45,819 nt of DNA from a bacterium (GCA_035703895.1 DASSXJ010000263.1:1-45819), one strand, 5' to 3'. Shown: positions 1 through 45,819, numbered from the stretch's first letter. The notes: a model not told the origin generated them from the letters alone. Program-made: numbers and translations.

Positions 1-1
1 G

Positions 2-580
2 AAGTGGGGCATCCTCGAAAACCTGCGGCGGCACGGGTGCGACACGTGGGTGCTTCCGCACACGACCACCGCGGAGGAGATCCTCGAGCTCCGGCCGGCC
101 GGGCTCGTCTTGTCACCGGGGCCCGGTGATCCGAGACGTCTGGCCTTCCAAGTGGCACAGGTGCAGAGATTGTGGGGGCGTCTCCCGATCTTCGGGATCT
201 GCCTCGGGCATCAGATCATCGGTCGGGCGGCGGGGGCGGAGACGTTCAAGCTCCCCTTTGGGCACCGGGGCAGTAATCATCCGGTCAAGGACGAAGAGCG
301 GGGCAGGGTCTGCGTGACCACGCAAAACCATGGGTACGCGGTGGATGAGGGGTCGATCGACGCCACGGAGGTGATCGTCACCCACCGCAACCTCAACGAC
401 GGCACCGTAGAAGGGTTGCGCCACCGAATCCTTCCGATCATGTCGGTGCAATACCATCCCGAGGGTCGCCCCGGTCCGCTCGACTCCGGCTACCTGTTCG
501 AGCAGTGGATGGCCATGATCGGGGCCCCGTGGGCGTCCGGAGCTCTTCACGCGGGCGCGGGCACAGATGGGCCCCGCTGA
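2..580 (+). CDS. carA: Carbamoyl phosphate synthase small (glutaminase) subunit, 5' truncated
   Basis: This is the C-terminal half of CarA, which hydrolyses glutamine and channels ammonia to CarB for carbamoyl phosphate synthesis (arginine and pyrimidines). The reading frame is open to the window edge, so the gene begins outside. The class I glutamine amidotransferase fold is clear: a GPGDP motif, the nucleophile elbow GICLGHQ (Cys codon at 200-202), and the YHPE segment carrying the catalytic His (455-457) and Glu (461-463). The N-terminal CarA-specific domain is not in the window. It overlaps carB by 14 bases, so the two subunits are probably translationally coupled. The GTG at 50 is an internal valine codon, not a start, because homologous sequence continues upstream of it. 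Confidence 0.96.
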
Positions 581-3500
581 GATCCGCAAGGTGCTGGTGA
601 TCGGCTCAGGGCCGATCATCATCGGACAGGCGGCCGAATTCGACTACTCCGGCAGCCAGGCGTGCCGCTCGCTCTCCGAGGAGGGCGTCGAGGTCGTCCT
701 GGTCAACAGCAATCCCGCGACGATCATGACCGATCTCGATACGGCCGATCGGATCTACATCGAGCCTCTTACGGTCGAGTTCGTGACGCGCATCCTCGAG
801 CGAGAGCGCCCTCAGGGGCTCCTGGCCACGCTCGGCGGCCAAACGGGCCTCAACCTCGCCGTGGGGCTGGCCGAGGCCGGTGTGCTCGACCGGCTCGGAG
901 TCCGCCTCCTCGGAACCCCCCTCGAGGCGATCCGGCGGGCGGAGGACCGCGAGTTGTTCCGGGATGCGATGACCGAGTTTGGCGAACCGGTCCCCGAGAG
1001 CGCCATCGCGCGATCGGTGGACGAGGCCAGGGTGTTCGCGGAGGAGATGGGCTATCCGGTGGTGATCCGGCCGGCGTATACCCTGGGGGGTACGGGGGGT
1101 GGGGTCGCCGTGGATCGGCCGTCCCTCGAACAGATCGCATCGCTCGGGCTGGCGGCAAGCCGGATCGGCCAGGTCCTGGTCGAGCGGTCGCTGGCCGGGT
1201 GGAAGGAGATCGAGTACGAGGTGATGCGGGACCGCGTCGATACCTGCATCACCGTTTGCAACATGGAAAACCTCGACCCGATGGGCGTGCATACCGGCGA
1301 TAGCGTGGTCATCGCGCCGAGCCAAACGCTGAACGATCGTGAATACCAGATGCTGCGGAGCGCCAGCCTGCGGATCATCCGTGGGCTTGGGATCGAGGGG
1401 GGCTGCAACATCCAGTTTGCCCTGGACCCCCACAGCGCGCAGTACTTCGTCATCGAGGTCAACCCGCGGGTCAGCCGGTCGAGCGCGCTGGCGAGCAAGG
1501 CCACCGGATACCCGATCGCCCGCGTCGCGGCGAAGATCGCGCTGGGGCGCACGCTCGAAGAGATCCCCAACGCCGTGACCGGCAAGACCCGCGCCAGCTT
1601 CGAACCGGCGTTGGATTACGTCGTGGTCAAGATCCCCCGGTGGCCGTTCGACAAGTTTCCGGGCATTGAACGGCGGCTGGGCACGCAGATGCAGTCGACG
1701 GGCGAGACGATGGCGATCGGGCGGTCGGTCGAGGAGGCCCTGCTCAAAGCGCTGAGGTCGCTCGACCTCAAGGTCGATGGGCTCGGGTATGCATCCGCCT
1801 CCGCGTGGTCGGTGGCGGATGTCCGGCGGCGCATCGCGGAGCCCTGCGACGAACGCTTCTTTGCCATTGCCGAAGGGGTCCGGCGCGGGATGCTGGCGCA
1901 GGAGATCGCCGATCTCTCCGGGATCGATTTGTTCTTCATCCACAAGATCGAGCGGATCGTCGGGATGGAAGGCGAGCTGCGCCGCGGGCAGGACGTGGAC
2001 GTCTTGCGCGAGGCCAAGGCGATGGGGTTTGCCGACAGCGCGATCGCATCCCTCTGGGAGACCACGGCCGGCTCCGTGCGAGAGCGGCGCGCCCGCGCCG
2101 GGATCCGCCCGGTCTACAAGATCGTCGACACCTGCGCCGGCGAGTTTCCCGCCATGACGCCGTACTTTTACTCGACGTACGCGGAGGAGGACGAAGGCCC
2201 CGCCGGCGGCGGAGAGCGGATCCTCGTCCTCGGCTCCGGCCCGATCCGGATCGGGCAAGGGATCGAGTTCGACTACTCGAGCGTCCACGCGGTGAAGGCG
2301 CTGCGCGCCGAGGGCCGGGAGGCGATCCTGATCAACAACAACCCCGAGACGGTCAGCACCGATTTCGACGTCGCGAACCGGCTGTACGTGGAGCCCCTCA
2401 CACTGGAAGATGTCCTCCACGTGATCGAGCGCGAGCAGGTGGCGGGCGTGATTGTGCAGGTGGGCGGCCAGACCGGGCTCAACCTGGCCGGACCGCTTGC
2501 CCATGCCGGCGTACGGATCATGGGGACGGCCGTCGAGGATCTCGACGTCTCCGAGGACCGCGAGAAGTTCTATGCCCTCCTCCATCGGCTGCGCATCCCA
2601 TGTCCCGCCGGCGGGGCGGCGCGCTCGGTTGACGAAGGGCTGGGGATTGCCAGCCGCTTGGGGTACCCGCTCCTGGTCCGGCCGTCGTACGTGCTCGGCG
2701 GCCGGGGGATGCAGATCGTCGAGAACGAGGCCGCACTCGTCCACTATCTCCGCTCCGCGGTCGCGTTGGACGAGGACCGGCCCGTGCTGCTCGATAGCTA
2801 TCTCGACGGCCGGGAGGTTGAAATCGACGCGGTCAGCGACGGCGAGGGCGTCTACCTGCCGGGGGTGATGGAGCACATCGAGCGGGCCGGGGTGCACTCG
2901 GGCGACAGCCTGGCGGTGTTCCCGGCCGTCCACGTGACCGCGGAGGAGCGGGATCAGATCGTGGCGCACACGGTCGCGATCGCCCGCGCACTGCACGTCC
3001 GCGGGTTCCTCAACATCCAGTTCGTCATCAAGGGCGACACCGTGTACGTGCTCGAGGCCAACCTCAGGAGCAGCCGCACGGTGCCGTTTGTCAGCAAAGC
3101 GGCCGGCGTGCCGCTCGTGCCGATCGCCGTTCGCGTGATGCTCGGCGCATCGCTCGCCGACCTCGGATACCCCGGGATCACGCTCCGGCCGCCTCCGGCG
3201 CGCATCTCGGTGAAGGCCCCGGTGTTCAGCATGGAAAAATTGCATCGCGTGGACGTGGTGCTCGGCCCGGAGATGACCTCGACCGGCGAGGTGATGGGGC
3301 AAGACACCACCCTGCCGGGTGCCCTCTACCGGGCGCTCCTGGCCGCGGGGGTGACGATCCCCGCCAACCGGGCCGTCCTGGCGAGCATCGCCGATCGCGA
3401 CAAGACCTCGGCGATGCCGCTGATCCGCCGCTTCGCCGACCTCGGCTACGCGGTCTTCGCCACGGACGACACCGCGCGGTTCCTGGCGCGCGAGGGAGTC

Positions 3501-3767
3501 CGTGCGGTCCGCGTCAGCAAGAACGGCAGCGACCACACCGCCCTGCGGCTCATTCACGAGCACGCGGTGAGCCTGGTGGTCAACACCCCCACGCGGGGCA
3601 AGATTCCGGGCCGGGCGGGCTTTGCGCTGCGCCGCGCCGCGTTCGAGCGTCGCCTTCCGTGCTTCACCTCGCTCGACACCGCGTCGGCGTTCCTCGACGT
3701 CGTCACCGCGATCAACGAGGGGCACATCCTCTCGCCCCAGGCGGCCGCAGAGGTATCTCCGCTCTAG
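567..3767 (+). CDS. carB: Carbamoyl phosphate synthase large subunit
   Basis: CarB makes carbamoyl phosphate from bicarbonate, ammonia and two ATP. At 1066 residues it has the full length of the family, with the usual internal duplication. The first half opens with a [17 protein letters not shown] motif near residue 13, and the second half repeats it as [16 protein letters not shown] near residue 556; each precedes an ATP-grasp domain. The last ~140 residues form the MGS-like allosteric domain. The ATG start lies inside the 3' end of carA. carA-carB sit just upstream of the arginine operon but are separated from it by an opposing gene, so they form a separate transcription unit. The stop is one base from the end of the convergent gene on the other strand. 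Confidence 0.98.
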
Positions 3768-3768
3768 A

Positions 3769-4359
3769 TTAATGACCCAGGCCCGGCGTTGCCGGCGCCT
3801 CCGGAGGGGGCGCAGACGCGAGGGGCCGGAAGGTGTTCATGATCTGTTGCAACTGAGGAAGATGCTCGCGCACAGTGAGCGGGGTATTCGCGGTCGTCCC
3901 CACGACCATGAACGCCCGCCGTCCCCTGGTCACGCAGCTCTGCACGCTCTCGCGCTGCTGCCCTGTCTGGGCGCGCCAGACATACACCCGACTATACGCA
4001 GGCAGGCCCCCCAGCGTGGTCGCACCCTGCTGAACCGTCGTCCAGCTGTGGATTGTGAACCGCATGACCATGTCTGCTTCCCCGACGCAGGCCTGCGGAG
4101 ACAGCGCCGAGGACGTATCCTGCACGATCACGTCAACGCTATCGGGGAGCCCCGACGTCGCGGGGGCCGCCGTTGTCACGGCCGCGGCGCGCGAAGACGT
4201 TGACGTCTGAACATTCCACGTGGCCGGCACGCTGATCGTAAACCGGCCGAGTGGGTCGCGGACATTCTTCAGCGCGGCCCCCTCGGTCATCACCAGGGTG
4301 GATATCATCATCGTCCCGGCTACAACCGCAGCACCCAGCACAGCATTCATCCGTCTCAT
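3769..4359 (-). CDS. Exported protein of unknown function
   Basis: A 196-residue protein that I do not recognise with certainty. It starts with a short basic stretch and a hydrophobic segment (about residues 5-29) that looks like a Sec signal peptide. The mature part has alternating beta-strand-like stretches (GRFTISVPATWNV; AYSRVYVWRA) and ends in an amphipathic stretch with QIMNTF. That layout resembles the PsbP/DUF1795-like fold of small bacterial exported proteins, but this is inference. Two cysteines (in PQACVG and VQSCVTRG) could form a disulfide outside the cell. The tail is rich in Pro and Ala. The start ATG has a strong AGGAGG ribosome-binding site nine bases upstream, partly locked in a hairpin (4371-4391). 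The gene is single, converging with carB and diverging from argC. Confidence 0.75.
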   Translation of the reverse strand: MRRMNAVLGAAVVAGTMMISTLVMTEGAALKNVRDPLGRFTISVPATWNVQTSTSSRAAAVTTAAPATSGLPDSVDVIVQDTSSALSPQACVGEADMVMRFTIHSWTTVQQGATTLGGLPAYSRVYVWRAQTGQQRESVQSCVTRGRRAFMVVGTTANTPLTVREHLPQLQQIMNTFRPLASAPPPEAPATPGLGH

Positions 4360-4370
4360 ACCGCGTATCC

Positions 4371-4391
4371 TCCTGAGACTATCTCTCAGGA
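4371..4391 (-). promoter_or_regulatory. Perfect hairpin masking the ribosome-binding site of the 3769-4359 gene
   Basis: Read on the minus strand, TCCTGAGA and TCTCAGGA form a perfect 8-bp inverted repeat with a 5-base loop. The 3' arm supplies the first four bases (AGGA) of the AGGAGG ribosome-binding site at 4374-4369. In the mRNA the hairpin would therefore partly hide the site. It could be a translational switch or a protein-binding operator; the choice is inference. Confidence 0.5.
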
Positions 4392-4544
4392 CTGCCTAGT
4401 ATCGCCCATGCCCCTCGACCCACACCCTGCCACCACCGCCCCGTGCCCAATGCCCGGGGATCCAGATCGCCCGCTCCCGCGGAATCCGGGTCCCCACACA
4501 TTGTTATTCCCCGCGGGCCGCCCCCTTTAACGGCCGTGCAGACG

Positions 4545-4582
4545 CTTGCAAATTTATTCACTCGACAGTATAATTATTCGAT
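4545..4582. promoter_or_regulatory. Two ARG-box-like operators for ArgR
   Basis: The first box (4545-4562), read on the minus strand, contains TGAATAAATTTGCAAG. This matches the Bacillus-type ARG box consensus (TGAATAAAAATKCAAK) at 14 of 16 positions. A weaker copy follows at 4565-4582, sharing the ATTATTC core, with the ATTC cores exactly 20 bases apart, about two helical turns. Paired boxes at this spacing suit binding by one ArgR hexamer. Both overlap the argC promoter, and argR itself is the last gene of the operon. The match is seen in the sequence; binding is inferred. Confidence 0.72.
4546..4574 (+). promoter_or_regulatory. Sigma-70-like promoter of the arginine operon
   Basis: A -35 element TTGCAA (4546-4551; 4 of 6 consensus) is followed after exactly 17 bases by a perfect -10 TATAAT (4569-4574). 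Transcription would start near 4581, leaving a leader of only 20-30 bases before argC. This AT-rich patch stands out in GC-rich surroundings. It is covered by the two ARG-box-like sites, so repressor binding should block RNA polymerase directly. Confidence 0.72.
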
Positions 4583-4600
4583 ATTGGGGCAGGCGGCGGG

Positions 4601-5656
4601 GTGGATAGGATGCCGGTGCGGGTCAGCGTGATCGGGGCGTCGGGATACGGGGGGGCGGAGGCCGTGCGCCTGCTGGCCACCCATCCGGAGGTCCGCCTCG
4701 CACACGTCACGGCGGAGACGCAGAAAGACCAACCCCTCGCGGCGCTGTACCCGAACCTCCGCGGGTTCGTGGACCTGGTGACCGAAGCGCTGGATCCGGC
4801 GGCGATCGGGAAAGACTCCGACCTGGTGATCGTGTCGCTCCCCAGCGGCAAGGCCATGGAGGTCGTCCCCGAGCTCTTGGAGCGAGGGACACGCGTGATC
4901 GACGTGGCCGCGGACTTCCGGCTCAAGGATCCGGCCGAGTATCCGGTATGGTACAAGTTTTCCCACGCGGCGCCCCAGTATCTCGCGGAGGCGGTGTACG
5001 GGCTTCCGGAACTTCACCGGGACGCCATTCGTCGCGCCCGCCTCGTCGCCAACCCGGGCTGCTACCCGGCCGCGGCGTTGATCGCCGTGGTCCCGCTCCT
5101 CCGCGGCGAGATCGCGGCGCTCCACGGCATAGTGATCGACGCGAAGTCGGGAGTCTCGGGAGCGGGGCGGGGCGGAAAGTCGGGCGGCTACGCGTTCGCC
5201 GATACGAACGAGGACGTGCGCGCCTACAGCGTGCCGGGCCACAACCACACGGCCGAAATCGAGCAGGAGTTGTCCGGACAGACGGGGACCGCGGTGCGGG
5301 TGACGTTTGTGCCGCATCTGATCCCGGTGACGCGGGGGATCCTTGTGACGGCCTATGCCCCACTCGCCCGGAAGGTGACCACCGCGGATGCCATGATGGT
5401 GTATCGGGAGGCCTACGCCGAGGAGCCATTCGTCCGCGTTCTCCCGGACGGGGCGCTCCCCCAAACGAAGGCCACGGCCGGCACGAATTACTGCGATGTG
5501 GCGGTGCGGATCGATCCGCGCGCCAACATGGCCGTGGCGATCGCCGCGATCGACAACCTCGGCAAGGGCGCCGCCGGTCAGGCGGTGCAAAACCTGAACC
5601 TCATGCTGGGGTTCCCGGAGACGACCGGGCTCCGGGTTCCTGGGCTCTATCCGTAA
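4601..5656 (+). CDS. argC: N-acetyl-gamma-glutamyl-phosphate reductase
   Basis: ArgC reduces N-acetylglutamyl phosphate to the semialdehyde with NADPH, the third step of arginine synthesis. The N-terminus has the nucleotide-binding GASGYGGAE motif, and the catalytic cysteine sits in NPGCYPAA (codon 5060-5062, about residue 154). A GHNHTAEIEQEL segment carries the conserved histidines. The length of 351 residues is normal. The start is either GTG 4601 or ATG 4610; ribosome-binding-like G-runs lie before both, so the choice is open and affects only three residues. It is the first gene of the arg operon, directly behind the promoter with ARG boxes, and 15 bases before argJ. Confidence 0.96.
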   Translation: MDRMPVRVSVIGASGYGGAEAVRLLATHPEVRLAHVTAETQKDQPLAALYPNLRGFVDLVTEALDPAAIGKDSDLVIVSLPSGKAMEVVPELLERGTRVIDVAADFRLKDPAEYPVWYKFSHAAPQYLAEAVYGLPELHRDAIRRARLVANPGCYPAAALIAVVPLLRGEIAALHGIVIDAKSGVSGAGRGGKSGGYAFADTNEDVRAYSVPGHNHTAEIEQELSGQTGTAVRVTFVPHLIPVTRGILVTAYAPLARKVTTADAMMVYREAYAEEPFVRVLPDGALPQTKATAGTNYCDVAVRIDPRANMAVAIAAIDNLGKGAAGQAVQNLNLMLGFPETTGLRVPGLYP

Positions 5657-5671
5657 CGAGGAGGCCGGCCA

Positions 5672-6889
5672 ATGAGTGGAGGGGTGACGCGGTTGGTGCA
5701 GGGGGGCGTGACGTCGGCGCAGGGGTTCGTCGCCTCGGGCGTGCATTGCGGGATCAAACCGCAGAAGAAGGACCTCGCTCTGGTCGTGTCGCGGGGGCCG
5801 GCATCGGCGGCGGGCGTGTTCACGACCAACAAGGTCAAAGCCGCGCCCGTTCTCGTCGACATGGAGCGGATCCGGTCGGGTCAAGGGCGCGCGGTCGTGC
5901 TGAACAGCGGGAACGCCAATGCCTGTACGGGGGAGCCGGGGCTGCGGGACGCGCGGGAGATGGCGCGCCTGACGGCCGAGCATCTGCAACTCTCCGAAGA
6001 CCTCGTCTACGTGTGCAGCACCGGCCCGATCGGGGTACCGTTGCCGATGGACGCGATCCGTCGCGGCATCCCCGAGGCCGTCCGTGTCCTGGGGCCCGAC
6101 GGCGCCACCGCCGCTGAAGCGATCTTGACCACCGATACCGTCCAGAAGACGGCGGCGGTGCAGGTGGCGATCGGCGGCCAGATCGTCACGGTTGGGGGGA
6201 TGAGCAAGGGCGCGGGCATGATCCACCCGCTGATGGCGACGACGCTCACCGTCTTGACGACCGATGCGACCGTCCCGCCCGCGGTGCTCCAGGCGGCCCT
6301 GCGCCGGGCGGCCGACCAGTCGTTCAACCGAATCACCGTGGATGGGGATCGTAGCACGAACGACACGATCTTGCTCTTCGCCAACGGGGAGGCCGGGGCG
6401 CCGGAGATCGCCGGCCCGGGTGAGGCGCTGGATGCGTTCCAAGCCGCGCTCAACAGCGCCACGGTGAGCCTCGCTAAGGCGATCGCCAGGGATGGCGAAG
6501 GCGCCACCAAGCTGATCGAGATCACGGTCGCCGGCGCGCAGTCCGATGAGGACGCCCAGCGCGCGGCGTTCGCGGTCGCCAACTCTCCGTTGGTCAAAAC
6601 GGCGATCCATGGAGCGGGGGTCTATTGGGGACGGATCCTGGCGGCGGTGGGGTACTCCGGCGCCGAGGTCCAACCGGATCGGGCGATGGTCCGGATCGGA
6701 CCGGTGGTGGTCGCCGAGCGCGGAATGCCGGCGGGGGGTCCGGAACTCATCGAGCAGGCGGGCGAGCACCTGGCGGGTCAGGACGTCCAGGTGCTGGTCG
6801 ACCTGGGCGTGGGGCGAGCGGAAGCCACCGTCTGGACCTGCGACCTTTCTGAAGAATACGTGAAGGAAAATGCCGGGGACCTCTCCTAG
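5672..6889 (+). CDS. argJ: Glutamate N-acetyltransferase / amino-acid acetyltransferase (ornithine acetyltransferase)
   Basis: ArgJ moves the acetyl group from N-acetylornithine to glutamate, recycling it; bifunctional members also use acetyl-CoA. The protein (405 residues) is a proenzyme that cuts itself into alpha and beta chains. The cleavage signature KGAGMIHPLMATTL is present, with the scissile Ala189-Thr190 bond making Thr190 the new N-terminal nucleophile. NSGNANACTG near the N-terminus is also typical. A GAGGAGG ribosome-binding site precedes the ATG. With argJ present, the operon follows the cyclic pathway. Whether it can also make the first acetylglutamate cannot be told from sequence; no argA is visible here. 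Confidence 0.96.
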   Translation: MSGGVTRLVQGGVTSAQGFVASGVHCGIKPQKKDLALVVSRGPASAAGVFTTNKVKAAPVLVDMERIRSGQGRAVVLNSGNANACTGEPGLRDAREMARLTAEHLQLSEDLVYVCSTGPIGVPLPMDAIRRGIPEAVRVLGPDGATAAEAILTTDTVQKTAAVQVAIGGQIVTVGGMSKGAGMIHPLMATTLTVLTTDATVPPAVLQAALRRAADQSFNRITVDGDRSTNDTILLFANGEAGAPEIAGPGEALDAFQAALNSATVSLAKAIARDGEGATKLIEITVAGAQSDEDAQRAAFAVANSPLVKTAIHGAGVYWGRILAAVGYSGAEVQPDRAMVRIGPVVVAERGMPAGGPELIEQAGEHLAGQDVQVLVDLGVGRAEATVWTCDLSEEYVKENAGDLS

Positions 6890-7751
6890 GCTGTCCGTCG
6901 ACGCGGTGACCGAACAGGGCGGGGTGATCGCCCAGGGGCTTCGCTATGTGAGCGCCTGGAAGGGCAAGACCGTCGTCGTCAAGTTCGGGGGGAGCGTGCT
7001 CGACTCGAGCCGGGACGGCACGCTGGCCCAGGATCTCGTGCTCCTGAAAGGCGCCGGCATCCATCCGATTCTCGTGCACGGAGGCGGACCCGATATCACG
7101 CGCCTGTTGGAGCGGTTGGGGAAGACGTCGCAGTTCGTGCAGGGGCTCCGCGTCACCGACGAGGAGACGATGGAGGTCGTGGAGATGGTGCTCGCCGGCC
7201 GCGCGAACAAGGCCCTCGTGTCCCTGATCATTCGCGAGGGCGGTCAGGCCGTGGGCCTCAGCGGGAAAGATGGGCAGATCCTCATCGCCCGCAAGTACCA
7301 GGGCGCGGTCGATCTCGGCCACGTCGGCGAGGTGCAACAGGTGCATCCCGAGCTGCTGGTGCAGCTCAGCGCGCAAGGCTATATCCCCGTGGTGGCCTCG
7401 CTCGGGATCGGAGAGGACGGGACGAGCTACAACCTCAATGCCGATACCGCGGCCGGGGCGCTCGCGGTCGCGCTCGGCGCGAGCAAGTTTGTGCTGCTGA
7501 CCGATGTCGAGGGCGTCTACCGCGATTACCATGGGGCGAGAGAGCTCATCTCCGAGTTGCGCGCGGGTGACGTCCCCTCACTCGTCGCGGATGGCACGGT
7601 GAGCCGGGGGATGCTGCCGAAGATCGAGGCGGCGATCGCGGCGCTCCGCGGAGGAGTCCCGAGCGCCCACATCATCAGCGGCGCGATTCCGCACGCGCTG
7701 CTCGTCGAGTTGTTTACCGAGCGGGGCATCGGGACGATGCTCAACCCGTGA
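6870..7751 (+). CDS. argB: N-acetylglutamate kinase
   Basis: ArgB phosphorylates N-acetylglutamate and is commonly the arginine-feedback step in cyclic pathways. The amino-acid-kinase fold shows as VVVKFGGSVLD (ATP-site lysine), the HGGGPDI glycine loop, the LTDVEGVY segment and a C-terminal ELFTERGIGTM stretch. About 20 residues precede the LRYVSAWKGK helix, compatible with the extra N-terminal helix of arginine-sensitive hexameric enzymes, but this is inference. The start ATG lies 20 bases inside argJ; GTG 6909 would be a shorter alternative that removes much of that helix. Length 293 residues is normal. Confidence 0.95.
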   Translation: MPGTSPRLSVDAVTEQGGVIAQGLRYVSAWKGKTVVVKFGGSVLDSSRDGTLAQDLVLLKGAGIHPILVHGGGPDITRLLERLGKTSQFVQGLRVTDEETMEVVEMVLAGRANKALVSLIIREGGQAVGLSGKDGQILIARKYQGAVDLGHVGEVQQVHPELLVQLSAQGYIPVVASLGIGEDGTSYNLNADTAAGALAVALGASKFVLLTDVEGVYRDYHGARELISELRAGDVPSLVADGTVSRGMLPKIEAAIAALRGGVPSAHIISGAIPHALLVELFTERGIGTMLNP

Positions 7752-7786
7752 CGCGGGTGCTGAGAAAACCGGAGGTGGGGTGAGCG

Positions 7787-9013
7787 ATGACCACACAGGA
7801 GACCATCGAGCTGTCGAGGCAGGTCCTGATGCCGAACTACCGGCGCCTGCCCGTCGCGTTCGTCGAAGGACAGGGGATGCGGCTCTGGGACGCAGAAGGC
7901 AAAGAGTACCTGGACTTCGTCGCGGGCATCGCCGTCGACGTGCTGGGTCACTGCCATCCCCACCACGTCCGGGCGATCCAGCAGCAGGCGACCAAGCTCA
8001 TCCACGTCAGCAACCTGTACCACATCCCCCAGCAGGCCGAGTTGGCGCGCGCCCTGCTCGATGTGTTGAGGATCCCCGACGGCAAGGTGTTCTTCTGCAA
8101 CAGCGGCGCGGAGGCCGCCGAGGGCGCGATCAAGCTGGCCCGAAAGGCCGCGCGCACCGTCCGGGGACGGGACGCGTACGAAATCATCGTCGCGGATCAC
8201 GGGTTCCACGGGCGGACGATGGGGGCGCTCTCCGCCACCATGGTCGCGCGGTATCACGAGGGGTTTGAGCCGCTGGTACCCGGGTTTGTCTCGGTGCCCC
8301 CGAACGACCTCGGTGCGGTGGAGCGGGCCGTCACCCCGAAGACGGCCGCGGTCTTCATGGAGCCGATCCAGGGGGAAGGTGGGATCAACCCCACCGACGA
8401 CGACTACCTGCGCGGACTCAGGCGGGTGTGCGATGAACGGGGGCTGTGGCTGATCCTCGACGAGGTGCAGACCGGGTTCGGCCGCACCGGCCGCTGGTTC
8501 GCCTACCAGCACGCCGGCGTCACGCCGGACATCGTGACCCTGGCGAAGGGGATGGGCGGCGGGGTGCCGATCGGCGCATTTGTGGGGCGCGGGCAGCTGG
8601 CGGAGGTGCTTCAGCCCGGCAGCCATGGGTCCACGTTCGCGGGCGGCCCGCTGATCTGCGCCGCCGCGCTGGCGGTGCTGCGCACGATCCAGGAGGAAGA
8701 TCTCGTGGACCGCGCGGCCGAGATGGGCGCGTACTTGCTGGCGAAGCTCCGCGATCTGGCCAACGCCCACCCGGTGATCACCGAGATCCGCGGCCGCGGC
8801 CTCATGGTGGCGATCGAGCTGAGCGTCCCATCGGAGCCGGTTGTGGCGGCGTGCCTCGAGCGGGGGCTCCTGGTCAACAACGTGCAGCCGAAGGCCATCC
8901 GGCTGGTCCCCCCGCTGATTGTGGAGCGCGGCGACATCGATGAGGCGATCCGGATCCTCGGCACCGCGTTGAGCGCCGTCGGCGCCGAGGCAGGGAAGGC
9001 GGCCGCGAGGTGA
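7787..9013 (+). CDS. argD: Acetylornithine aminotransferase
   Basis: ArgD is a PLP-dependent class III aminotransferase that converts N-acetylglutamate semialdehyde to N-acetylornithine, with glutamate as amino donor. The PLP pocket shows in FCNSGAEAAEGAIKLARK, the LILDEVQTGFGRTG aspartate segment, and the Schiff-base lysine in TLAKGMGGG (about Lys254). The length of 408 residues fits the family. The enzyme may also act on succinyl-diaminopimelate, as is common for ArgD. The stop codon shares four bases (GTGA) with the start of argG, showing tight translational coupling. Confidence 0.95.
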   Translation: MTTQETIELSRQVLMPNYRRLPVAFVEGQGMRLWDAEGKEYLDFVAGIAVDVLGHCHPHHVRAIQQQATKLIHVSNLYHIPQQAELARALLDVLRIPDGKVFFCNSGAEAAEGAIKLARKAARTVRGRDAYEIIVADHGFHGRTMGALSATMVARYHEGFEPLVPGFVSVPPNDLGAVERAVTPKTAAVFMEPIQGEGGINPTDDDYLRGLRRVCDERGLWLILDEVQTGFGRTGRWFAYQHAGVTPDIVTLAKGMGGGVPIGAFVGRGQLAEVLQPGSHGSTFAGGPLICAAALAVLRTIQEEDLVDRAAEMGAYLLAKLRDLANAHPVITEIRGRGLMVAIELSVPSEPVVAACLERGLLVNNVQPKAIRLVPPLIVERGDIDEAIRILGTALSAVGAEAGKAAAR

Positions 9014-10293
9014 GCGCCATGCATCAGCCCAAGCGGGTGGCTCTGGCCTACAGCGGCGGGCTCGACACGTCCGTCATCATTCCGTGGCTCAAGGAGCGGT
9101 ACGGCTGCCAGGTCGTCGCCGTCGTGGCCGATGTCGGCCAGGGCGACGACTTCGACGAGGTGCGAACGAAGGCCCGGCGCAGCGGCGCCGACGCCGTCGA
9201 GGTGGTGGATGTCCGCCATGAGTTCGTGACGCGCTACATCTTTCCGGCGCTGCGCGCCGACGCGGTCTACGAGGGGCGCTACCTTCTCGGGACGTCGCTG
9301 GCACGTCCGCTGATCGCCCGCGTGCAGGTGGAGATCGCCCTCGCGGAGGGGTGCGACGCGCTCGCGCATGGGTGCACCGGCAAGGGCAACGATCAGGTTC
9401 GGTTCGAGCTCGCCTACCAGGCGCTCGCTCCGGAGCTCGTGGTGATCGCGCCGTGGCGGGAGTGGACCCTCGGATCGCGCGAGGAGGAGATCGAGTACGC
9501 GCGGGCCCACGGGGTGCCGGTGCCGGTCACCCGCGAGAAACCGTACAGCATGGACCAGAACCTCTGGCACCTCTCCTTTGAGAGCGGTGTACTCGAGGAC
9601 CCGTGGGCCGCCCCCCCCGCGGGCATGCACCGGCTCACCGTGGATCCCGAGAAGGCCCCGGATGATGCCGCCCACGTGGAGATCGGCTTCGAGCACGGCA
9701 CGCCGCTCACCGTGGACGGCCGCGCGCTCGATCCCGTCGGCTTGGTGTCGCACCTCAACCGCCTCGCGGGTGCGCACGGAGTCGGGCGCGTGGACATCGT
9801 GGAGAACCGGCTCGTGGGGATGAAGAGCCGGGGGGTGTACGAGACCCCGGGGGGCACGGTACTCGCCGAGGCGCACCACCACCTCCAGACCATCACACTC
9901 GATCGGGACACACAGCACTACAAGACGCTCCTGGCCGCGAAGTACGCGGAACTGGTGTACAACGGGCTGTGGTACTCGCCCCTCCGCCGCGCGTTGGACG
10001 CATTCGTCGCCGCGACACAGGAGACGGTCACCGGGACGGTGCGGGTCAAGTTGTTCAAGGGCAGCGCGGTCGTCGTGGGGCGCCGCGCGCCCGCGTCTCT
10101 GTACAGTCATGACCTGGCCACCTTTGGCCGCAGCACCGGCTACCACCAGGCTGACGCGGAAGGGTTCATCCACCTCTTCGGACTGCCCACCAAAGTTTTC
10201 GCCGACGTGAACCCGGACCTCTCGCGCGATCTCGCGCCTCCACGGGCCAAGGTGCCGACCTCCGGATCCGGGCCGGAGTCGCCGTCGAGGTAG
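9010..10293 (+). CDS. argG: Argininosuccinate synthase
   Basis: ArgG joins citrulline and aspartate using ATP. The PP-loop motif AYSGGLDTS is at the N-terminus, followed by the ADVGQG segment and the conserved GCTGKGNDQVRFE stretch. The length, 427 residues, is slightly above the usual ~400; the excess is a short Pro/Ser-rich C-terminal tail. The GTG start overlaps the argD stop by four bases; ATG 9019 is an alternative. Its substrate citrulline needs ornithine carbamoyltransferase (argF), which is not in this operon. Confidence 0.96.
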   Translation: MSAMHQPKRVALAYSGGLDTSVIIPWLKERYGCQVVAVVADVGQGDDFDEVRTKARRSGADAVEVVDVRHEFVTRYIFPALRADAVYEGRYLLGTSLARPLIARVQVEIALAEGCDALAHGCTGKGNDQVRFELAYQALAPELVVIAPWREWTLGSREEEIEYARAHGVPVPVTREKPYSMDQNLWHLSFESGVLEDPWAAPPAGMHRLTVDPEKAPDDAAHVEIGFEHGTPLTVDGRALDPVGLVSHLNRLAGAHGVGRVDIVENRLVGMKSRGVYETPGGTVLAEAHHHLQTITLDRDTQHYKTLLAAKYAELVYNGLWYSPLRRALDAFVAATQETVTGTVRVKLFKGSAVVVGRRAPASLYSHDLATFGRSTGYHQADAEGFIHLFGLPTKVFADVNPDLSRDLAPPRAKVPTSGSGPESPSR

Positions 10294-10297
10294 CTCC

Positions 10298-11803
10298 ATG
10301 CCAGAATCCCGGCGCGGCTCACAGGACGACTCGGCCACGGCCCGGATGTGGGGAGGACGGTTTCGCGGCGAGCTGGACCCCACGATCGCCGCGTTCACCA
10401 CCTCGCTGCCGTTCGACCACCGGTTGTATCGAGCCGACATCCTGGGGAGCATCGCGCACGCCACCATGCTCGGTCGGAGCGGTATCGTCCCGGTCGCAGA
10501 CGCCGATCGGCTCGTCGAGGGGCTGCGTGAGATCCTGGCCGAGGTGGACGCCGGCCTGCTCAAGATTCGAGGGGCGGAAGATATCCATTCGTTCGTCGAA
10601 TCGGCCTTGCGCACGCGCATCGGAGATGCCGCCCGGCGGCTGCACACCGCGCGGTCGCGAAACGATCAAGTCGCCACCGATCTCCGATTCTACCTGAAGA
10701 GCGAGATCGTCAAGATCATCGGCCGCACGGTCGCGCTGCAGCAGGTGCTGCTGGCGATGGCGGAAGCGCACCCGTCGATCATCATCCCCGGGTACACGCA
10801 CCTGCAGCGGGCGCAACCCGTCCTCCTGGCGCACCATCTACTCGCCTACGTGTGGATGCTCGACCGCGATGTCGGGCGGTTCCGTGATGCCTTTGCCCGG
10901 ACCGACGTCCTCCCGCTGGGCGCCGCCGCGCTGGCAGGGACCTCGTACCCCATCGACCCGCTGCTCGTCGCGGAGTTGCTCGGATTTTCTCGAATCGCGG
11001 ACAACAGCCTGGATGCCACGTCCGACCGGGACTTCGCCGTTGAGTTCGTCGGCGCGGCGTCCCTGCTGATGATCCACCTCTCCAAGCTCGCGGGCGAGAT
11101 CGTCCTGTGGGCGACCGCCGAGTTTGGATTCGTGGAACTGCTCGATACGATCAGCAGCGGCAGCAGCATCATGCCCCAAAAGAAGAACCCCGACGCCGCC
11201 GAGATCGTCCGCGGGAAGGCGAGCCGGGTCGTGGGCGATCTCGTCACCCTGCTGGCGGTGCAGCGGGGCCTTCCGCTCGCGTACAACAGCGACCTCCAAG
11301 AGGACAAGGAGGCCGTGTTCGACGTGGTCGACACCGCGAACGCCTCCCTGCAGGTGATGGGCCTCGTCCTCAACGGCATCCGCATCAACGTGGACGGAAT
11401 CGCCGCCCGCCTGCGCGGCGGGTTCATGGGCGCGACCGAGATCGCGGACGCGCTCGCCCGCCGGGGTCTGCCGTTCCGCGACGCCCACGAATTGGTCGGG
11501 CGGATCGTCCTCTATGCTCAGGAGCGGGGCCGCGAGCTGTGGGAGCTCTCCCCGGAGGAGTATCGGGAGTTCAGTCCGTTGCTGGATGCGGACGTAGCGC
11601 AGGCGACGACGCCGGCCGGAGCCGTCGCGAGCAAGCGATCCCACGGGGGAACCGCTCCCGAACGCGTTCAAGAGCAGGTCCAGGCCGTGCGCGAAGCGAT
11701 CACCGAGAACCTGTCGTGGCTGGCGGCGCTCCCCGCGGCGCCCGTGGAGCGGGACGCGGCCGCGCCGGGCGCTCCCCCGAAGCGGCGCGCGCCGGAGCGC
11801 TGA
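10298..11803 (+). CDS. argH: Argininosuccinate lyase
   Basis: ArgH cleaves argininosuccinate to arginine and fumarate, the last step of the pathway. It belongs to the fumarase/aspartase superfamily, whose signature GSSIMPQKKNPD is intact and supplies the catalytic serine loop. The TARSRNDQVATD segment typical of ArgH is also present. At 501 residues it is about 30 longer than most; the extra is an Ala/Pro/Arg-rich C-terminal tail that looks disordered. It starts four bases after argG and ends three bases before argR. Confidence 0.96.
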   Translation: MPESRRGSQDDSATARMWGGRFRGELDPTIAAFTTSLPFDHRLYRADILGSIAHATMLGRSGIVPVADADRLVEGLREILAEVDAGLLKIRGAEDIHSFVESALRTRIGDAARRLHTARSRNDQVATDLRFYLKSEIVKIIGRTVALQQVLLAMAEAHPSIIIPGYTHLQRAQPVLLAHHLLAYVWMLDRDVGRFRDAFARTDVLPLGAAALAGTSYPIDPLLVAELLGFSRIADNSLDATSDRDFAVEFVGAASLLMIHLSKLAGEIVLWATAEFGFVELLDTISSGSSIMPQKKNPDAAEIVRGKASRVVGDLVTLLAVQRGLPLAYNSDLQEDKEAVFDVVDTANASLQVMGLVLNGIRINVDGIAARLRGGFMGATEIADALARRGLPFRDAHELVGRIVLYAQERGRELWELSPEEYREFSPLLDADVAQATTPAGAVASKRSHGGTAPERVQEQVQAVREAITENLSWLAALPAAPVERDAAAPGAPPKRRAPER

Positions 11804-11806
11804 TCG

Positions 11807-12346
11807 ATGGCGGCGGATCCCGGGCGGCGTCTTCGGACGCGGCCGCACGCGGGCGCTCCCGAACCGATGCCCCGCGATGCGACCCGCGCGGATCGGGAAC
11901 GACGGATTCGAGAGATCATCGCCCACCATCCTGTAGGCACCCAGGAAGAACTCGCCGCCGCGCTCCGCCGCCAAGGGCTCGCGGTCACCCAGGCGACGGT
12001 GTCCCGCGATATCAAGCGCCTCGGGCTCGTCAAAGTGACGATGGGGGACGGGCATTCCCGGTACGTCGTGCCGGATCGGCCATCGCCGGTCGACGTGCTC
12101 CGCCGCCTGCGGCATGCTGTGACCGAGTACGTCCTTTCCGTCGACGCGGGCGAAGAGCTGGTGGTGATCCATACCCTGGCCGGCCGCGCCAACGCCGTGG
12201 GGGCGGCGCTCGATGAGATGCGGTGGGGCGACGTCGTGGGAACCGTCGCCGGCGATGACACGATCGTGGTGGTGCCCCGCCGTCGCGCGGCACGCGACCA
12301 TGTGTTGCTCCGACTTCGCCGGCTCGTTGAAGGGCGTCCGATCTGA
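11807..12346 (+). CDS. argR: Arginine repressor ArgR/AhrC
   Basis: ArgR is a hexameric DNA-binding repressor that senses arginine. The winged-helix DNA-binding part is clear (RERRIREIIAHHPVGTQEEL followed by AVTQATVSRDIKRLGLVKV). The C-terminal oligomerisation and arginine-binding domain carries TLAGRANAVGAALDE and the GDDTIVVV motif, whose two aspartates bind arginine in the family. The protein has ~20 extra N-terminal residues if it starts at ATG 11807, which has a GGAG ribosome-binding site nine bases upstream; ATG 11867 would give a more usual length but lacks a clear site. Being last in the operon headed by ARG-box-like sites, it probably represses its own synthesis. Confidence 0.93.
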   Translation: MAADPGRRLRTRPHAGAPEPMPRDATRADRERRIREIIAHHPVGTQEELAAALRRQGLAVTQATVSRDIKRLGLVKVTMGDGHSRYVVPDRPSPVDVLRRLRHAVTEYVLSVDAGEELVVIHTLAGRANAVGAALDEMRWGDVVGTVAGDDTIVVVPRRRAARDHVLLRLRRLVEGRPI

Positions 12347-12429
12347 CGCCGCCGCTCCCGCAAGGAGGGGTCGGGTCCGCATGGGACGAAGGTTGGATCA
12401 GCCAGCCACGCCGGCCCGGGGACCCACGC

Positions 12430-12885
12430 ATGGAAGTCTGGGTCACGAACCTGCAACACAAAGTGTCGATCGAGACGAGCTTCATCCGAGACGTCGTCAT
12501 GTCTGCGCTCCGAATCGAAGGACATCCGCAACCCCCCGATGTCAGCGTCGCGCTGGTTGACGATGCCTACATTCGAGTGCTCAACCGCGAGTACCGCGGG
12601 GTCGATCAGCCCACGGACGTGCTGGCGTTTCCGATGGAGAGCGAGAGCGGCGCTCGAGGGGACCCGGCCCTCGGGGACATTGTCATTTCCCTCGAGCGCG
12701 CCCGAGAACAGGCTCGTCAGTTCAAGCATCCGATTCGCCGGGAGGTCGCGCTGCTCGCCGTGCACGGCCTGCTGCACCTGCTCGGATACGAGGACGACAG
12801 CGAAGCGGGCGCCTCGGCGATGTGGTCCAAGCAGAAGCAGCTCCTGGAGCGAATCCTGGGCACCGAGGCCCGAGACGGCCGGTAG
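12430..12885 (+). CDS. ybeY: Endoribonuclease YbeY (16S rRNA 3'-end maturation)
   Basis: YbeY is a metal-dependent endoribonuclease needed for 16S rRNA maturation and ribosome quality control. The family signature is present as HGLLHLLGYEDD: His112 and His116 match the first two zinc ligands, but the third ligand position (His124 in E. coli) is Asp122. The LNREYRGVDQPTDVLAFP segment with its conserved arginine is also present. At 151 residues the length is normal. It begins a housekeeping run that continues with dgkA, recO and glyQS. Its stop codon falls where the dgkA frame opens, and dgkA has no obvious start of its own. Confidence 0.92.
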   Translation: MEVWVTNLQHKVSIETSFIRDVVMSALRIEGHPQPPDVSVALVDDAYIRVLNREYRGVDQPTDVLAFPMESESGARGDPALGDIVISLERAREQARQFKHPIRREVALLAVHGLLHLLGYEDDSEAGASAMWSKQKQLLERILGTEARDGR

Positions 12886-13342
12886 CCGGTCCTTCCCCGA
12901 GGCGATCGCGTGCGCCCTCCGGGGGTTCCGTCACGCCTCGCGGACGCAGCGACATTTCCGCGCCCAACTGCTCATCGCCGCCGGCGCGCTCTTCTTCGCC
13001 GCGTGGGCGGGGGTCTCGACGGTAGAGCTGGCCGTCCTCGCGGTCACCGTGGCGGTCGTGCTTGGGGCGGAGCTCCTCAACACGGCCGTGGAGATACTGA
13101 CCGATCTCCTTCATCCCGATCACGGCCCCGCCGCGGCGGCGGTGAAAGATGTCTCGGCCGCGGCCGTCTTGATCTCGGCAGCGCTCGCCGTCGCCGTGGG
13201 CCTGCTCGTGTTGCTGCCCCGCGTCATCGAGCTCTCTCCCTCCGCGGTTCGGGGCATCCCCCTCGTGTTGGGGGTCGTGTGCCTGCTCATCCTGGCCGCC
13301 GGTGCGGTCCGCGCGCGTCGCCCATCCCGCCTCCGAGCCTGA
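12884..13342 (+). CDS. dgkA: Diacylglycerol/undecaprenol kinase-like membrane protein, start undefined
   Basis: This is a DgkA-family integral membrane kinase; in Gram-positive relatives the substrate is undecaprenol, recycling lipid carrier for the cell wall. The family signature ELLNTAVEILTD and the following KDVSAAAV are intact. Three core helices are visible plus a fourth C-terminal one (about 13245-13310). The family N-terminus (SFPEAIACALRGFRHA) begins directly at the ybeY stop, yet there is no ATG, GTG, TTG or CTG in this frame between the 3' end of ybeY and this region. The given start is simply where homology begins. A +1 slip at the ybeY stop, a non-standard start, or a sequencing error would each explain it. 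Confidence 0.8.
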   Translation, partial: SRSFPEAIACALRGFRHASRTQRHFRAQLLIAAGALFFAAWAGVSTVELAVLAVTVAVVLGAELLNTAVEILTDLLHPDHGPAAAAVKDVSAAAVLISAALAVAVGLLVLLPRVIELSPSAVRGIPLVLGVVCLLILAAGAVRARRPSRLRA

Positions 13343-13357
13343 GGATCGGCGGCCGTG

Positions 13358-13366
13358 TGCTATAAT
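13358..13366 (+). promoter_or_regulatory. Extended -10 promoter element upstream of the CNNM/CBS gene
   Basis: TGCTATAAT is a perfect extended -10 (TG-N-TATAAT). No convincing -35 is seen, which extended -10 promoters can do without. The predicted transcript would begin near 13373 and have a leader of roughly 48 bases before the TTG start at 13421. It suggests that the CNNM-DUF502 part of the cluster has its own promoter. Confidence 0.55.
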
Positions 13367-13391
13367 GGCGGTGCAGCTCTGGATGCTTCAT

Positions 13392-13409
13392 CCTGCCCGG
13401 AAAGGCAGG
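13392..13409 (+). promoter_or_regulatory. Leader hairpin overlapping the ribosome-binding site of the CNNM/CBS gene
   Basis: CCTGCC (13392-13397) and GGCAGG (13404-13409) are perfect complements around a 6-base loop. The 3' arm overlaps the likely ribosome-binding run AGGGG (13407-13411), which lies nine bases before the TTG start. It may dampen or regulate translation. No poly-T follows, so it is not a typical terminator. Confidence 0.4.
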
Positions 13410-13420
13410 GGTGACGCTGC

Positions 13421-14710
13421 TTGGAAGATTCCCGATTGAGCCTTCGGATCGTCTTGCTCGTGCTGTTTGTCCTCTGCTCGGCCTTCTTCAGCGCGTCGGA
13501 AACCGCGCTCTTTGCCGCCAACCGGGTCGTGCTGCGCCAGCGGCGGGCCCAGGGAGACCGCCGCGCCCGCGCCGCGTACGCCCTACTGAACCGCGCCAAT
13601 GAGCTGTTGACCACCCTCCTCACCGGCAACACGATGGCCAACGTGGGGGCCTCGGTCGTGGCGACGTCGATCGCGCTGTCACTGGTCGGCCGGCGCAGAG
13701 GGGAGTGGGTCGCGTTTCTCGGGACCACGCTCGTGGTGCTCATCGCGGCCGAGATCGCACCCAAGACCCTCGCGGCGCGCCACGCCGACCGCCTGGCGCT
13801 GGTCGTCGCCGGCCCGATCGGCACGCTGATGCGGGTGTTTACCCCGCTGCTCCGGGTCCTCTCGGTGATTGGGACGACGCTCGTGCGGCCCTTTGGAGGC
13901 CATATCACCCCGCGGGCCCCGTTGGTAACCGAAGAGCAACTGCGCTTCCTGGTGGAGGTCGGGGAGGAGGAGGGGGTCATCGAGGAAGAGGAGCGCGCGA
14001 TGATCCACTCGATCTTCGAGTTCGGGGATACCGTGGTCCGGGAGGTGATGCGGCCGCGCGTCGACATCGTGGCGGTGCCGGCCGATGCGACGGTGAATGG
14101 GGCCATCGGGTTGATGGCCGAACACGGCCACTCCCGCCTGCCGATCTACGAGGGGACGATCGATCACATCATCGGCGTCGTGTACATGCGGGATCTCGTC
14201 CCCGCGCTTCGCCAGGGCAGGCTCGATCGGCCCGTCTCCGAGGTCCGGCGTCCCGCGTTCTTTATCCCCGAGACCAAAAAGGTCGATGAGCTCTTCAAGG
14301 AGATGCAGCAGAAGAAGCTGTCGATGGCGATCGTCCTCGACGAATACGGCGGGACCGCGGGCCTCGTGACCGTGGAAGACCTCCTCGAGGAGATCGTGGG
14401 GGAGATTCAGGACGAGTACGATCTAGAGGAAAAGCCCATCCAGTTGATCGATGCGAACACCGCGCTCGTCAACGCGCGCATCCATGTGGATGATGTCAAC
14501 GAGCTGCTCGGCACCCGGTTGCCCGTCGACGAGGTCGACACCGTGGCCGGATTGGTCTACGCGCTCTTCGGCCGGGTGCCGGCGCAGGGCGAGAAGGTGG
14601 ACCTGCCGGGGGTGGAGCTGCGCGTCGAAAAGACCCTGGGGCAGCGGATCACGCGGGTGCGGATCACACGCACGACGCCGGCGCCGCAAGAGGAAGCCGC
14701 CCCACTGTGA
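13421..14710 (+). CDS. CNNM/CorC-family membrane protein with CBS pair (HlyC/CorC-type, probable Mg/Co efflux)
   Basis: A 429-residue protein with the standard HlyC/CorC architecture. An N-terminal CNNM/DUF21 transmembrane domain (about residues 1-190) carries SASETALFAANR and EIAPKTLAARHADRLAL. A CBS pair follows (about 200-325, starting VREVMRPRVDIVAVP), then a C-terminal CorC/HlyC domain (about 340-425). Relatives such as YhdP/MpfA export magnesium or give resistance to it, and the CBS pair usually binds ATP-Mg. Older annotations call these 'hemolysins'; that role is not supported here. The start is TTG, chosen because the conserved sequence begins there. It overlaps the DUF502 gene by four bases (GTGA). 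Confidence 0.9.
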   Translation: MEDSRLSLRIVLLVLFVLCSAFFSASETALFAANRVVLRQRRAQGDRRARAAYALLNRANELLTTLLTGNTMANVGASVVATSIALSLVGRRRGEWVAFLGTTLVVLIAAEIAPKTLAARHADRLALVVAGPIGTLMRVFTPLLRVLSVIGTTLVRPFGGHITPRAPLVTEEQLRFLVEVGEEEGVIEEEERAMIHSIFEFGDTVVREVMRPRVDIVAVPADATVNGAIGLMAEHGHSRLPIYEGTIDHIIGVVYMRDLVPALRQGRLDRPVSEVRRPAFFIPETKKVDELFKEMQQKKLSMAIVLDEYGGTAGLVTVEDLLEEIVGEIQDEYDLEEKPIQLIDANTALVNARIHVDDVNELLGTRLPVDEVDTVAGLVYALFGRVPAQGEKVDLPGVELRVEKTLGQRITRVRITRTTPAPQEEAAPL

Positions 14711-15357
14711 AACTTCGCCTCCGGACATATTTCTTCGCCGGCCTCCTGGTGCTGATTCCGCTGGTCGTGACGATTGGGATCCTCTCCTGGTTGTTCAATC
14801 TCCTGGACGGGTTCCTCGGTCCCTACATCTACGACTGGTTGGGCCGTCCGATGCCGGGGCTGGGCCTGATCGCCACCCTGGTGCTTATCTTCTTGATCGG
14901 CGTCATCACGACCAACATCATTGGCCGCCGCCTGATGGGCGCCGTCGATGAGGCGCTCCACCGGATCCCGCTGGTCCGCAGCATCTACTCCATGACCAAG
15001 CAGATGAGCGACAGCATTTTCCAGGGCCGGCAGGTGGCGTTTCAACAAGTGGTGCTCGTCGAGTACCCTCGCCGGGGGTTGTATCAGATCGGGTTCGTCA
15101 CCGGGATGATCGAGGGCCCCCTCCAGCAGGAACTCGCGTCGAGGGCGGGGGAACGGATGATCAATGTGTTCATCCCGGCGAGCCCGAACCCGATGTCGGG
15201 CTATCTCGTGATCGTGCCTGAGCGAGATATCCAGGTTCTCGGGCTCAGCGTCCAGGATGGGCTCAAGATGATCATCTCGGGGGGGATGGCCATTCCGACG
15301 GCGCAGCGGGGGATGCTCCCCAAGGGACGCGATGGGGGCGGCGCGGCCGCGAAATGA
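14707..15357 (+). CDS. DUF502 family membrane protein
   Basis: A 216-residue member of the DUF502 family, whose function is not established. Two strong transmembrane helices are visible (about residues 8-33 and 54-76), the first followed by LLDGFLGPYIYDWLGRPMPGL, typical of the family. The rest is a soluble domain with VRSIYSMTKQ and VFIPASPNPMSGYL stretches that are also family hallmarks. The GTG start shares GTGA with the stop of the CNNM gene, so the two are almost certainly co-translated and may act together at the membrane. Its stop lies 62 bases before the YceI start. Confidence 0.88.
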   Translation: MKLRLRTYFFAGLLVLIPLVVTIGILSWLFNLLDGFLGPYIYDWLGRPMPGLGLIATLVLIFLIGVITTNIIGRRLMGAVDEALHRIPLVRSIYSMTKQMSDSIFQGRQVAFQQVVLVEYPRRGLYQIGFVTGMIEGPLQQELASRAGERMINVFIPASPNPMSGYLVIVPERDIQVLGLSVQDGLKMIISGGMAIPTAQRGMLPKGRDGGGAAAK

Positions 15358-15419
15358 GCCGCTGCGGGGTGCGAAGGCCGCGGCAGCGAGCGACGTCAAA
15401 GCAGCGGAGGACCCGAGCG

Positions 15420-16064
15420 ATGCGTGCATGGTGGAGGATGGCTGGGATCGTGGTGGCCGGGATGGCGACGACGTGGAGTGGAGCGCTCGCCGCTCCGCCC
15501 TCCGCCCCCGCTCCGGTGGGGCAGGAACGGTTCGTGATCGATCCGGCAGCGTCTCAGGCGTCCTACCGGGTTGGCGAAGTCTTCATCGACCAGGGCAATC
15601 AATTTCACGTGGCCGTGGGGACGACCCACGCGATCCAGGGCGAGATCTACCTGGACCGGGCGAATCCCCGCCGCAGCCGCGTGGGGACGATCACCATCGA
15701 TATCAGCCAGCTCAAGTCGGACCGATCCGGCCGCGACCGCAGGATCCGGAGCGGGTGGCTCGAATCTGAGCGGTTCCCCATGGCCGTGTTCATGCCCACC
15801 CAGATCCAGGGGCTGCCCGACACGTACACGCCCGGCCGCGAGATCGCCGTCCAAATCGCCGGCGACCTCAAGATCCGTGAGGTGACCCGGCCGACGACGT
15901 TCGCCGCGAAGCTGCGGTTTGATGGCGAGACGATCACGGGGGACGCGACCGCGACGATCCACATGACCGATTTCGGGTTCGACCCCCCATCCATCCTAGG
16001 CGTCCTCAAAGCCCAGAACGAGGCCACGTTGGAGTTTCAGTTCGTCGCGCGGCACGCCCAGTGA
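15420..16064 (+). CDS. YceI-family exported lipid-binding protein
   Basis: YceI-like proteins are lipocalin-like beta-barrels that bind polyisoprenoid or other amphiphilic lipids outside the cytoplasmic membrane. The N-terminus is a signal peptide (MRAWWRMAG, hydrophobic core, cleavage near ALA-AP). The mature part shows the family order: FVIDPAASQASYRV, DISQLKSDRSGRDRRIR, LESERFPMAVF, GDLKIREVTRPTTF, and MTDFGFDPP. I chose ATG 15420 because a GGAGG site lies nine bases upstream and the signal peptide begins there; the frame is open further upstream but with an unlikely arginine-rich leader. Length from this start is 214 residues. It is one of three exported proteins interleaved in the housekeeping run. 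Confidence 0.88.
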   Translation: MRAWWRMAGIVVAGMATTWSGALAAPPSAPAPVGQERFVIDPAASQASYRVGEVFIDQGNQFHVAVGTTHAIQGEIYLDRANPRRSRVGTITIDISQLKSDRSGRDRRIRSGWLESERFPMAVFMPTQIQGLPDTYTPGREIAVQIAGDLKIREVTRPTTFAAKLRFDGETITGDATATIHMTDFGFDPPSILGVLKAQNEATLEFQFVARHAQ

Positions 16065-16082
16065 TCTTCCAGGGGGGGGCGT

Positions 16083-17012
16083 ATGACTGACCTGGAACGC
16101 TACATCCTGGACGAGTGGACGGACGACTACCACTCGGGACGGCTCGACAGGCGGGAGTTCTTGCGGCGGATCGCCGTGTTTTCGGGAGGCGCGGCGGCGG
16201 GCCTCGCCGTGCTCATGGGCCGGGGATTCGCCGCAACCCCCGAGGAGGTCGCGGAGGCCGCATCATCCCCCGCGCCGCTGCGGGCCCAGGCCTCGGCCGT
16301 GACCGTCCCGCCCGATGATCCCACGATCGATGCGAAGATGGTGTCGTTTCCGCTCGGGAGCACGGCCATTCAGGCCTATCTGGCATTGCCGCGAAACAAG
16401 CCGCAGGCCTCCGGCGTCATCGTCGTGCACGAGAACCGCGGCCTCACCGACCACTTCAAGGACGTCTGCCGCCGTCTCGCCAAAGCCGGGTACGCCGGGC
16501 TGGCGGTCGATCTGGTGTCCCCCCAGGGGGGAACGGGGAAATTCACCGATTCCGCGGAGGTGTCGACGTACCTCTTCCGGACTCCTCCGGAGCGGCACGT
16601 CGAGATCCTGAACGGGGGCGCGCGGTACCTGCAGGGATTGCCGGCCGTCCGAGGCGATCGCATCGGAACGATGGGGTTCTGTTTCGGCGGAGGGATGGTC
16701 TGGCGGTTCGCGACGCAGAACCCTGATCTTCGCGCCGCGGTGCCCTTCTACGGTCCCAATCCGCCGCTTGAGGACGTGGCGAAGATCCACGCGGCCGTGC
16801 TGGCGCTCTACGGATCGCTCGACACCTTTGTCAACCCGGGCATCGCCGCGATGAAGAATGCGCTCGAGAAGGCGGGAGTGACCTTCGAGATGCATGTCTA
16901 CGACGGCGCGCACCACGCGTTCTTCAATGACACCGGTCAAGCTTACGACGCGGCGGCGGCAAAAGACGCTTGGGCCCGCACGCTCGCGTGGTTCGGGCGG
17001 TGGCTCGCTTGA
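16083..17012 (+). CDS. Tat-exported dienelactone-hydrolase-family protein
   Basis: An alpha/beta hydrolase of the dienelactone hydrolase family (309 residues) with a twin-arginine signal: DRREFLRRIAVFSGGAAAGLAVLMG within the first 45 residues. The catalytic Cys-His-Asp triad appears complete: Cys in GFCFGGG, Asp in YGSLDTF, and His in DGAHHAFFND. The HENRGL segment is another family hallmark. Cytosolic relatives open dienelactone in chlorocatechol breakdown, but many exported members have unknown esterase-type substrates, so the substrate here is undetermined. It follows the YceI gene by 18 bases and overlaps the likely TTG start of cdd by four. Confidence 0.88.
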   Translation: MTDLERYILDEWTDDYHSGRLDRREFLRRIAVFSGGAAAGLAVLMGRGFAATPEEVAEAASSPAPLRAQASAVTVPPDDPTIDAKMVSFPLGSTAIQAYLALPRNKPQASGVIVVHENRGLTDHFKDVCRRLAKAGYAGLAVDLVSPQGGTGKFTDSAEVSTYLFRTPPERHVEILNGGARYLQGLPAVRGDRIGTMGFCFGGGMVWRFATQNPDLRAAVPFYGPNPPLEDVAKIHAAVLALYGSLDTFVNPGIAAMKNALEKAGVTFEMHVYDGAHHAFFNDTGQAYDAAAAKDAWARTLAWFGRWLA

Positions 17013-17491
17013 GCACGGCGAAGCGGACCCCATCCGCGCGCGGAAATCGGAAGGCGGGGGCGGCACGCCCCACGCGCCTGCCGGCCCAATACGCGCGGCT
17101 CGTCCGCGCCGCGGCGCGCGCACGCCGCCGGGCTTACGCGCCGTACTCGCAGTTCCCGGTGGGCTCGGCGGTGCTGGCCAACGACGGCACGATCTACGCC
17201 GGGTGCAACATCGAAAACTCGTCCTACGGGCTCGCCCTCTGCGCCGAGCGCGTGGCGATCCACACCGCGGTGGCGAGCGGCCGGCGGCGGCTGACCGCGG
17301 TCGCGGTGGTCGGGCCCGCCGGGATTACCCTGACCCCCTGCGGCGCCTGCCGCCAGGTGATGGAAGAGTTCGGTGTGCAGACGGTGATCATCGCCGGGCC
17401 TCGCGGCGCGCCCGCGGTGGTCTCGCTCCAGTCCCTCCTGCCGATTCCGTTCACGCGAGGCTGGACGCGATCCCACCATGCCGGTCTATAA
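17009..17491 (+). CDS. cdd: Cytidine deaminase
   Basis: Cytidine deaminase converts cytidine and deoxycytidine to uridine forms in pyrimidine salvage. The zinc site is intact: the CAE motif in GLALCAERVAI holds the first Cys and the catalytic Glu, and CGACRQ holds the other two cysteines. The CNIENSSYG and AYAPYSQFPVG segments bind substrate in the family. I favour TTG 17009, which overlaps the previous stop as TTGA, the same style of coupling seen at argD/argG and CNNM/DUF502; an upstream ATG at 16970 is also in frame. Even from 17009 there are ~28 extra basic residues before the usual N-terminus, and the true start could be later. It overlaps recO by 14 bases. Confidence 0.92.
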   Translation: MSTAKRTPSARGNRKAGAARPTRLPAQYARLVRAAARARRRAYAPYSQFPVGSAVLANDGTIYAGCNIENSSYGLALCAERVAIHTAVASGRRRLTAVAVVGPAGITLTPCGACRQVMEEFGVQTVIIAGPRGAPAVVSLQSLLPIPFTRGWTRSHHAGL

Positions 17492-18269
17492 AGCGGAGGC
17501 GATCGTCCTCCGCCAGCAGACCCTCGGGGAGTCCGACCGGATCGTCACCCTCTTCACCCGGGAGTACGGGAAAGTGCGGGCTGCCGCGCGGGGTGTCCGG
17601 CGGCCGACGAGCCGGCTTGCCGGCAGGATCGAGCCGTTTACCCATGCGCGGCTGCTGTTGGCCCGCGGGCGGACCTTCGACATCATCGCGCAGGCCGAGA
17701 TCGTCCGGCCGTTTTCCGGCGTCCGGCTCGACCTGCTGCGAGGGGCGTACGCCGCGTACGTCATGGAGCTGATCGAGCGGGGCCTGCCCGAGCGCGACCC
17801 GCACGAAGAGATCTTCGTGCTCATCGTGGAGGCGCTGGAAGCGCTCGACCAGGCCAGGGAAGACGACGCGGAGATCGCCTCGCTCAAGTTCGGCGTTCGG
17901 CTGGCCGGCTTCTTGGGATACCAGCCCGAGACCGCGGCGTGCGTTGAGTGCGGGCGCGGCCTCCCCCGCGCGTCGGGCGGCGCCGGGGCCTGGGCGTTCA
18001 GTCCGGGGAGCGGCGGAGCCTTGTGCCCGGCGTGCCGATCTGCGGACTCCGGGGCGGTGAGCGTGTCCCCCGGCGTGCTCGCGGCGTGCGATTATCTCAT
18101 CCGAACCCCCGAGCGGCGGTCGGGTCGCCTCCGGATCCCGTCGATCCAGCGTGGCGAGTTGGCCAGGCTGGTCCAGCTCCATTTGGAGCACCGGTTAGAG
18201 GCCAAGCTGCGCTCGCCGCTGGTGATCAAGCGCCTCAGGGAGCCGCAGCACTCTTCTTCGCCGCGTTGA
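17478..18269 (+). CDS. recO: DNA repair protein RecO
   Basis: RecO works with RecR and RecF to load RecA on gaps in single-stranded DNA. The N-terminal OB-fold is recognisable from YKAEAIVLRQQTLGESDRIVTLFTREYGKVRAAARGVRR. The central zinc finger has two Cys pairs, C-x2-C in CVECG and C-x2-C in CPAC, as in Gram-positive-type RecO. The length of 263 residues is normal. ATG 17478 lies within the end of cdd. In Bacillota recO is classically near ybeY, dgkA, cdd, era and glyQS; era is not seen here. The stop codon is inside a 14-base tandem duplication. Confidence 0.93.
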   Translation: MPVYKAEAIVLRQQTLGESDRIVTLFTREYGKVRAAARGVRRPTSRLAGRIEPFTHARLLLARGRTFDIIAQAEIVRPFSGVRLDLLRGAYAAYVMELIERGLPERDPHEEIFVLIVEALEALDQAREDDAEIASLKFGVRLAGFLGYQPETAACVECGRGLPRASGGAGAWAFSPGSGGALCPACRSADSGAVSVSPGVLAACDYLIRTPERRSGRLRIPSIQRGELARLVQLHLEHRLEAKLRSPLVIKRLREPQHSSSPR

Positions 18270-18292
18270 TCCGTATCTGTTGATCCGTATCT
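18265..18292. repeat. Perfect 14-bp tandem duplication at the recO stop
   Basis: GTTGATCCGTATCT occurs twice in direct succession (18265-18278 and 18279-18292). The first copy contains the recO stop codon TGA. It looks like a small slippage or repair duplication; no function is evident. Confidence 0.8.
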
Positions 18293-18334
18293 TCGGAAGC
18301 CACGGCGTCATCACGATGAAAGGAGGGGAGAACG

Positions 18335-18976
18335 TTGCTAGCCTCCGAGATTCGGTCGGGGTCGCGCGTACTGGCCCTCTGCGTGCTCATCCTGGCTGTT
18401 GGCACCCCGGCGGCGACCGCGCAGGTGGCGATCCCCACGCTCCCACCACCCGTGCCCGTGGTCGTGGACGGAAAGACCACGGCCTACCTGGTGCTCGATT
18501 TGACGTCGATCATTTGCGCCCCACAGCCTGCCTGTCAGGCCACCCTCCCGGCGGCGGCTTCGCTGCTCGCGAAGGCGCGTCAAGCCAACGCGCCCGTCAT
18601 CTACTCCGAGACCCCAACGCCTGGATCGACCATCCTGGCCGAGGTGGCGCCACGGCCGGCCGAGCCGAAGGTCACCGGGCGCGCCGATAAGTTTTACGGG
18701 ACGCCGCTCGACGATATCCTCAAGTCGAAAGGCATCAAGATCCTCATCATCGTCGGGAGCGCCGCGAACGGCGCGGTGCTCTACACCGCATTCGGCGGCA
18801 ACGTGCGCGGCTACACGGTCGTGGTGGCGACGGACGGTATCTCCGCCGCCCCGTTTCCCATGCTCCTTGCGCAGTACCAGCTGCTGAACCAACCCGGATT
18901 CGCGAACGCAGAGAACACGCCGCTCGCAGAGAGCAAGGTCACCCTCAGCCGCAGCGATCTCATCACGTTCCGCTAG
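18335..18976 (+). CDS. Exported isochorismatase-fold protein lacking the nucleophile cysteine
   Basis: A 213-residue protein with a cleavable-looking signal peptide (hydrophobic residues 12-28, TPAATAQ cleavage site) followed by an isochorismatase/nicotinamidase-like domain. The first catalytic position is kept (Asp55 in LVLDLTS) and so is the lysine (Lys119 in GRADKFYGTPLDD). The nucleophile position is not: in the G-x-x-T-x-x-C-V-x-x-T motif the protein reads GSAANGAVLYT, so Ala147 replaces Cys. Family chemistry through a thioester is therefore not expected; binding or another activity is possible. Export is also unusual for this family. The TTG start is supported by an AGGAGGGG site. Confidence 0.82.
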   Translation: MLASEIRSGSRVLALCVLILAVGTPAATAQVAIPTLPPPVPVVVDGKTTAYLVLDLTSIICAPQPACQATLPAAASLLAKARQANAPVIYSETPTPGSTILAEVAPRPAEPKVTGRADKFYGTPLDDILKSKGIKILIIVGSAANGAVLYTAFGGNVRGYTVVVATDGISAAPFPMLLAQYQLLNQPGFANAENTPLAESKVTLSRSDLITFR

Positions 18977-19030
18977 CGCGTGCGGGCGGTGCCGACCGGG
19001 TGATAAGATAGGCGTGCGGAGGTGGTTCCA

Positions 19031-19273
19031 TTGGAGATCGATCTCGAGAGGACAAAACGCGCGCTCGCCCAGTTCGGGTCGGCGATCGACGAAGCCAGAC
19101 GGGCCGTCCGGCCGGGGCGCCCCGGGATGCTGCGCGTGCAGACCGAGGACCGGGTCATCGAGCTGCCCCTCACCTGGGCGGCGGCGGGGTTGGCCGCGCT
19201 GGCGGTCGCCACGATTCTGGGGTCGGTTCCTCTCAGGCGCGAACGGGAAGAAGAGCCCCTCGGCATCGGCTAG
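19031..19273 (+). CDS. Small single-pass membrane protein
   Basis: An 80-residue protein I do not recognise firmly. Residues 1-30 are charged and helix-forming ([22 protein letters not shown]); a short strand-like [16 protein letters not shown] follows; then one transmembrane helix (about 46-64) and a charged tail (RREREEE). The 'short strand, IELPL, then hydrophobic helix' end resembles DUF4342-type small proteins, but the match is weak. The start is TTG 19031 because GGAGGTGG sits five bases upstream; the in-frame GTG 19022 lies inside that ribosome-binding site. It lies 44 bases before glyQ and is probably co-transcribed. Confidence 0.65.
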
Positions 19274-19317
19274 GCCGCCCCCCGAACAAGCAGAAGATGC
19301 GTGGGGAGGAGGGATCG

Positions 19318-20199
19318 ATGAATTTTCAGGAACTCATCATCGCCCTCGAACGATACTGGGCGGGCTACGGATGTGTGATCGAACAACCCTATGACCTCGA
19401 AATGGGGGCCGGGACGATGCACCCGGCGACCTTTCTGAGGGCGCTCGGCCCCGAGCCGTGGAAGGTCGCCTATGTCCAGCCCAGCCGGCGGCCGACCGAC
19501 GGTCGCTATGGAGAGAACCCCAATCGCCTCGGTCGGTACTTCCAGTACCAGGTCGTTCTCAAGCCGGCCCCCTCAGGGGTCCAGGATCTCTACCTCGACA
19601 GCCTCCGGGCCATTGGCCTTGAACTGCTCGACCACGACCTCCGCTTTCTGGAGGACGACTGGGAAGACCAGACGTTGGGCGCCTGGGGGCTCGGCTGGCA
19701 GGTGTTCCTCGATGGCCAGGAGATCAGTCAATTCACGTATTTCCAGCAGGTGGGAGGAATGGACGTCTCGATCGTCTCCGCCGAGTTGACGTACGGGCTG
19801 GAGCGGATCGCCCAGTTCATCCAGCGCAAAGACAGCGTCTTCGACCTCGTCTGGGCCCCCGGCGTGACGTACGGAGAGATCCGCCGCCAGGAAGAGTTCG
19901 AGCACTCGAAATACGCCTTCGAGATCGCGGACACGGCACTCCTGGGGCGGCTCTTCGACGCACACGAAGGTGAGGCGGGACGGTGCATCGATGCCCGACT
20001 CGCGTTTCCTGCGTATGAGTACGTGCTGAAGTGCTCCCACATCTTTAACCTGCTCGACGCACGGGGCGCGGTTGGAGTCGCGGAACGAGCCGTGTTGATG
20101 GGTCGCTGCCGGGTGCTCGCGCGGCGCTGCGCCGAGATCTACCTCGCCCGGCGGGAGGAGATGGGCTGGCCGCTTCGGGGCCGCGTGCATGCCGCGTAG
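19318..20199 (+). CDS. glyQ: Glycyl-tRNA synthetase alpha subunit
   Basis: GlyQ is the catalytic subunit of the tetrameric (alpha2beta2) bacterial glycyl-tRNA synthetase. It starts with [20 protein letters not shown] and continues with the highly conserved [19 protein letters not shown] and [18 protein letters not shown] blocks of the class II active site. The length of 293 residues is normal. ATG 19318 was chosen over upstream in-frame codons because a GGGGAGGAGGG site lies just before it and the conserved sequence begins immediately. It overlaps glyS by 11 bases. Confidence 0.97.
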
Positions 20200-22324
20200 G
20201 ACGGCGGCCGCCGTCCTACGCTCCCGTCGCCTCCGTCTCGTTTTCGAGATCGGGGTCGAGGAGTTGCCCGTCGCGGCCGCGTGGGCGGGCGCGTACCAAC
20301 TTCGCGAGGGCGCCGGGCCGGCGCTCCGCGCGGCGCGCATCCCGGCCGGGGACATCACCGCATACTCCACGCCGCGCCGGATCGTGCTGATCGTCGAGGA
20401 CGTGGCCCCCCGGCAGGACGATCTCGTTCGCGAGGTCCGCGGTCCCGCCGCCCGCGTCGCGTTTGGGGCCGACGGCCGCCCGACCCAAGCGGCGGAGGGG
20501 TTCGCGCGCGCCCAGGGCGCGTCGCCGGAGCAACTCGTGCGGCGCACGACACCCCAGGGCGAGTACGTCTACGCGCTGACACGCGCTCCGGGAACGTCGA
20601 CGATCGAGGCGCTCCGCGACACGCTGCCGGCGCTCGCCTCGGGTCTGGTGTTTCCCAAGGCGATGCGGTGGGGTTCAGAGTCGGTCCGCTTCGCGCGCCC
20701 AGTCCGCTGGGTCCTGGCACTGCTCGGGCGCGACATCGTCCCGTTTGAGTTCGCGGGCGTACGATCCGGCAGGACGACCTACGGGCATCGACTGCTGAGC
20801 GCGGGCCCTGTGCGCGTCGCAGACGCCCGCGCGTTCGAAGGAACCCTCAAGAAGCACCGGGTACTCCTCGATCCGGAGCTCCGCCGTCGCCGGATCTCTT
20901 CCGCGGCGATCCGGGCGGCCCAACGGGCCGGCGGCCGTCCGATTCTGGACGCCGCTCTCCTCGAGGAATCGGTACAGCTCCTGGAGTGGCCGGAGGCGCT
21001 CGCGGGGACGTTTGCGGAGGAGTTTCTGGCGCTCCCCCGCGAGGTGCTCATCACCGTCATGCAGCATCACCAGAAGTACTTTGCCGTCGAGGGAGCGGCG
21101 GGTCAATTGCTGCCCGCGTTCGTCGCGCTCCGGAACGGGGGGACCCGCGGCCTCCGCACCGTGCGGGAGGGGAACGAGTGGGTGCTGCGGGCCCGTCTCG
21201 CCGACGCACGCTTCTTCTTCCAGGAAGACCGGAAGCGCCCGCTGGAATCCCGGATTCCAGAGCTCGCCGGCCTCGTCGTGCACGAGAAGTTGGGGACGGT
21301 GGAGGAGAAGACCCATCGGATGGCCCGACTCGCCGCGCGTCTGGGGTCGGTGCTGCGGCTGGATCAGCGACAGGCCGCCCAATTGCACCGCGCGGCGCTC
21401 CTCAGCAAAGCCGATCTCGTCACCCATATCGTCCGCGAGCTCCCGGAGTTGCAGGGCATCGTGGGAGGCATCTACGCCCGGCTGGACGGAGAGCCCGCCC
21501 CTGTCGCGGAGGCGCTCGGCGAACAGTACCTCCCTCGGGGGACCGACCTGCCCCGCTCCGATATCGGAGCGAGCCTGGCCCTGATCGACAAGCTGGACAC
21601 GTTGCTGAGCGCACTGGCCGCGGGCCTCGCGGTCAGCGGCTCCCAGGATCCGTATGGGCTTCGGCGCGCCGCCCACGGCGTCGTGGCGATCGTGCTCGAC
21701 CGGCACCTCCGGGCCAATGTCCGGGATCTCGCGGCGGGGGCGCTCGACGAGAGCCATCGATCGCTCGACCCGGAGGCTCGAACGGCGGCCCTCGATGCGA
21801 TGATGGATCTTCTCCGTCAGCGTCTCCGCACGGCCTTGATCGATGCCGGAATCAGCTACGACACGGTGGATGCGGCGCTCGAGGCCGGGTGCGACGATCT
21901 CGAGGATGCGGCCGTGCGCGCGCGGGCGTTGTGGACGTTCCGCCGCCATCCCGAGTTTCTGCGTTTATACACGGCGTTCGACCGCGCCCGGCGCATCCTG
22001 CCGCCCCAGTTCGAGGGCCGCCTCAGGCCCGACGCACTCGAGGAGCCGGCCGAGCAGCGTCTCCTCCGGAGCCTGGAGGAGGTCCGGCCTCGGGTGCTCG
22101 AGGCCCGGACGAAGGGACGCTACGATGAGACGTTCGCGTATCTCGCTGCGCTCGCCGGACCCGTCGATCAGTTTTTCACCGACGTGCTGGTGATGGCCGA
22201 CGATGAGACGGCCCGCACCAACCGGCTCGCGCTGCTCGCCGGCGTGGTGGGGTTGGTGCGTCCGATCGCCGATCTCTCGCGCGTGGTCGTCGTTGGAGAA
22301 GGAAAGGCCTCCGGGAACTCCTAA
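20189..22324 (+). CDS. glyS: Glycyl-tRNA synthetase beta subunit
   Basis: GlyS binds tRNA and completes the alpha2beta2 glycyl-tRNA synthetase. The family N-terminus [14 protein letters not shown] appears at about residue 19, so the ATG in the end of glyQ adds a short Arg-rich lead. KAMRWG, the HD-like MARLAARLG region, the [11 protein letters not shown] and [13 protein letters not shown] blocks, and the C-terminal anticodon-binding end ([21 protein letters not shown]) are all in order. The length of 711 residues is in the usual range. The overlap with glyQ suggests translational coupling that keeps the subunits in balance. Confidence 0.96.
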
Positions 22325-22385
22325 ATAGCAAAGGTTAGTCTCCACCAATAGCATGCGTTGGTCTTCACTTTGTGAGGTGACGCGA

Positions 22386-25160
22386 ATGGCGATTCGACAT
22401 CTGCCCAAGGCGGCACGGCGGCGCACGGTGTCGCGGCGGCCCGCAGGCCGGGCGACCCCCCCGAAGGGCGCCGCCCGCAAGCGGATCTGGCTCTTTGAGG
22501 AGGGCAACGCATCGATGCGGGAACTGCTCGGCGGCAAGGGCGCCGGCCTCGCCGAGATGAGCCGCGTCGGCTTGCCCGTCCCGCCCGGATTTACGATCAC
22601 GACCGCGGTCTGCAACGAGTACAACGCCAGGGGACAGACCTTCCCACCGGGGCTGATGAACGAGGTGCGCCGGGCGCTCGGGTCTGTGGAGCGCAAGATG
22701 GGAAAGCGGTTTGGGGATCCCAAGAATCCGCTCCTCGTCTCGGTTCGCTCCGGCGCCAAGTTCTCGATGCCGGGGATGATGGACACCGTCCTCAACCTGG
22801 GGTTGAACGAGGAGACTCTCCGCGGGCTCGCCGCGCTCACCGGAGATGAACGGTTCGCGCAGGATGCCCACCGGAGGTTCGTGCAGATGTTCGGCAAGAT
22901 CGTGTTGGGCGTCCCCGGCGAGCAGTTCGAGGAGATCATCGAGGCGCGCAAACGCCGCTCCGGCGCCAGGCTGGACACCGACCTATCGGCCGGCGACCTT
23001 GCGGGGATCGCCGCGGAGTTCAAGGCACTGATCAAGCGGCAGAAGGGGGTCGACTTCCCGACCGATCCCTGGGTCCAGCTCGAGATGGCGATCCGCGCCG
23101 TGTTCGACTCCTGGATGGGAAAGCGCGCCGTCGACTACCGGAACTTCAACAAGATCCCGCACGACCTCGGGACGGCGGTGAACGTGCAGGCGATGGTGTT
23201 CGGCAACATGGGGGGGGAGAGCGCCACCGGCGTCGCGTTTACGCGAAGTCCCGCCACCGGGGAGAAGCGCCTGTACGGAGAATACCTGCCGAACGCGCAG
23301 GGCGAGGATGTGGTCGCCGGGACTCGGACCCCGCACCCGATCGCCCAGATGGAGCGGGAGCTTCCCAACGTCTACCGTCAGTTCCAAGACGTCGCCAAGA
23401 TGCTCGAACGGCACTACAAGGACATGCAGGATCTCGAATTCACGGTGGAGCGCGGAACGCTGTGGATGCTGCAGACTCGGTCCGGCAAGCGGACGGCCCA
23501 AGCCGCGGTGAAGGTCGCCGTCGATATGGTTCGCGAGAAGCTGATCGCGCGCGACGACGCGTTGCTCCGCGTTGAGCCGGAGCAGATCTACCAGCTCCTG
23601 CTCCCCCGGTTCGACCCTGAGGACAAGGGCGCGGCGGAGCGCGAGGGCAAGCTCCTCACGCGCGGCCTCAACGCGTCGCCGGGCGCGGCCACCGGGATCG
23701 CGGTGTTCGATCCGGACACCGCGGTCGAGATCGGCGCGGGAGGCCAGGCCGTGATTCTCGTCCGGCCGGAGACCAACCCCGAGGACGTGCACGGGATGTT
23801 GATCGCGCGCGGCATCCTCACGGCCCGAGGAGGCGCCACCAGCCACGCGGCCGTCGTCGCCCGGGGGCTCGGAAAGCCGTGCGTGGCCGGCGCCGAGGCG
23901 ATCCGGGTCGACCCCGACGCCCACCAGTTCAGCGTGAACGGCCAGGTGATCCACCAGGGCGAGTTCATCTCCATCGACGGGACGACCGGCGAGGTCTTCG
24001 GCCGCGCGATCCGGACGATCGATCCCGACGTGAGCGAAGATCGCGATCTCCAGACGCTGCTCGGGTGGGCCGACCGCACGCGACGCCTCGGGGTGTGGGC
24101 GAACGCCGACTACCCACGAGATGCGGCGCGCGCCCGAGTGTTTGGCGCGGAGGGCATTGGGCTGTGCCGGACCGAGCACATGTTCTTCGAGGAAGACCGC
24201 CTGCCGATCGTCAGGCGCATGATCCTGGCCGAGAGCGACGAGGAACGCCAGCAGGCCCTCGACCGTCTGTTGCCGATCCAACGGCAGGACTTCATCGGCA
24301 TCCTCCGCGAGATGGCCGGGTCGACCGTGGTGATCCGGTTGATCGACCCACCGCTGCACGAGTTCCTCCCCCGCTACGACGACCTGCTGGCCGAGGTCAC
24401 CGAGCTGCGGGTCCGCGGCACTGATCCGCGCGCGCTCGAGGAAAAGGAACGGCTCCTCCGCGCCGTGGCGGGCATGCGCGAGCAAAACCCCATGCTCGGG
24501 CTGCGGGGCATCCGGCTCGGCATCCTGAACCCCGGGATCATCGACATGCAGGTCCGGGCGATCCTGGAAGCCGCCTGCATCCTCGCGAAAGAGGGGGTCA
24601 AGACCCATCCGGAGATCATGATCCCGCTCGTCGGCCACCCGAACGAGCTTCGGGTGGTGGAGCAACGGGTCCGGCCGCTCGCCGAACGGGTCATGACCGA
24701 GCGCGGCGTGCGCGTCGCATACAAGTTCGGCACGATGATCGAGATCCCGCGGGCGTGCGTCGTCGCAGACGAGATCGCCGAGCTCGCGGAGTTCTTTTCG
24801 TTCGGCAGCAACGACCTCACCCAGTTGATCTTTGGGTTCAGCCGGGACGACGCGGAAGGCAAGTTCCTCCTCCGCTACGTCAATGACAAGATCCTGCCGG
24901 AGAATCCGTTCCAGGTTCTCGACGCGAAGGGGGTCGGCGGGCTGATCGACATGGCGGTGCGGCTCGGCCGCAAGGCTCGACCGGAGCTCGAGCTCGGTAT
25001 CTGCGGGGAGCACGGTGGGGATCCTCAGAGCATCGAGTTTTGCCACAAGGTGGGGTTGACGTACGTGAGCTGTTCCCCCTATCGCGTGCCGACCGCGAGA
25101 CTCGCCGCCGCGCAGGCCGTGCTCAAGGAGAAGCAGGCGCGAGCCGAGCGCGATCGCTAG
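22386..25160 (+). CDS. ppdK: Pyruvate, phosphate dikinase
   Basis: PPDK interconverts pyruvate, ATP and phosphate with PEP, AMP and pyrophosphate. The order is standard: an N-terminal ATP-grasp domain (LLGGKGAGLAEMSRVGLPVPPGF), the swivelling phosphohistidine domain (GGATSHAAVVARG, His487) and the C-terminal PEP/pyruvate barrel, ending with the catalytic-cysteine motif GICGEHGGDP (about Cys873). ATG 22386 has a GAGGTG site nine bases upstream; an ATG at 22353 is in frame but poorly placed. Compared with well-known enzymes (~874 residues) this one (924) has ~30 extra basic residues at the N-terminus, probably disordered. No adjacent PPDK regulatory protein is present. The link glyS-ppdK-dgt is common in Gram-positive genomes. 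Confidence 0.96.
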   Translation: MAIRHLPKAARRRTVSRRPAGRATPPKGAARKRIWLFEEGNASMRELLGGKGAGLAEMSRVGLPVPPGFTITTAVCNEYNARGQTFPPGLMNEVRRALGSVERKMGKRFGDPKNPLLVSVRSGAKFSMPGMMDTVLNLGLNEETLRGLAALTGDERFAQDAHRRFVQMFGKIVLGVPGEQFEEIIEARKRRSGARLDTDLSAGDLAGIAAEFKALIKRQKGVDFPTDPWVQLEMAIRAVFDSWMGKRAVDYRNFNKIPHDLGTAVNVQAMVFGNMGGESATGVAFTRSPATGEKRLYGEYLPNAQGEDVVAGTRTPHPIAQMERELPNVYRQFQDVAKMLERHYKDMQDLEFTVERGTLWMLQTRSGKRTAQAAVKVAVDMVREKLIARDDALLRVEPEQIYQLLLPRFDPEDKGAAEREGKLLTRGLNASPGAATGIAVFDPDTAVEIGAGGQAVILVRPETNPEDVHGMLIARGILTARGGATSHAAVVARGLGKPCVAGAEAIRVDPDAHQFSVNGQVIHQGEFISIDGTTGEVFGRAIRTIDPDVSEDRDLQTLLGWADRTRRLGVWANADYPRDAARARVFGAEGIGLCRTEHMFFEEDRLPIVRRMILAESDEERQQALDRLLPIQRQDFIGILREMAGSTVVIRLIDPPLHEFLPRYDDLLAEVTELRVRGTDPRALEEKERLLRAVAGMREQNPMLGLRGIRLGILNPGIIDMQVRAILEAACILAKEGVKTHPEIMIPLVGHPNELRVVEQRVRPLAERVMTERGVRVAYKFGTMIEIPRACVVADEIAELAEFFSFGSNDLTQLIFGFSRDDAEGKFLLRYVNDKILPENPFQVLDAKGVGGLIDMAVRLGRKARPELELGICGEHGGDPQSIEFCHKVGLTYVSCSPYRVPTARLAAAQAVLKEKQARAERDR

Positions 25161-25166
25161 CCTGTC

Positions 25167-26252
25167 ATGAACCCGCGCGAGGTGACGGAGGGGTGGGAGG
25201 ACCAGGCGCTCGCTCCGCACGCCGTCCACAGCGCGCGCTCCCGCGGTCGAGTTCGTTCCGAGCCGCCCGACCCGCTGCGGACGGTGTTTCAGCGGGACCG
25301 GGATCGGATCATCCACTCGAAGGCGTTTCGCCGCCTGATGCACAAGACGCAGGTGTTCCTTGCGCCGGAAGGAGACCACTACCGCACGCGGTTGACCCAC
25401 ACCTTGGAGGTGGCCCAGATCGCCCGCACGATCGCGCGGGCGATTCGGATCAATGAGGATCTGACCGAGGCGATCGTGCTGGGCCACGACCTGGGACACC
25501 CTCCGTTCGGACACGCCGGCGAGGAGGCGCTCAACCATGCGATGGCGGCGCACGGCGGGTTCCGGCACGACCTCCAAAGCCTCCGCATGGTGGAGGTCCT
25601 CGAGCGCCGCCGCACCCGCGATGGGACCGTTGAAGAAGGGTTGAACCTGACGTGGGAGGTCCGGAACGGAATCGGCGGTCACTCGAAAGGACCCAGTGAC
25701 ATCGAAATCTTTCCGGACCTCGACGAGGCGGTGCCGGAGACCGGTCCCGAGACGGTCGAAGGACAACTCGCCCGTGTGGCCGACCGGATCGCCTACGTGC
25801 ATCATGATACCGATGACGCGATGCGGGCGGGGCTGATCAACGAACGCGATGTGCCCGCGGCGGTCCGCCAGGTGTTGGGGCAGACCCGAGGGCAGTGGGT
25901 GGACACCACGGTCCGCGACATCGTCGCCCGTTCGGCCGAGACGGGTCGGATCCAGATGGCGGATGAGGTCCGAGTCGCACTCAACGGGCTCAAGGACTTC
26001 CTGTTCGAGGTCGTGTACCTGGGATCGGCTGCCAAGGCGGAGGTGGACAAGGCGCAGCGGCTCCTGATCGACATGTTCGCGCACTTCGTCGACCACCCGG
26101 GAGAGATCGGAGAGGAAGCGCGGCGGCTGCTCGATGAGGGACGCTCGACGGTTCCCAGGGCGGTGTGCGATTTCCTGGCCGGCATGACCGACCGGTTCGC
26201 GATCCGGACGGCCGAGCGCCTCTTCGTGCCCCGCACATGGGCGAGCTTCTGA
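25167..26252 (+). CDS. dgt: Deoxyguanosinetriphosphate triphosphohydrolase-like HD protein
   Basis: An HD-domain dNTPase of the dGTPase type 2 subfamily. It removes triphosphate from deoxynucleotides and helps balance dNTP pools. The N-terminus (DPLRTVFQRDRDRIIHSKAFRRLMHKTQVF) is a hallmark. The metal-binding residues are His in RLTHTLEVAQIA and the His-Asp pair in LGHDLGHPPFGHAGEEAL; the second Asp is in VADRIAYVHHDTDDA. The length of 361 residues suits the short subfamily. It starts six bases after ppdK. In many Bacillota dgt precedes dnaG and rpoD; here the accessory cluster follows instead. Confidence 0.94.
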   Translation: MNPREVTEGWEDQALAPHAVHSARSRGRVRSEPPDPLRTVFQRDRDRIIHSKAFRRLMHKTQVFLAPEGDHYRTRLTHTLEVAQIARTIARAIRINEDLTEAIVLGHDLGHPPFGHAGEEALNHAMAAHGGFRHDLQSLRMVEVLERRRTRDGTVEEGLNLTWEVRNGIGGHSKGPSDIEIFPDLDEAVPETGPETVEGQLARVADRIAYVHHDTDDAMRAGLINERDVPAAVRQVLGQTRGQWVDTTVRDIVARSAETGRIQMADEVRVALNGLKDFLFEVVYLGSAAKAEVDKAQRLLIDMFAHFVDHPGEIGEEARRLLDEGRSTVPRAVCDFLAGMTDRFAIRTAERLFVPRTWASF

Positions 26253-26299
26253 TGCCGCGGCCGGTCGCCGCGCAAGGACCTGGTTGAGGAGGGGACGGC

Positions 26300-27733
26300 A
26301 TGAAAACCGCGGATGAGTATCGGGCCAGCCTGCGCGACGGCCGCGTGGTGTATTACGAGGGCCAGCGCGTGCCGGACATCACTACGCACCCGGCCCTCCG
26401 GGTCGCCGTCGACCACGCGGCGCTCGACTACGAGATGGCGGCGGATCCCCGGTACCGGTCGCTGGCGATCGTCCCGCATCCCGACGGCGGAGAGATGAGC
26501 CGGTACTTCGCCTTTCCGCATACCGGCGACGATCTGCTCAGGCGAATGGAATTAATCGAGACGAGCACGCGGCTCGGGGGCACGATTGTGCCGCTGCTCA
26601 AGGAGATCGGGACGGATGCGCTGTTCGCCCTGCACCTGGTGGCGCATGAGGTGGATCGGGCGCGGGGGACGCGGTACCTGGATCGGATCCGGACCTTCTA
26701 CGCCCACTGCCGCGATCGGGATCTCGCCATGGCGGTGGCGCAGACCGATGTGAAGGGGGATCGGAGCGCGGGGCCGAGCGATCAGGCGCACCCGGACTAT
26801 TATCTCCGGATCGTCGAGGAGCGGTCGGACGGGATCGTGGTGCGCGGCGCGAAGGTGCACACGTCCGTCAGCATGAATGCCAATGAGCTCATCGTCCTGC
26901 CTACACGCGCTCTGGGAGACCGGGATCGCGCCTACGCGGTGGCGTTCGCCGTTCCAGTCGCGACGCGCGGGCTGACCCTGGTCGTCAGCCCGTACGGAGG
27001 CCACGCGGTGTCGCCGCTGGAGCATCCGCTGTCGAGCCGGCACCGCATGACCGAAACGCTCACCGTATTCGACGACGTCTTCGTGCCTCGGGATCGAGTG
27101 TTCTTGCAGGGGGAATCAGAGCACGCCGGGCCGCTTGCCCGGACGTTCGTCGAGTTTCATCGGTTTACCGCGGTCTCCTACAAGTTGCCGCTCGTCGACC
27201 TCCTCGTCGGGGCCGCGCAGTTGATCGCGGAGTACAACGGGATCGAGAGGGCCGGGCACGTGCGCGACAAGATCACGTGGTTGGTGGCCTATGCGCGGAC
27301 GCTCAGGGCGCTTACCCGGATGGCCGCCCTCGACTGCTATCGAGGGGCGTTCGAGATCGCGGTCCCGGATCCCGCCACGGTCAACATCGCCAAGCTGCAC
27401 TTTGCCACCCAGTTCCACCAAGCGGTGGCGTACGTGCAGGAGATCGCCGGCGGACTGCTCGTCACGGCCCCGGGGCAGGCGGACTGGGAGCAACCCGCCA
27501 CCCGTCCGTTGCTGGAGCGCTACCTCGGCGGGAAGGGGGTCGACGCCGAATCGCGGATGCGGCTGCTGCACCTGATCTCGGACGTCACGACCTCGCATCT
27601 CGGCGGCTACCACGCCGTGCTGGCGATCCATGCGGAGGGGTCCATCGAAGCAGAGAAGCTGACGATCTACCGGACCGCCCCGATGGACCGCTACGTCGCG
27701 CTCGCGAGAGAGCTCGCCGGCATCGGGGGGTAG
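26300..27733 (+). CDS. HpaB / 4-hydroxybutyryl-CoA dehydratase family flavoprotein, no Fe-S ligands
   Basis: A 477-residue protein with the acyl-CoA-dehydrogenase-like fold of the 4-hydroxyphenylacetate 3-hydroxylase (HpaB) superfamily. Typical stretches are QTDVKGDRSAGPSDQAHPDYYLRIVE, DGIVVRGAKVHTS and VFDDVFVPRDRVF; family members bind FAD. The 4-hydroxybutyryl-CoA dehydratase branch needs a [4Fe-4S] cluster held by three Cys and one His. Here the His is kept (His287) but the Cys seven residues later is Tyr294, and no cysteines occur near the other two positions. A dehydratase of that type is unlikely; a flavin monooxygenase or another FAD reaction is more plausible. A GAGGAGGGG site precedes the ATG. 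It opens the accessory cluster with PrpD paralogues. Confidence 0.82.
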   Translation: MKTADEYRASLRDGRVVYYEGQRVPDITTHPALRVAVDHAALDYEMAADPRYRSLAIVPHPDGGEMSRYFAFPHTGDDLLRRMELIETSTRLGGTIVPLLKEIGTDALFALHLVAHEVDRARGTRYLDRIRTFYAHCRDRDLAMAVAQTDVKGDRSAGPSDQAHPDYYLRIVEERSDGIVVRGAKVHTSVSMNANELIVLPTRALGDRDRAYAVAFAVPVATRGLTLVVSPYGGHAVSPLEHPLSSRHRMTETLTVFDDVFVPRDRVFLQGESEHAGPLARTFVEFHRFTAVSYKLPLVDLLVGAAQLIAEYNGIERAGHVRDKITWLVAYARTLRALTRMAALDCYRGAFEIAVPDPATVNIAKLHFATQFHQAVAYVQEIAGGLLVTAPGQADWEQPATRPLLERYLGGKGVDAESRMRLLHLISDVTTSHLGGYHAVLAIHAEGSIEAEKLTIYRTAPMDRYVALARELAGIGG

Positions 27734-27781
27734 AGTGCATCGCGACGTGGTGTGAATGAGAATCCACGTGAGGGTGAACTG

Positions 27782-29215
27782 GTGAGCGGGGCGACAGAGA
27801 CGGGCACGAGTCGTTTCGCGGGCTTCGTCGAGCGTTGTTCCTTTGAGCAATTGCCGTCCATAGTGGTTCAGCAAACCAAAGCCGTGATCTACGATGGGCT
27901 GGGGGCGTTGCTCGCCGCGACGTCACCGCGGTACGACATCGGCGATGTGCTGGTCCGCTTTGTCCGCGACACCGGGGGAACGCCTGAATCCCAAATCATC
28001 GGCACAGCACTGCGGACCAACTGTACGACGGCCGCCGTGGTCAACGGGACCCTCGGGTACTACTGCGACATTGAAAGCCATCATCCTGGGGCGATCATGC
28101 ACGCGATCGCGGTCGTGGGGCCCGCTGCACTCGCCGTCGGGGAAAAGCTTCGACGCTCGGGCCGGGATGTTCTGACCGCCATCGTCGTAGGGATCGATGT
28201 GGCGTGCCGGGTGAGCTCCGCACTCGGCGGGCCGGCGCTCTATGCCCGCGGGTTCCATCCCACCTGTGTCGCCGGAACCTTTGGTGCGATGGCCGCGGCG
28301 GCGCGGTTGTTCGGATTGAAGGGGGACGCGCTGCGCCACGCGTTTGGCCTTGCTGGCACCGAAGCCTCGGGCCTCCTGGCCTGGGTGACCGATCCCACGG
28401 AACACTCTCGTCCCTACAACATGGGGCTGGCGTCGAGGCACGGCGTGTTCGCGGCGCAGCTGGCCTGGTGCGGGTTTGGAGGACCCCCCGCCGTCTTTGA
28501 AGGAAAGTATCCGCTCGGGGAGGCGTTCACGGGGCAGTGGGACGAGGCGGCCCTCTTTGAGGGCCTGGGCGAGCGGTTCAAAGTGATGGAGCTGTACTTC
28601 AAACTCTATGCCTGCTGCGCATTCCTTCATCCGGGTCTCGATGGCTTGTTGGATATCCAGGCCGCCCACCACGTGCCGGCCCGCGAGATCCGGCACATTA
28701 CCCTGCGCTTCCCGAGGTCCGGATACAAGGTGATCGACAACAATTCTCTTCGGTCTCACTGTGCTCAATACGTCTTGGCCTTGGCGGCGCATCGGGGCGC
28801 CGTCGATTTTCAAGACATCACGAACGATCGGCGCACCGAGCCCGAGATCAAATCGTTGTCCGAGCGCGTTCGCGTGCTGGGCGACGAGGAGCTGGATCGC
28901 ACCTACCCCGACCTCTATCGGTCTATCGTGGAAGTCGACACGAAGGACGGCCTCCGCCACGTGCGCGACGTGACCCACCCCAAGGGCTCTCCGGCGAATC
29001 CGATCGCCTCCGCCGAGCTCACGAGGAAGTTCGGCGCTCTGACACGCGACGTCGTGGGCGCGGAACAACGGGAAGAGATCGCCCGGGCGGTGAACCGTTT
29101 CGAGCATCTCGAGGAGATTGGCCAATTGACCCGGTGGCTCCGGTCCGAACGCAGAGGGGAGCGCGATGAAGCGACAGCATCAAGCGACGAATATGGAGGA
29201 GCGAGCCATGTCTGA
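27782..29215 (+). CDS. MmgE/PrpD family protein (paralogue 1)
   Basis: A 477-residue MmgE/PrpD protein. The family includes 2-methylcitrate dehydratase, cis-aconitate decarboxylase and iminodisuccinate epimerase, so substrate cannot be read from family alone. The usual blocks are present (VNGTLGYYCDIE, VVGPAALAVGEKL, LAGTEASGLLAWVTDP, ACCAFLHPGLDGLL). Compared with cis-aconitate decarboxylase, the histidines His107 and His283 are kept, but the Asp-Asp pair reads Glu-Ser (98-99) and the catalytic Lys position is Arg210. These changes are shared with paralogue 3. GTG 27782 has an AGGGTG site five bases upstream; GTG 27752 is in frame but lacks one. The 3' end overlaps the binding-protein gene. 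Confidence 0.85.
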   Translation: MSGATETGTSRFAGFVERCSFEQLPSIVVQQTKAVIYDGLGALLAATSPRYDIGDVLVRFVRDTGGTPESQIIGTALRTNCTTAAVVNGTLGYYCDIESHHPGAIMHAIAVVGPAALAVGEKLRRSGRDVLTAIVVGIDVACRVSSALGGPALYARGFHPTCVAGTFGAMAAAARLFGLKGDALRHAFGLAGTEASGLLAWVTDPTEHSRPYNMGLASRHGVFAAQLAWCGFGGPPAVFEGKYPLGEAFTGQWDEAALFEGLGERFKVMELYFKLYACCAFLHPGLDGLLDIQAAHHVPAREIRHITLRFPRSGYKVIDNNSLRSHCAQYVLALAAHRGAVDFQDITNDRRTEPEIKSLSERVRVLGDEELDRTYPDLYRSIVEVDTKDGLRHVRDVTHPKGSPANPIASAELTRKFGALTRDVVGAEQREEIARAVNRFEHLEEIGQLTRWLRSERRGERDEATASSDEYGGASHV

Positions 29216-30851
29216 GAAGACCAGCATGCACCGACTCACGCGGCGGGACGTCATCACGCTCACGTCGGCCGGGATAGGCGCGATGCTGGCGCGGGCGATC
29301 CCCGCGGCGGCGCTGGGGCAGGTGGCGACGGTTTCGGCCGCCGCGGCGGGCGAACTCTCGATCGGCATGTATCGCACGCTCGACCACCTCGACCCAGCCG
29401 TGTACTGGGGACCGCCCGAGACGATGGTCACCCAGATGATTTTCGACACACTCATCTACCTCGGCAACGATCTCAAGTTCTATCCGGGGCTTGCGGAATC
29501 GTGGGAGGTGGCCAGGGACAACAAGGTGATCGCCTTCAAACTGCGCAAAGGGGTCGTCTTCCACGACGGCACCCCGCTCCTCGCGTCCGCCGTCAAGTTT
29601 CACTTCGACCGTTGCGTTGATCCGGCGACGAAATCCCAGTACTCGCGCTCCCTCCTCGGTCCGTACGACGGGACGGTGGTCAAGGACGACTACACGCTCG
29701 AGCTTCATCTCAAGGAGCCATTCGCGCCGATCTTCGACTCGCTCAGCCAGGGTTACCTGGGAATCCCGTCGCCCACGGCCGTCCAGAAGTACGGCCAGGA
29801 CTTCGAAAACCACCTCACCGGCAGCGGTCCGTTCAGATTCGTGGAGTGGATCCGCGACAGCCGCATTACGCTGGAGCGCAATACCCAGTACACATGGGGG
29901 AAGCCGTTCCCGGGAAAAAGCAACCCCGCCGCCCCCAAGGTGGCACGCGTGACCTTCAAGTTCATTCCAGAGGTCGGCACCCGCGACGCCCTGATGGACG
30001 GCCGCAAAGAGATCAACGTGGAGGCCTGGCCGGGCACGCAAAGCCTCCCCCGCTGGCGACAGGATCCCAACTTCCGAATCTACGACGGCGTGTCGCCCGG
30101 GACGACGTGGTTCAACTTCATCAATGCGCAGAAGCCGCCCACCGATGAACTGGCGGTGCGCCAGGCGATCAACCACGCGATTGACCGGGAGACGATCTAT
30201 AAGAAGTTCTACGTCGGCGTGGCGCGCCCGACCGCGAACCTCATCGGGCCAACGAGCTTTGGTTACGACAAAGCGCTCGACACCCTCTACAAGTACGACC
30301 CGGCGAAGGCGAAGCAGTTGCTCGACGCCGCTGGGTGGAAGCCGGGCCCCGACGGGGTCCGAGTGAAGGACGGGAAGCCGCTGCATGTAGACGCGTTCTC
30401 GAGCGGGACGGAAAAAGAGGCGTACAAGGAGCTCATGATCGCCATGCTCCAGGAGGTAGGGTTCTCGGCAAAGCTCGTCTCGGGCACCCCGGCGGACAGG
30501 GCGGTGGCCGGCAGCAAGGGCCTCTACCACCTGATCAATCGCGAGTTCGAAGCGAGCGATCCGCACTACCTTGTCGATCTGTTCCACTCGAAGAATGTGG
30601 GCACGTTTGCCTGGGCCATGAACAAGGATCCCGAACTCGATCGGGTCCTCGAGGAGCAGGACACGACGCTCGACCAGAAGAAACGGCTGGCCCTGGTCTC
30701 GCGGGCGACGCGCCGCATCCTGGAGCAGGCGTACGTGGTGCCCATCTACTTATCGCTGTTCGTCTGGGTGGCTGCGGCGAACGTGTCAGACTTTCACATG
30801 GATGCGCGGTCCTGGTACCCATACTTCCAGGACGCCTGGATCAAAGCGTAA
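29208..30851 (+). CDS. ABC transporter substrate-binding protein, peptide/nickel family (family 5)
   Basis: A 547-residue solute-binding protein of the DppA/OppA family (SBP_bac_5). The signal contains TRRDVITLTSAGIGAML, a Tat-like twin-arginine motif, followed by a hydrophobic stretch and Ala-rich cleavage region. The mature protein begins with the family sequence LSIGMYRTLDHLDPAVY and contains LAESWEVARDNKVIAFKLRKGVVFHDGTPL and RQAINHAIDRETI, both typical. ATG 29208 was chosen because of the GGAGGAG site before it; it overlaps the PrpD stop by eight bases. Family members bind oligopeptides, but many bind other polar ligands such as aminopolycarboxylates, glutathione or nickel complexes. The neighbours suggest a carboxylated or N-acylated compound. 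Confidence 0.9.
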   Translation: MSEKTSMHRLTRRDVITLTSAGIGAMLARAIPAAALGQVATVSAAAAGELSIGMYRTLDHLDPAVYWGPPETMVTQMIFDTLIYLGNDLKFYPGLAESWEVARDNKVIAFKLRKGVVFHDGTPLLASAVKFHFDRCVDPATKSQYSRSLLGPYDGTVVKDDYTLELHLKEPFAPIFDSLSQGYLGIPSPTAVQKYGQDFENHLTGSGPFRFVEWIRDSRITLERNTQYTWGKPFPGKSNPAAPKVARVTFKFIPEVGTRDALMDGRKEINVEAWPGTQSLPRWRQDPNFRIYDGVSPGTTWFNFINAQKPPTDELAVRQAINHAIDRETIYKKFYVGVARPTANLIGPTSFGYDKALDTLYKYDPAKAKQLLDAAGWKPGPDGVRVKDGKPLHVDAFSSGTEKEAYKELMIAMLQEVGFSAKLVSGTPADRAVAGSKGLYHLINREFEASDPHYLVDLFHSKNVGTFAWAMNKDPELDRVLEEQDTTLDQKKRLALVSRATRRILEQAYVVPIYLSLFVWVAAANVSDFHMDARSWYPYFQDAWIKA

Positions 30852-30872
30852 CCGAGCCCTCCGGCACGAGCA

Positions 30873-31802
30873 GTGTTCGCCTTGGCGGCGCGGCGCCTGC
30901 TGACCACGATACCAGCGCTCCTAGGGATCTATACGCTCGTCTTCATGGTGCTGCACGTGCTCCCGGCGGACCCGGCGCTCTTGATCTCCCAAGGCAGCGC
31001 CTCCGGGGAACAGCTGGCCTCGCTCCGACACGAGTACGGGCTGGACCGCCCCCTGTGGCGCCAGTACGCGGCCGACCTCGGCAAAGTGGTGCGTGGCGAT
31101 CTCGGGCGCTCCATCCGCTACGGCCGTCCCGTGAGCAGCTTGATCCGCGAGCGGTTTCCAAGCACGCTGGAATTGGCCCTTGCAGGCCTGGGACTCGCCG
31201 TCGTTCTCGCACTCATCCTCGGCACGCTCGCCGCCCTTCGGCCGCACAGTTGGATCGACACTCTCAGTATGGCGGTCGCCTTGACGGGAGTGTCCATTCC
31301 GAGCTTTTGGCTGGGGATGATGTTGATCTTCGCCTTCTCGCTCTGGCTGGGGTGGCTCCCCGTGACGACGGGCTCGGGGCTCCAGCGGCTCCTGATGCCC
31401 GCCATCACGCTCGGGCTGTATAGCACCGCGGTGACGAGCCGCCTCACGCGCGTCAGCCTGATCCAGACGCTGCGGCAGGAGTACGTAACGACGGCCCGGG
31501 CGAAGGGGCTGGCCGAATTCGCCGTCGTCGTCCGGCACGCCCTGCGCAATTCCCTCATCCCCGTGGTGACGATCGTCGGGGTGGAACTCGGCAATCTCCT
31601 CTCCGGTACCGTGGTGGTGGAGACGGTCTTCGCGCGGCCGGGCTTGGGGCGGCTCATTGTTGAATCGATCACGTACCGGGACTACCCGGCCCTGCAATCG
31701 TCGCTCTTGTTCGTCGCGTGCGGGTATGTCGTCGCGAATCTGCTCGTGGACATTTCATATGGATACCTCGACCCGCGGGTACGGACCGGCGGGGGCATGT
31801 AA
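30873..31802 (+). CDS. ABC transporter permease, DppB type
   Basis: A 309-residue inner-membrane permease of the peptide/nickel ABC family. The N-terminus RRLLTTIPALLGIYTLVFMVLHVLPADPA is the classic DppB start. About six transmembrane helices are seen, and the cytoplasmic EAA loop reads EYVTTARAKGLAEFAVVVRHALRNSLIP, where it would contact an ATPase. It starts with GTG 22 bases after the binding protein and abuts the second permease. The cognate ATPases are absent from the window. Confidence 0.93.
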   Translation: MFALAARRLLTTIPALLGIYTLVFMVLHVLPADPALLISQGSASGEQLASLRHEYGLDRPLWRQYAADLGKVVRGDLGRSIRYGRPVSSLIRERFPSTLELALAGLGLAVVLALILGTLAALRPHSWIDTLSMAVALTGVSIPSFWLGMMLIFAFSLWLGWLPVTTGSGLQRLLMPAITLGLYSTAVTSRLTRVSLIQTLRQEYVTTARAKGLAEFAVVVRHALRNSLIPVVTIVGVELGNLLSGTVVVETVFARPGLGRLIVESITYRDYPALQSSLLFVACGYVVANLLVDISYGYLDPRVRTGGGM

Positions 31803-32678
31803 TTGAGGACTCCCCCGGCCGACCTCGGGCGCCTATCCCGCCGGCCGTCCCCCCCGGCCGTCCGCGGCTTCCGGCGCAGCCGGAACGCCGTGGCCGGGAC
31901 CGCTCTCCTGACGGTCCTCGTGCTCGTGGCCATCCTGTCCCCCCTGATCACTCCCTATCCGCCGACGAAGCCCCATCCCACCACTGCCCTCGAACCTCCA
32001 GGACACGGCCACTGGATGGGCACCGACGAAATCGGCCGCGACATCCTGAGTCGAGTGCTGGCCGGCGCCCGGATCTCGCTGGGGGTGGGAGTGGCCGCGA
32101 GCGCGATCACCCTCGTCGTGGGAGTCGCGTTTGGATTGATCGCGGGGTATCGGGGAGGATGGGCGGACGCGGTCGTGATGCGCGCGGTCGATGTCCTCCT
32201 GGCGATGCCCACGCTCCTGTTCGCGCTGGCCATCGTGGCCGCGATGGGCCCGAGCCTGCTCAATGTCACGCTGGCGGTGGGCGTAGCCGGCATTCCGAGG
32301 TTCACCCGGCTGATGCGTGGAGTCGTGCTGTCGGCCAAGCAGAACGTGTACGTGGAGGCGGCGCACGCCGTCGGCTGCGGGGGTGTCCGAATCGCGGTGC
32401 GGCATATCCTGCCGAACGTGTATGGGCCGGCCCTGGTGCTGGCGACACTGAACGTGGGGGTGGCGATCCTGACCGGGGCCTCGTTGAGCTTCCTCGGCAT
32501 GGGCGCGCAGCCCCCGACCCCCGAATGGGGCCTGATACTCGCCCGCGGACGGGATTACCTGCGCACCGCTTGGTGGATCAGCACGTTTCCCGGGATTGCG
32601 ATCGCCGTGACCGTGTTGGCGGTGAACCTCTTCGGCGACGGCCTGTACGACAGCCTGGATCCACAGCGTCGCCTGTAA
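31803..32678 (+). CDS. ABC transporter permease, DppC type
   Basis: The second permease (291 residues) of the same importer, of DppC type. The start is typical: RNAVAGTALLTVLVLVAILSPLITPYPP, then HWMGTDEIGRDILSRVLAGARISLGVG. The EAA loop is VYVEAAHAVGCGGVRIAVRHILPN. The C-terminal FPGIAIAVTVLAVNLFGDGLYDSLDP is also conserved. The TTG start lies directly after the stop of the first permease. No DppD or DppF ATPase follows; the next gene is a peptidase. Confidence 0.93.
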   Translation: MRTPPADLGRLSRRPSPPAVRGFRRSRNAVAGTALLTVLVLVAILSPLITPYPPTKPHPTTALEPPGHGHWMGTDEIGRDILSRVLAGARISLGVGVAASAITLVVGVAFGLIAGYRGGWADAVVMRAVDVLLAMPTLLFALAIVAAMGPSLLNVTLAVGVAGIPRFTRLMRGVVLSAKQNVYVEAAHAVGCGGVRIAVRHILPNVYGPALVLATLNVGVAILTGASLSFLGMGAQPPTPEWGLILARGRDYLRTAWWISTFPGIAIAVTVLAVNLFGDGLYDSLDPQRRL

Positions 32679-32717
32679 CAACCCTGGCGCGGCCCACGGG
32701 GCCCCGGGAGGAGTACG

Positions 32718-34097
32718 ATGGAACACCTCTACGCTCATATCGACGCGCACCGCGACACGTACGTCGAGTTCCTGCGCCGGCTGATCCGCATCCCGAGCGT
32801 CTCGTTTCACAACCAGGGTATCGATGAGGGCGCTCGGTACGTCGCTTCCGCCCTAGGGGAGCTGGGCGCCGAGATCTCAATGCTTCAGGCGCAGGACGGG
32901 TACCCCGTGATCGTCGGCGCGTTTTCGGGTACGTCGGCCAAGACGCTCTTGCTCTACAACCATTACGATGTCGTACCGGTTGAGCCGGTCGAAGACTGGA
33001 CGTCTCCGCCGTTTGGGGCAGAGACGAAGGACGGCCGCGTGATTGGACGCGGGGCGAGCGACAACAAGGGTGAGCTCGCCGCACGGATCTGCGCCATCAA
33101 CGCGTACCGGGCCGTGTATGGAGACCTCCCGACCGCTATCAAGTTCGTCGTCGATGGAGAAGAAGAGATCGGCAGTCCCCACCTGCAGGAAGTCGTTGAG
33201 GCGAACCACACGCTCTTGCGCGCTGATGCGGCCTTCGGGGAGGGGAGCCACCGAGATGCCCTCGGCCGCCCGACGGTGAGCCTCGGCTGCCGCGGCCGAG
33301 CCCTTTTCGAAATGGAGAGCATGGGCGCTCGACACACGTTCCACAGCAGCCTGACCGCGCTGGTGCCAAATCCCGCGTGGGACATCGTGTGGGCGTTCGC
33401 CAGCATGAAGGGGCGGGACGAACGGGTCACCATCGAGGGGTTCCATGATGCCGTCGTTCCGCCCAGCGACGAAGAGTTGACGTGCCTCGGGGCCATCTAT
33501 TTCGACGACGCAGCGACGAAGCGCCTGCTCGGCATTCCGGCGCTGACGCTGGGGCTTTCCGGCCGCGAGGCTGTGGGCCGCCTGCTGCTCGAGCCGACGG
33601 TCGAAATCTCCGGCCTCGGCGCGGGCCGAGTCCTCGATGGCTTGAAGGGCATGCCGCGGCGGGCGGTCGGCGTGGTCCGCTTCGGGCTCGTCCCCAACCA
33701 AGATCCCGGAGAGATGGAGGCCATCCTGCGGCGCCATCTCGACAGGTTCGGCTTCCAGCACGTCACCCTCAAGCCGATCAGCCAGCGGCATCCGGGGAAG
33801 GTTCCTCTCGGTCATCCGTTTGTGCGCATGATCATCCGGTCCGCCCGCGAGTTCCTCGGCGAGGAGCCTGTCGTGTATCCGGTCGCACCCTGGATCGGTG
33901 CGCCGTATCATGAGCTGGCCGATCCCCTCGGCATCCCTCTCGTCAACGTCGGGCTTGCCTCGGCCGACTCGCGCTTCCACGCGCCCGACGAGAGTCTGGA
34001 CCTTGACGGCTACATCGAAAGCATCAAGTTCGCGGCCCGTCTGTTTCACGATTTTGCCGACCTCGCACCGGCGGACGAGGGGGACGAGTGGACATGA
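32718..34097 (+). CDS. M20 family metallopeptidase / amidohydrolase
   Basis: A 459-residue zinc-dependent amidohydrolase of the M20 family (ArgE/DapE/ACY1/CPG2 group), which cleaves dipeptides, N-acyl amino acids or related amides. The metal and catalytic residues are in place: His82 and Asp84 in LLYNHYDVV, bridging Asp115 in GRGASDNKGELA, catalytic Glu149 and Glu150 in DGEEEIGS, and a late His in SRFHAPDES. A dimerisation domain lies between (about residues 195-310). It follows the importer by 39 bases with a GGAG site and probably acts on the imported substrate in the cytoplasm. It overlaps the next PrpD gene. Confidence 0.9.
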   Translation: MEHLYAHIDAHRDTYVEFLRRLIRIPSVSFHNQGIDEGARYVASALGELGAEISMLQAQDGYPVIVGAFSGTSAKTLLLYNHYDVVPVEPVEDWTSPPFGAETKDGRVIGRGASDNKGELAARICAINAYRAVYGDLPTAIKFVVDGEEEIGSPHLQEVVEANHTLLRADAAFGEGSHRDALGRPTVSLGCRGRALFEMESMGARHTFHSSLTALVPNPAWDIVWAFASMKGRDERVTIEGFHDAVVPPSDEELTCLGAIYFDDAATKRLLGIPALTLGLSGREAVGRLLLEPTVEISGLGAGRVLDGLKGMPRRAVGVVRFGLVPNQDPGEMEAILRRHLDRFGFQHVTLKPISQRHPGKVPLGHPFVRMIIRSAREFLGEEPVVYPVAPWIGAPYHELADPLGIPLVNVGLASADSRFHAPDESLDLDGYIESIKFAARLFHDFADLAPADEGDEWT

Positions 34098-35461
34098 GGG
34101 TCCAAGCGACCGAGACGCTGGCGCGCTACGCCAGCACCCTGCAGTACCAAGCCATTCCGCCGGCCGTGGTGGCACGCACCAAGGAGGTGGTCCTGGACTG
34201 CCTCGGCACCCTGCTCGGGGGCTCCGTCTACCCCGTCGGCACCATCACGCTCCGGTTCGTCGCACGCGTGGGCGAGGGCGGGGCCTGCACCGTGGTGGGC
34301 ACCGACCGGAAGGCGTCACCGGTCACCGCGGCGTTCGCGAATGCGACGATCTCCCACTGCCTCGAGCTGGACGACAATTACAATCCTGCGAATGCCCATG
34401 TGGCGAATGTCGTGGTGCCGGCCGCGCTTGCCGTGGCCGAGCAGGAGCACGTCGATGGACGGCAGTTGATCGCGGCGCTCGTCGCCGCGTATGATGTCGA
34501 GGGCCGGATCGGGATTGCGCTCAGCCCGGTCCGCCTGTACGAGCGCTCTTTTCACCCATCCTCGATCAACGGGAATTTCGGAGCAGCCGCCGCCGCAGCG
34601 CGGGCGATGGCCCTGGGCCCGTCGGAGACGGTCAACGCGCTCGGCCTCGCGGGCTGTCAGGCCTCCGGGCTCCTGGCGTGGGTGACCGAGCCGGCGCAGT
34701 TCAGCAAGGCGTTCCAAATCGGCGTCGCGTCTCGGAACGGGGTCACCGCCGCGGAGATCGCGCGGCTCGGCTTCACCGGTCCACCGCACATCCTCGAAGG
34801 CAAGCACAATCCGTTCCGCGCATTTGCCGGGGTGGACGTGCTCTCCGTTGAGGACGCCCTCACCGGCGAGCTCGGCGACCGCTTTGAGATCGCCCGCACA
34901 AGTTTGAAAAAGTATGCCTGCTGCCGCCAAATCCACGCTCCGCTCGACGGGTTATTCAAGATTATGGCGCGGCAGGACCTGCGCGGGGATGATATCGTGG
35001 AGCTCACGACGCGCGTCGCGACCTCGATGGCGGACATCATCGACAACAACGAGTTGCCGTCCCACAACGCCCAATACATCCTGGCGATGGCGGCGTACGA
35101 CGGGCGCGTCGAGGTTGAGCAGCTCACGGGCGACCGGGCCGCGGATCCCCGGATCTCGGCGCTGTCCAAGCGTGTGCGGGTCCTCGGGGATGATGCGCTG
35201 GAGCAGCGCTTCCCCGAGCAGTGGTCCGCCGTCACCACGGTGCGGGCCGGCGATGGGCGCGAGTTCACAGAAGCCGTATACTACCCTACGGGTGATCCGG
35301 AGAACCCGCTGACCGCCGACGATCTCCGGGCCAAATTCTTCGCCCTGGCCACGAAAGCGATCTCCCGCAAGCGGGCCGACGCGATCGCGGACCTGGTCAC
35401 GGGCCTGGACGCACTGAGCGATGTATCGCAACTGGCGCGACTGTTGAGCGCGGATCGCTGA
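34094..35461 (+). CDS. MmgE/PrpD family protein (paralogue 2, classical active site)
   Basis: A 455-residue MmgE/PrpD protein. Of the three paralogues this one keeps the residues known from cis-aconitate decarboxylase: the ELDDNYNPANAH segment has Asp93-Asp94 and His102, Lys205 sits in FSKAFQIGVASRNG, and His281 in CCRQIHAPLDGL. A decarboxylase, dehydratase or epimerase acting on a di- or tricarboxylate is therefore reasonable; the exact reaction is unknown. ATG 34094 overlaps the peptidase stop as ATGA; GTG 34088 is a close alternative, and an AGGGGG ribosome-binding site serves either. It lies 25 bases before paralogue 3. Confidence 0.86.
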   Translation: MRVQATETLARYASTLQYQAIPPAVVARTKEVVLDCLGTLLGGSVYPVGTITLRFVARVGEGGACTVVGTDRKASPVTAAFANATISHCLELDDNYNPANAHVANVVVPAALAVAEQEHVDGRQLIAALVAAYDVEGRIGIALSPVRLYERSFHPSSINGNFGAAAAAARAMALGPSETVNALGLAGCQASGLLAWVTEPAQFSKAFQIGVASRNGVTAAEIARLGFTGPPHILEGKHNPFRAFAGVDVLSVEDALTGELGDRFEIARTSLKKYACCRQIHAPLDGLFKIMARQDLRGDDIVELTTRVATSMADIIDNNELPSHNAQYILAMAAYDGRVEVEQLTGDRAADPRISALSKRVRVLGDDALEQRFPEQWSAVTTVRAGDGREFTEAVYYPTGDPENPLTADDLRAKFFALATKAISRKRADAIADLVTGLDALSDVSQLARLLSADR

Positions 35462-35486
35462 GGGGACCGTCCGGAGGGACGAGACG

Positions 35487-36851
35487 ATGGCAGAACCTCA
35501 TGGATACACCGACGCGATCACCGCCTACGCATCACGGTTTCGCTTCGCCGATCTTCCGTCGAAGGTGATCGAGGAGGCCAAGACGATCGTGCTCGACACG
35601 ATCGGCGCCCTTCTCCTGGCATCCCTCCCGCAATATCGGGCCTCGTGGCTCACCGGAGACCTGGCCCGTGAGATGGGGGGAACGCCAGAATCCACGGTGA
35701 TCGGCCGCGACTTCATGGCATCGTGCGAGGGCGCTGCGCTCGCCAACGGCACGATGGGGTACGCGGCCGACGTCGAGGGTGGATCGGCCGCGCGCCAGCA
35801 TGTCCCCGCGGTGCTGGTCCCCGCCGCGCTGGCGGTAGGCGAGCGTGAGGGTGTGGACGGCAAGACGTTTCTGGCAGCCCTGGCGCTCGGCTACGAGATC
35901 TGCTGCCGGGTCGGCGAAGCGTGCCGCACGTCGTACTCGTATCCGCACTCCTTCCACCCGTCGGCGACGTTTGGCTACTTTGGCGCCGCCGCGGCGGCTG
36001 GGCACATCCTGAACCTCACGCAGCCGCAGTTCGCCAATGCCCTCGGCCTCGCCGGCAGCAACGCGGGGGGCCTCATGACCTGGGTAAGCGATCCAACCGA
36101 ACACTCGCGACCGTTCGTCATCGGCATGGCCGCTCGGGGAGGTGTCACGGCCGCGCTGCTGGCCCACATGGGCCTCGGCGGTCCCCCGGCGATTCTCGAC
36201 CCAGGAAAGTACTCCATCTACGATGCGTACTCCGGGGAGATGTATCTGGATCGCCTGACCGAGCGGCTCGGCGAGGACTTCTGGATCGCCAATACCGGCG
36301 GCTTCAAGCGCCACCCGTGCTGCGGGGATATTCACAGCGGCCTCGACGCGCTGCTGGCCATTATGGACAAGCACGACATCATCCCGGGCGAGATCGAGGA
36401 GATCGTCCATCGGGTGAAGGCGGATCGCGCTCCCGTCATCGACAACAATCCCCTGAAGTCGCATTGCGCCCAGTACATCCTCGCCGTGGCCGCGGTGGAT
36501 CGCAAGATCGTTCCGAACGATATCCTGCACGACCGTCGCGATAACGCGCAGATTCGCATGGTGTACGAGCGCGTCAAGTTGATCGGCGACCGCGAGATGG
36601 ACCGCTGGCCGGCGTCGGCGCCCGCGATCGTCGAGGTCACGGTCAAAGATGGGCGACGGCTCTCTGAACGGGTGGATTGGGCCAAGGGCCGTCGGGAAAA
36701 CCCGATGACCCGTACGGAGCTGGAGCGCAAGTTCTTCGACTTGGCCACGATGCGGATCTCGCGGGACGATGCCAACCGGCTCATGGAACGTGTAGATCAT
36801 CTCGAGCAGGTGCCGGACGTCCGTGAGATTGGCCGATTGCTTCGCGCGTAG
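35487..36851 (+). CDS. MmgE/PrpD family protein (paralogue 3)
   Basis: A 454-residue MmgE/PrpD protein closing the cluster. It resembles paralogue 1 more than its neighbour paralogue 2. Both 1 and 3 have SDPTEHSRP or TDPTEHSRP where paralogue 2 has TEPAQFSKA, so the catalytic Lys position is Arg208 here, and the Asp-Asp pair is Glu97-Gly98. His105 and His283 are kept. The shared changes suggest a common reaction different from classical PrpD, or a paired heteromer; both are inference. The ATG has a GGAGG site. Its stop lies 15 bases from the end of the convergent methyltransferase gene. Confidence 0.86.
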   Translation: MAEPHGYTDAITAYASRFRFADLPSKVIEEAKTIVLDTIGALLLASLPQYRASWLTGDLAREMGGTPESTVIGRDFMASCEGAALANGTMGYAADVEGGSAARQHVPAVLVPAALAVGEREGVDGKTFLAALALGYEICCRVGEACRTSYSYPHSFHPSATFGYFGAAAAAGHILNLTQPQFANALGLAGSNAGGLMTWVSDPTEHSRPFVIGMAARGGVTAALLAHMGLGGPPAILDPGKYSIYDAYSGEMYLDRLTERLGEDFWIANTGGFKRHPCCGDIHSGLDALLAIMDKHDIIPGEIEEIVHRVKADRAPVIDNNPLKSHCAQYILAVAAVDRKIVPNDILHDRRDNAQIRMVYERVKLIGDREMDRWPASAPAIVEVTVKDGRRLSERVDWAKGRRENPMTRTELERKFFDLATMRISRDDANRLMERVDHLEQVPDVREIGRLLRA

Positions 36852-36866
36852 CCAATCACGCCTCCT

Positions 36867-37508
36867 CTAAGGCCGTCGGGCGCGGAGCGCGACGCGATCG
36901 CGAAATCGATACACGCATTCCACATCGGGAAAGCCCGCCCGGACGATCTCCGCGGAGAGTTCGGAAAAGGCCAGGCGGCGGACGGGATCTGTGAGGGACC
37001 CTTTCGCCCACGGCGTCTTCAGCGTCTCGAGGTCATAGAGGAGTCCGCCCGGCCCCAGCATGGCCGCCAGCTGCTTGAGCGAGCGCCTCAGCCACCGGAG
37101 ACCGTCTGCGAGCGATCCGCCTCTTGACTCCATGATCGGCATGAGCACGCTCCCCACGGTCACCACCGTGGCGCGGAGCCGCGGGAACACCGTCCCTTCT
37201 CCCAAGGCCAGCGGCAGCGCCTGAATGCGATCCCCGGGGAGGATCTCGGAGAGCCGTGTCTTCGCGCGTGCCAACTTGCGATCGTTCGGCTCAATGAGGG
37301 TCACGCGGCCAAGGGAAGGGTAGCTCCGCGCGATCAGGCACGCGAGCTTTCCGGTGCCCGCTCCAGCATCCACAAGGTGATCGGGGCGATCGAGTGGGGG
37401 AAGTGCCTGGACCATCTCGCGGTAATGCTCGGGTTCTCGCTCTGGTCCCGCCGTCCACGTGGTATCGTGGAGATCGTACCAATCGGGGTGCTCCCAGGGA
37501 TTCTCCAT
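36867..37508 (-). CDS. SAM-dependent class I methyltransferase
   Basis: A 213-residue protein with a Rossmann-type methyltransferase core. Motif I is VDAGAGTGKLACLIA (about residues 46-60), followed by VTLIEPNDRKLARA, the acidic residue that would hold the SAM ribose. A GPGGLLYDLE segment marks the later strand. The substrate cannot be told; nothing identifies it as an RNA, protein or quinone methyltransferase. The start ATG has a GGGGGGAG site. It stands alone on the minus strand, back to back with the NDH-2 gene and converging on the PrpD cluster. A link to quinone synthesis is possible because of the respiratory neighbours but is not supported by motif. Confidence 0.82.
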   Translation of the reverse strand: MENPWEHPDWYDLHDTTWTAGPEREPEHYREMVQALPPLDRPDHLVDAGAGTGKLACLIARSYPSLGRVTLIEPNDRKLARAKTRLSEILPGDRIQALPLALGEGTVFPRLRATVVTVGSVLMPIMESRGGSLADGLRWLRRSLKQLAAMLGPGGLLYDLETLKTPWAKGSLTDPVRRLAFSELSAEIVRAGFPDVECVYRFRDRVALRARRP

Positions 37509-37628
37509 CCACGCTCCCCCCGGCCGAGTCCGCGCGCTCGGGAACGCTCGATTCGCGAATCCGGCGCGAGTTCCCTTTCGTCGCGTGACGCATAGCGACT
37601 GCGAGGCGCATCGTGGTAGTCTCTACGT
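37509..37628. other. Divergent intergenic region between methyltransferase and NDH-2 genes
   Basis: These 120 bases must contain promoters for both directions, but no convincing -10/-35 pair is visible. The GTG start at 37629 has no strong ribosome-binding site. Confidence 0.4.
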
Positions 37629-39404
37629 GTGACGTCCCTGGAGCTCCGCCGCGATGTCTGGGCCGGTGCGGCCGCCGGCCTGGCGGGGGGCGGCATCCTC
37701 GCCGCGACGCTGCATCTCCAGGGGAAGATGTCACTGACCGTGGGGCTCACCGGCCTCGCGCCGCAGGCGGCCCCCGCGGTTCAGCTGGGGATCGCGGGTC
37801 TCCTCGGCGCCGGGTTCGGCGCGGTCTTCAGGTACCAGCCCGAAAGCGCGGCGTCGAGCCTAACGGCCGGCCTGCTCTACGGCCTGCTCTGGTGGATCGT
37901 CGGGCCCCTGACCCTGTCGCCCCTGCTGGCCGGCGTGGTCCCGTCGTGGTCGCTCGAGGATGCCGCCGCGGGGTTCCCCGGCCTCATCGCGCATCTCCTC
38001 TACGGCGCAGTGATGGGCACGGCATTCTACCTGATGGCGGGCGCGTGGAGACGAAGAATCCCGGCGCCGCCGCCGGTCCCCGACGCCCCCCCCGTGCGCA
38101 TCGTGATTCTGGGGGGTGGATTCGCGGGTGTGAGCGCCGCGCAGCGGCTCGAGCACCTGCTGCGGCGGAATAGAGCCGTGTCGATCACGCTGGTCAGCGA
38201 GAGCAACTACCTGCTCTTTACGCCCATGCTGGCCGAGGTCGCGGCCAGCGGGTTGGAAGCTCAACACATCAGTGCCCCCGTCCGGGCGGCGCTCCTGCGC
38301 ACGGTGTTCCGGCGTGCCGAGGTCCTGGCGGTCGATGTCGCCGCCCAAACCGTGCGGTTGCGCGCGACGCCGTCGGCCAGAGAGGAAACCCTGCGCTACG
38401 ATCACCTCGTCCTGGCTCTTGGGTCCGTTCCGAATTTCTACGATCTCCCGGGCCTCGAAGCGCACACGTTTTCGCTGAAATCGCTCGAGGACGCGACCCG
38501 GCTGCGCAACCACGTGATCGGGCTGCTCGAGCAGGCCGATGTGGAACCCGACCCTGTGGAGCGCGACCGCCAGCTGACGTTTGTCGTGGCCGGAGGCGGA
38601 TTCGCGGGGACGGAGATGGTGGCGGAATTGTTCGATCTCGTTCACAGTGTGCGGCGCTTCTTTCGGGGCATTCGATCGGCGGATCCGCGCTTCGTCCTCG
38701 TGCACTCGGGTGTGCGCATCCTCCCCGAGCTCAGCCCGGCGCTAGCCGCGTATGCCCAACGTAAGCTGGAAGCTCGTGGAATCGAGTTCCTGCTGAACAC
38801 GAGGGTGGCGGGGGCGAGGCGCGATGCCGTGCTGCTTGTCGGGGGGGATGAGATCGCGACGCGGACGATCGTGTGGACCGCCGGCAACCAGCCGCATCCG
38901 CTGTTGCGCACCCTCCCGTGCGAACGAAACCGGGCCGGTGCGGTGTCCGCGGGGGAGGCGCTGCAGGTCACCGGGTTGGTCAACATTTGGGCGGCGGGGG
39001 ACTGCGCCCAGATTCCCGATGTGCTGAACCAGGGAAAGTTTTGCCCGCCTACGGCGCAGCACGCGCTTCGCGAGGGATGGGTCGTGGCGGACAATGTGGC
39101 GGCCGCCCTGCGGGGCCGGCCACCCCGGCCGTTCCGATTCCGCACGATTGCGGTGCTCGTCGCGCTCGGCCACCGCACCGCGGTTGCGGAGGTGCGCGGG
39201 TGGAAGTTCTCGGGGTTCCTCGCGTGGTTCATGTGGCGGACGGTCTACCTCAGTAAGCTACCCGGGTTCGAGAAAAAGGTGCGGGTCGCCCTCGACTGGG
39301 CACTCGACATGTTTTTCCCTCGAGACATCGCGCTGAGTTCGGCGGCACCGACGCCCACGATCGCCCAATCCGTGGAGGCCTCCGCGGACGGGCCGCGCCC
39401 ATGA
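37629..39404 (+). CDS. Type II NADH dehydrogenase fused to an N-terminal membrane module
   Basis: A 591-residue fusion. Residues ~155-575 are a single-polypeptide NADH:quinone oxidoreductase (NDH-2): the FAD-binding site VRIVILGGGFAGVSAA (about 156-171), the NADH-binding site FVVAGGGFAGTEMVAE, the AAGDCAQIP motif, PPTAQHALREG near the quinone site, and the amphipathic membrane-anchoring C-terminus. NDH-2 passes electrons from NADH to quinone without pumping protons. Residues 1-140 are not part of any NDH-2 I know: they form four hydrophobic helices with LLWWIVGPLTLSPLL and LIAHLLYGA. The same module occurs three times in the next gene. A Pro-rich linker (RRRIPAPPPVPDAPP) joins the parts. The start is GTG; the gene overlaps its neighbour by four bases. 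Confidence 0.88.
   Translation: MTSLELRRDVWAGAAAGLAGGGILAATLHLQGKMSLTVGLTGLAPQAAPAVQLGIAGLLGAGFGAVFRYQPESAASSLTAGLLYGLLWWIVGPLTLSPLLAGVVPSWSLEDAAAGFPGLIAHLLYGAVMGTAFYLMAGAWRRRIPAPPPVPDAPPVRIVILGGGFAGVSAAQRLEHLLRRNRAVSITLVSESNYLLFTPMLAEVAASGLEAQHISAPVRAALLRTVFRRAEVLAVDVAAQTVRLRATPSAREETLRYDHLVLALGSVPNFYDLPGLEAHTFSLKSLEDATRLRNHVIGLLEQADVEPDPVERDRQLTFVVAGGGFAGTEMVAELFDLVHSVRRFFRGIRSADPRFVLVHSGVRILPELSPALAAYAQRKLEARGIEFLLNTRVAGARRDAVLLVGGDEIATRTIVWTAGNQPHPLLRTLPCERNRAGAVSAGEALQVTGLVNIWAAGDCAQIPDVLNQGKFCPPTAQHALREGWVVADNVAAALRGRPPRPFRFRTIAVLVALGHRTAVAEVRGWKFSGFLAWFMWRTVYLSKLPGFEKKVRVALDWALDMFFPRDIALSSAAPTPTIAQSVEASADGPRP
37641..38048 (+). repeat. Membrane module copy 0 (fused to NDH-2)
   Basis: Residues 5-140 of the NDH-2 fusion. 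Shared landmarks with the three copies downstream are the Gly-rich first helix (AAAGLAGGGILAA), GAGFGAVF, W88-W89 followed by GPLTL, and LIAHLLYGA with His122. The second-helix His of other copies is Gln52 here. Confidence 0.75.
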
Positions 39405-41014
39405 TCCGTTCGCCTCTGCTCCGGCACGGCGCGCTGCTGGGCGCGCTGGCGGGATTGGCGGGGGGGCTGGCGTTCGGCGCGGCGATGGCCCAACTCGGCT
39501 ATCTCCCGACCGTGGCGTCGCTCGTGCGGGCCCGCACGCCGGAGACGGGATTCTTCGTCCACATGGCCATCGCGGCCATTGTGGGGGCCGGGTTTGGGCT
39601 GCTCGTCTACCGGCAGCGCCTGGGCGCCGGGGAGATGCTCTTTTGGGGAATGACCTACGGCAGTCTGTGGTGGTTCCTGGGGCCCCTGACGCTGCTGCCG
39701 CTTCTGCTGGGCCGGACCATGGTCTGGGACGTGGGCTCCGCGCAGGCTGTGTTTCCCAGCCTGATCGGGCACCTGTGGTACGGGGCGGTGACCGCGATCG
39801 TCTATGTGATCCTGCGGCGTCGAGTGGGGGCCGCCGGATCCCGGATCGGGCGTGAAGTGATCCTCGTCGGAGCACTCGCCGGGCTTGCGGGGGGGTGGCT
39901 GTTTGGGCGCCTCGTGGACGGGCAGGCCCAATGGCTGGGTTCCTCTGCGTTGCTGAGTCCTGTCACGCATCGCGTGCCCGAGCCGGCGACGGTCCTCATC
40001 GGGATCGCGTCCGGCGTGGGATTCGCGTGGCTGTACCCGCAACTTCACGACGGCTCGGGTCCGATGCTGATCCGGGGCACGATGTATGGCTTCGCTTGGT
40101 GGGTCGCCGGGGCGCTCACGCTCGTGCCGCTGGCGACCGGGATGGGCCTCGGCTGGTCGGTCGAGGCCGCCCGCGCGCAGTTCCCCGCGCTTCCCGGCTT
40201 CCTGCTCGCCGGCGCCTTTCTCGCGCTCGTGTATCGCTGGGTGGACGGGCTCGCCCGGCTGCTCTTTTTCGACGACGTCGGCGCGGAGGACGAAGAAGGG
40301 GTGGGGACACGCGGCCTTCGTGCGCTGGCGCGCGGAGCGTTCGCCGGCCTCATCGGCGGCCTGATCTTCACGATCATCATGGTCCGGCTCGGCATTCTGC
40401 CGGTGATCGCTCGACTGATCGGCGCGTCCTCGCCGTGGAGCGGGTTGATCGTGCACCTGGTGATTGCCAACCTGATCGGGGCCAGCTTCGGCCTGCTGTT
40501 CCTGCGCCGATCCTTCGATCTCGGCTCCGCGCTGGGCTGGGGAGTCTCCTACGGATTCTTCTGGTGGGTGCTCGGTCCCCTCACCCTGCTGCCGCTCCTC
40601 TTGGGAACGGTGCCGCGGTGGACGCCCGAGATTGCCGGGGCTCTGACCGCGAGCCTGATCGGCCACCTCGCGTACGGCGCGGCGGTGGGAATCACATTCT
40701 TTCTCCTGGAGGCGCGCTACAACCCCTGGTGGATCTCCCACACTGATGCCGAGGCGGTGCGCATCGCGCGCCGGAGAGAACAGGTACTCACGTCGGCCCC
40801 CGCGCTCTGGGCGTTGGTGGTGGTCGTCGCGCTGACCCTTCCCGTTGTCCTGACCTGTGGAATGCCGCCGGGCGGTGCGGGGTACTCCATGTCGCCCGCG
40901 GCGCCGCCCTCAGCTCCGCCGAGGACGACCTCGAGTGGGGGCGGCGTCTACGGGGGCGCCGCAGGACCGCACGATTCGTGCGGCCAGAACGGGTCGGTCC
41001 CCAAGACGCCCTAG
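39401..41014 (+). CDS. Polytopic membrane protein made of three repeats of the NDH-2-linked module
   Basis: A 537-residue protein of unknown function. It consists of three ~135-residue modules (about 8-140, 150-285, 305-437), each with about four hydrophobic helices, then one more helix (about 468-486) and a ~50-residue Gly/Ser/Pro-rich tail with two cysteines. Signature blocks are WWFLGPLTLLPLLLG, WWVAGALTLVPLATG and WWVLGPLTLLPLLLG. Modules 1 and 3 have matching histidines in helices 2 and 4 (His54/His352 and His124/His422); module 2 has neither. The start ATG overlaps the NDH-2 stop (ATGA), so the two are co-translated, which suggests a complex with the quinone-reducing enzyme. I do not recognise it as a transporter, oxidase or quinone reductase subunit. 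It converges on the cytochrome oxidase operon. Confidence 0.83.
   Translation: MIRSPLLRHGALLGALAGLAGGLAFGAAMAQLGYLPTVASLVRARTPETGFFVHMAIAAIVGAGFGLLVYRQRLGAGEMLFWGMTYGSLWWFLGPLTLLPLLLGRTMVWDVGSAQAVFPSLIGHLWYGAVTAIVYVILRRRVGAAGSRIGREVILVGALAGLAGGWLFGRLVDGQAQWLGSSALLSPVTHRVPEPATVLIGIASGVGFAWLYPQLHDGSGPMLIRGTMYGFAWWVAGALTLVPLATGMGLGWSVEAARAQFPALPGFLLAGAFLALVYRWVDGLARLLFFDDVGAEDEEGVGTRGLRALARGAFAGLIGGLIFTIIMVRLGILPVIARLIGASSPWSGLIVHLVIANLIGASFGLLFLRRSFDLGSALGWGVSYGFFWWVLGPLTLLPLLLGTVPRWTPEIAGALTASLIGHLAYGAAVGITFFLLEARYNPWWISHTDAEAVRIARRREQVLTSAPALWALVVVVALTLPVVLTCGMPPGGAGYSMSPAAPPSAPPRTTSSGGGVYGGAAGPHDSCGQNGSVPKTP
39422..39820 (+). repeat. Membrane module copy 1
   Basis: Residues 8-140 of the triple-module protein. 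It contains GALAGLAGGLAFGAAMAQLG, His54 in FFVHMAIAAIVGAGFGLL, Trp90-Trp91 before GPLTLLPLL, and His124 in LIGHLWYGAV. Confidence 0.8.
39848..40255 (+). repeat. Membrane module copy 2 (degenerate)
   Basis: Residues 150-285. It keeps GALAGLAGGWLFG and WWVAGALTLVPLATG but lacks both histidines (TVLIGIASGVGFAW and FPALPGFLLAGAF at their positions). It may be structural only. Confidence 0.7.
40313..40711 (+). repeat. Membrane module copy 3
   Basis: Residues 305-437. It closely mirrors copy 1: GAFAGLIGGLIFTIIMVRLG, His352 in LIVHLVIANLIGASFGLL, Trp388-Trp389 before GPLTLLPLLLG, and His422 in LIGHLAYGAA. Confidence 0.8.
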
Positions 41015-41025
41015 CCGAGCGCGGC

Positions 41026-41325
41026 CTACGGTCGTTTGAGCAGGGACGCCGCGTCGGGCAGGATGGAGATCAGCATGAGGACGAGCAACATGAGCGGGAC
41101 GGCCGCGACATAGACCATGGCCAATCGCTCGAGCCGAAGGTTCATGTAATAGGCGCCGATCAGGCTGGCCTTCATCAGCGCGAGCAAGATCAACGCGGTG
41201 ACGCGGACCCCGGGCGAGACCCGGAAGACAAGGATCAGGCTGACCTCGAGGATCGTGATGGCGACGAGGACGAGCCAGGCGATAATCAAGACTCGCGTGA
41301 CGCCCTGCGGCTCTGCTTCGGTCAT
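41026..41325 (-). CDS. Cytochrome c oxidase subunit IV (prokaryotic type)
   Basis: A 99-residue protein with three predicted transmembrane helices, matching the small subunit IV (CtaF/COX4_pro) of Gram-positive-type heme-copper oxidases. The helix-2 segment LMKASLIGAYYMNLRLE corresponds to the family's Lys/Ala-start and Phe/Met-x-Leu end. I chose the ATG at 41325 because GGGGAGG lies nine bases upstream; the longer frame has an unlikely leader. It is the last gene of the minus-strand oxidase operon, and its stop lies 11 bases from the end of the convergent membrane-module gene. Its role is structural, in assembly. Confidence 0.85.
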   Translation of the reverse strand: MTEAEPQGVTRVLIIAWLVLVAITILEVSLILVFRVSPGVRVTALILLALMKASLIGAYYMNLRLERLAMVYVAAVPLMLLVLMLISILPDAASLLKRP

Positions 41326-41344
41326 GTGCCGCGCGCCTCCCCGA

Positions 41345-42001
41345 TCAGAGCAAGTAGATCGACGACCAGATGAAGACCCACACCAGATCGACAAATCCCC
41401 AGTACAGCCCGGCGATCTCGACGCCTTCCGCCGATCCGAGCCCGCGGGAGATCCGGTCCGCGATGACCCACAGATAGAGAATCCCGCCCAGCACGTGGGC
41501 GCCGTGGAGCCCGGTAATGGCGAAGAAGGTGAAGCTGAACGCCGGTACGCCCCACGGATTGCCCGTCAGGCGCGCGCCCTCCCCGATGAAGTGCGTCCAC
41601 TCCGTCGCCTGCATCCCCGCAAAGACCAGGCCGGCGGCGATCGTGGCGGCGAGAAACCACACGGCCTGTCGGCGGGCCCCCTGCCGGATCGCAAAGACCG
41701 CCAGGGCCATCGTCGTGCTGCTGCAGAGGAGGACTACGGTCATCGTCGCGACAAAGCGGAGGTTGATGATCTCGAGCCGGTTGGGCCAGGTCGGGCTGCC
41801 CAGTCGGGTCACCCAGAGCCCGATCAGGAGCGCGGCAAACGTCATGGCGTCCGAGATGAGGAACAGCCACATCATCAGCTTGCCCCAGCTGACATCCCAG
41901 GGCGATCGGCCGCCTCCCCACCGCATCGCCAGACCCTGGTCCCCCCTTGCGGGGACAGGTCCCCCCTCGGGAACAGTCGTGGCGTCGACCCCGCTGGTCA
42001 T
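41345..42001 (-). CDS. Cytochrome c oxidase subunit III-like protein (second copy)
   Basis: A 218-residue heme-copper oxidase subunit III with about five transmembrane helices. Typical features are WGKLMMWLFLISDAMTFAALL near the start, ATEWTHFI, and the late TGLHGAHVLGGILYLW and LYWGFVDLVWVFIWSSIYL blocks, which are the strongest subunit III signatures. The first ~40 residues are a soluble Gly/Pro-rich lead. It differs clearly from the subunit III gene just upstream, so the operon has two. One may be the functional III and the other a paralogue for another oxidase form; sequence does not decide. Confidence 0.9.
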   Translation of the reverse strand: MTSGVDATTVPEGGPVPARGDQGLAMRWGGGRSPWDVSWGKLMMWLFLISDAMTFAALLIGLWVTRLGSPTWPNRLEIINLRFVATMTVVLLCSSTTMALAVFAIRQGARRQAVWFLAATIAAGLVFAGMQATEWTHFIGEGARLTGNPWGVPAFSFTFFAITGLHGAHVLGGILYLWVIADRISRGLGSAEGVEIAGLYWGFVDLVWVFIWSSIYLL

Positions 42002-42029
42002 TGTCTCGCCGTCTCCTTCCCGGTCACGC

Positions 42030-42695
42030 CTACATCCAGAACAGGATGATGAACACGTATAGCCAGAGGCCGGTCAAGAAATGCCAGTAGGTTGAGGAGA
42101 CATTGACGGCTACGGACCCCGGCGGGGTGTACGCCCCGCGCCACGCTCGGGGCAGAATGATCGCGAATGCGACGAGGCCTCCGAGGAGGTGCACGCCGTG
42201 TGCGCCGGTCAGCAGGTAGAAGAACGAGCTGTGAGGCTGACTCGAAAGATACACTCCCTGGCGGACGAGCTGCTGCCACGCCAGGAGCTGCCCGACCAAA
42301 AACGCCACCCCGAGGCCCCCGCCTGCCGTCAGCGCTCGGCGGAATCCCATCGTGTCCCCGCGCTTGAGCTGCCGTCGTCCCCACTCGACTGCGGCGCTGC
42401 TGGCGAGCAAGATCCCGGTGTCCAGCCAGAGGATCCACGGAAGCGGGATCTGTGTCCACCCGGGCTCCTGCCTGTGGCCGAGATAGGTGGTGGTGAACGC
42501 CACAAAGAGCATGGCAATCGCAACGAGGGCGAATGCCATGCCCAAGAGAGCTGTGTTTGCCGGGATAGGCGCGGCCGGTTCTCGGGGCGGCCAGGCGCCA
42601 TCCCCGTTGGGGCGGCCGGCGCCACGGCCCCCAGAGCCGCCGTGGCGAGCCGGTGCGGTCTTGGTCTTCGTGGCGAGAACGAACTCGGTCGGCAT
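42030..42695 (-). CDS. ctaE: Cytochrome c oxidase subunit III
   Basis: A 221-residue subunit III. After a ~45-residue soluble Gly/Pro-rich stretch come five helices, with LWLDTGILLASSAAVEWG, LLTGAHGVHLLGGLVAFA and STYWHFLTGLWLYVFIILFWM as the family hallmarks. Subunit III stabilises the oxidase and supports proton uptake. The ATG at 42695 was chosen because it begins the coherent protein directly after the subunit I stop (two bases away); the open frame continues much further upstream only as the shadow of subunit I. Confidence 0.9.
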   Translation of the reverse strand: MPTEFVLATKTKTAPARHGGSGGRGAGRPNGDGAWPPREPAAPIPANTALLGMAFALVAIAMLFVAFTTTYLGHRQEPGWTQIPLPWILWLDTGILLASSAAVEWGRRQLKRGDTMGFRRALTAGGGLGVAFLVGQLLAWQQLVRQGVYLSSQPHSSFFYLLTGAHGVHLLGGLVAFAIILPRAWRGAYTPPGSVAVNVSSTYWHFLTGLWLYVFIILFWM

Positions 42696-42697
42696 CG

Positions 42698-44497
42698 TCA
42701 GCTCCCACCGCCGGCGTGGCCGTCGCCGGCACCGTGGCCGTCCCCGGCGCGCCCTGCGTGGCCGGCGAGGGCGGGCGATCCGGGGACGGTTTGCGGCAGG
42801 TAGTCGTCCGCCGCGCCGGGCACGCCGTAATCGTAGGGCCACCGATAGACGACGGGGGGCTCGGGCCAGTTGCCGTGGGGAGGCGGGGACTCCGCCGTCC
42901 ATTCGAGGGTGTTGGCATGCCACGGATTGGGCTCGGCTTTGGGTCCCCGGAGCGCGCTGTTGAAAAAGTTGTAGACGAAGATGAGCTGCGCCGCTCCGAG
43001 CATGAACGCGCTTGCCGAGATGAAGACGTCGAGCGGCTGGACGCTGGCGAGGAACGGATACGTACTCGGTGTGTACAGCCGTCGGCTCATCCCGTGCGTC
43101 CCCAGGAAGTGCATCGGGAAGAACGTTCCGTAGATGCCGATGAAGGTCAGCACAAAGTGGATCTTGCCGAGCGTCTCGTTCATCATCCGGCCGAAGATCT
43201 TGGGGAACCAGTAGTACGTCCCGGCGAAGATCGCAAACAGCGCGGCGCTCGCCATGACGAAGTGAAAGTGCGCGACGACGAAGTAGGTATCGTGGAAGTA
43301 GAGGTCCACCGGTGAGGCCGCGAGGAAGATCCCGCTGAGCCCCCCGGTGACGAACAGCGAGACGAACGCCACCGCGTACAACAGCGCGGTGGAAAACTGG
43401 ATCCGCCCCTGCCACAAGGTCGTCAGCCAGTTGAACGTTTTGATCGCCGACGGGATGGCGATGATCATCGTCGAGATCGTGAACGTGGCCCCGAGGATCG
43501 GGTTCATCCCGCTGACGAACATGTGATGTCCCCACACGAGGAAGCTCAGAAACCCGATCGCAGCCATCGAGAGGACCATGGCGGTGTACCCGAAGATGGG
43601 TTTCCGGGAGAACGTGGAGATGATGTCGGAGACGATGCCCATGGGACCGAGGATGAGGATGTACACTTCGGGGTGCCCGAAGAACCAGAACAGGTGCTGC
43701 CAGAGGAGCGCCTCGCCCCCCGAGTGAGGGACGACGTTGCCGCCGATCAGCACGCCCGCGGGCACGAAGAAGCTGGTGCCCGCCGTCCGGTCGAGGAGCA
43801 GCATCACCAGCGCGGCCATGAGGACGGGGAACGAGAGCAGAGCCAGGATCGCGGTGAAGAAGATCCCCCAGATCGTGAGCGGGAGCCGTCCCATCGACAG
43901 CCCGCGGGCCCGCATGTTGATGATCGTCGTGAGGAAGTTCAACCCGCCGAACAGCGAGGAGGTCATCAGGATCAGGATGGCCACCAGCCACAGGGTCTGC
44001 CCGAGGCCGGAGCCGGGGGAGGCCTGCGGCAACGCCGAGAGCGGGGCGTACGAGGTCCAGCCGTTCCCCGCCGGCCCGCCCGGGACGAAGAACGACGCGA
44101 GCAGAATGAGCACCGAGGGGACGAACGTCCAGAACGAGAGCATGTTGAGGAACGGGAACGCCATATCGCCCGCCCCGATCATCAGGGGGATCAAGAAGTT
44201 GCCAAAGAAGCCCGTGAGGATGGTCGTCAGGAAGAAGAAGATCATCACGGTCCCGTGCATGGTCGCGGCGGCGAGGTAGGTGCCCGGATCGAGGAGGCCC
44301 CGTTCGGGCGCGGCGAGGTGCGCCCGCACGAGCATCGCAAGCCCGCCGCCGACCAGTGCCATGAACAGCGTCACGAAATAGTACTGCTTGCCGATCATTT
44401 TGTGGTCGAGGCTGAAGATGTAGTGACGGATGAAGCTTTCGGGAGGGTGGGCGGCGTGCGCCTCATGCGGGGTTGCCGGTGCTGTCGCTGTCGCCAT
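42698..44497 (-). CDS. ctaD: Cytochrome c oxidase subunit I (A-type heme-copper oxidase)
   Basis: The catalytic subunit that reduces oxygen to water and pumps protons (599 residues, 12 or more helices). Ligands are all visible: low-spin heme His in ATMHGTVMIFF and the second His in VAHFHFVM (which also gives the high-spin heme ligand), CuB His in FFGHPEVY and in VWGHHMF, and the cross-linked Tyr in HPEVY. The Glu of the D-channel (HPE) and the K-channel Lys (SAIKTFNW) are present, so it is of the A1 type. Oddities are ILILGPMGI where ILILPGFGI is usual, and FPFLN for the common FPRLN. The C-terminal tail is Gly/His/Asp-rich. ATG 44497 has an AGGAG site. Confidence 0.97.
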   Translation of the reverse strand: MATATAPATPHEAHAAHPPESFIRHYIFSLDHKMIGKQYYFVTLFMALVGGGLAMLVRAHLAAPERGLLDPGTYLAAATMHGTVMIFFFLTTILTGFFGNFLIPLMIGAGDMAFPFLNMLSFWTFVPSVLILLASFFVPGGPAGNGWTSYAPLSALPQASPGSGLGQTLWLVAILILMTSSLFGGLNFLTTIINMRARGLSMGRLPLTIWGIFFTAILALLSFPVLMAALVMLLLDRTAGTSFFVPAGVLIGGNVVPHSGGEALLWQHLFWFFGHPEVYILILGPMGIVSDIISTFSRKPIFGYTAMVLSMAAIGFLSFLVWGHHMFVSGMNPILGATFTISTMIIAIPSAIKTFNWLTTLWQGRIQFSTALLYAVAFVSLFVTGGLSGIFLAASPVDLYFHDTYFVVAHFHFVMASAALFAIFAGTYYWFPKIFGRMMNETLGKIHFVLTFIGIYGTFFPMHFLGTHGMSRRLYTPSTYPFLASVQPLDVFISASAFMLGAAQLIFVYNFFNSALRGPKAEPNPWHANTLEWTAESPPPHGNWPEPPVVYRWPYDYGVPGAADDYLPQTVPGSPALAGHAGRAGDGHGAGDGHAGGGS

Positions 44498-44524
44498 CAA
44501 GCTCTCCTTGGTGAGGATCCCTCG

Positions 44525-45352
44525 TTAGTGGGCCGCCTGCTGCTGGAGCCACTGGTCAAACGCGGCCTGCGATTCGACCGTGACGTTTCCTCGCATCGTG
44601 TAGTGGCCGGTCCCGCACAGTTGCGCGCAGGCAATCTGGTACGTACCCTCCTTGTCTGGCGTGAACCAGATCGGGATCGTCCGGCCGGGCACCGCGTCCT
44701 GCTTGACGCGGAAGTTCGGGAGAAAGAAGCTGTGGATCACGTCGACCGAGCGGACACGAACCTCGATCGGACGGTTGTTGACCATGTGCAGTTCGTTGAG
44801 GACGACGAGGTTCGTCTTCACGGCGGGATCGCCGGGATCGAGTCCCAGGGGGTTGCTCTGGGAGACGAACTTGGGATCGGTCCTGGCGAACCTGCCGTCA
44901 GCGCCCGGATAGCGAACGTACCAGAAAAACTGCCGTCCGGTGACTTCCACGACCTGGGCGTTTGGCGGAGGGGCGCTGTACAACTTCGACCAGGTGAACA
45001 CCCCGAGGATCCCCAGCGCGATGAACGCCACTCCCGGAACGATTGTCCAGGTCAGTTCCGCCCCCAAGTGCTCGTGCCAGTAACTGGCGCGTTCCCCGCC
45101 CCGCGCACCGTAGCGCATGAGGGCGGCGGCGAGGAACAGATGGGTCGCGATGAACGCGATCGCGGTGACGAGGAGAATCCAGTTGAAGTACTGATCGATC
45201 ACCCTGCCTTGTACCGAGGCCAGGGGTTGGAGCCACCACTTGTATTTCGCGATCACAAACGAGCCGACCCCGGCGACGAGGATGGCGAGGACGAGGATCC
45301 CGGTCCACACCCCCGCCCGCCGGTGGTCCTGCGCCTCACTCCACGATGCCAT
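44525..45352 (-). CDS. ctaC: Cytochrome c oxidase subunit II
   Basis: Subunit II (275 residues) carries the CuA centre that receives electrons. Three hydrophobic helices are seen (about residues 14-35, 52-76, 94-115) instead of the usual two, followed by the cupredoxin domain. CuA ligands are complete: His in VDVIHSFFLPNF, and Cys-x3-Cys, His and Met in CAQLCGTGHYTM. An aromatic patch for electron entry (GRQFFWYVRYPG) is present. There is no fused cytochrome c domain, so an external donor is needed; the neighbouring cupredoxin is a candidate. ATG 45352 was chosen for the AAAGGA site upstream and the natural start MASWSEAQ. Confidence 0.95.
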   Translation of the reverse strand: MASWSEAQDHRRAGVWTGILVLAILVAGVGSFVIAKYKWWLQPLASVQGRVIDQYFNWILLVTAIAFIATHLFLAAALMRYGARGGERASYWHEHLGAELTWTIVPGVAFIALGILGVFTWSKLYSAPPPNAQVVEVTGRQFFWYVRYPGADGRFARTDPKFVSQSNPLGLDPGDPAVKTNLVVLNELHMVNNRPIEVRVRSVDVIHSFFLPNFRVKQDAVPGRTIPIWFTPDKEGTYQIACAQLCGTGHYTMRGNVTVESQAAFDQWLQQQAAH

Positions 45353-45516
45353 CGGCGGTCCTTTCCCTGGCGTGGTCGCGACTCCCAAAAGCGAGAACAC
45401 GGCTCGGCATTAGTGACAGCGCGCGCCGCGTCCCGCCGTGGTTCCTGCGTCTTTCGTTCTCGTTGTACCCCGTGGAACCCTTCCCCACAGCATCGGGGAG
45501 CCGGTGCGCGTGTCCG
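45353..45516 (-). other. Gap between cupredoxin and subunit II genes
   Basis: These 164 bases hold no gene I can support. A weak inverted repeat (45482-45486 with 45495-45499) is not followed by a T-run. A promoter for the oxidase operon may lie here but I cannot identify it. Confidence 0.35.
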
Positions 45517-45819
45517 CTATTTCTTCACCACCATGGTCGGTTGAGCCGCCGCGGACGGGGAGACCTCGAAGGTGCCGTACATGCCGAGGAGGGCGTGCCC
45601 AGGGAACCCGCAGATCAAGAGATACTTGCCGGCTTTGTTGACGGTGAATTGAACCGTCGCACTCTGCCCCTTCGTGATACCCACTTGGGCGTTTTTCATC
45701 ACGGCCCCGGGAAAGGCCGGCGTAGAGGTCGCGGCCGCCGGCAGCGTGGTCGTGAACGGGATGACCTCCATGCTGTGAGGGAGGGTCCCATTGTTCGACA
45801 AGGTCAGTTGGACCGTGGC
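45517..45819 (-). CDS. Cupredoxin (blue copper protein), 5' part outside the window
   Basis: The C-terminal 100 residues of a type 1 copper protein. Copper ligands are visible: His in GTLPHSMEV, then Cys, His and Met in CGFPGHALLGMY. The segment ATVQLTLSNNGT upstream of the first His is still in frame at the window edge, so the gene starts beyond it. The strand pattern is sulfocyanin- or plastocyanin-like. It probably sits outside the membrane, perhaps anchored by its missing N-terminus. Being next to a CuA oxidase without its own cytochrome c domain, it is a likely electron donor, though this is inferred from context only. Confidence 0.88.
   Translation of the reverse strand, partial: ATVQLTLSNNGTLPHSMEVIPFTTTLPAAATSTPAFPGAVMKNAQVGITKGQSATVQFTVNKAGKYLLICGFPGHALLGMYGTFEVSPSAAAQPTMVVKK

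Follow-up and report, generated by a model that had tools for sequence, protein, structure and literature searches.

Positions 37,629 to 41,014 of the window, the stretch of bacterial DNA analyzed here at its full length of 45,819 nucleotides (GCA_035703895.1 DASSXJ010000263.1:1-45819), carry two genes on the plus strand. ORF calling placed a GTG-started NDH-2 gene at 37629-39404 and a second gene at 39401-41014, and the two overlap by the four bases ATGA (39401-39404), as the first-pass annotation had read them. The overlap suggests translational coupling, and in most of the related gene pairs, or cassettes, found in several phyla, the second gene could likewise start with a -4 overlap.

The first protein opens with a four-helix membrane block of about 140-142 residues, module N (37629-38060), and continues from residue 157 on as a full NDH-2 (Pfam Pyr_redox_2, 1.5e-45; NDH2_C, 2.7e-10, above cut-off). 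The catalytic domains (38097-39329, plus strand) comprise the FAD and NADH Rossmann motifs, an AQxAxR quinone motif and the membrane-anchoring NDH2_C tail. Reference NDH-2s have FAD and NADH dinucleotide-binding motifs with a conserved glutamate (PMC5299459); here the GxGxxGxE motifs are present, and G162, G164, G167, G322, G324, G327 and E329 are invariant in 23 aligned proteins. The AQxAxR form of the quinone motif is a variant found in 15% of NDH-2s (PMC5299459), and its A476, Q477, A479 and R481 are invariant in the alignment of cassette proteins. Since these catalytic motifs do not vary among cassette proteins, the enzyme is under selection. The closest solved structure by sequence is 4nwz, the Caldalkalibacillus NDH-2, and the predicted chain, whose model is good in the enzyme part, superposes on it with a TM-score on target of 0.89 and an rmsd of 2.6 Å, showing the NDH-2 fold.

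The second gene encodes three further copies of the module and a 13th helix, all on the plus strand. R1 (39401-39826) carries a His-His pair, H54 and H124, in the alignments and the model; R2 (39842-40264) is without the pair in the alignments; and R3 (40301-40720), the most constrained copy in the alignments and the module tree, carries H352 and H422. By alignment and model, the H352 codon (40454-40456) falls in helix 2 of R3 (model helix 345-366) and the H422 codon (40664-40666) in helix 4 (model helix 416-440). Module N has Q at one of the two His positions and H at the other, and thus no His-His pair. The 13th transmembrane helix and the cytoplasmic end before it, with a PALW motif (40745-40852), are family-conserved in the alignment and placed by the model. 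The C-terminal tail (40853-41014), predicted with low model confidence to face outside, has two Cys and is common only to the window and one relative (L012).

The four blocks align over about 135 columns, in which R1-R3 are 34-41% identical to module N. Local scores between blocks lay 13-36 standard deviations above those of same-composition shuffles, the observed block-pair scores being 138-326 against a best shuffled score of 83. Compared among themselves by hhalign, the module classes matched with a profile-profile probability of at least 99.6%, and the block classes compared reached at least 99.8%. In the module tree R3 was monophyletic (56/56); the deep branches had low support and put His-bearing copies together, and R1 and R2 may have swapped as the second His-bearing module. 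The identities and shuffle scores bear out the single plan of about 135 residues that the first-pass annotation saw in the NDH-2 N-terminus and in three blocks next door. The motifs it quoted recur in blocks N, 1 and 3 and are looser in block 2 (GVGFAWL, WWVAGALTLVPLA, no GHL).

Single-module (solo) genes of 150-200 residues occur in many genomes. One solo module scores above the Pfam cut-off for DUF6789 (4e-13) and also matches DUF2938, and another has DUF1440 and DUF6789 matches above cut-off. The cassette modules themselves fell below the Pfam gathering cut-offs (20 bits vs 34.7 for DUF1440; 11.2 vs 27.1 for DUF6789), and an NCBIfam search with the module gave nothing useful. In hhalign comparisons over the four-helix domain, modules of classes N, R3 and solo matched DUF1440 at 94-97% and DUF6789 at 90-99% (89.6-98.6% over both families), the reference alignments being small; cytochrome b, the negative control, gave a probability of 0.1%, and sequence homology between it and the module was rejected. 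These links of the module classes to both family profiles, together with the control, place the module, at the level of sequence profiles, within the Pfam DUF1440/DUF6789 superfamily, on a branch that has diverged from the rest, and the earlier guess of a DUF6789-like family was correct. The best-known member of this superfamily is E. coli YagU, an inner-membrane protein whose synthesis is induced when the surroundings are acidic and which helps the cell to resist acid (PMC2270276). A Crp-type regulator adjoins about ten of the solo-module genes, and their other neighbors are mixed.

Across 219 aligned modules, only two membrane-embedded ionizable positions show strong conservation. Both are His, one early in helix 2 and the other early in helix 4, where it belongs to a GHLxYG motif. 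Both His are present in 120 modules, neither in 77 and one alone in 22 (Fisher p 1.6e-34, only indicative because the sequences are related); the two are gained and lost together. Both are kept in 23/27 solo modules, 49/56 R3, 32/56 R1, 13/56 R2 and 3/24 NDH-2 modules. In most cassettes the number of His-His modules is exactly two, R3 plus R1 in the window type and R3 plus R2 in the Rubrobacter/Anaerolineales type, and a few deviate from this rule. Both His were also found in 18 of the 20 DUF1440/DUF6789 proteins examined, YagU among these, and in the window this superfamily hallmark is seen in R1 and R3 and not in N and R2. In some DUF1440 members helix 3 carries a further H/D-E that looks more like part of a metal or proton site than of a heme pocket. 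The conserved pair and the strict 1+3 gene architecture were absent from the first-pass annotation, and we found no mention of the pair as a superfamily hallmark in the open-licence PMC literature.

The AlphaFold model of the triplet protein (mean pLDDT 85.6, pTM 0.87) has four long helices per module and the 13th after block 3. Foldseek comparison with the PDB returned spurious matches only (TM at most about 0.2) and no credible solved-structure match, and the triplet profile found no sequence relative in the PDB. By the positive-inside rule, the N- and C-termini of the modules would be cytoplasmic, as the Arg-rich ends, the helix 2-3 loop and the cytoplasmic NADH site place them inside. Every module would thus have the same orientation, with the His pairs near the outer face. 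In the triplet model, each His of R1 and R3 is residue 7-8 of helix 2 or 4, and because these helices are parallel in direction, the His of both modules are predicted to lie equally deep, near the outer face.

A second, diverged cassette is present in the same genome on another contig (C270). A scan of the collection with the four blocks found the pair in MAGs of Armatimonadetes-labelled, Acetothermia, Chloroflexi, Bacillota-labelled, Acidobacteria-labelled, Rubrobacteraceae and Thermoleophilaceae bacteria and in cultured Streptomyces, Nocardia, Microtetraspora and Pseudonocardia. Chloroflexota, Actinomycetota (including Thermoleophilia), Acetothermia and the phylum of the window all have members with the pair, as does an Acidobacteria-labelled MAG. 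Its distribution is patchy in whole-genome searches, with a cassette in 5/43 species of the window's own phylum, about 24/400 genomes of a Chloroflexota-centered sample and about 11/396 genomes of an actinobacterial sample. A search of plasmid records gave one weak partial match only. Wherever the upstream DNA could be read, the triplet gene lies directly after an NDH-2 gene on the same strand (55/55; three further triplets are truncated at contig ends). The converse holds almost as strictly: one actinobacterial genome has a module-NDH-2 gene without an adjoining triplet, with a full cassette elsewhere in the genome. The identities of the NDH-2 domain and of the triplet co-vary (Mantel r 0.96), 0/999 permutations being as high and none above 0.14. 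Together with the overlap and the co-evolution, the fixed 1+3 gene arrangement points to a single complex in which one module belongs to the enzyme and three to its partner, and the NDH-2 and triplet proteins probably form an obligate two-subunit complex.

Besides the pair, no gene family recurs widely in the flanks of the long loci. The window's oxidase operon is convergent with the pair on the opposite strand and is not conserved beside it elsewhere. Given the absence of a widely recurring flanking family, the operon is incidental, and the tie to it drawn in the first-pass annotation was dropped. Among the Chloroflexota sampled, a heme-copper oxidase is present in 15/15 cassette genomes and in 12/20 without the cassette. 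Five Rubrobacteraceae-type cassette genomes had cytochrome-bd-family matches and no COX1 match. Fe-S or further flavin subunits, as in complex I or Na+-NQR, did not appear as a recurrent flanking family in the long loci. A FLEET-type NDH-2 would have EetA, EetB, FmnB and DmkA/B at its locus; the general comparison of flanking families showed no recurrent neighbors beside the pair.

We propose that the two genes give one membrane complex, in which NDH-2 would be tethered by its own four-helix module to a 13-helix, three-module partner. The chances are even that the four modules pack next to one another beneath the NDH-2 domain, forming a pseudo-tetramer. NADH would be oxidized at FAD on the inner side, and quinone would be reduced at the usual NDH-2 site. 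The NDH-2-fused module and the remaining His-less module would be mainly structural and keep the enzyme on its partner; the usual lack of a His pair in the enzyme-bound module is consistent with such a docking role. Retention of the His pair in two partner modules is consistent with two cofactor sites, and R3 plus R1 (R2 in one clade) may hold a bis-His cofactor, with heme b as a first guess. We lean slightly toward a cofactor or metal at these predicted sites; heme b with electron transfer at the His pairs is a putative and distinctly more tentative assignment. The His-bearing modules could trade electrons with quinone or quinol, passing them to the quinone pool or to an outer-face acceptor, and because all His pairs lie on the same outer side, they would form no obvious transmembrane wire. 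Taken as a whole, the reading as a membrane complex of NDH-2 that handles quinone-linked electrons and has two cofactor sites with His ligands, most likely for heme b, has somewhat less than an even chance of being correct. The fuller picture of a widespread and unrecognized 17-helix, two-subunit integral-membrane NDH-2, in which two of the four modules bind heme b through the His pair, is doubtful. A platform or an electron-transfer partner, both raised in the first-pass annotation, remains the best type of explanation; the quinone channel and the ion coupling also raised there would be further candidates.

The modules might instead form a passive platform that only anchors NDH-2 and guides quinone, the His being structural (packing or hydrogen bonding) with no cofactor bound. 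Gly-rich helix packing in all modules would suit such a platform, as would a triplet that is uniformly hydrophobic and well folded in the model, and the NDH-2-fused module and R2 work without a His pair. However, packing alone is insufficient to account for a pair that acts as a unit and is kept in most solo modules (23/27), which have no NDH-2, and 13 extra helices would be a costly anchor when ordinary NDH-2 needs none, making a purely passive role rather unlikely. It is improbable that the His pairs are protonation sites by which NDH-2 turnover moves ions or an ion leak is regulated. The cassette-module helices have no conserved carboxylates or lysines and a single His level, and thus no visible path across the membrane, although the His pair is the only set of conserved ionizable residues within it. 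In favor of ion coupling, YagU is acid-induced and aids acid resistance (PMC2270276), and one solo module resembles YqhR/FigP, part of a spore ion channel (PMC11837508), below the threshold (E 0.025), but this last link is weak. Metal handling, in which the His pair would bind a transition metal (copper, iron or zinc) for reduction at the outer face by NDH-2-derived quinol, is more improbable still: solo modules are Met-rich besides being His-bearing, and DUF1440 relatives have the helix-3 H/D-E close to the His, but cassette modules have neither Met enrichment nor the acidic residue, and no recurrent gene family of any kind lies beside the cassette. That the fusion is an assembly artefact absent from relatives, the objection raised in the first-pass annotation, is ruled out by the diverged second copy in the same genome and by the same architecture in distant relatives, including cultured Streptomyces, Nocardia, Microtetraspora and Pseudonocardia, and a lineage-specific accident is likewise next to impossible.

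The enzyme family and the domain superfamily are already known, and as a domain the module does not wholly deserve the label "undescribed" that it was first given. The pair appears to deserve it within the literature searched: open-licence PMC articles on DUF6789, DUF1440 and NDH-2 fusions gave no description of it, though subscription journals may differ. To judge from those articles, the fusion of the module to NDH-2, its triplicated partner, the conservation of the two together and a His pair shared across the superfamily seem to be new. A constant 13-helix partner across several phyla, cultured Streptomyces and Nocardia included, makes it probable that NDH-2 is a true membrane complex throughout a sizeable branch of the family, and if so, energy coupling and the binding of inhibitors could be affected. 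The His pair offers a concrete, testable hypothesis for a superfamily of unknown function, E. coli YagU included. If the preferred cofactor is indeed heme b, DUF1440/DUF6789 proteins such as YagU would be a new class of small membrane cytochromes, combinable with different redox enzymes.

By textbook account, NDH-2 is the NADH dehydrogenase that consists of a single subunit and does not pump. Ordinary and cassette NDH-2 have in common both Rossmann motifs, the GxGxxGxE glutamate, AQxAxR, the NDH2_C tail and the fold. Whereas ordinary NDH-2 is a single monotopic subunit without a transmembrane domain, the NDH-2 described here has a four-helix module ahead of it and, from a constant partner gene, a 13-helix protein after it. 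An NDH-2 given its own task and membrane partners is likewise found in Enterococcus, where Ndh3 is dedicated to extracellular electron transfer with EetA and EetB (PMC9864754); the gene set differs, the triplet protein being the sole constant neighbor of the cassette NDH-2. Cassette modules share with DUF1440 (E. coli YagU), DUF6789 and DUF2938 proteins the four helices and the His on helices 2 and 4, but most of those proteins consist of one module, are 150-200 residues long and carry no enzyme, and two cassette modules in four, unlike the superfamily, are without the His pair. Unlike cytochrome b of the bc1 and b6f complexes, each His-bearing module has one His pair and no inner-side pair. 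The outer-side heme bL of cytochrome b is ligated by one His of helix 2 and one of helix 4, and by analogy with these four-helix b-cytochromes, the module likewise appears to present His of helices 2 and 4 at matching depth.

The window's own genome carries a diverged second copy of the whole two-gene cassette, made up of the module-NDH-2 gene and the triplet gene, on the minus strand of contig C270 (locus L044, positions 629-4059); this copy takes up most of the 4.6 kb contig. An outside-facing C-terminal tail with two Cys follows helix 13, the last helix, only in the triplet proteins of the window (40853-41014) and of locus L012. A module-NDH-2 fusion without an adjoining triplet gene was found at L173:2457-4652 (minus strand), in an actinobacterial genome that also carries a complete cassette.

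In the five Rubrobacteraceae-type cassette genomes in which the heme-copper oxidase COX1 gave no match (G048, G678, G699, G822, and G830), cytochrome bd family matches were present in all five.

The proteins of single-module genes were Met-rich in composition at L031, L089-L092, L108, L110, L111, and other loci. A gene for a Crp-type regulator adjoins approximately ten of these solo modules; near others lie a DUF3179 gene (two modules) and a CcdA-thioredoxin gene (one module).

Two Chloroflexota genomes encode a related type of four-helix module, lacking the superfamily His pair of helices 2 and 4, fused to a sulfite-oxidase-type molybdoenzyme (L123:5451-7085 and L124:4780-6417; PF00174, 5.8e-45). 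The superfamily is therefore joined to a second redox enzyme, unrelated to NDH-2. In E. coli K-12, yagU (L130:2992-3606) is adjoined in divergent orientation by paoABC, which encodes a molybdenum aldehyde dehydrogenase, and YagU has both superfamily His residues, with one more His in the helix between them.
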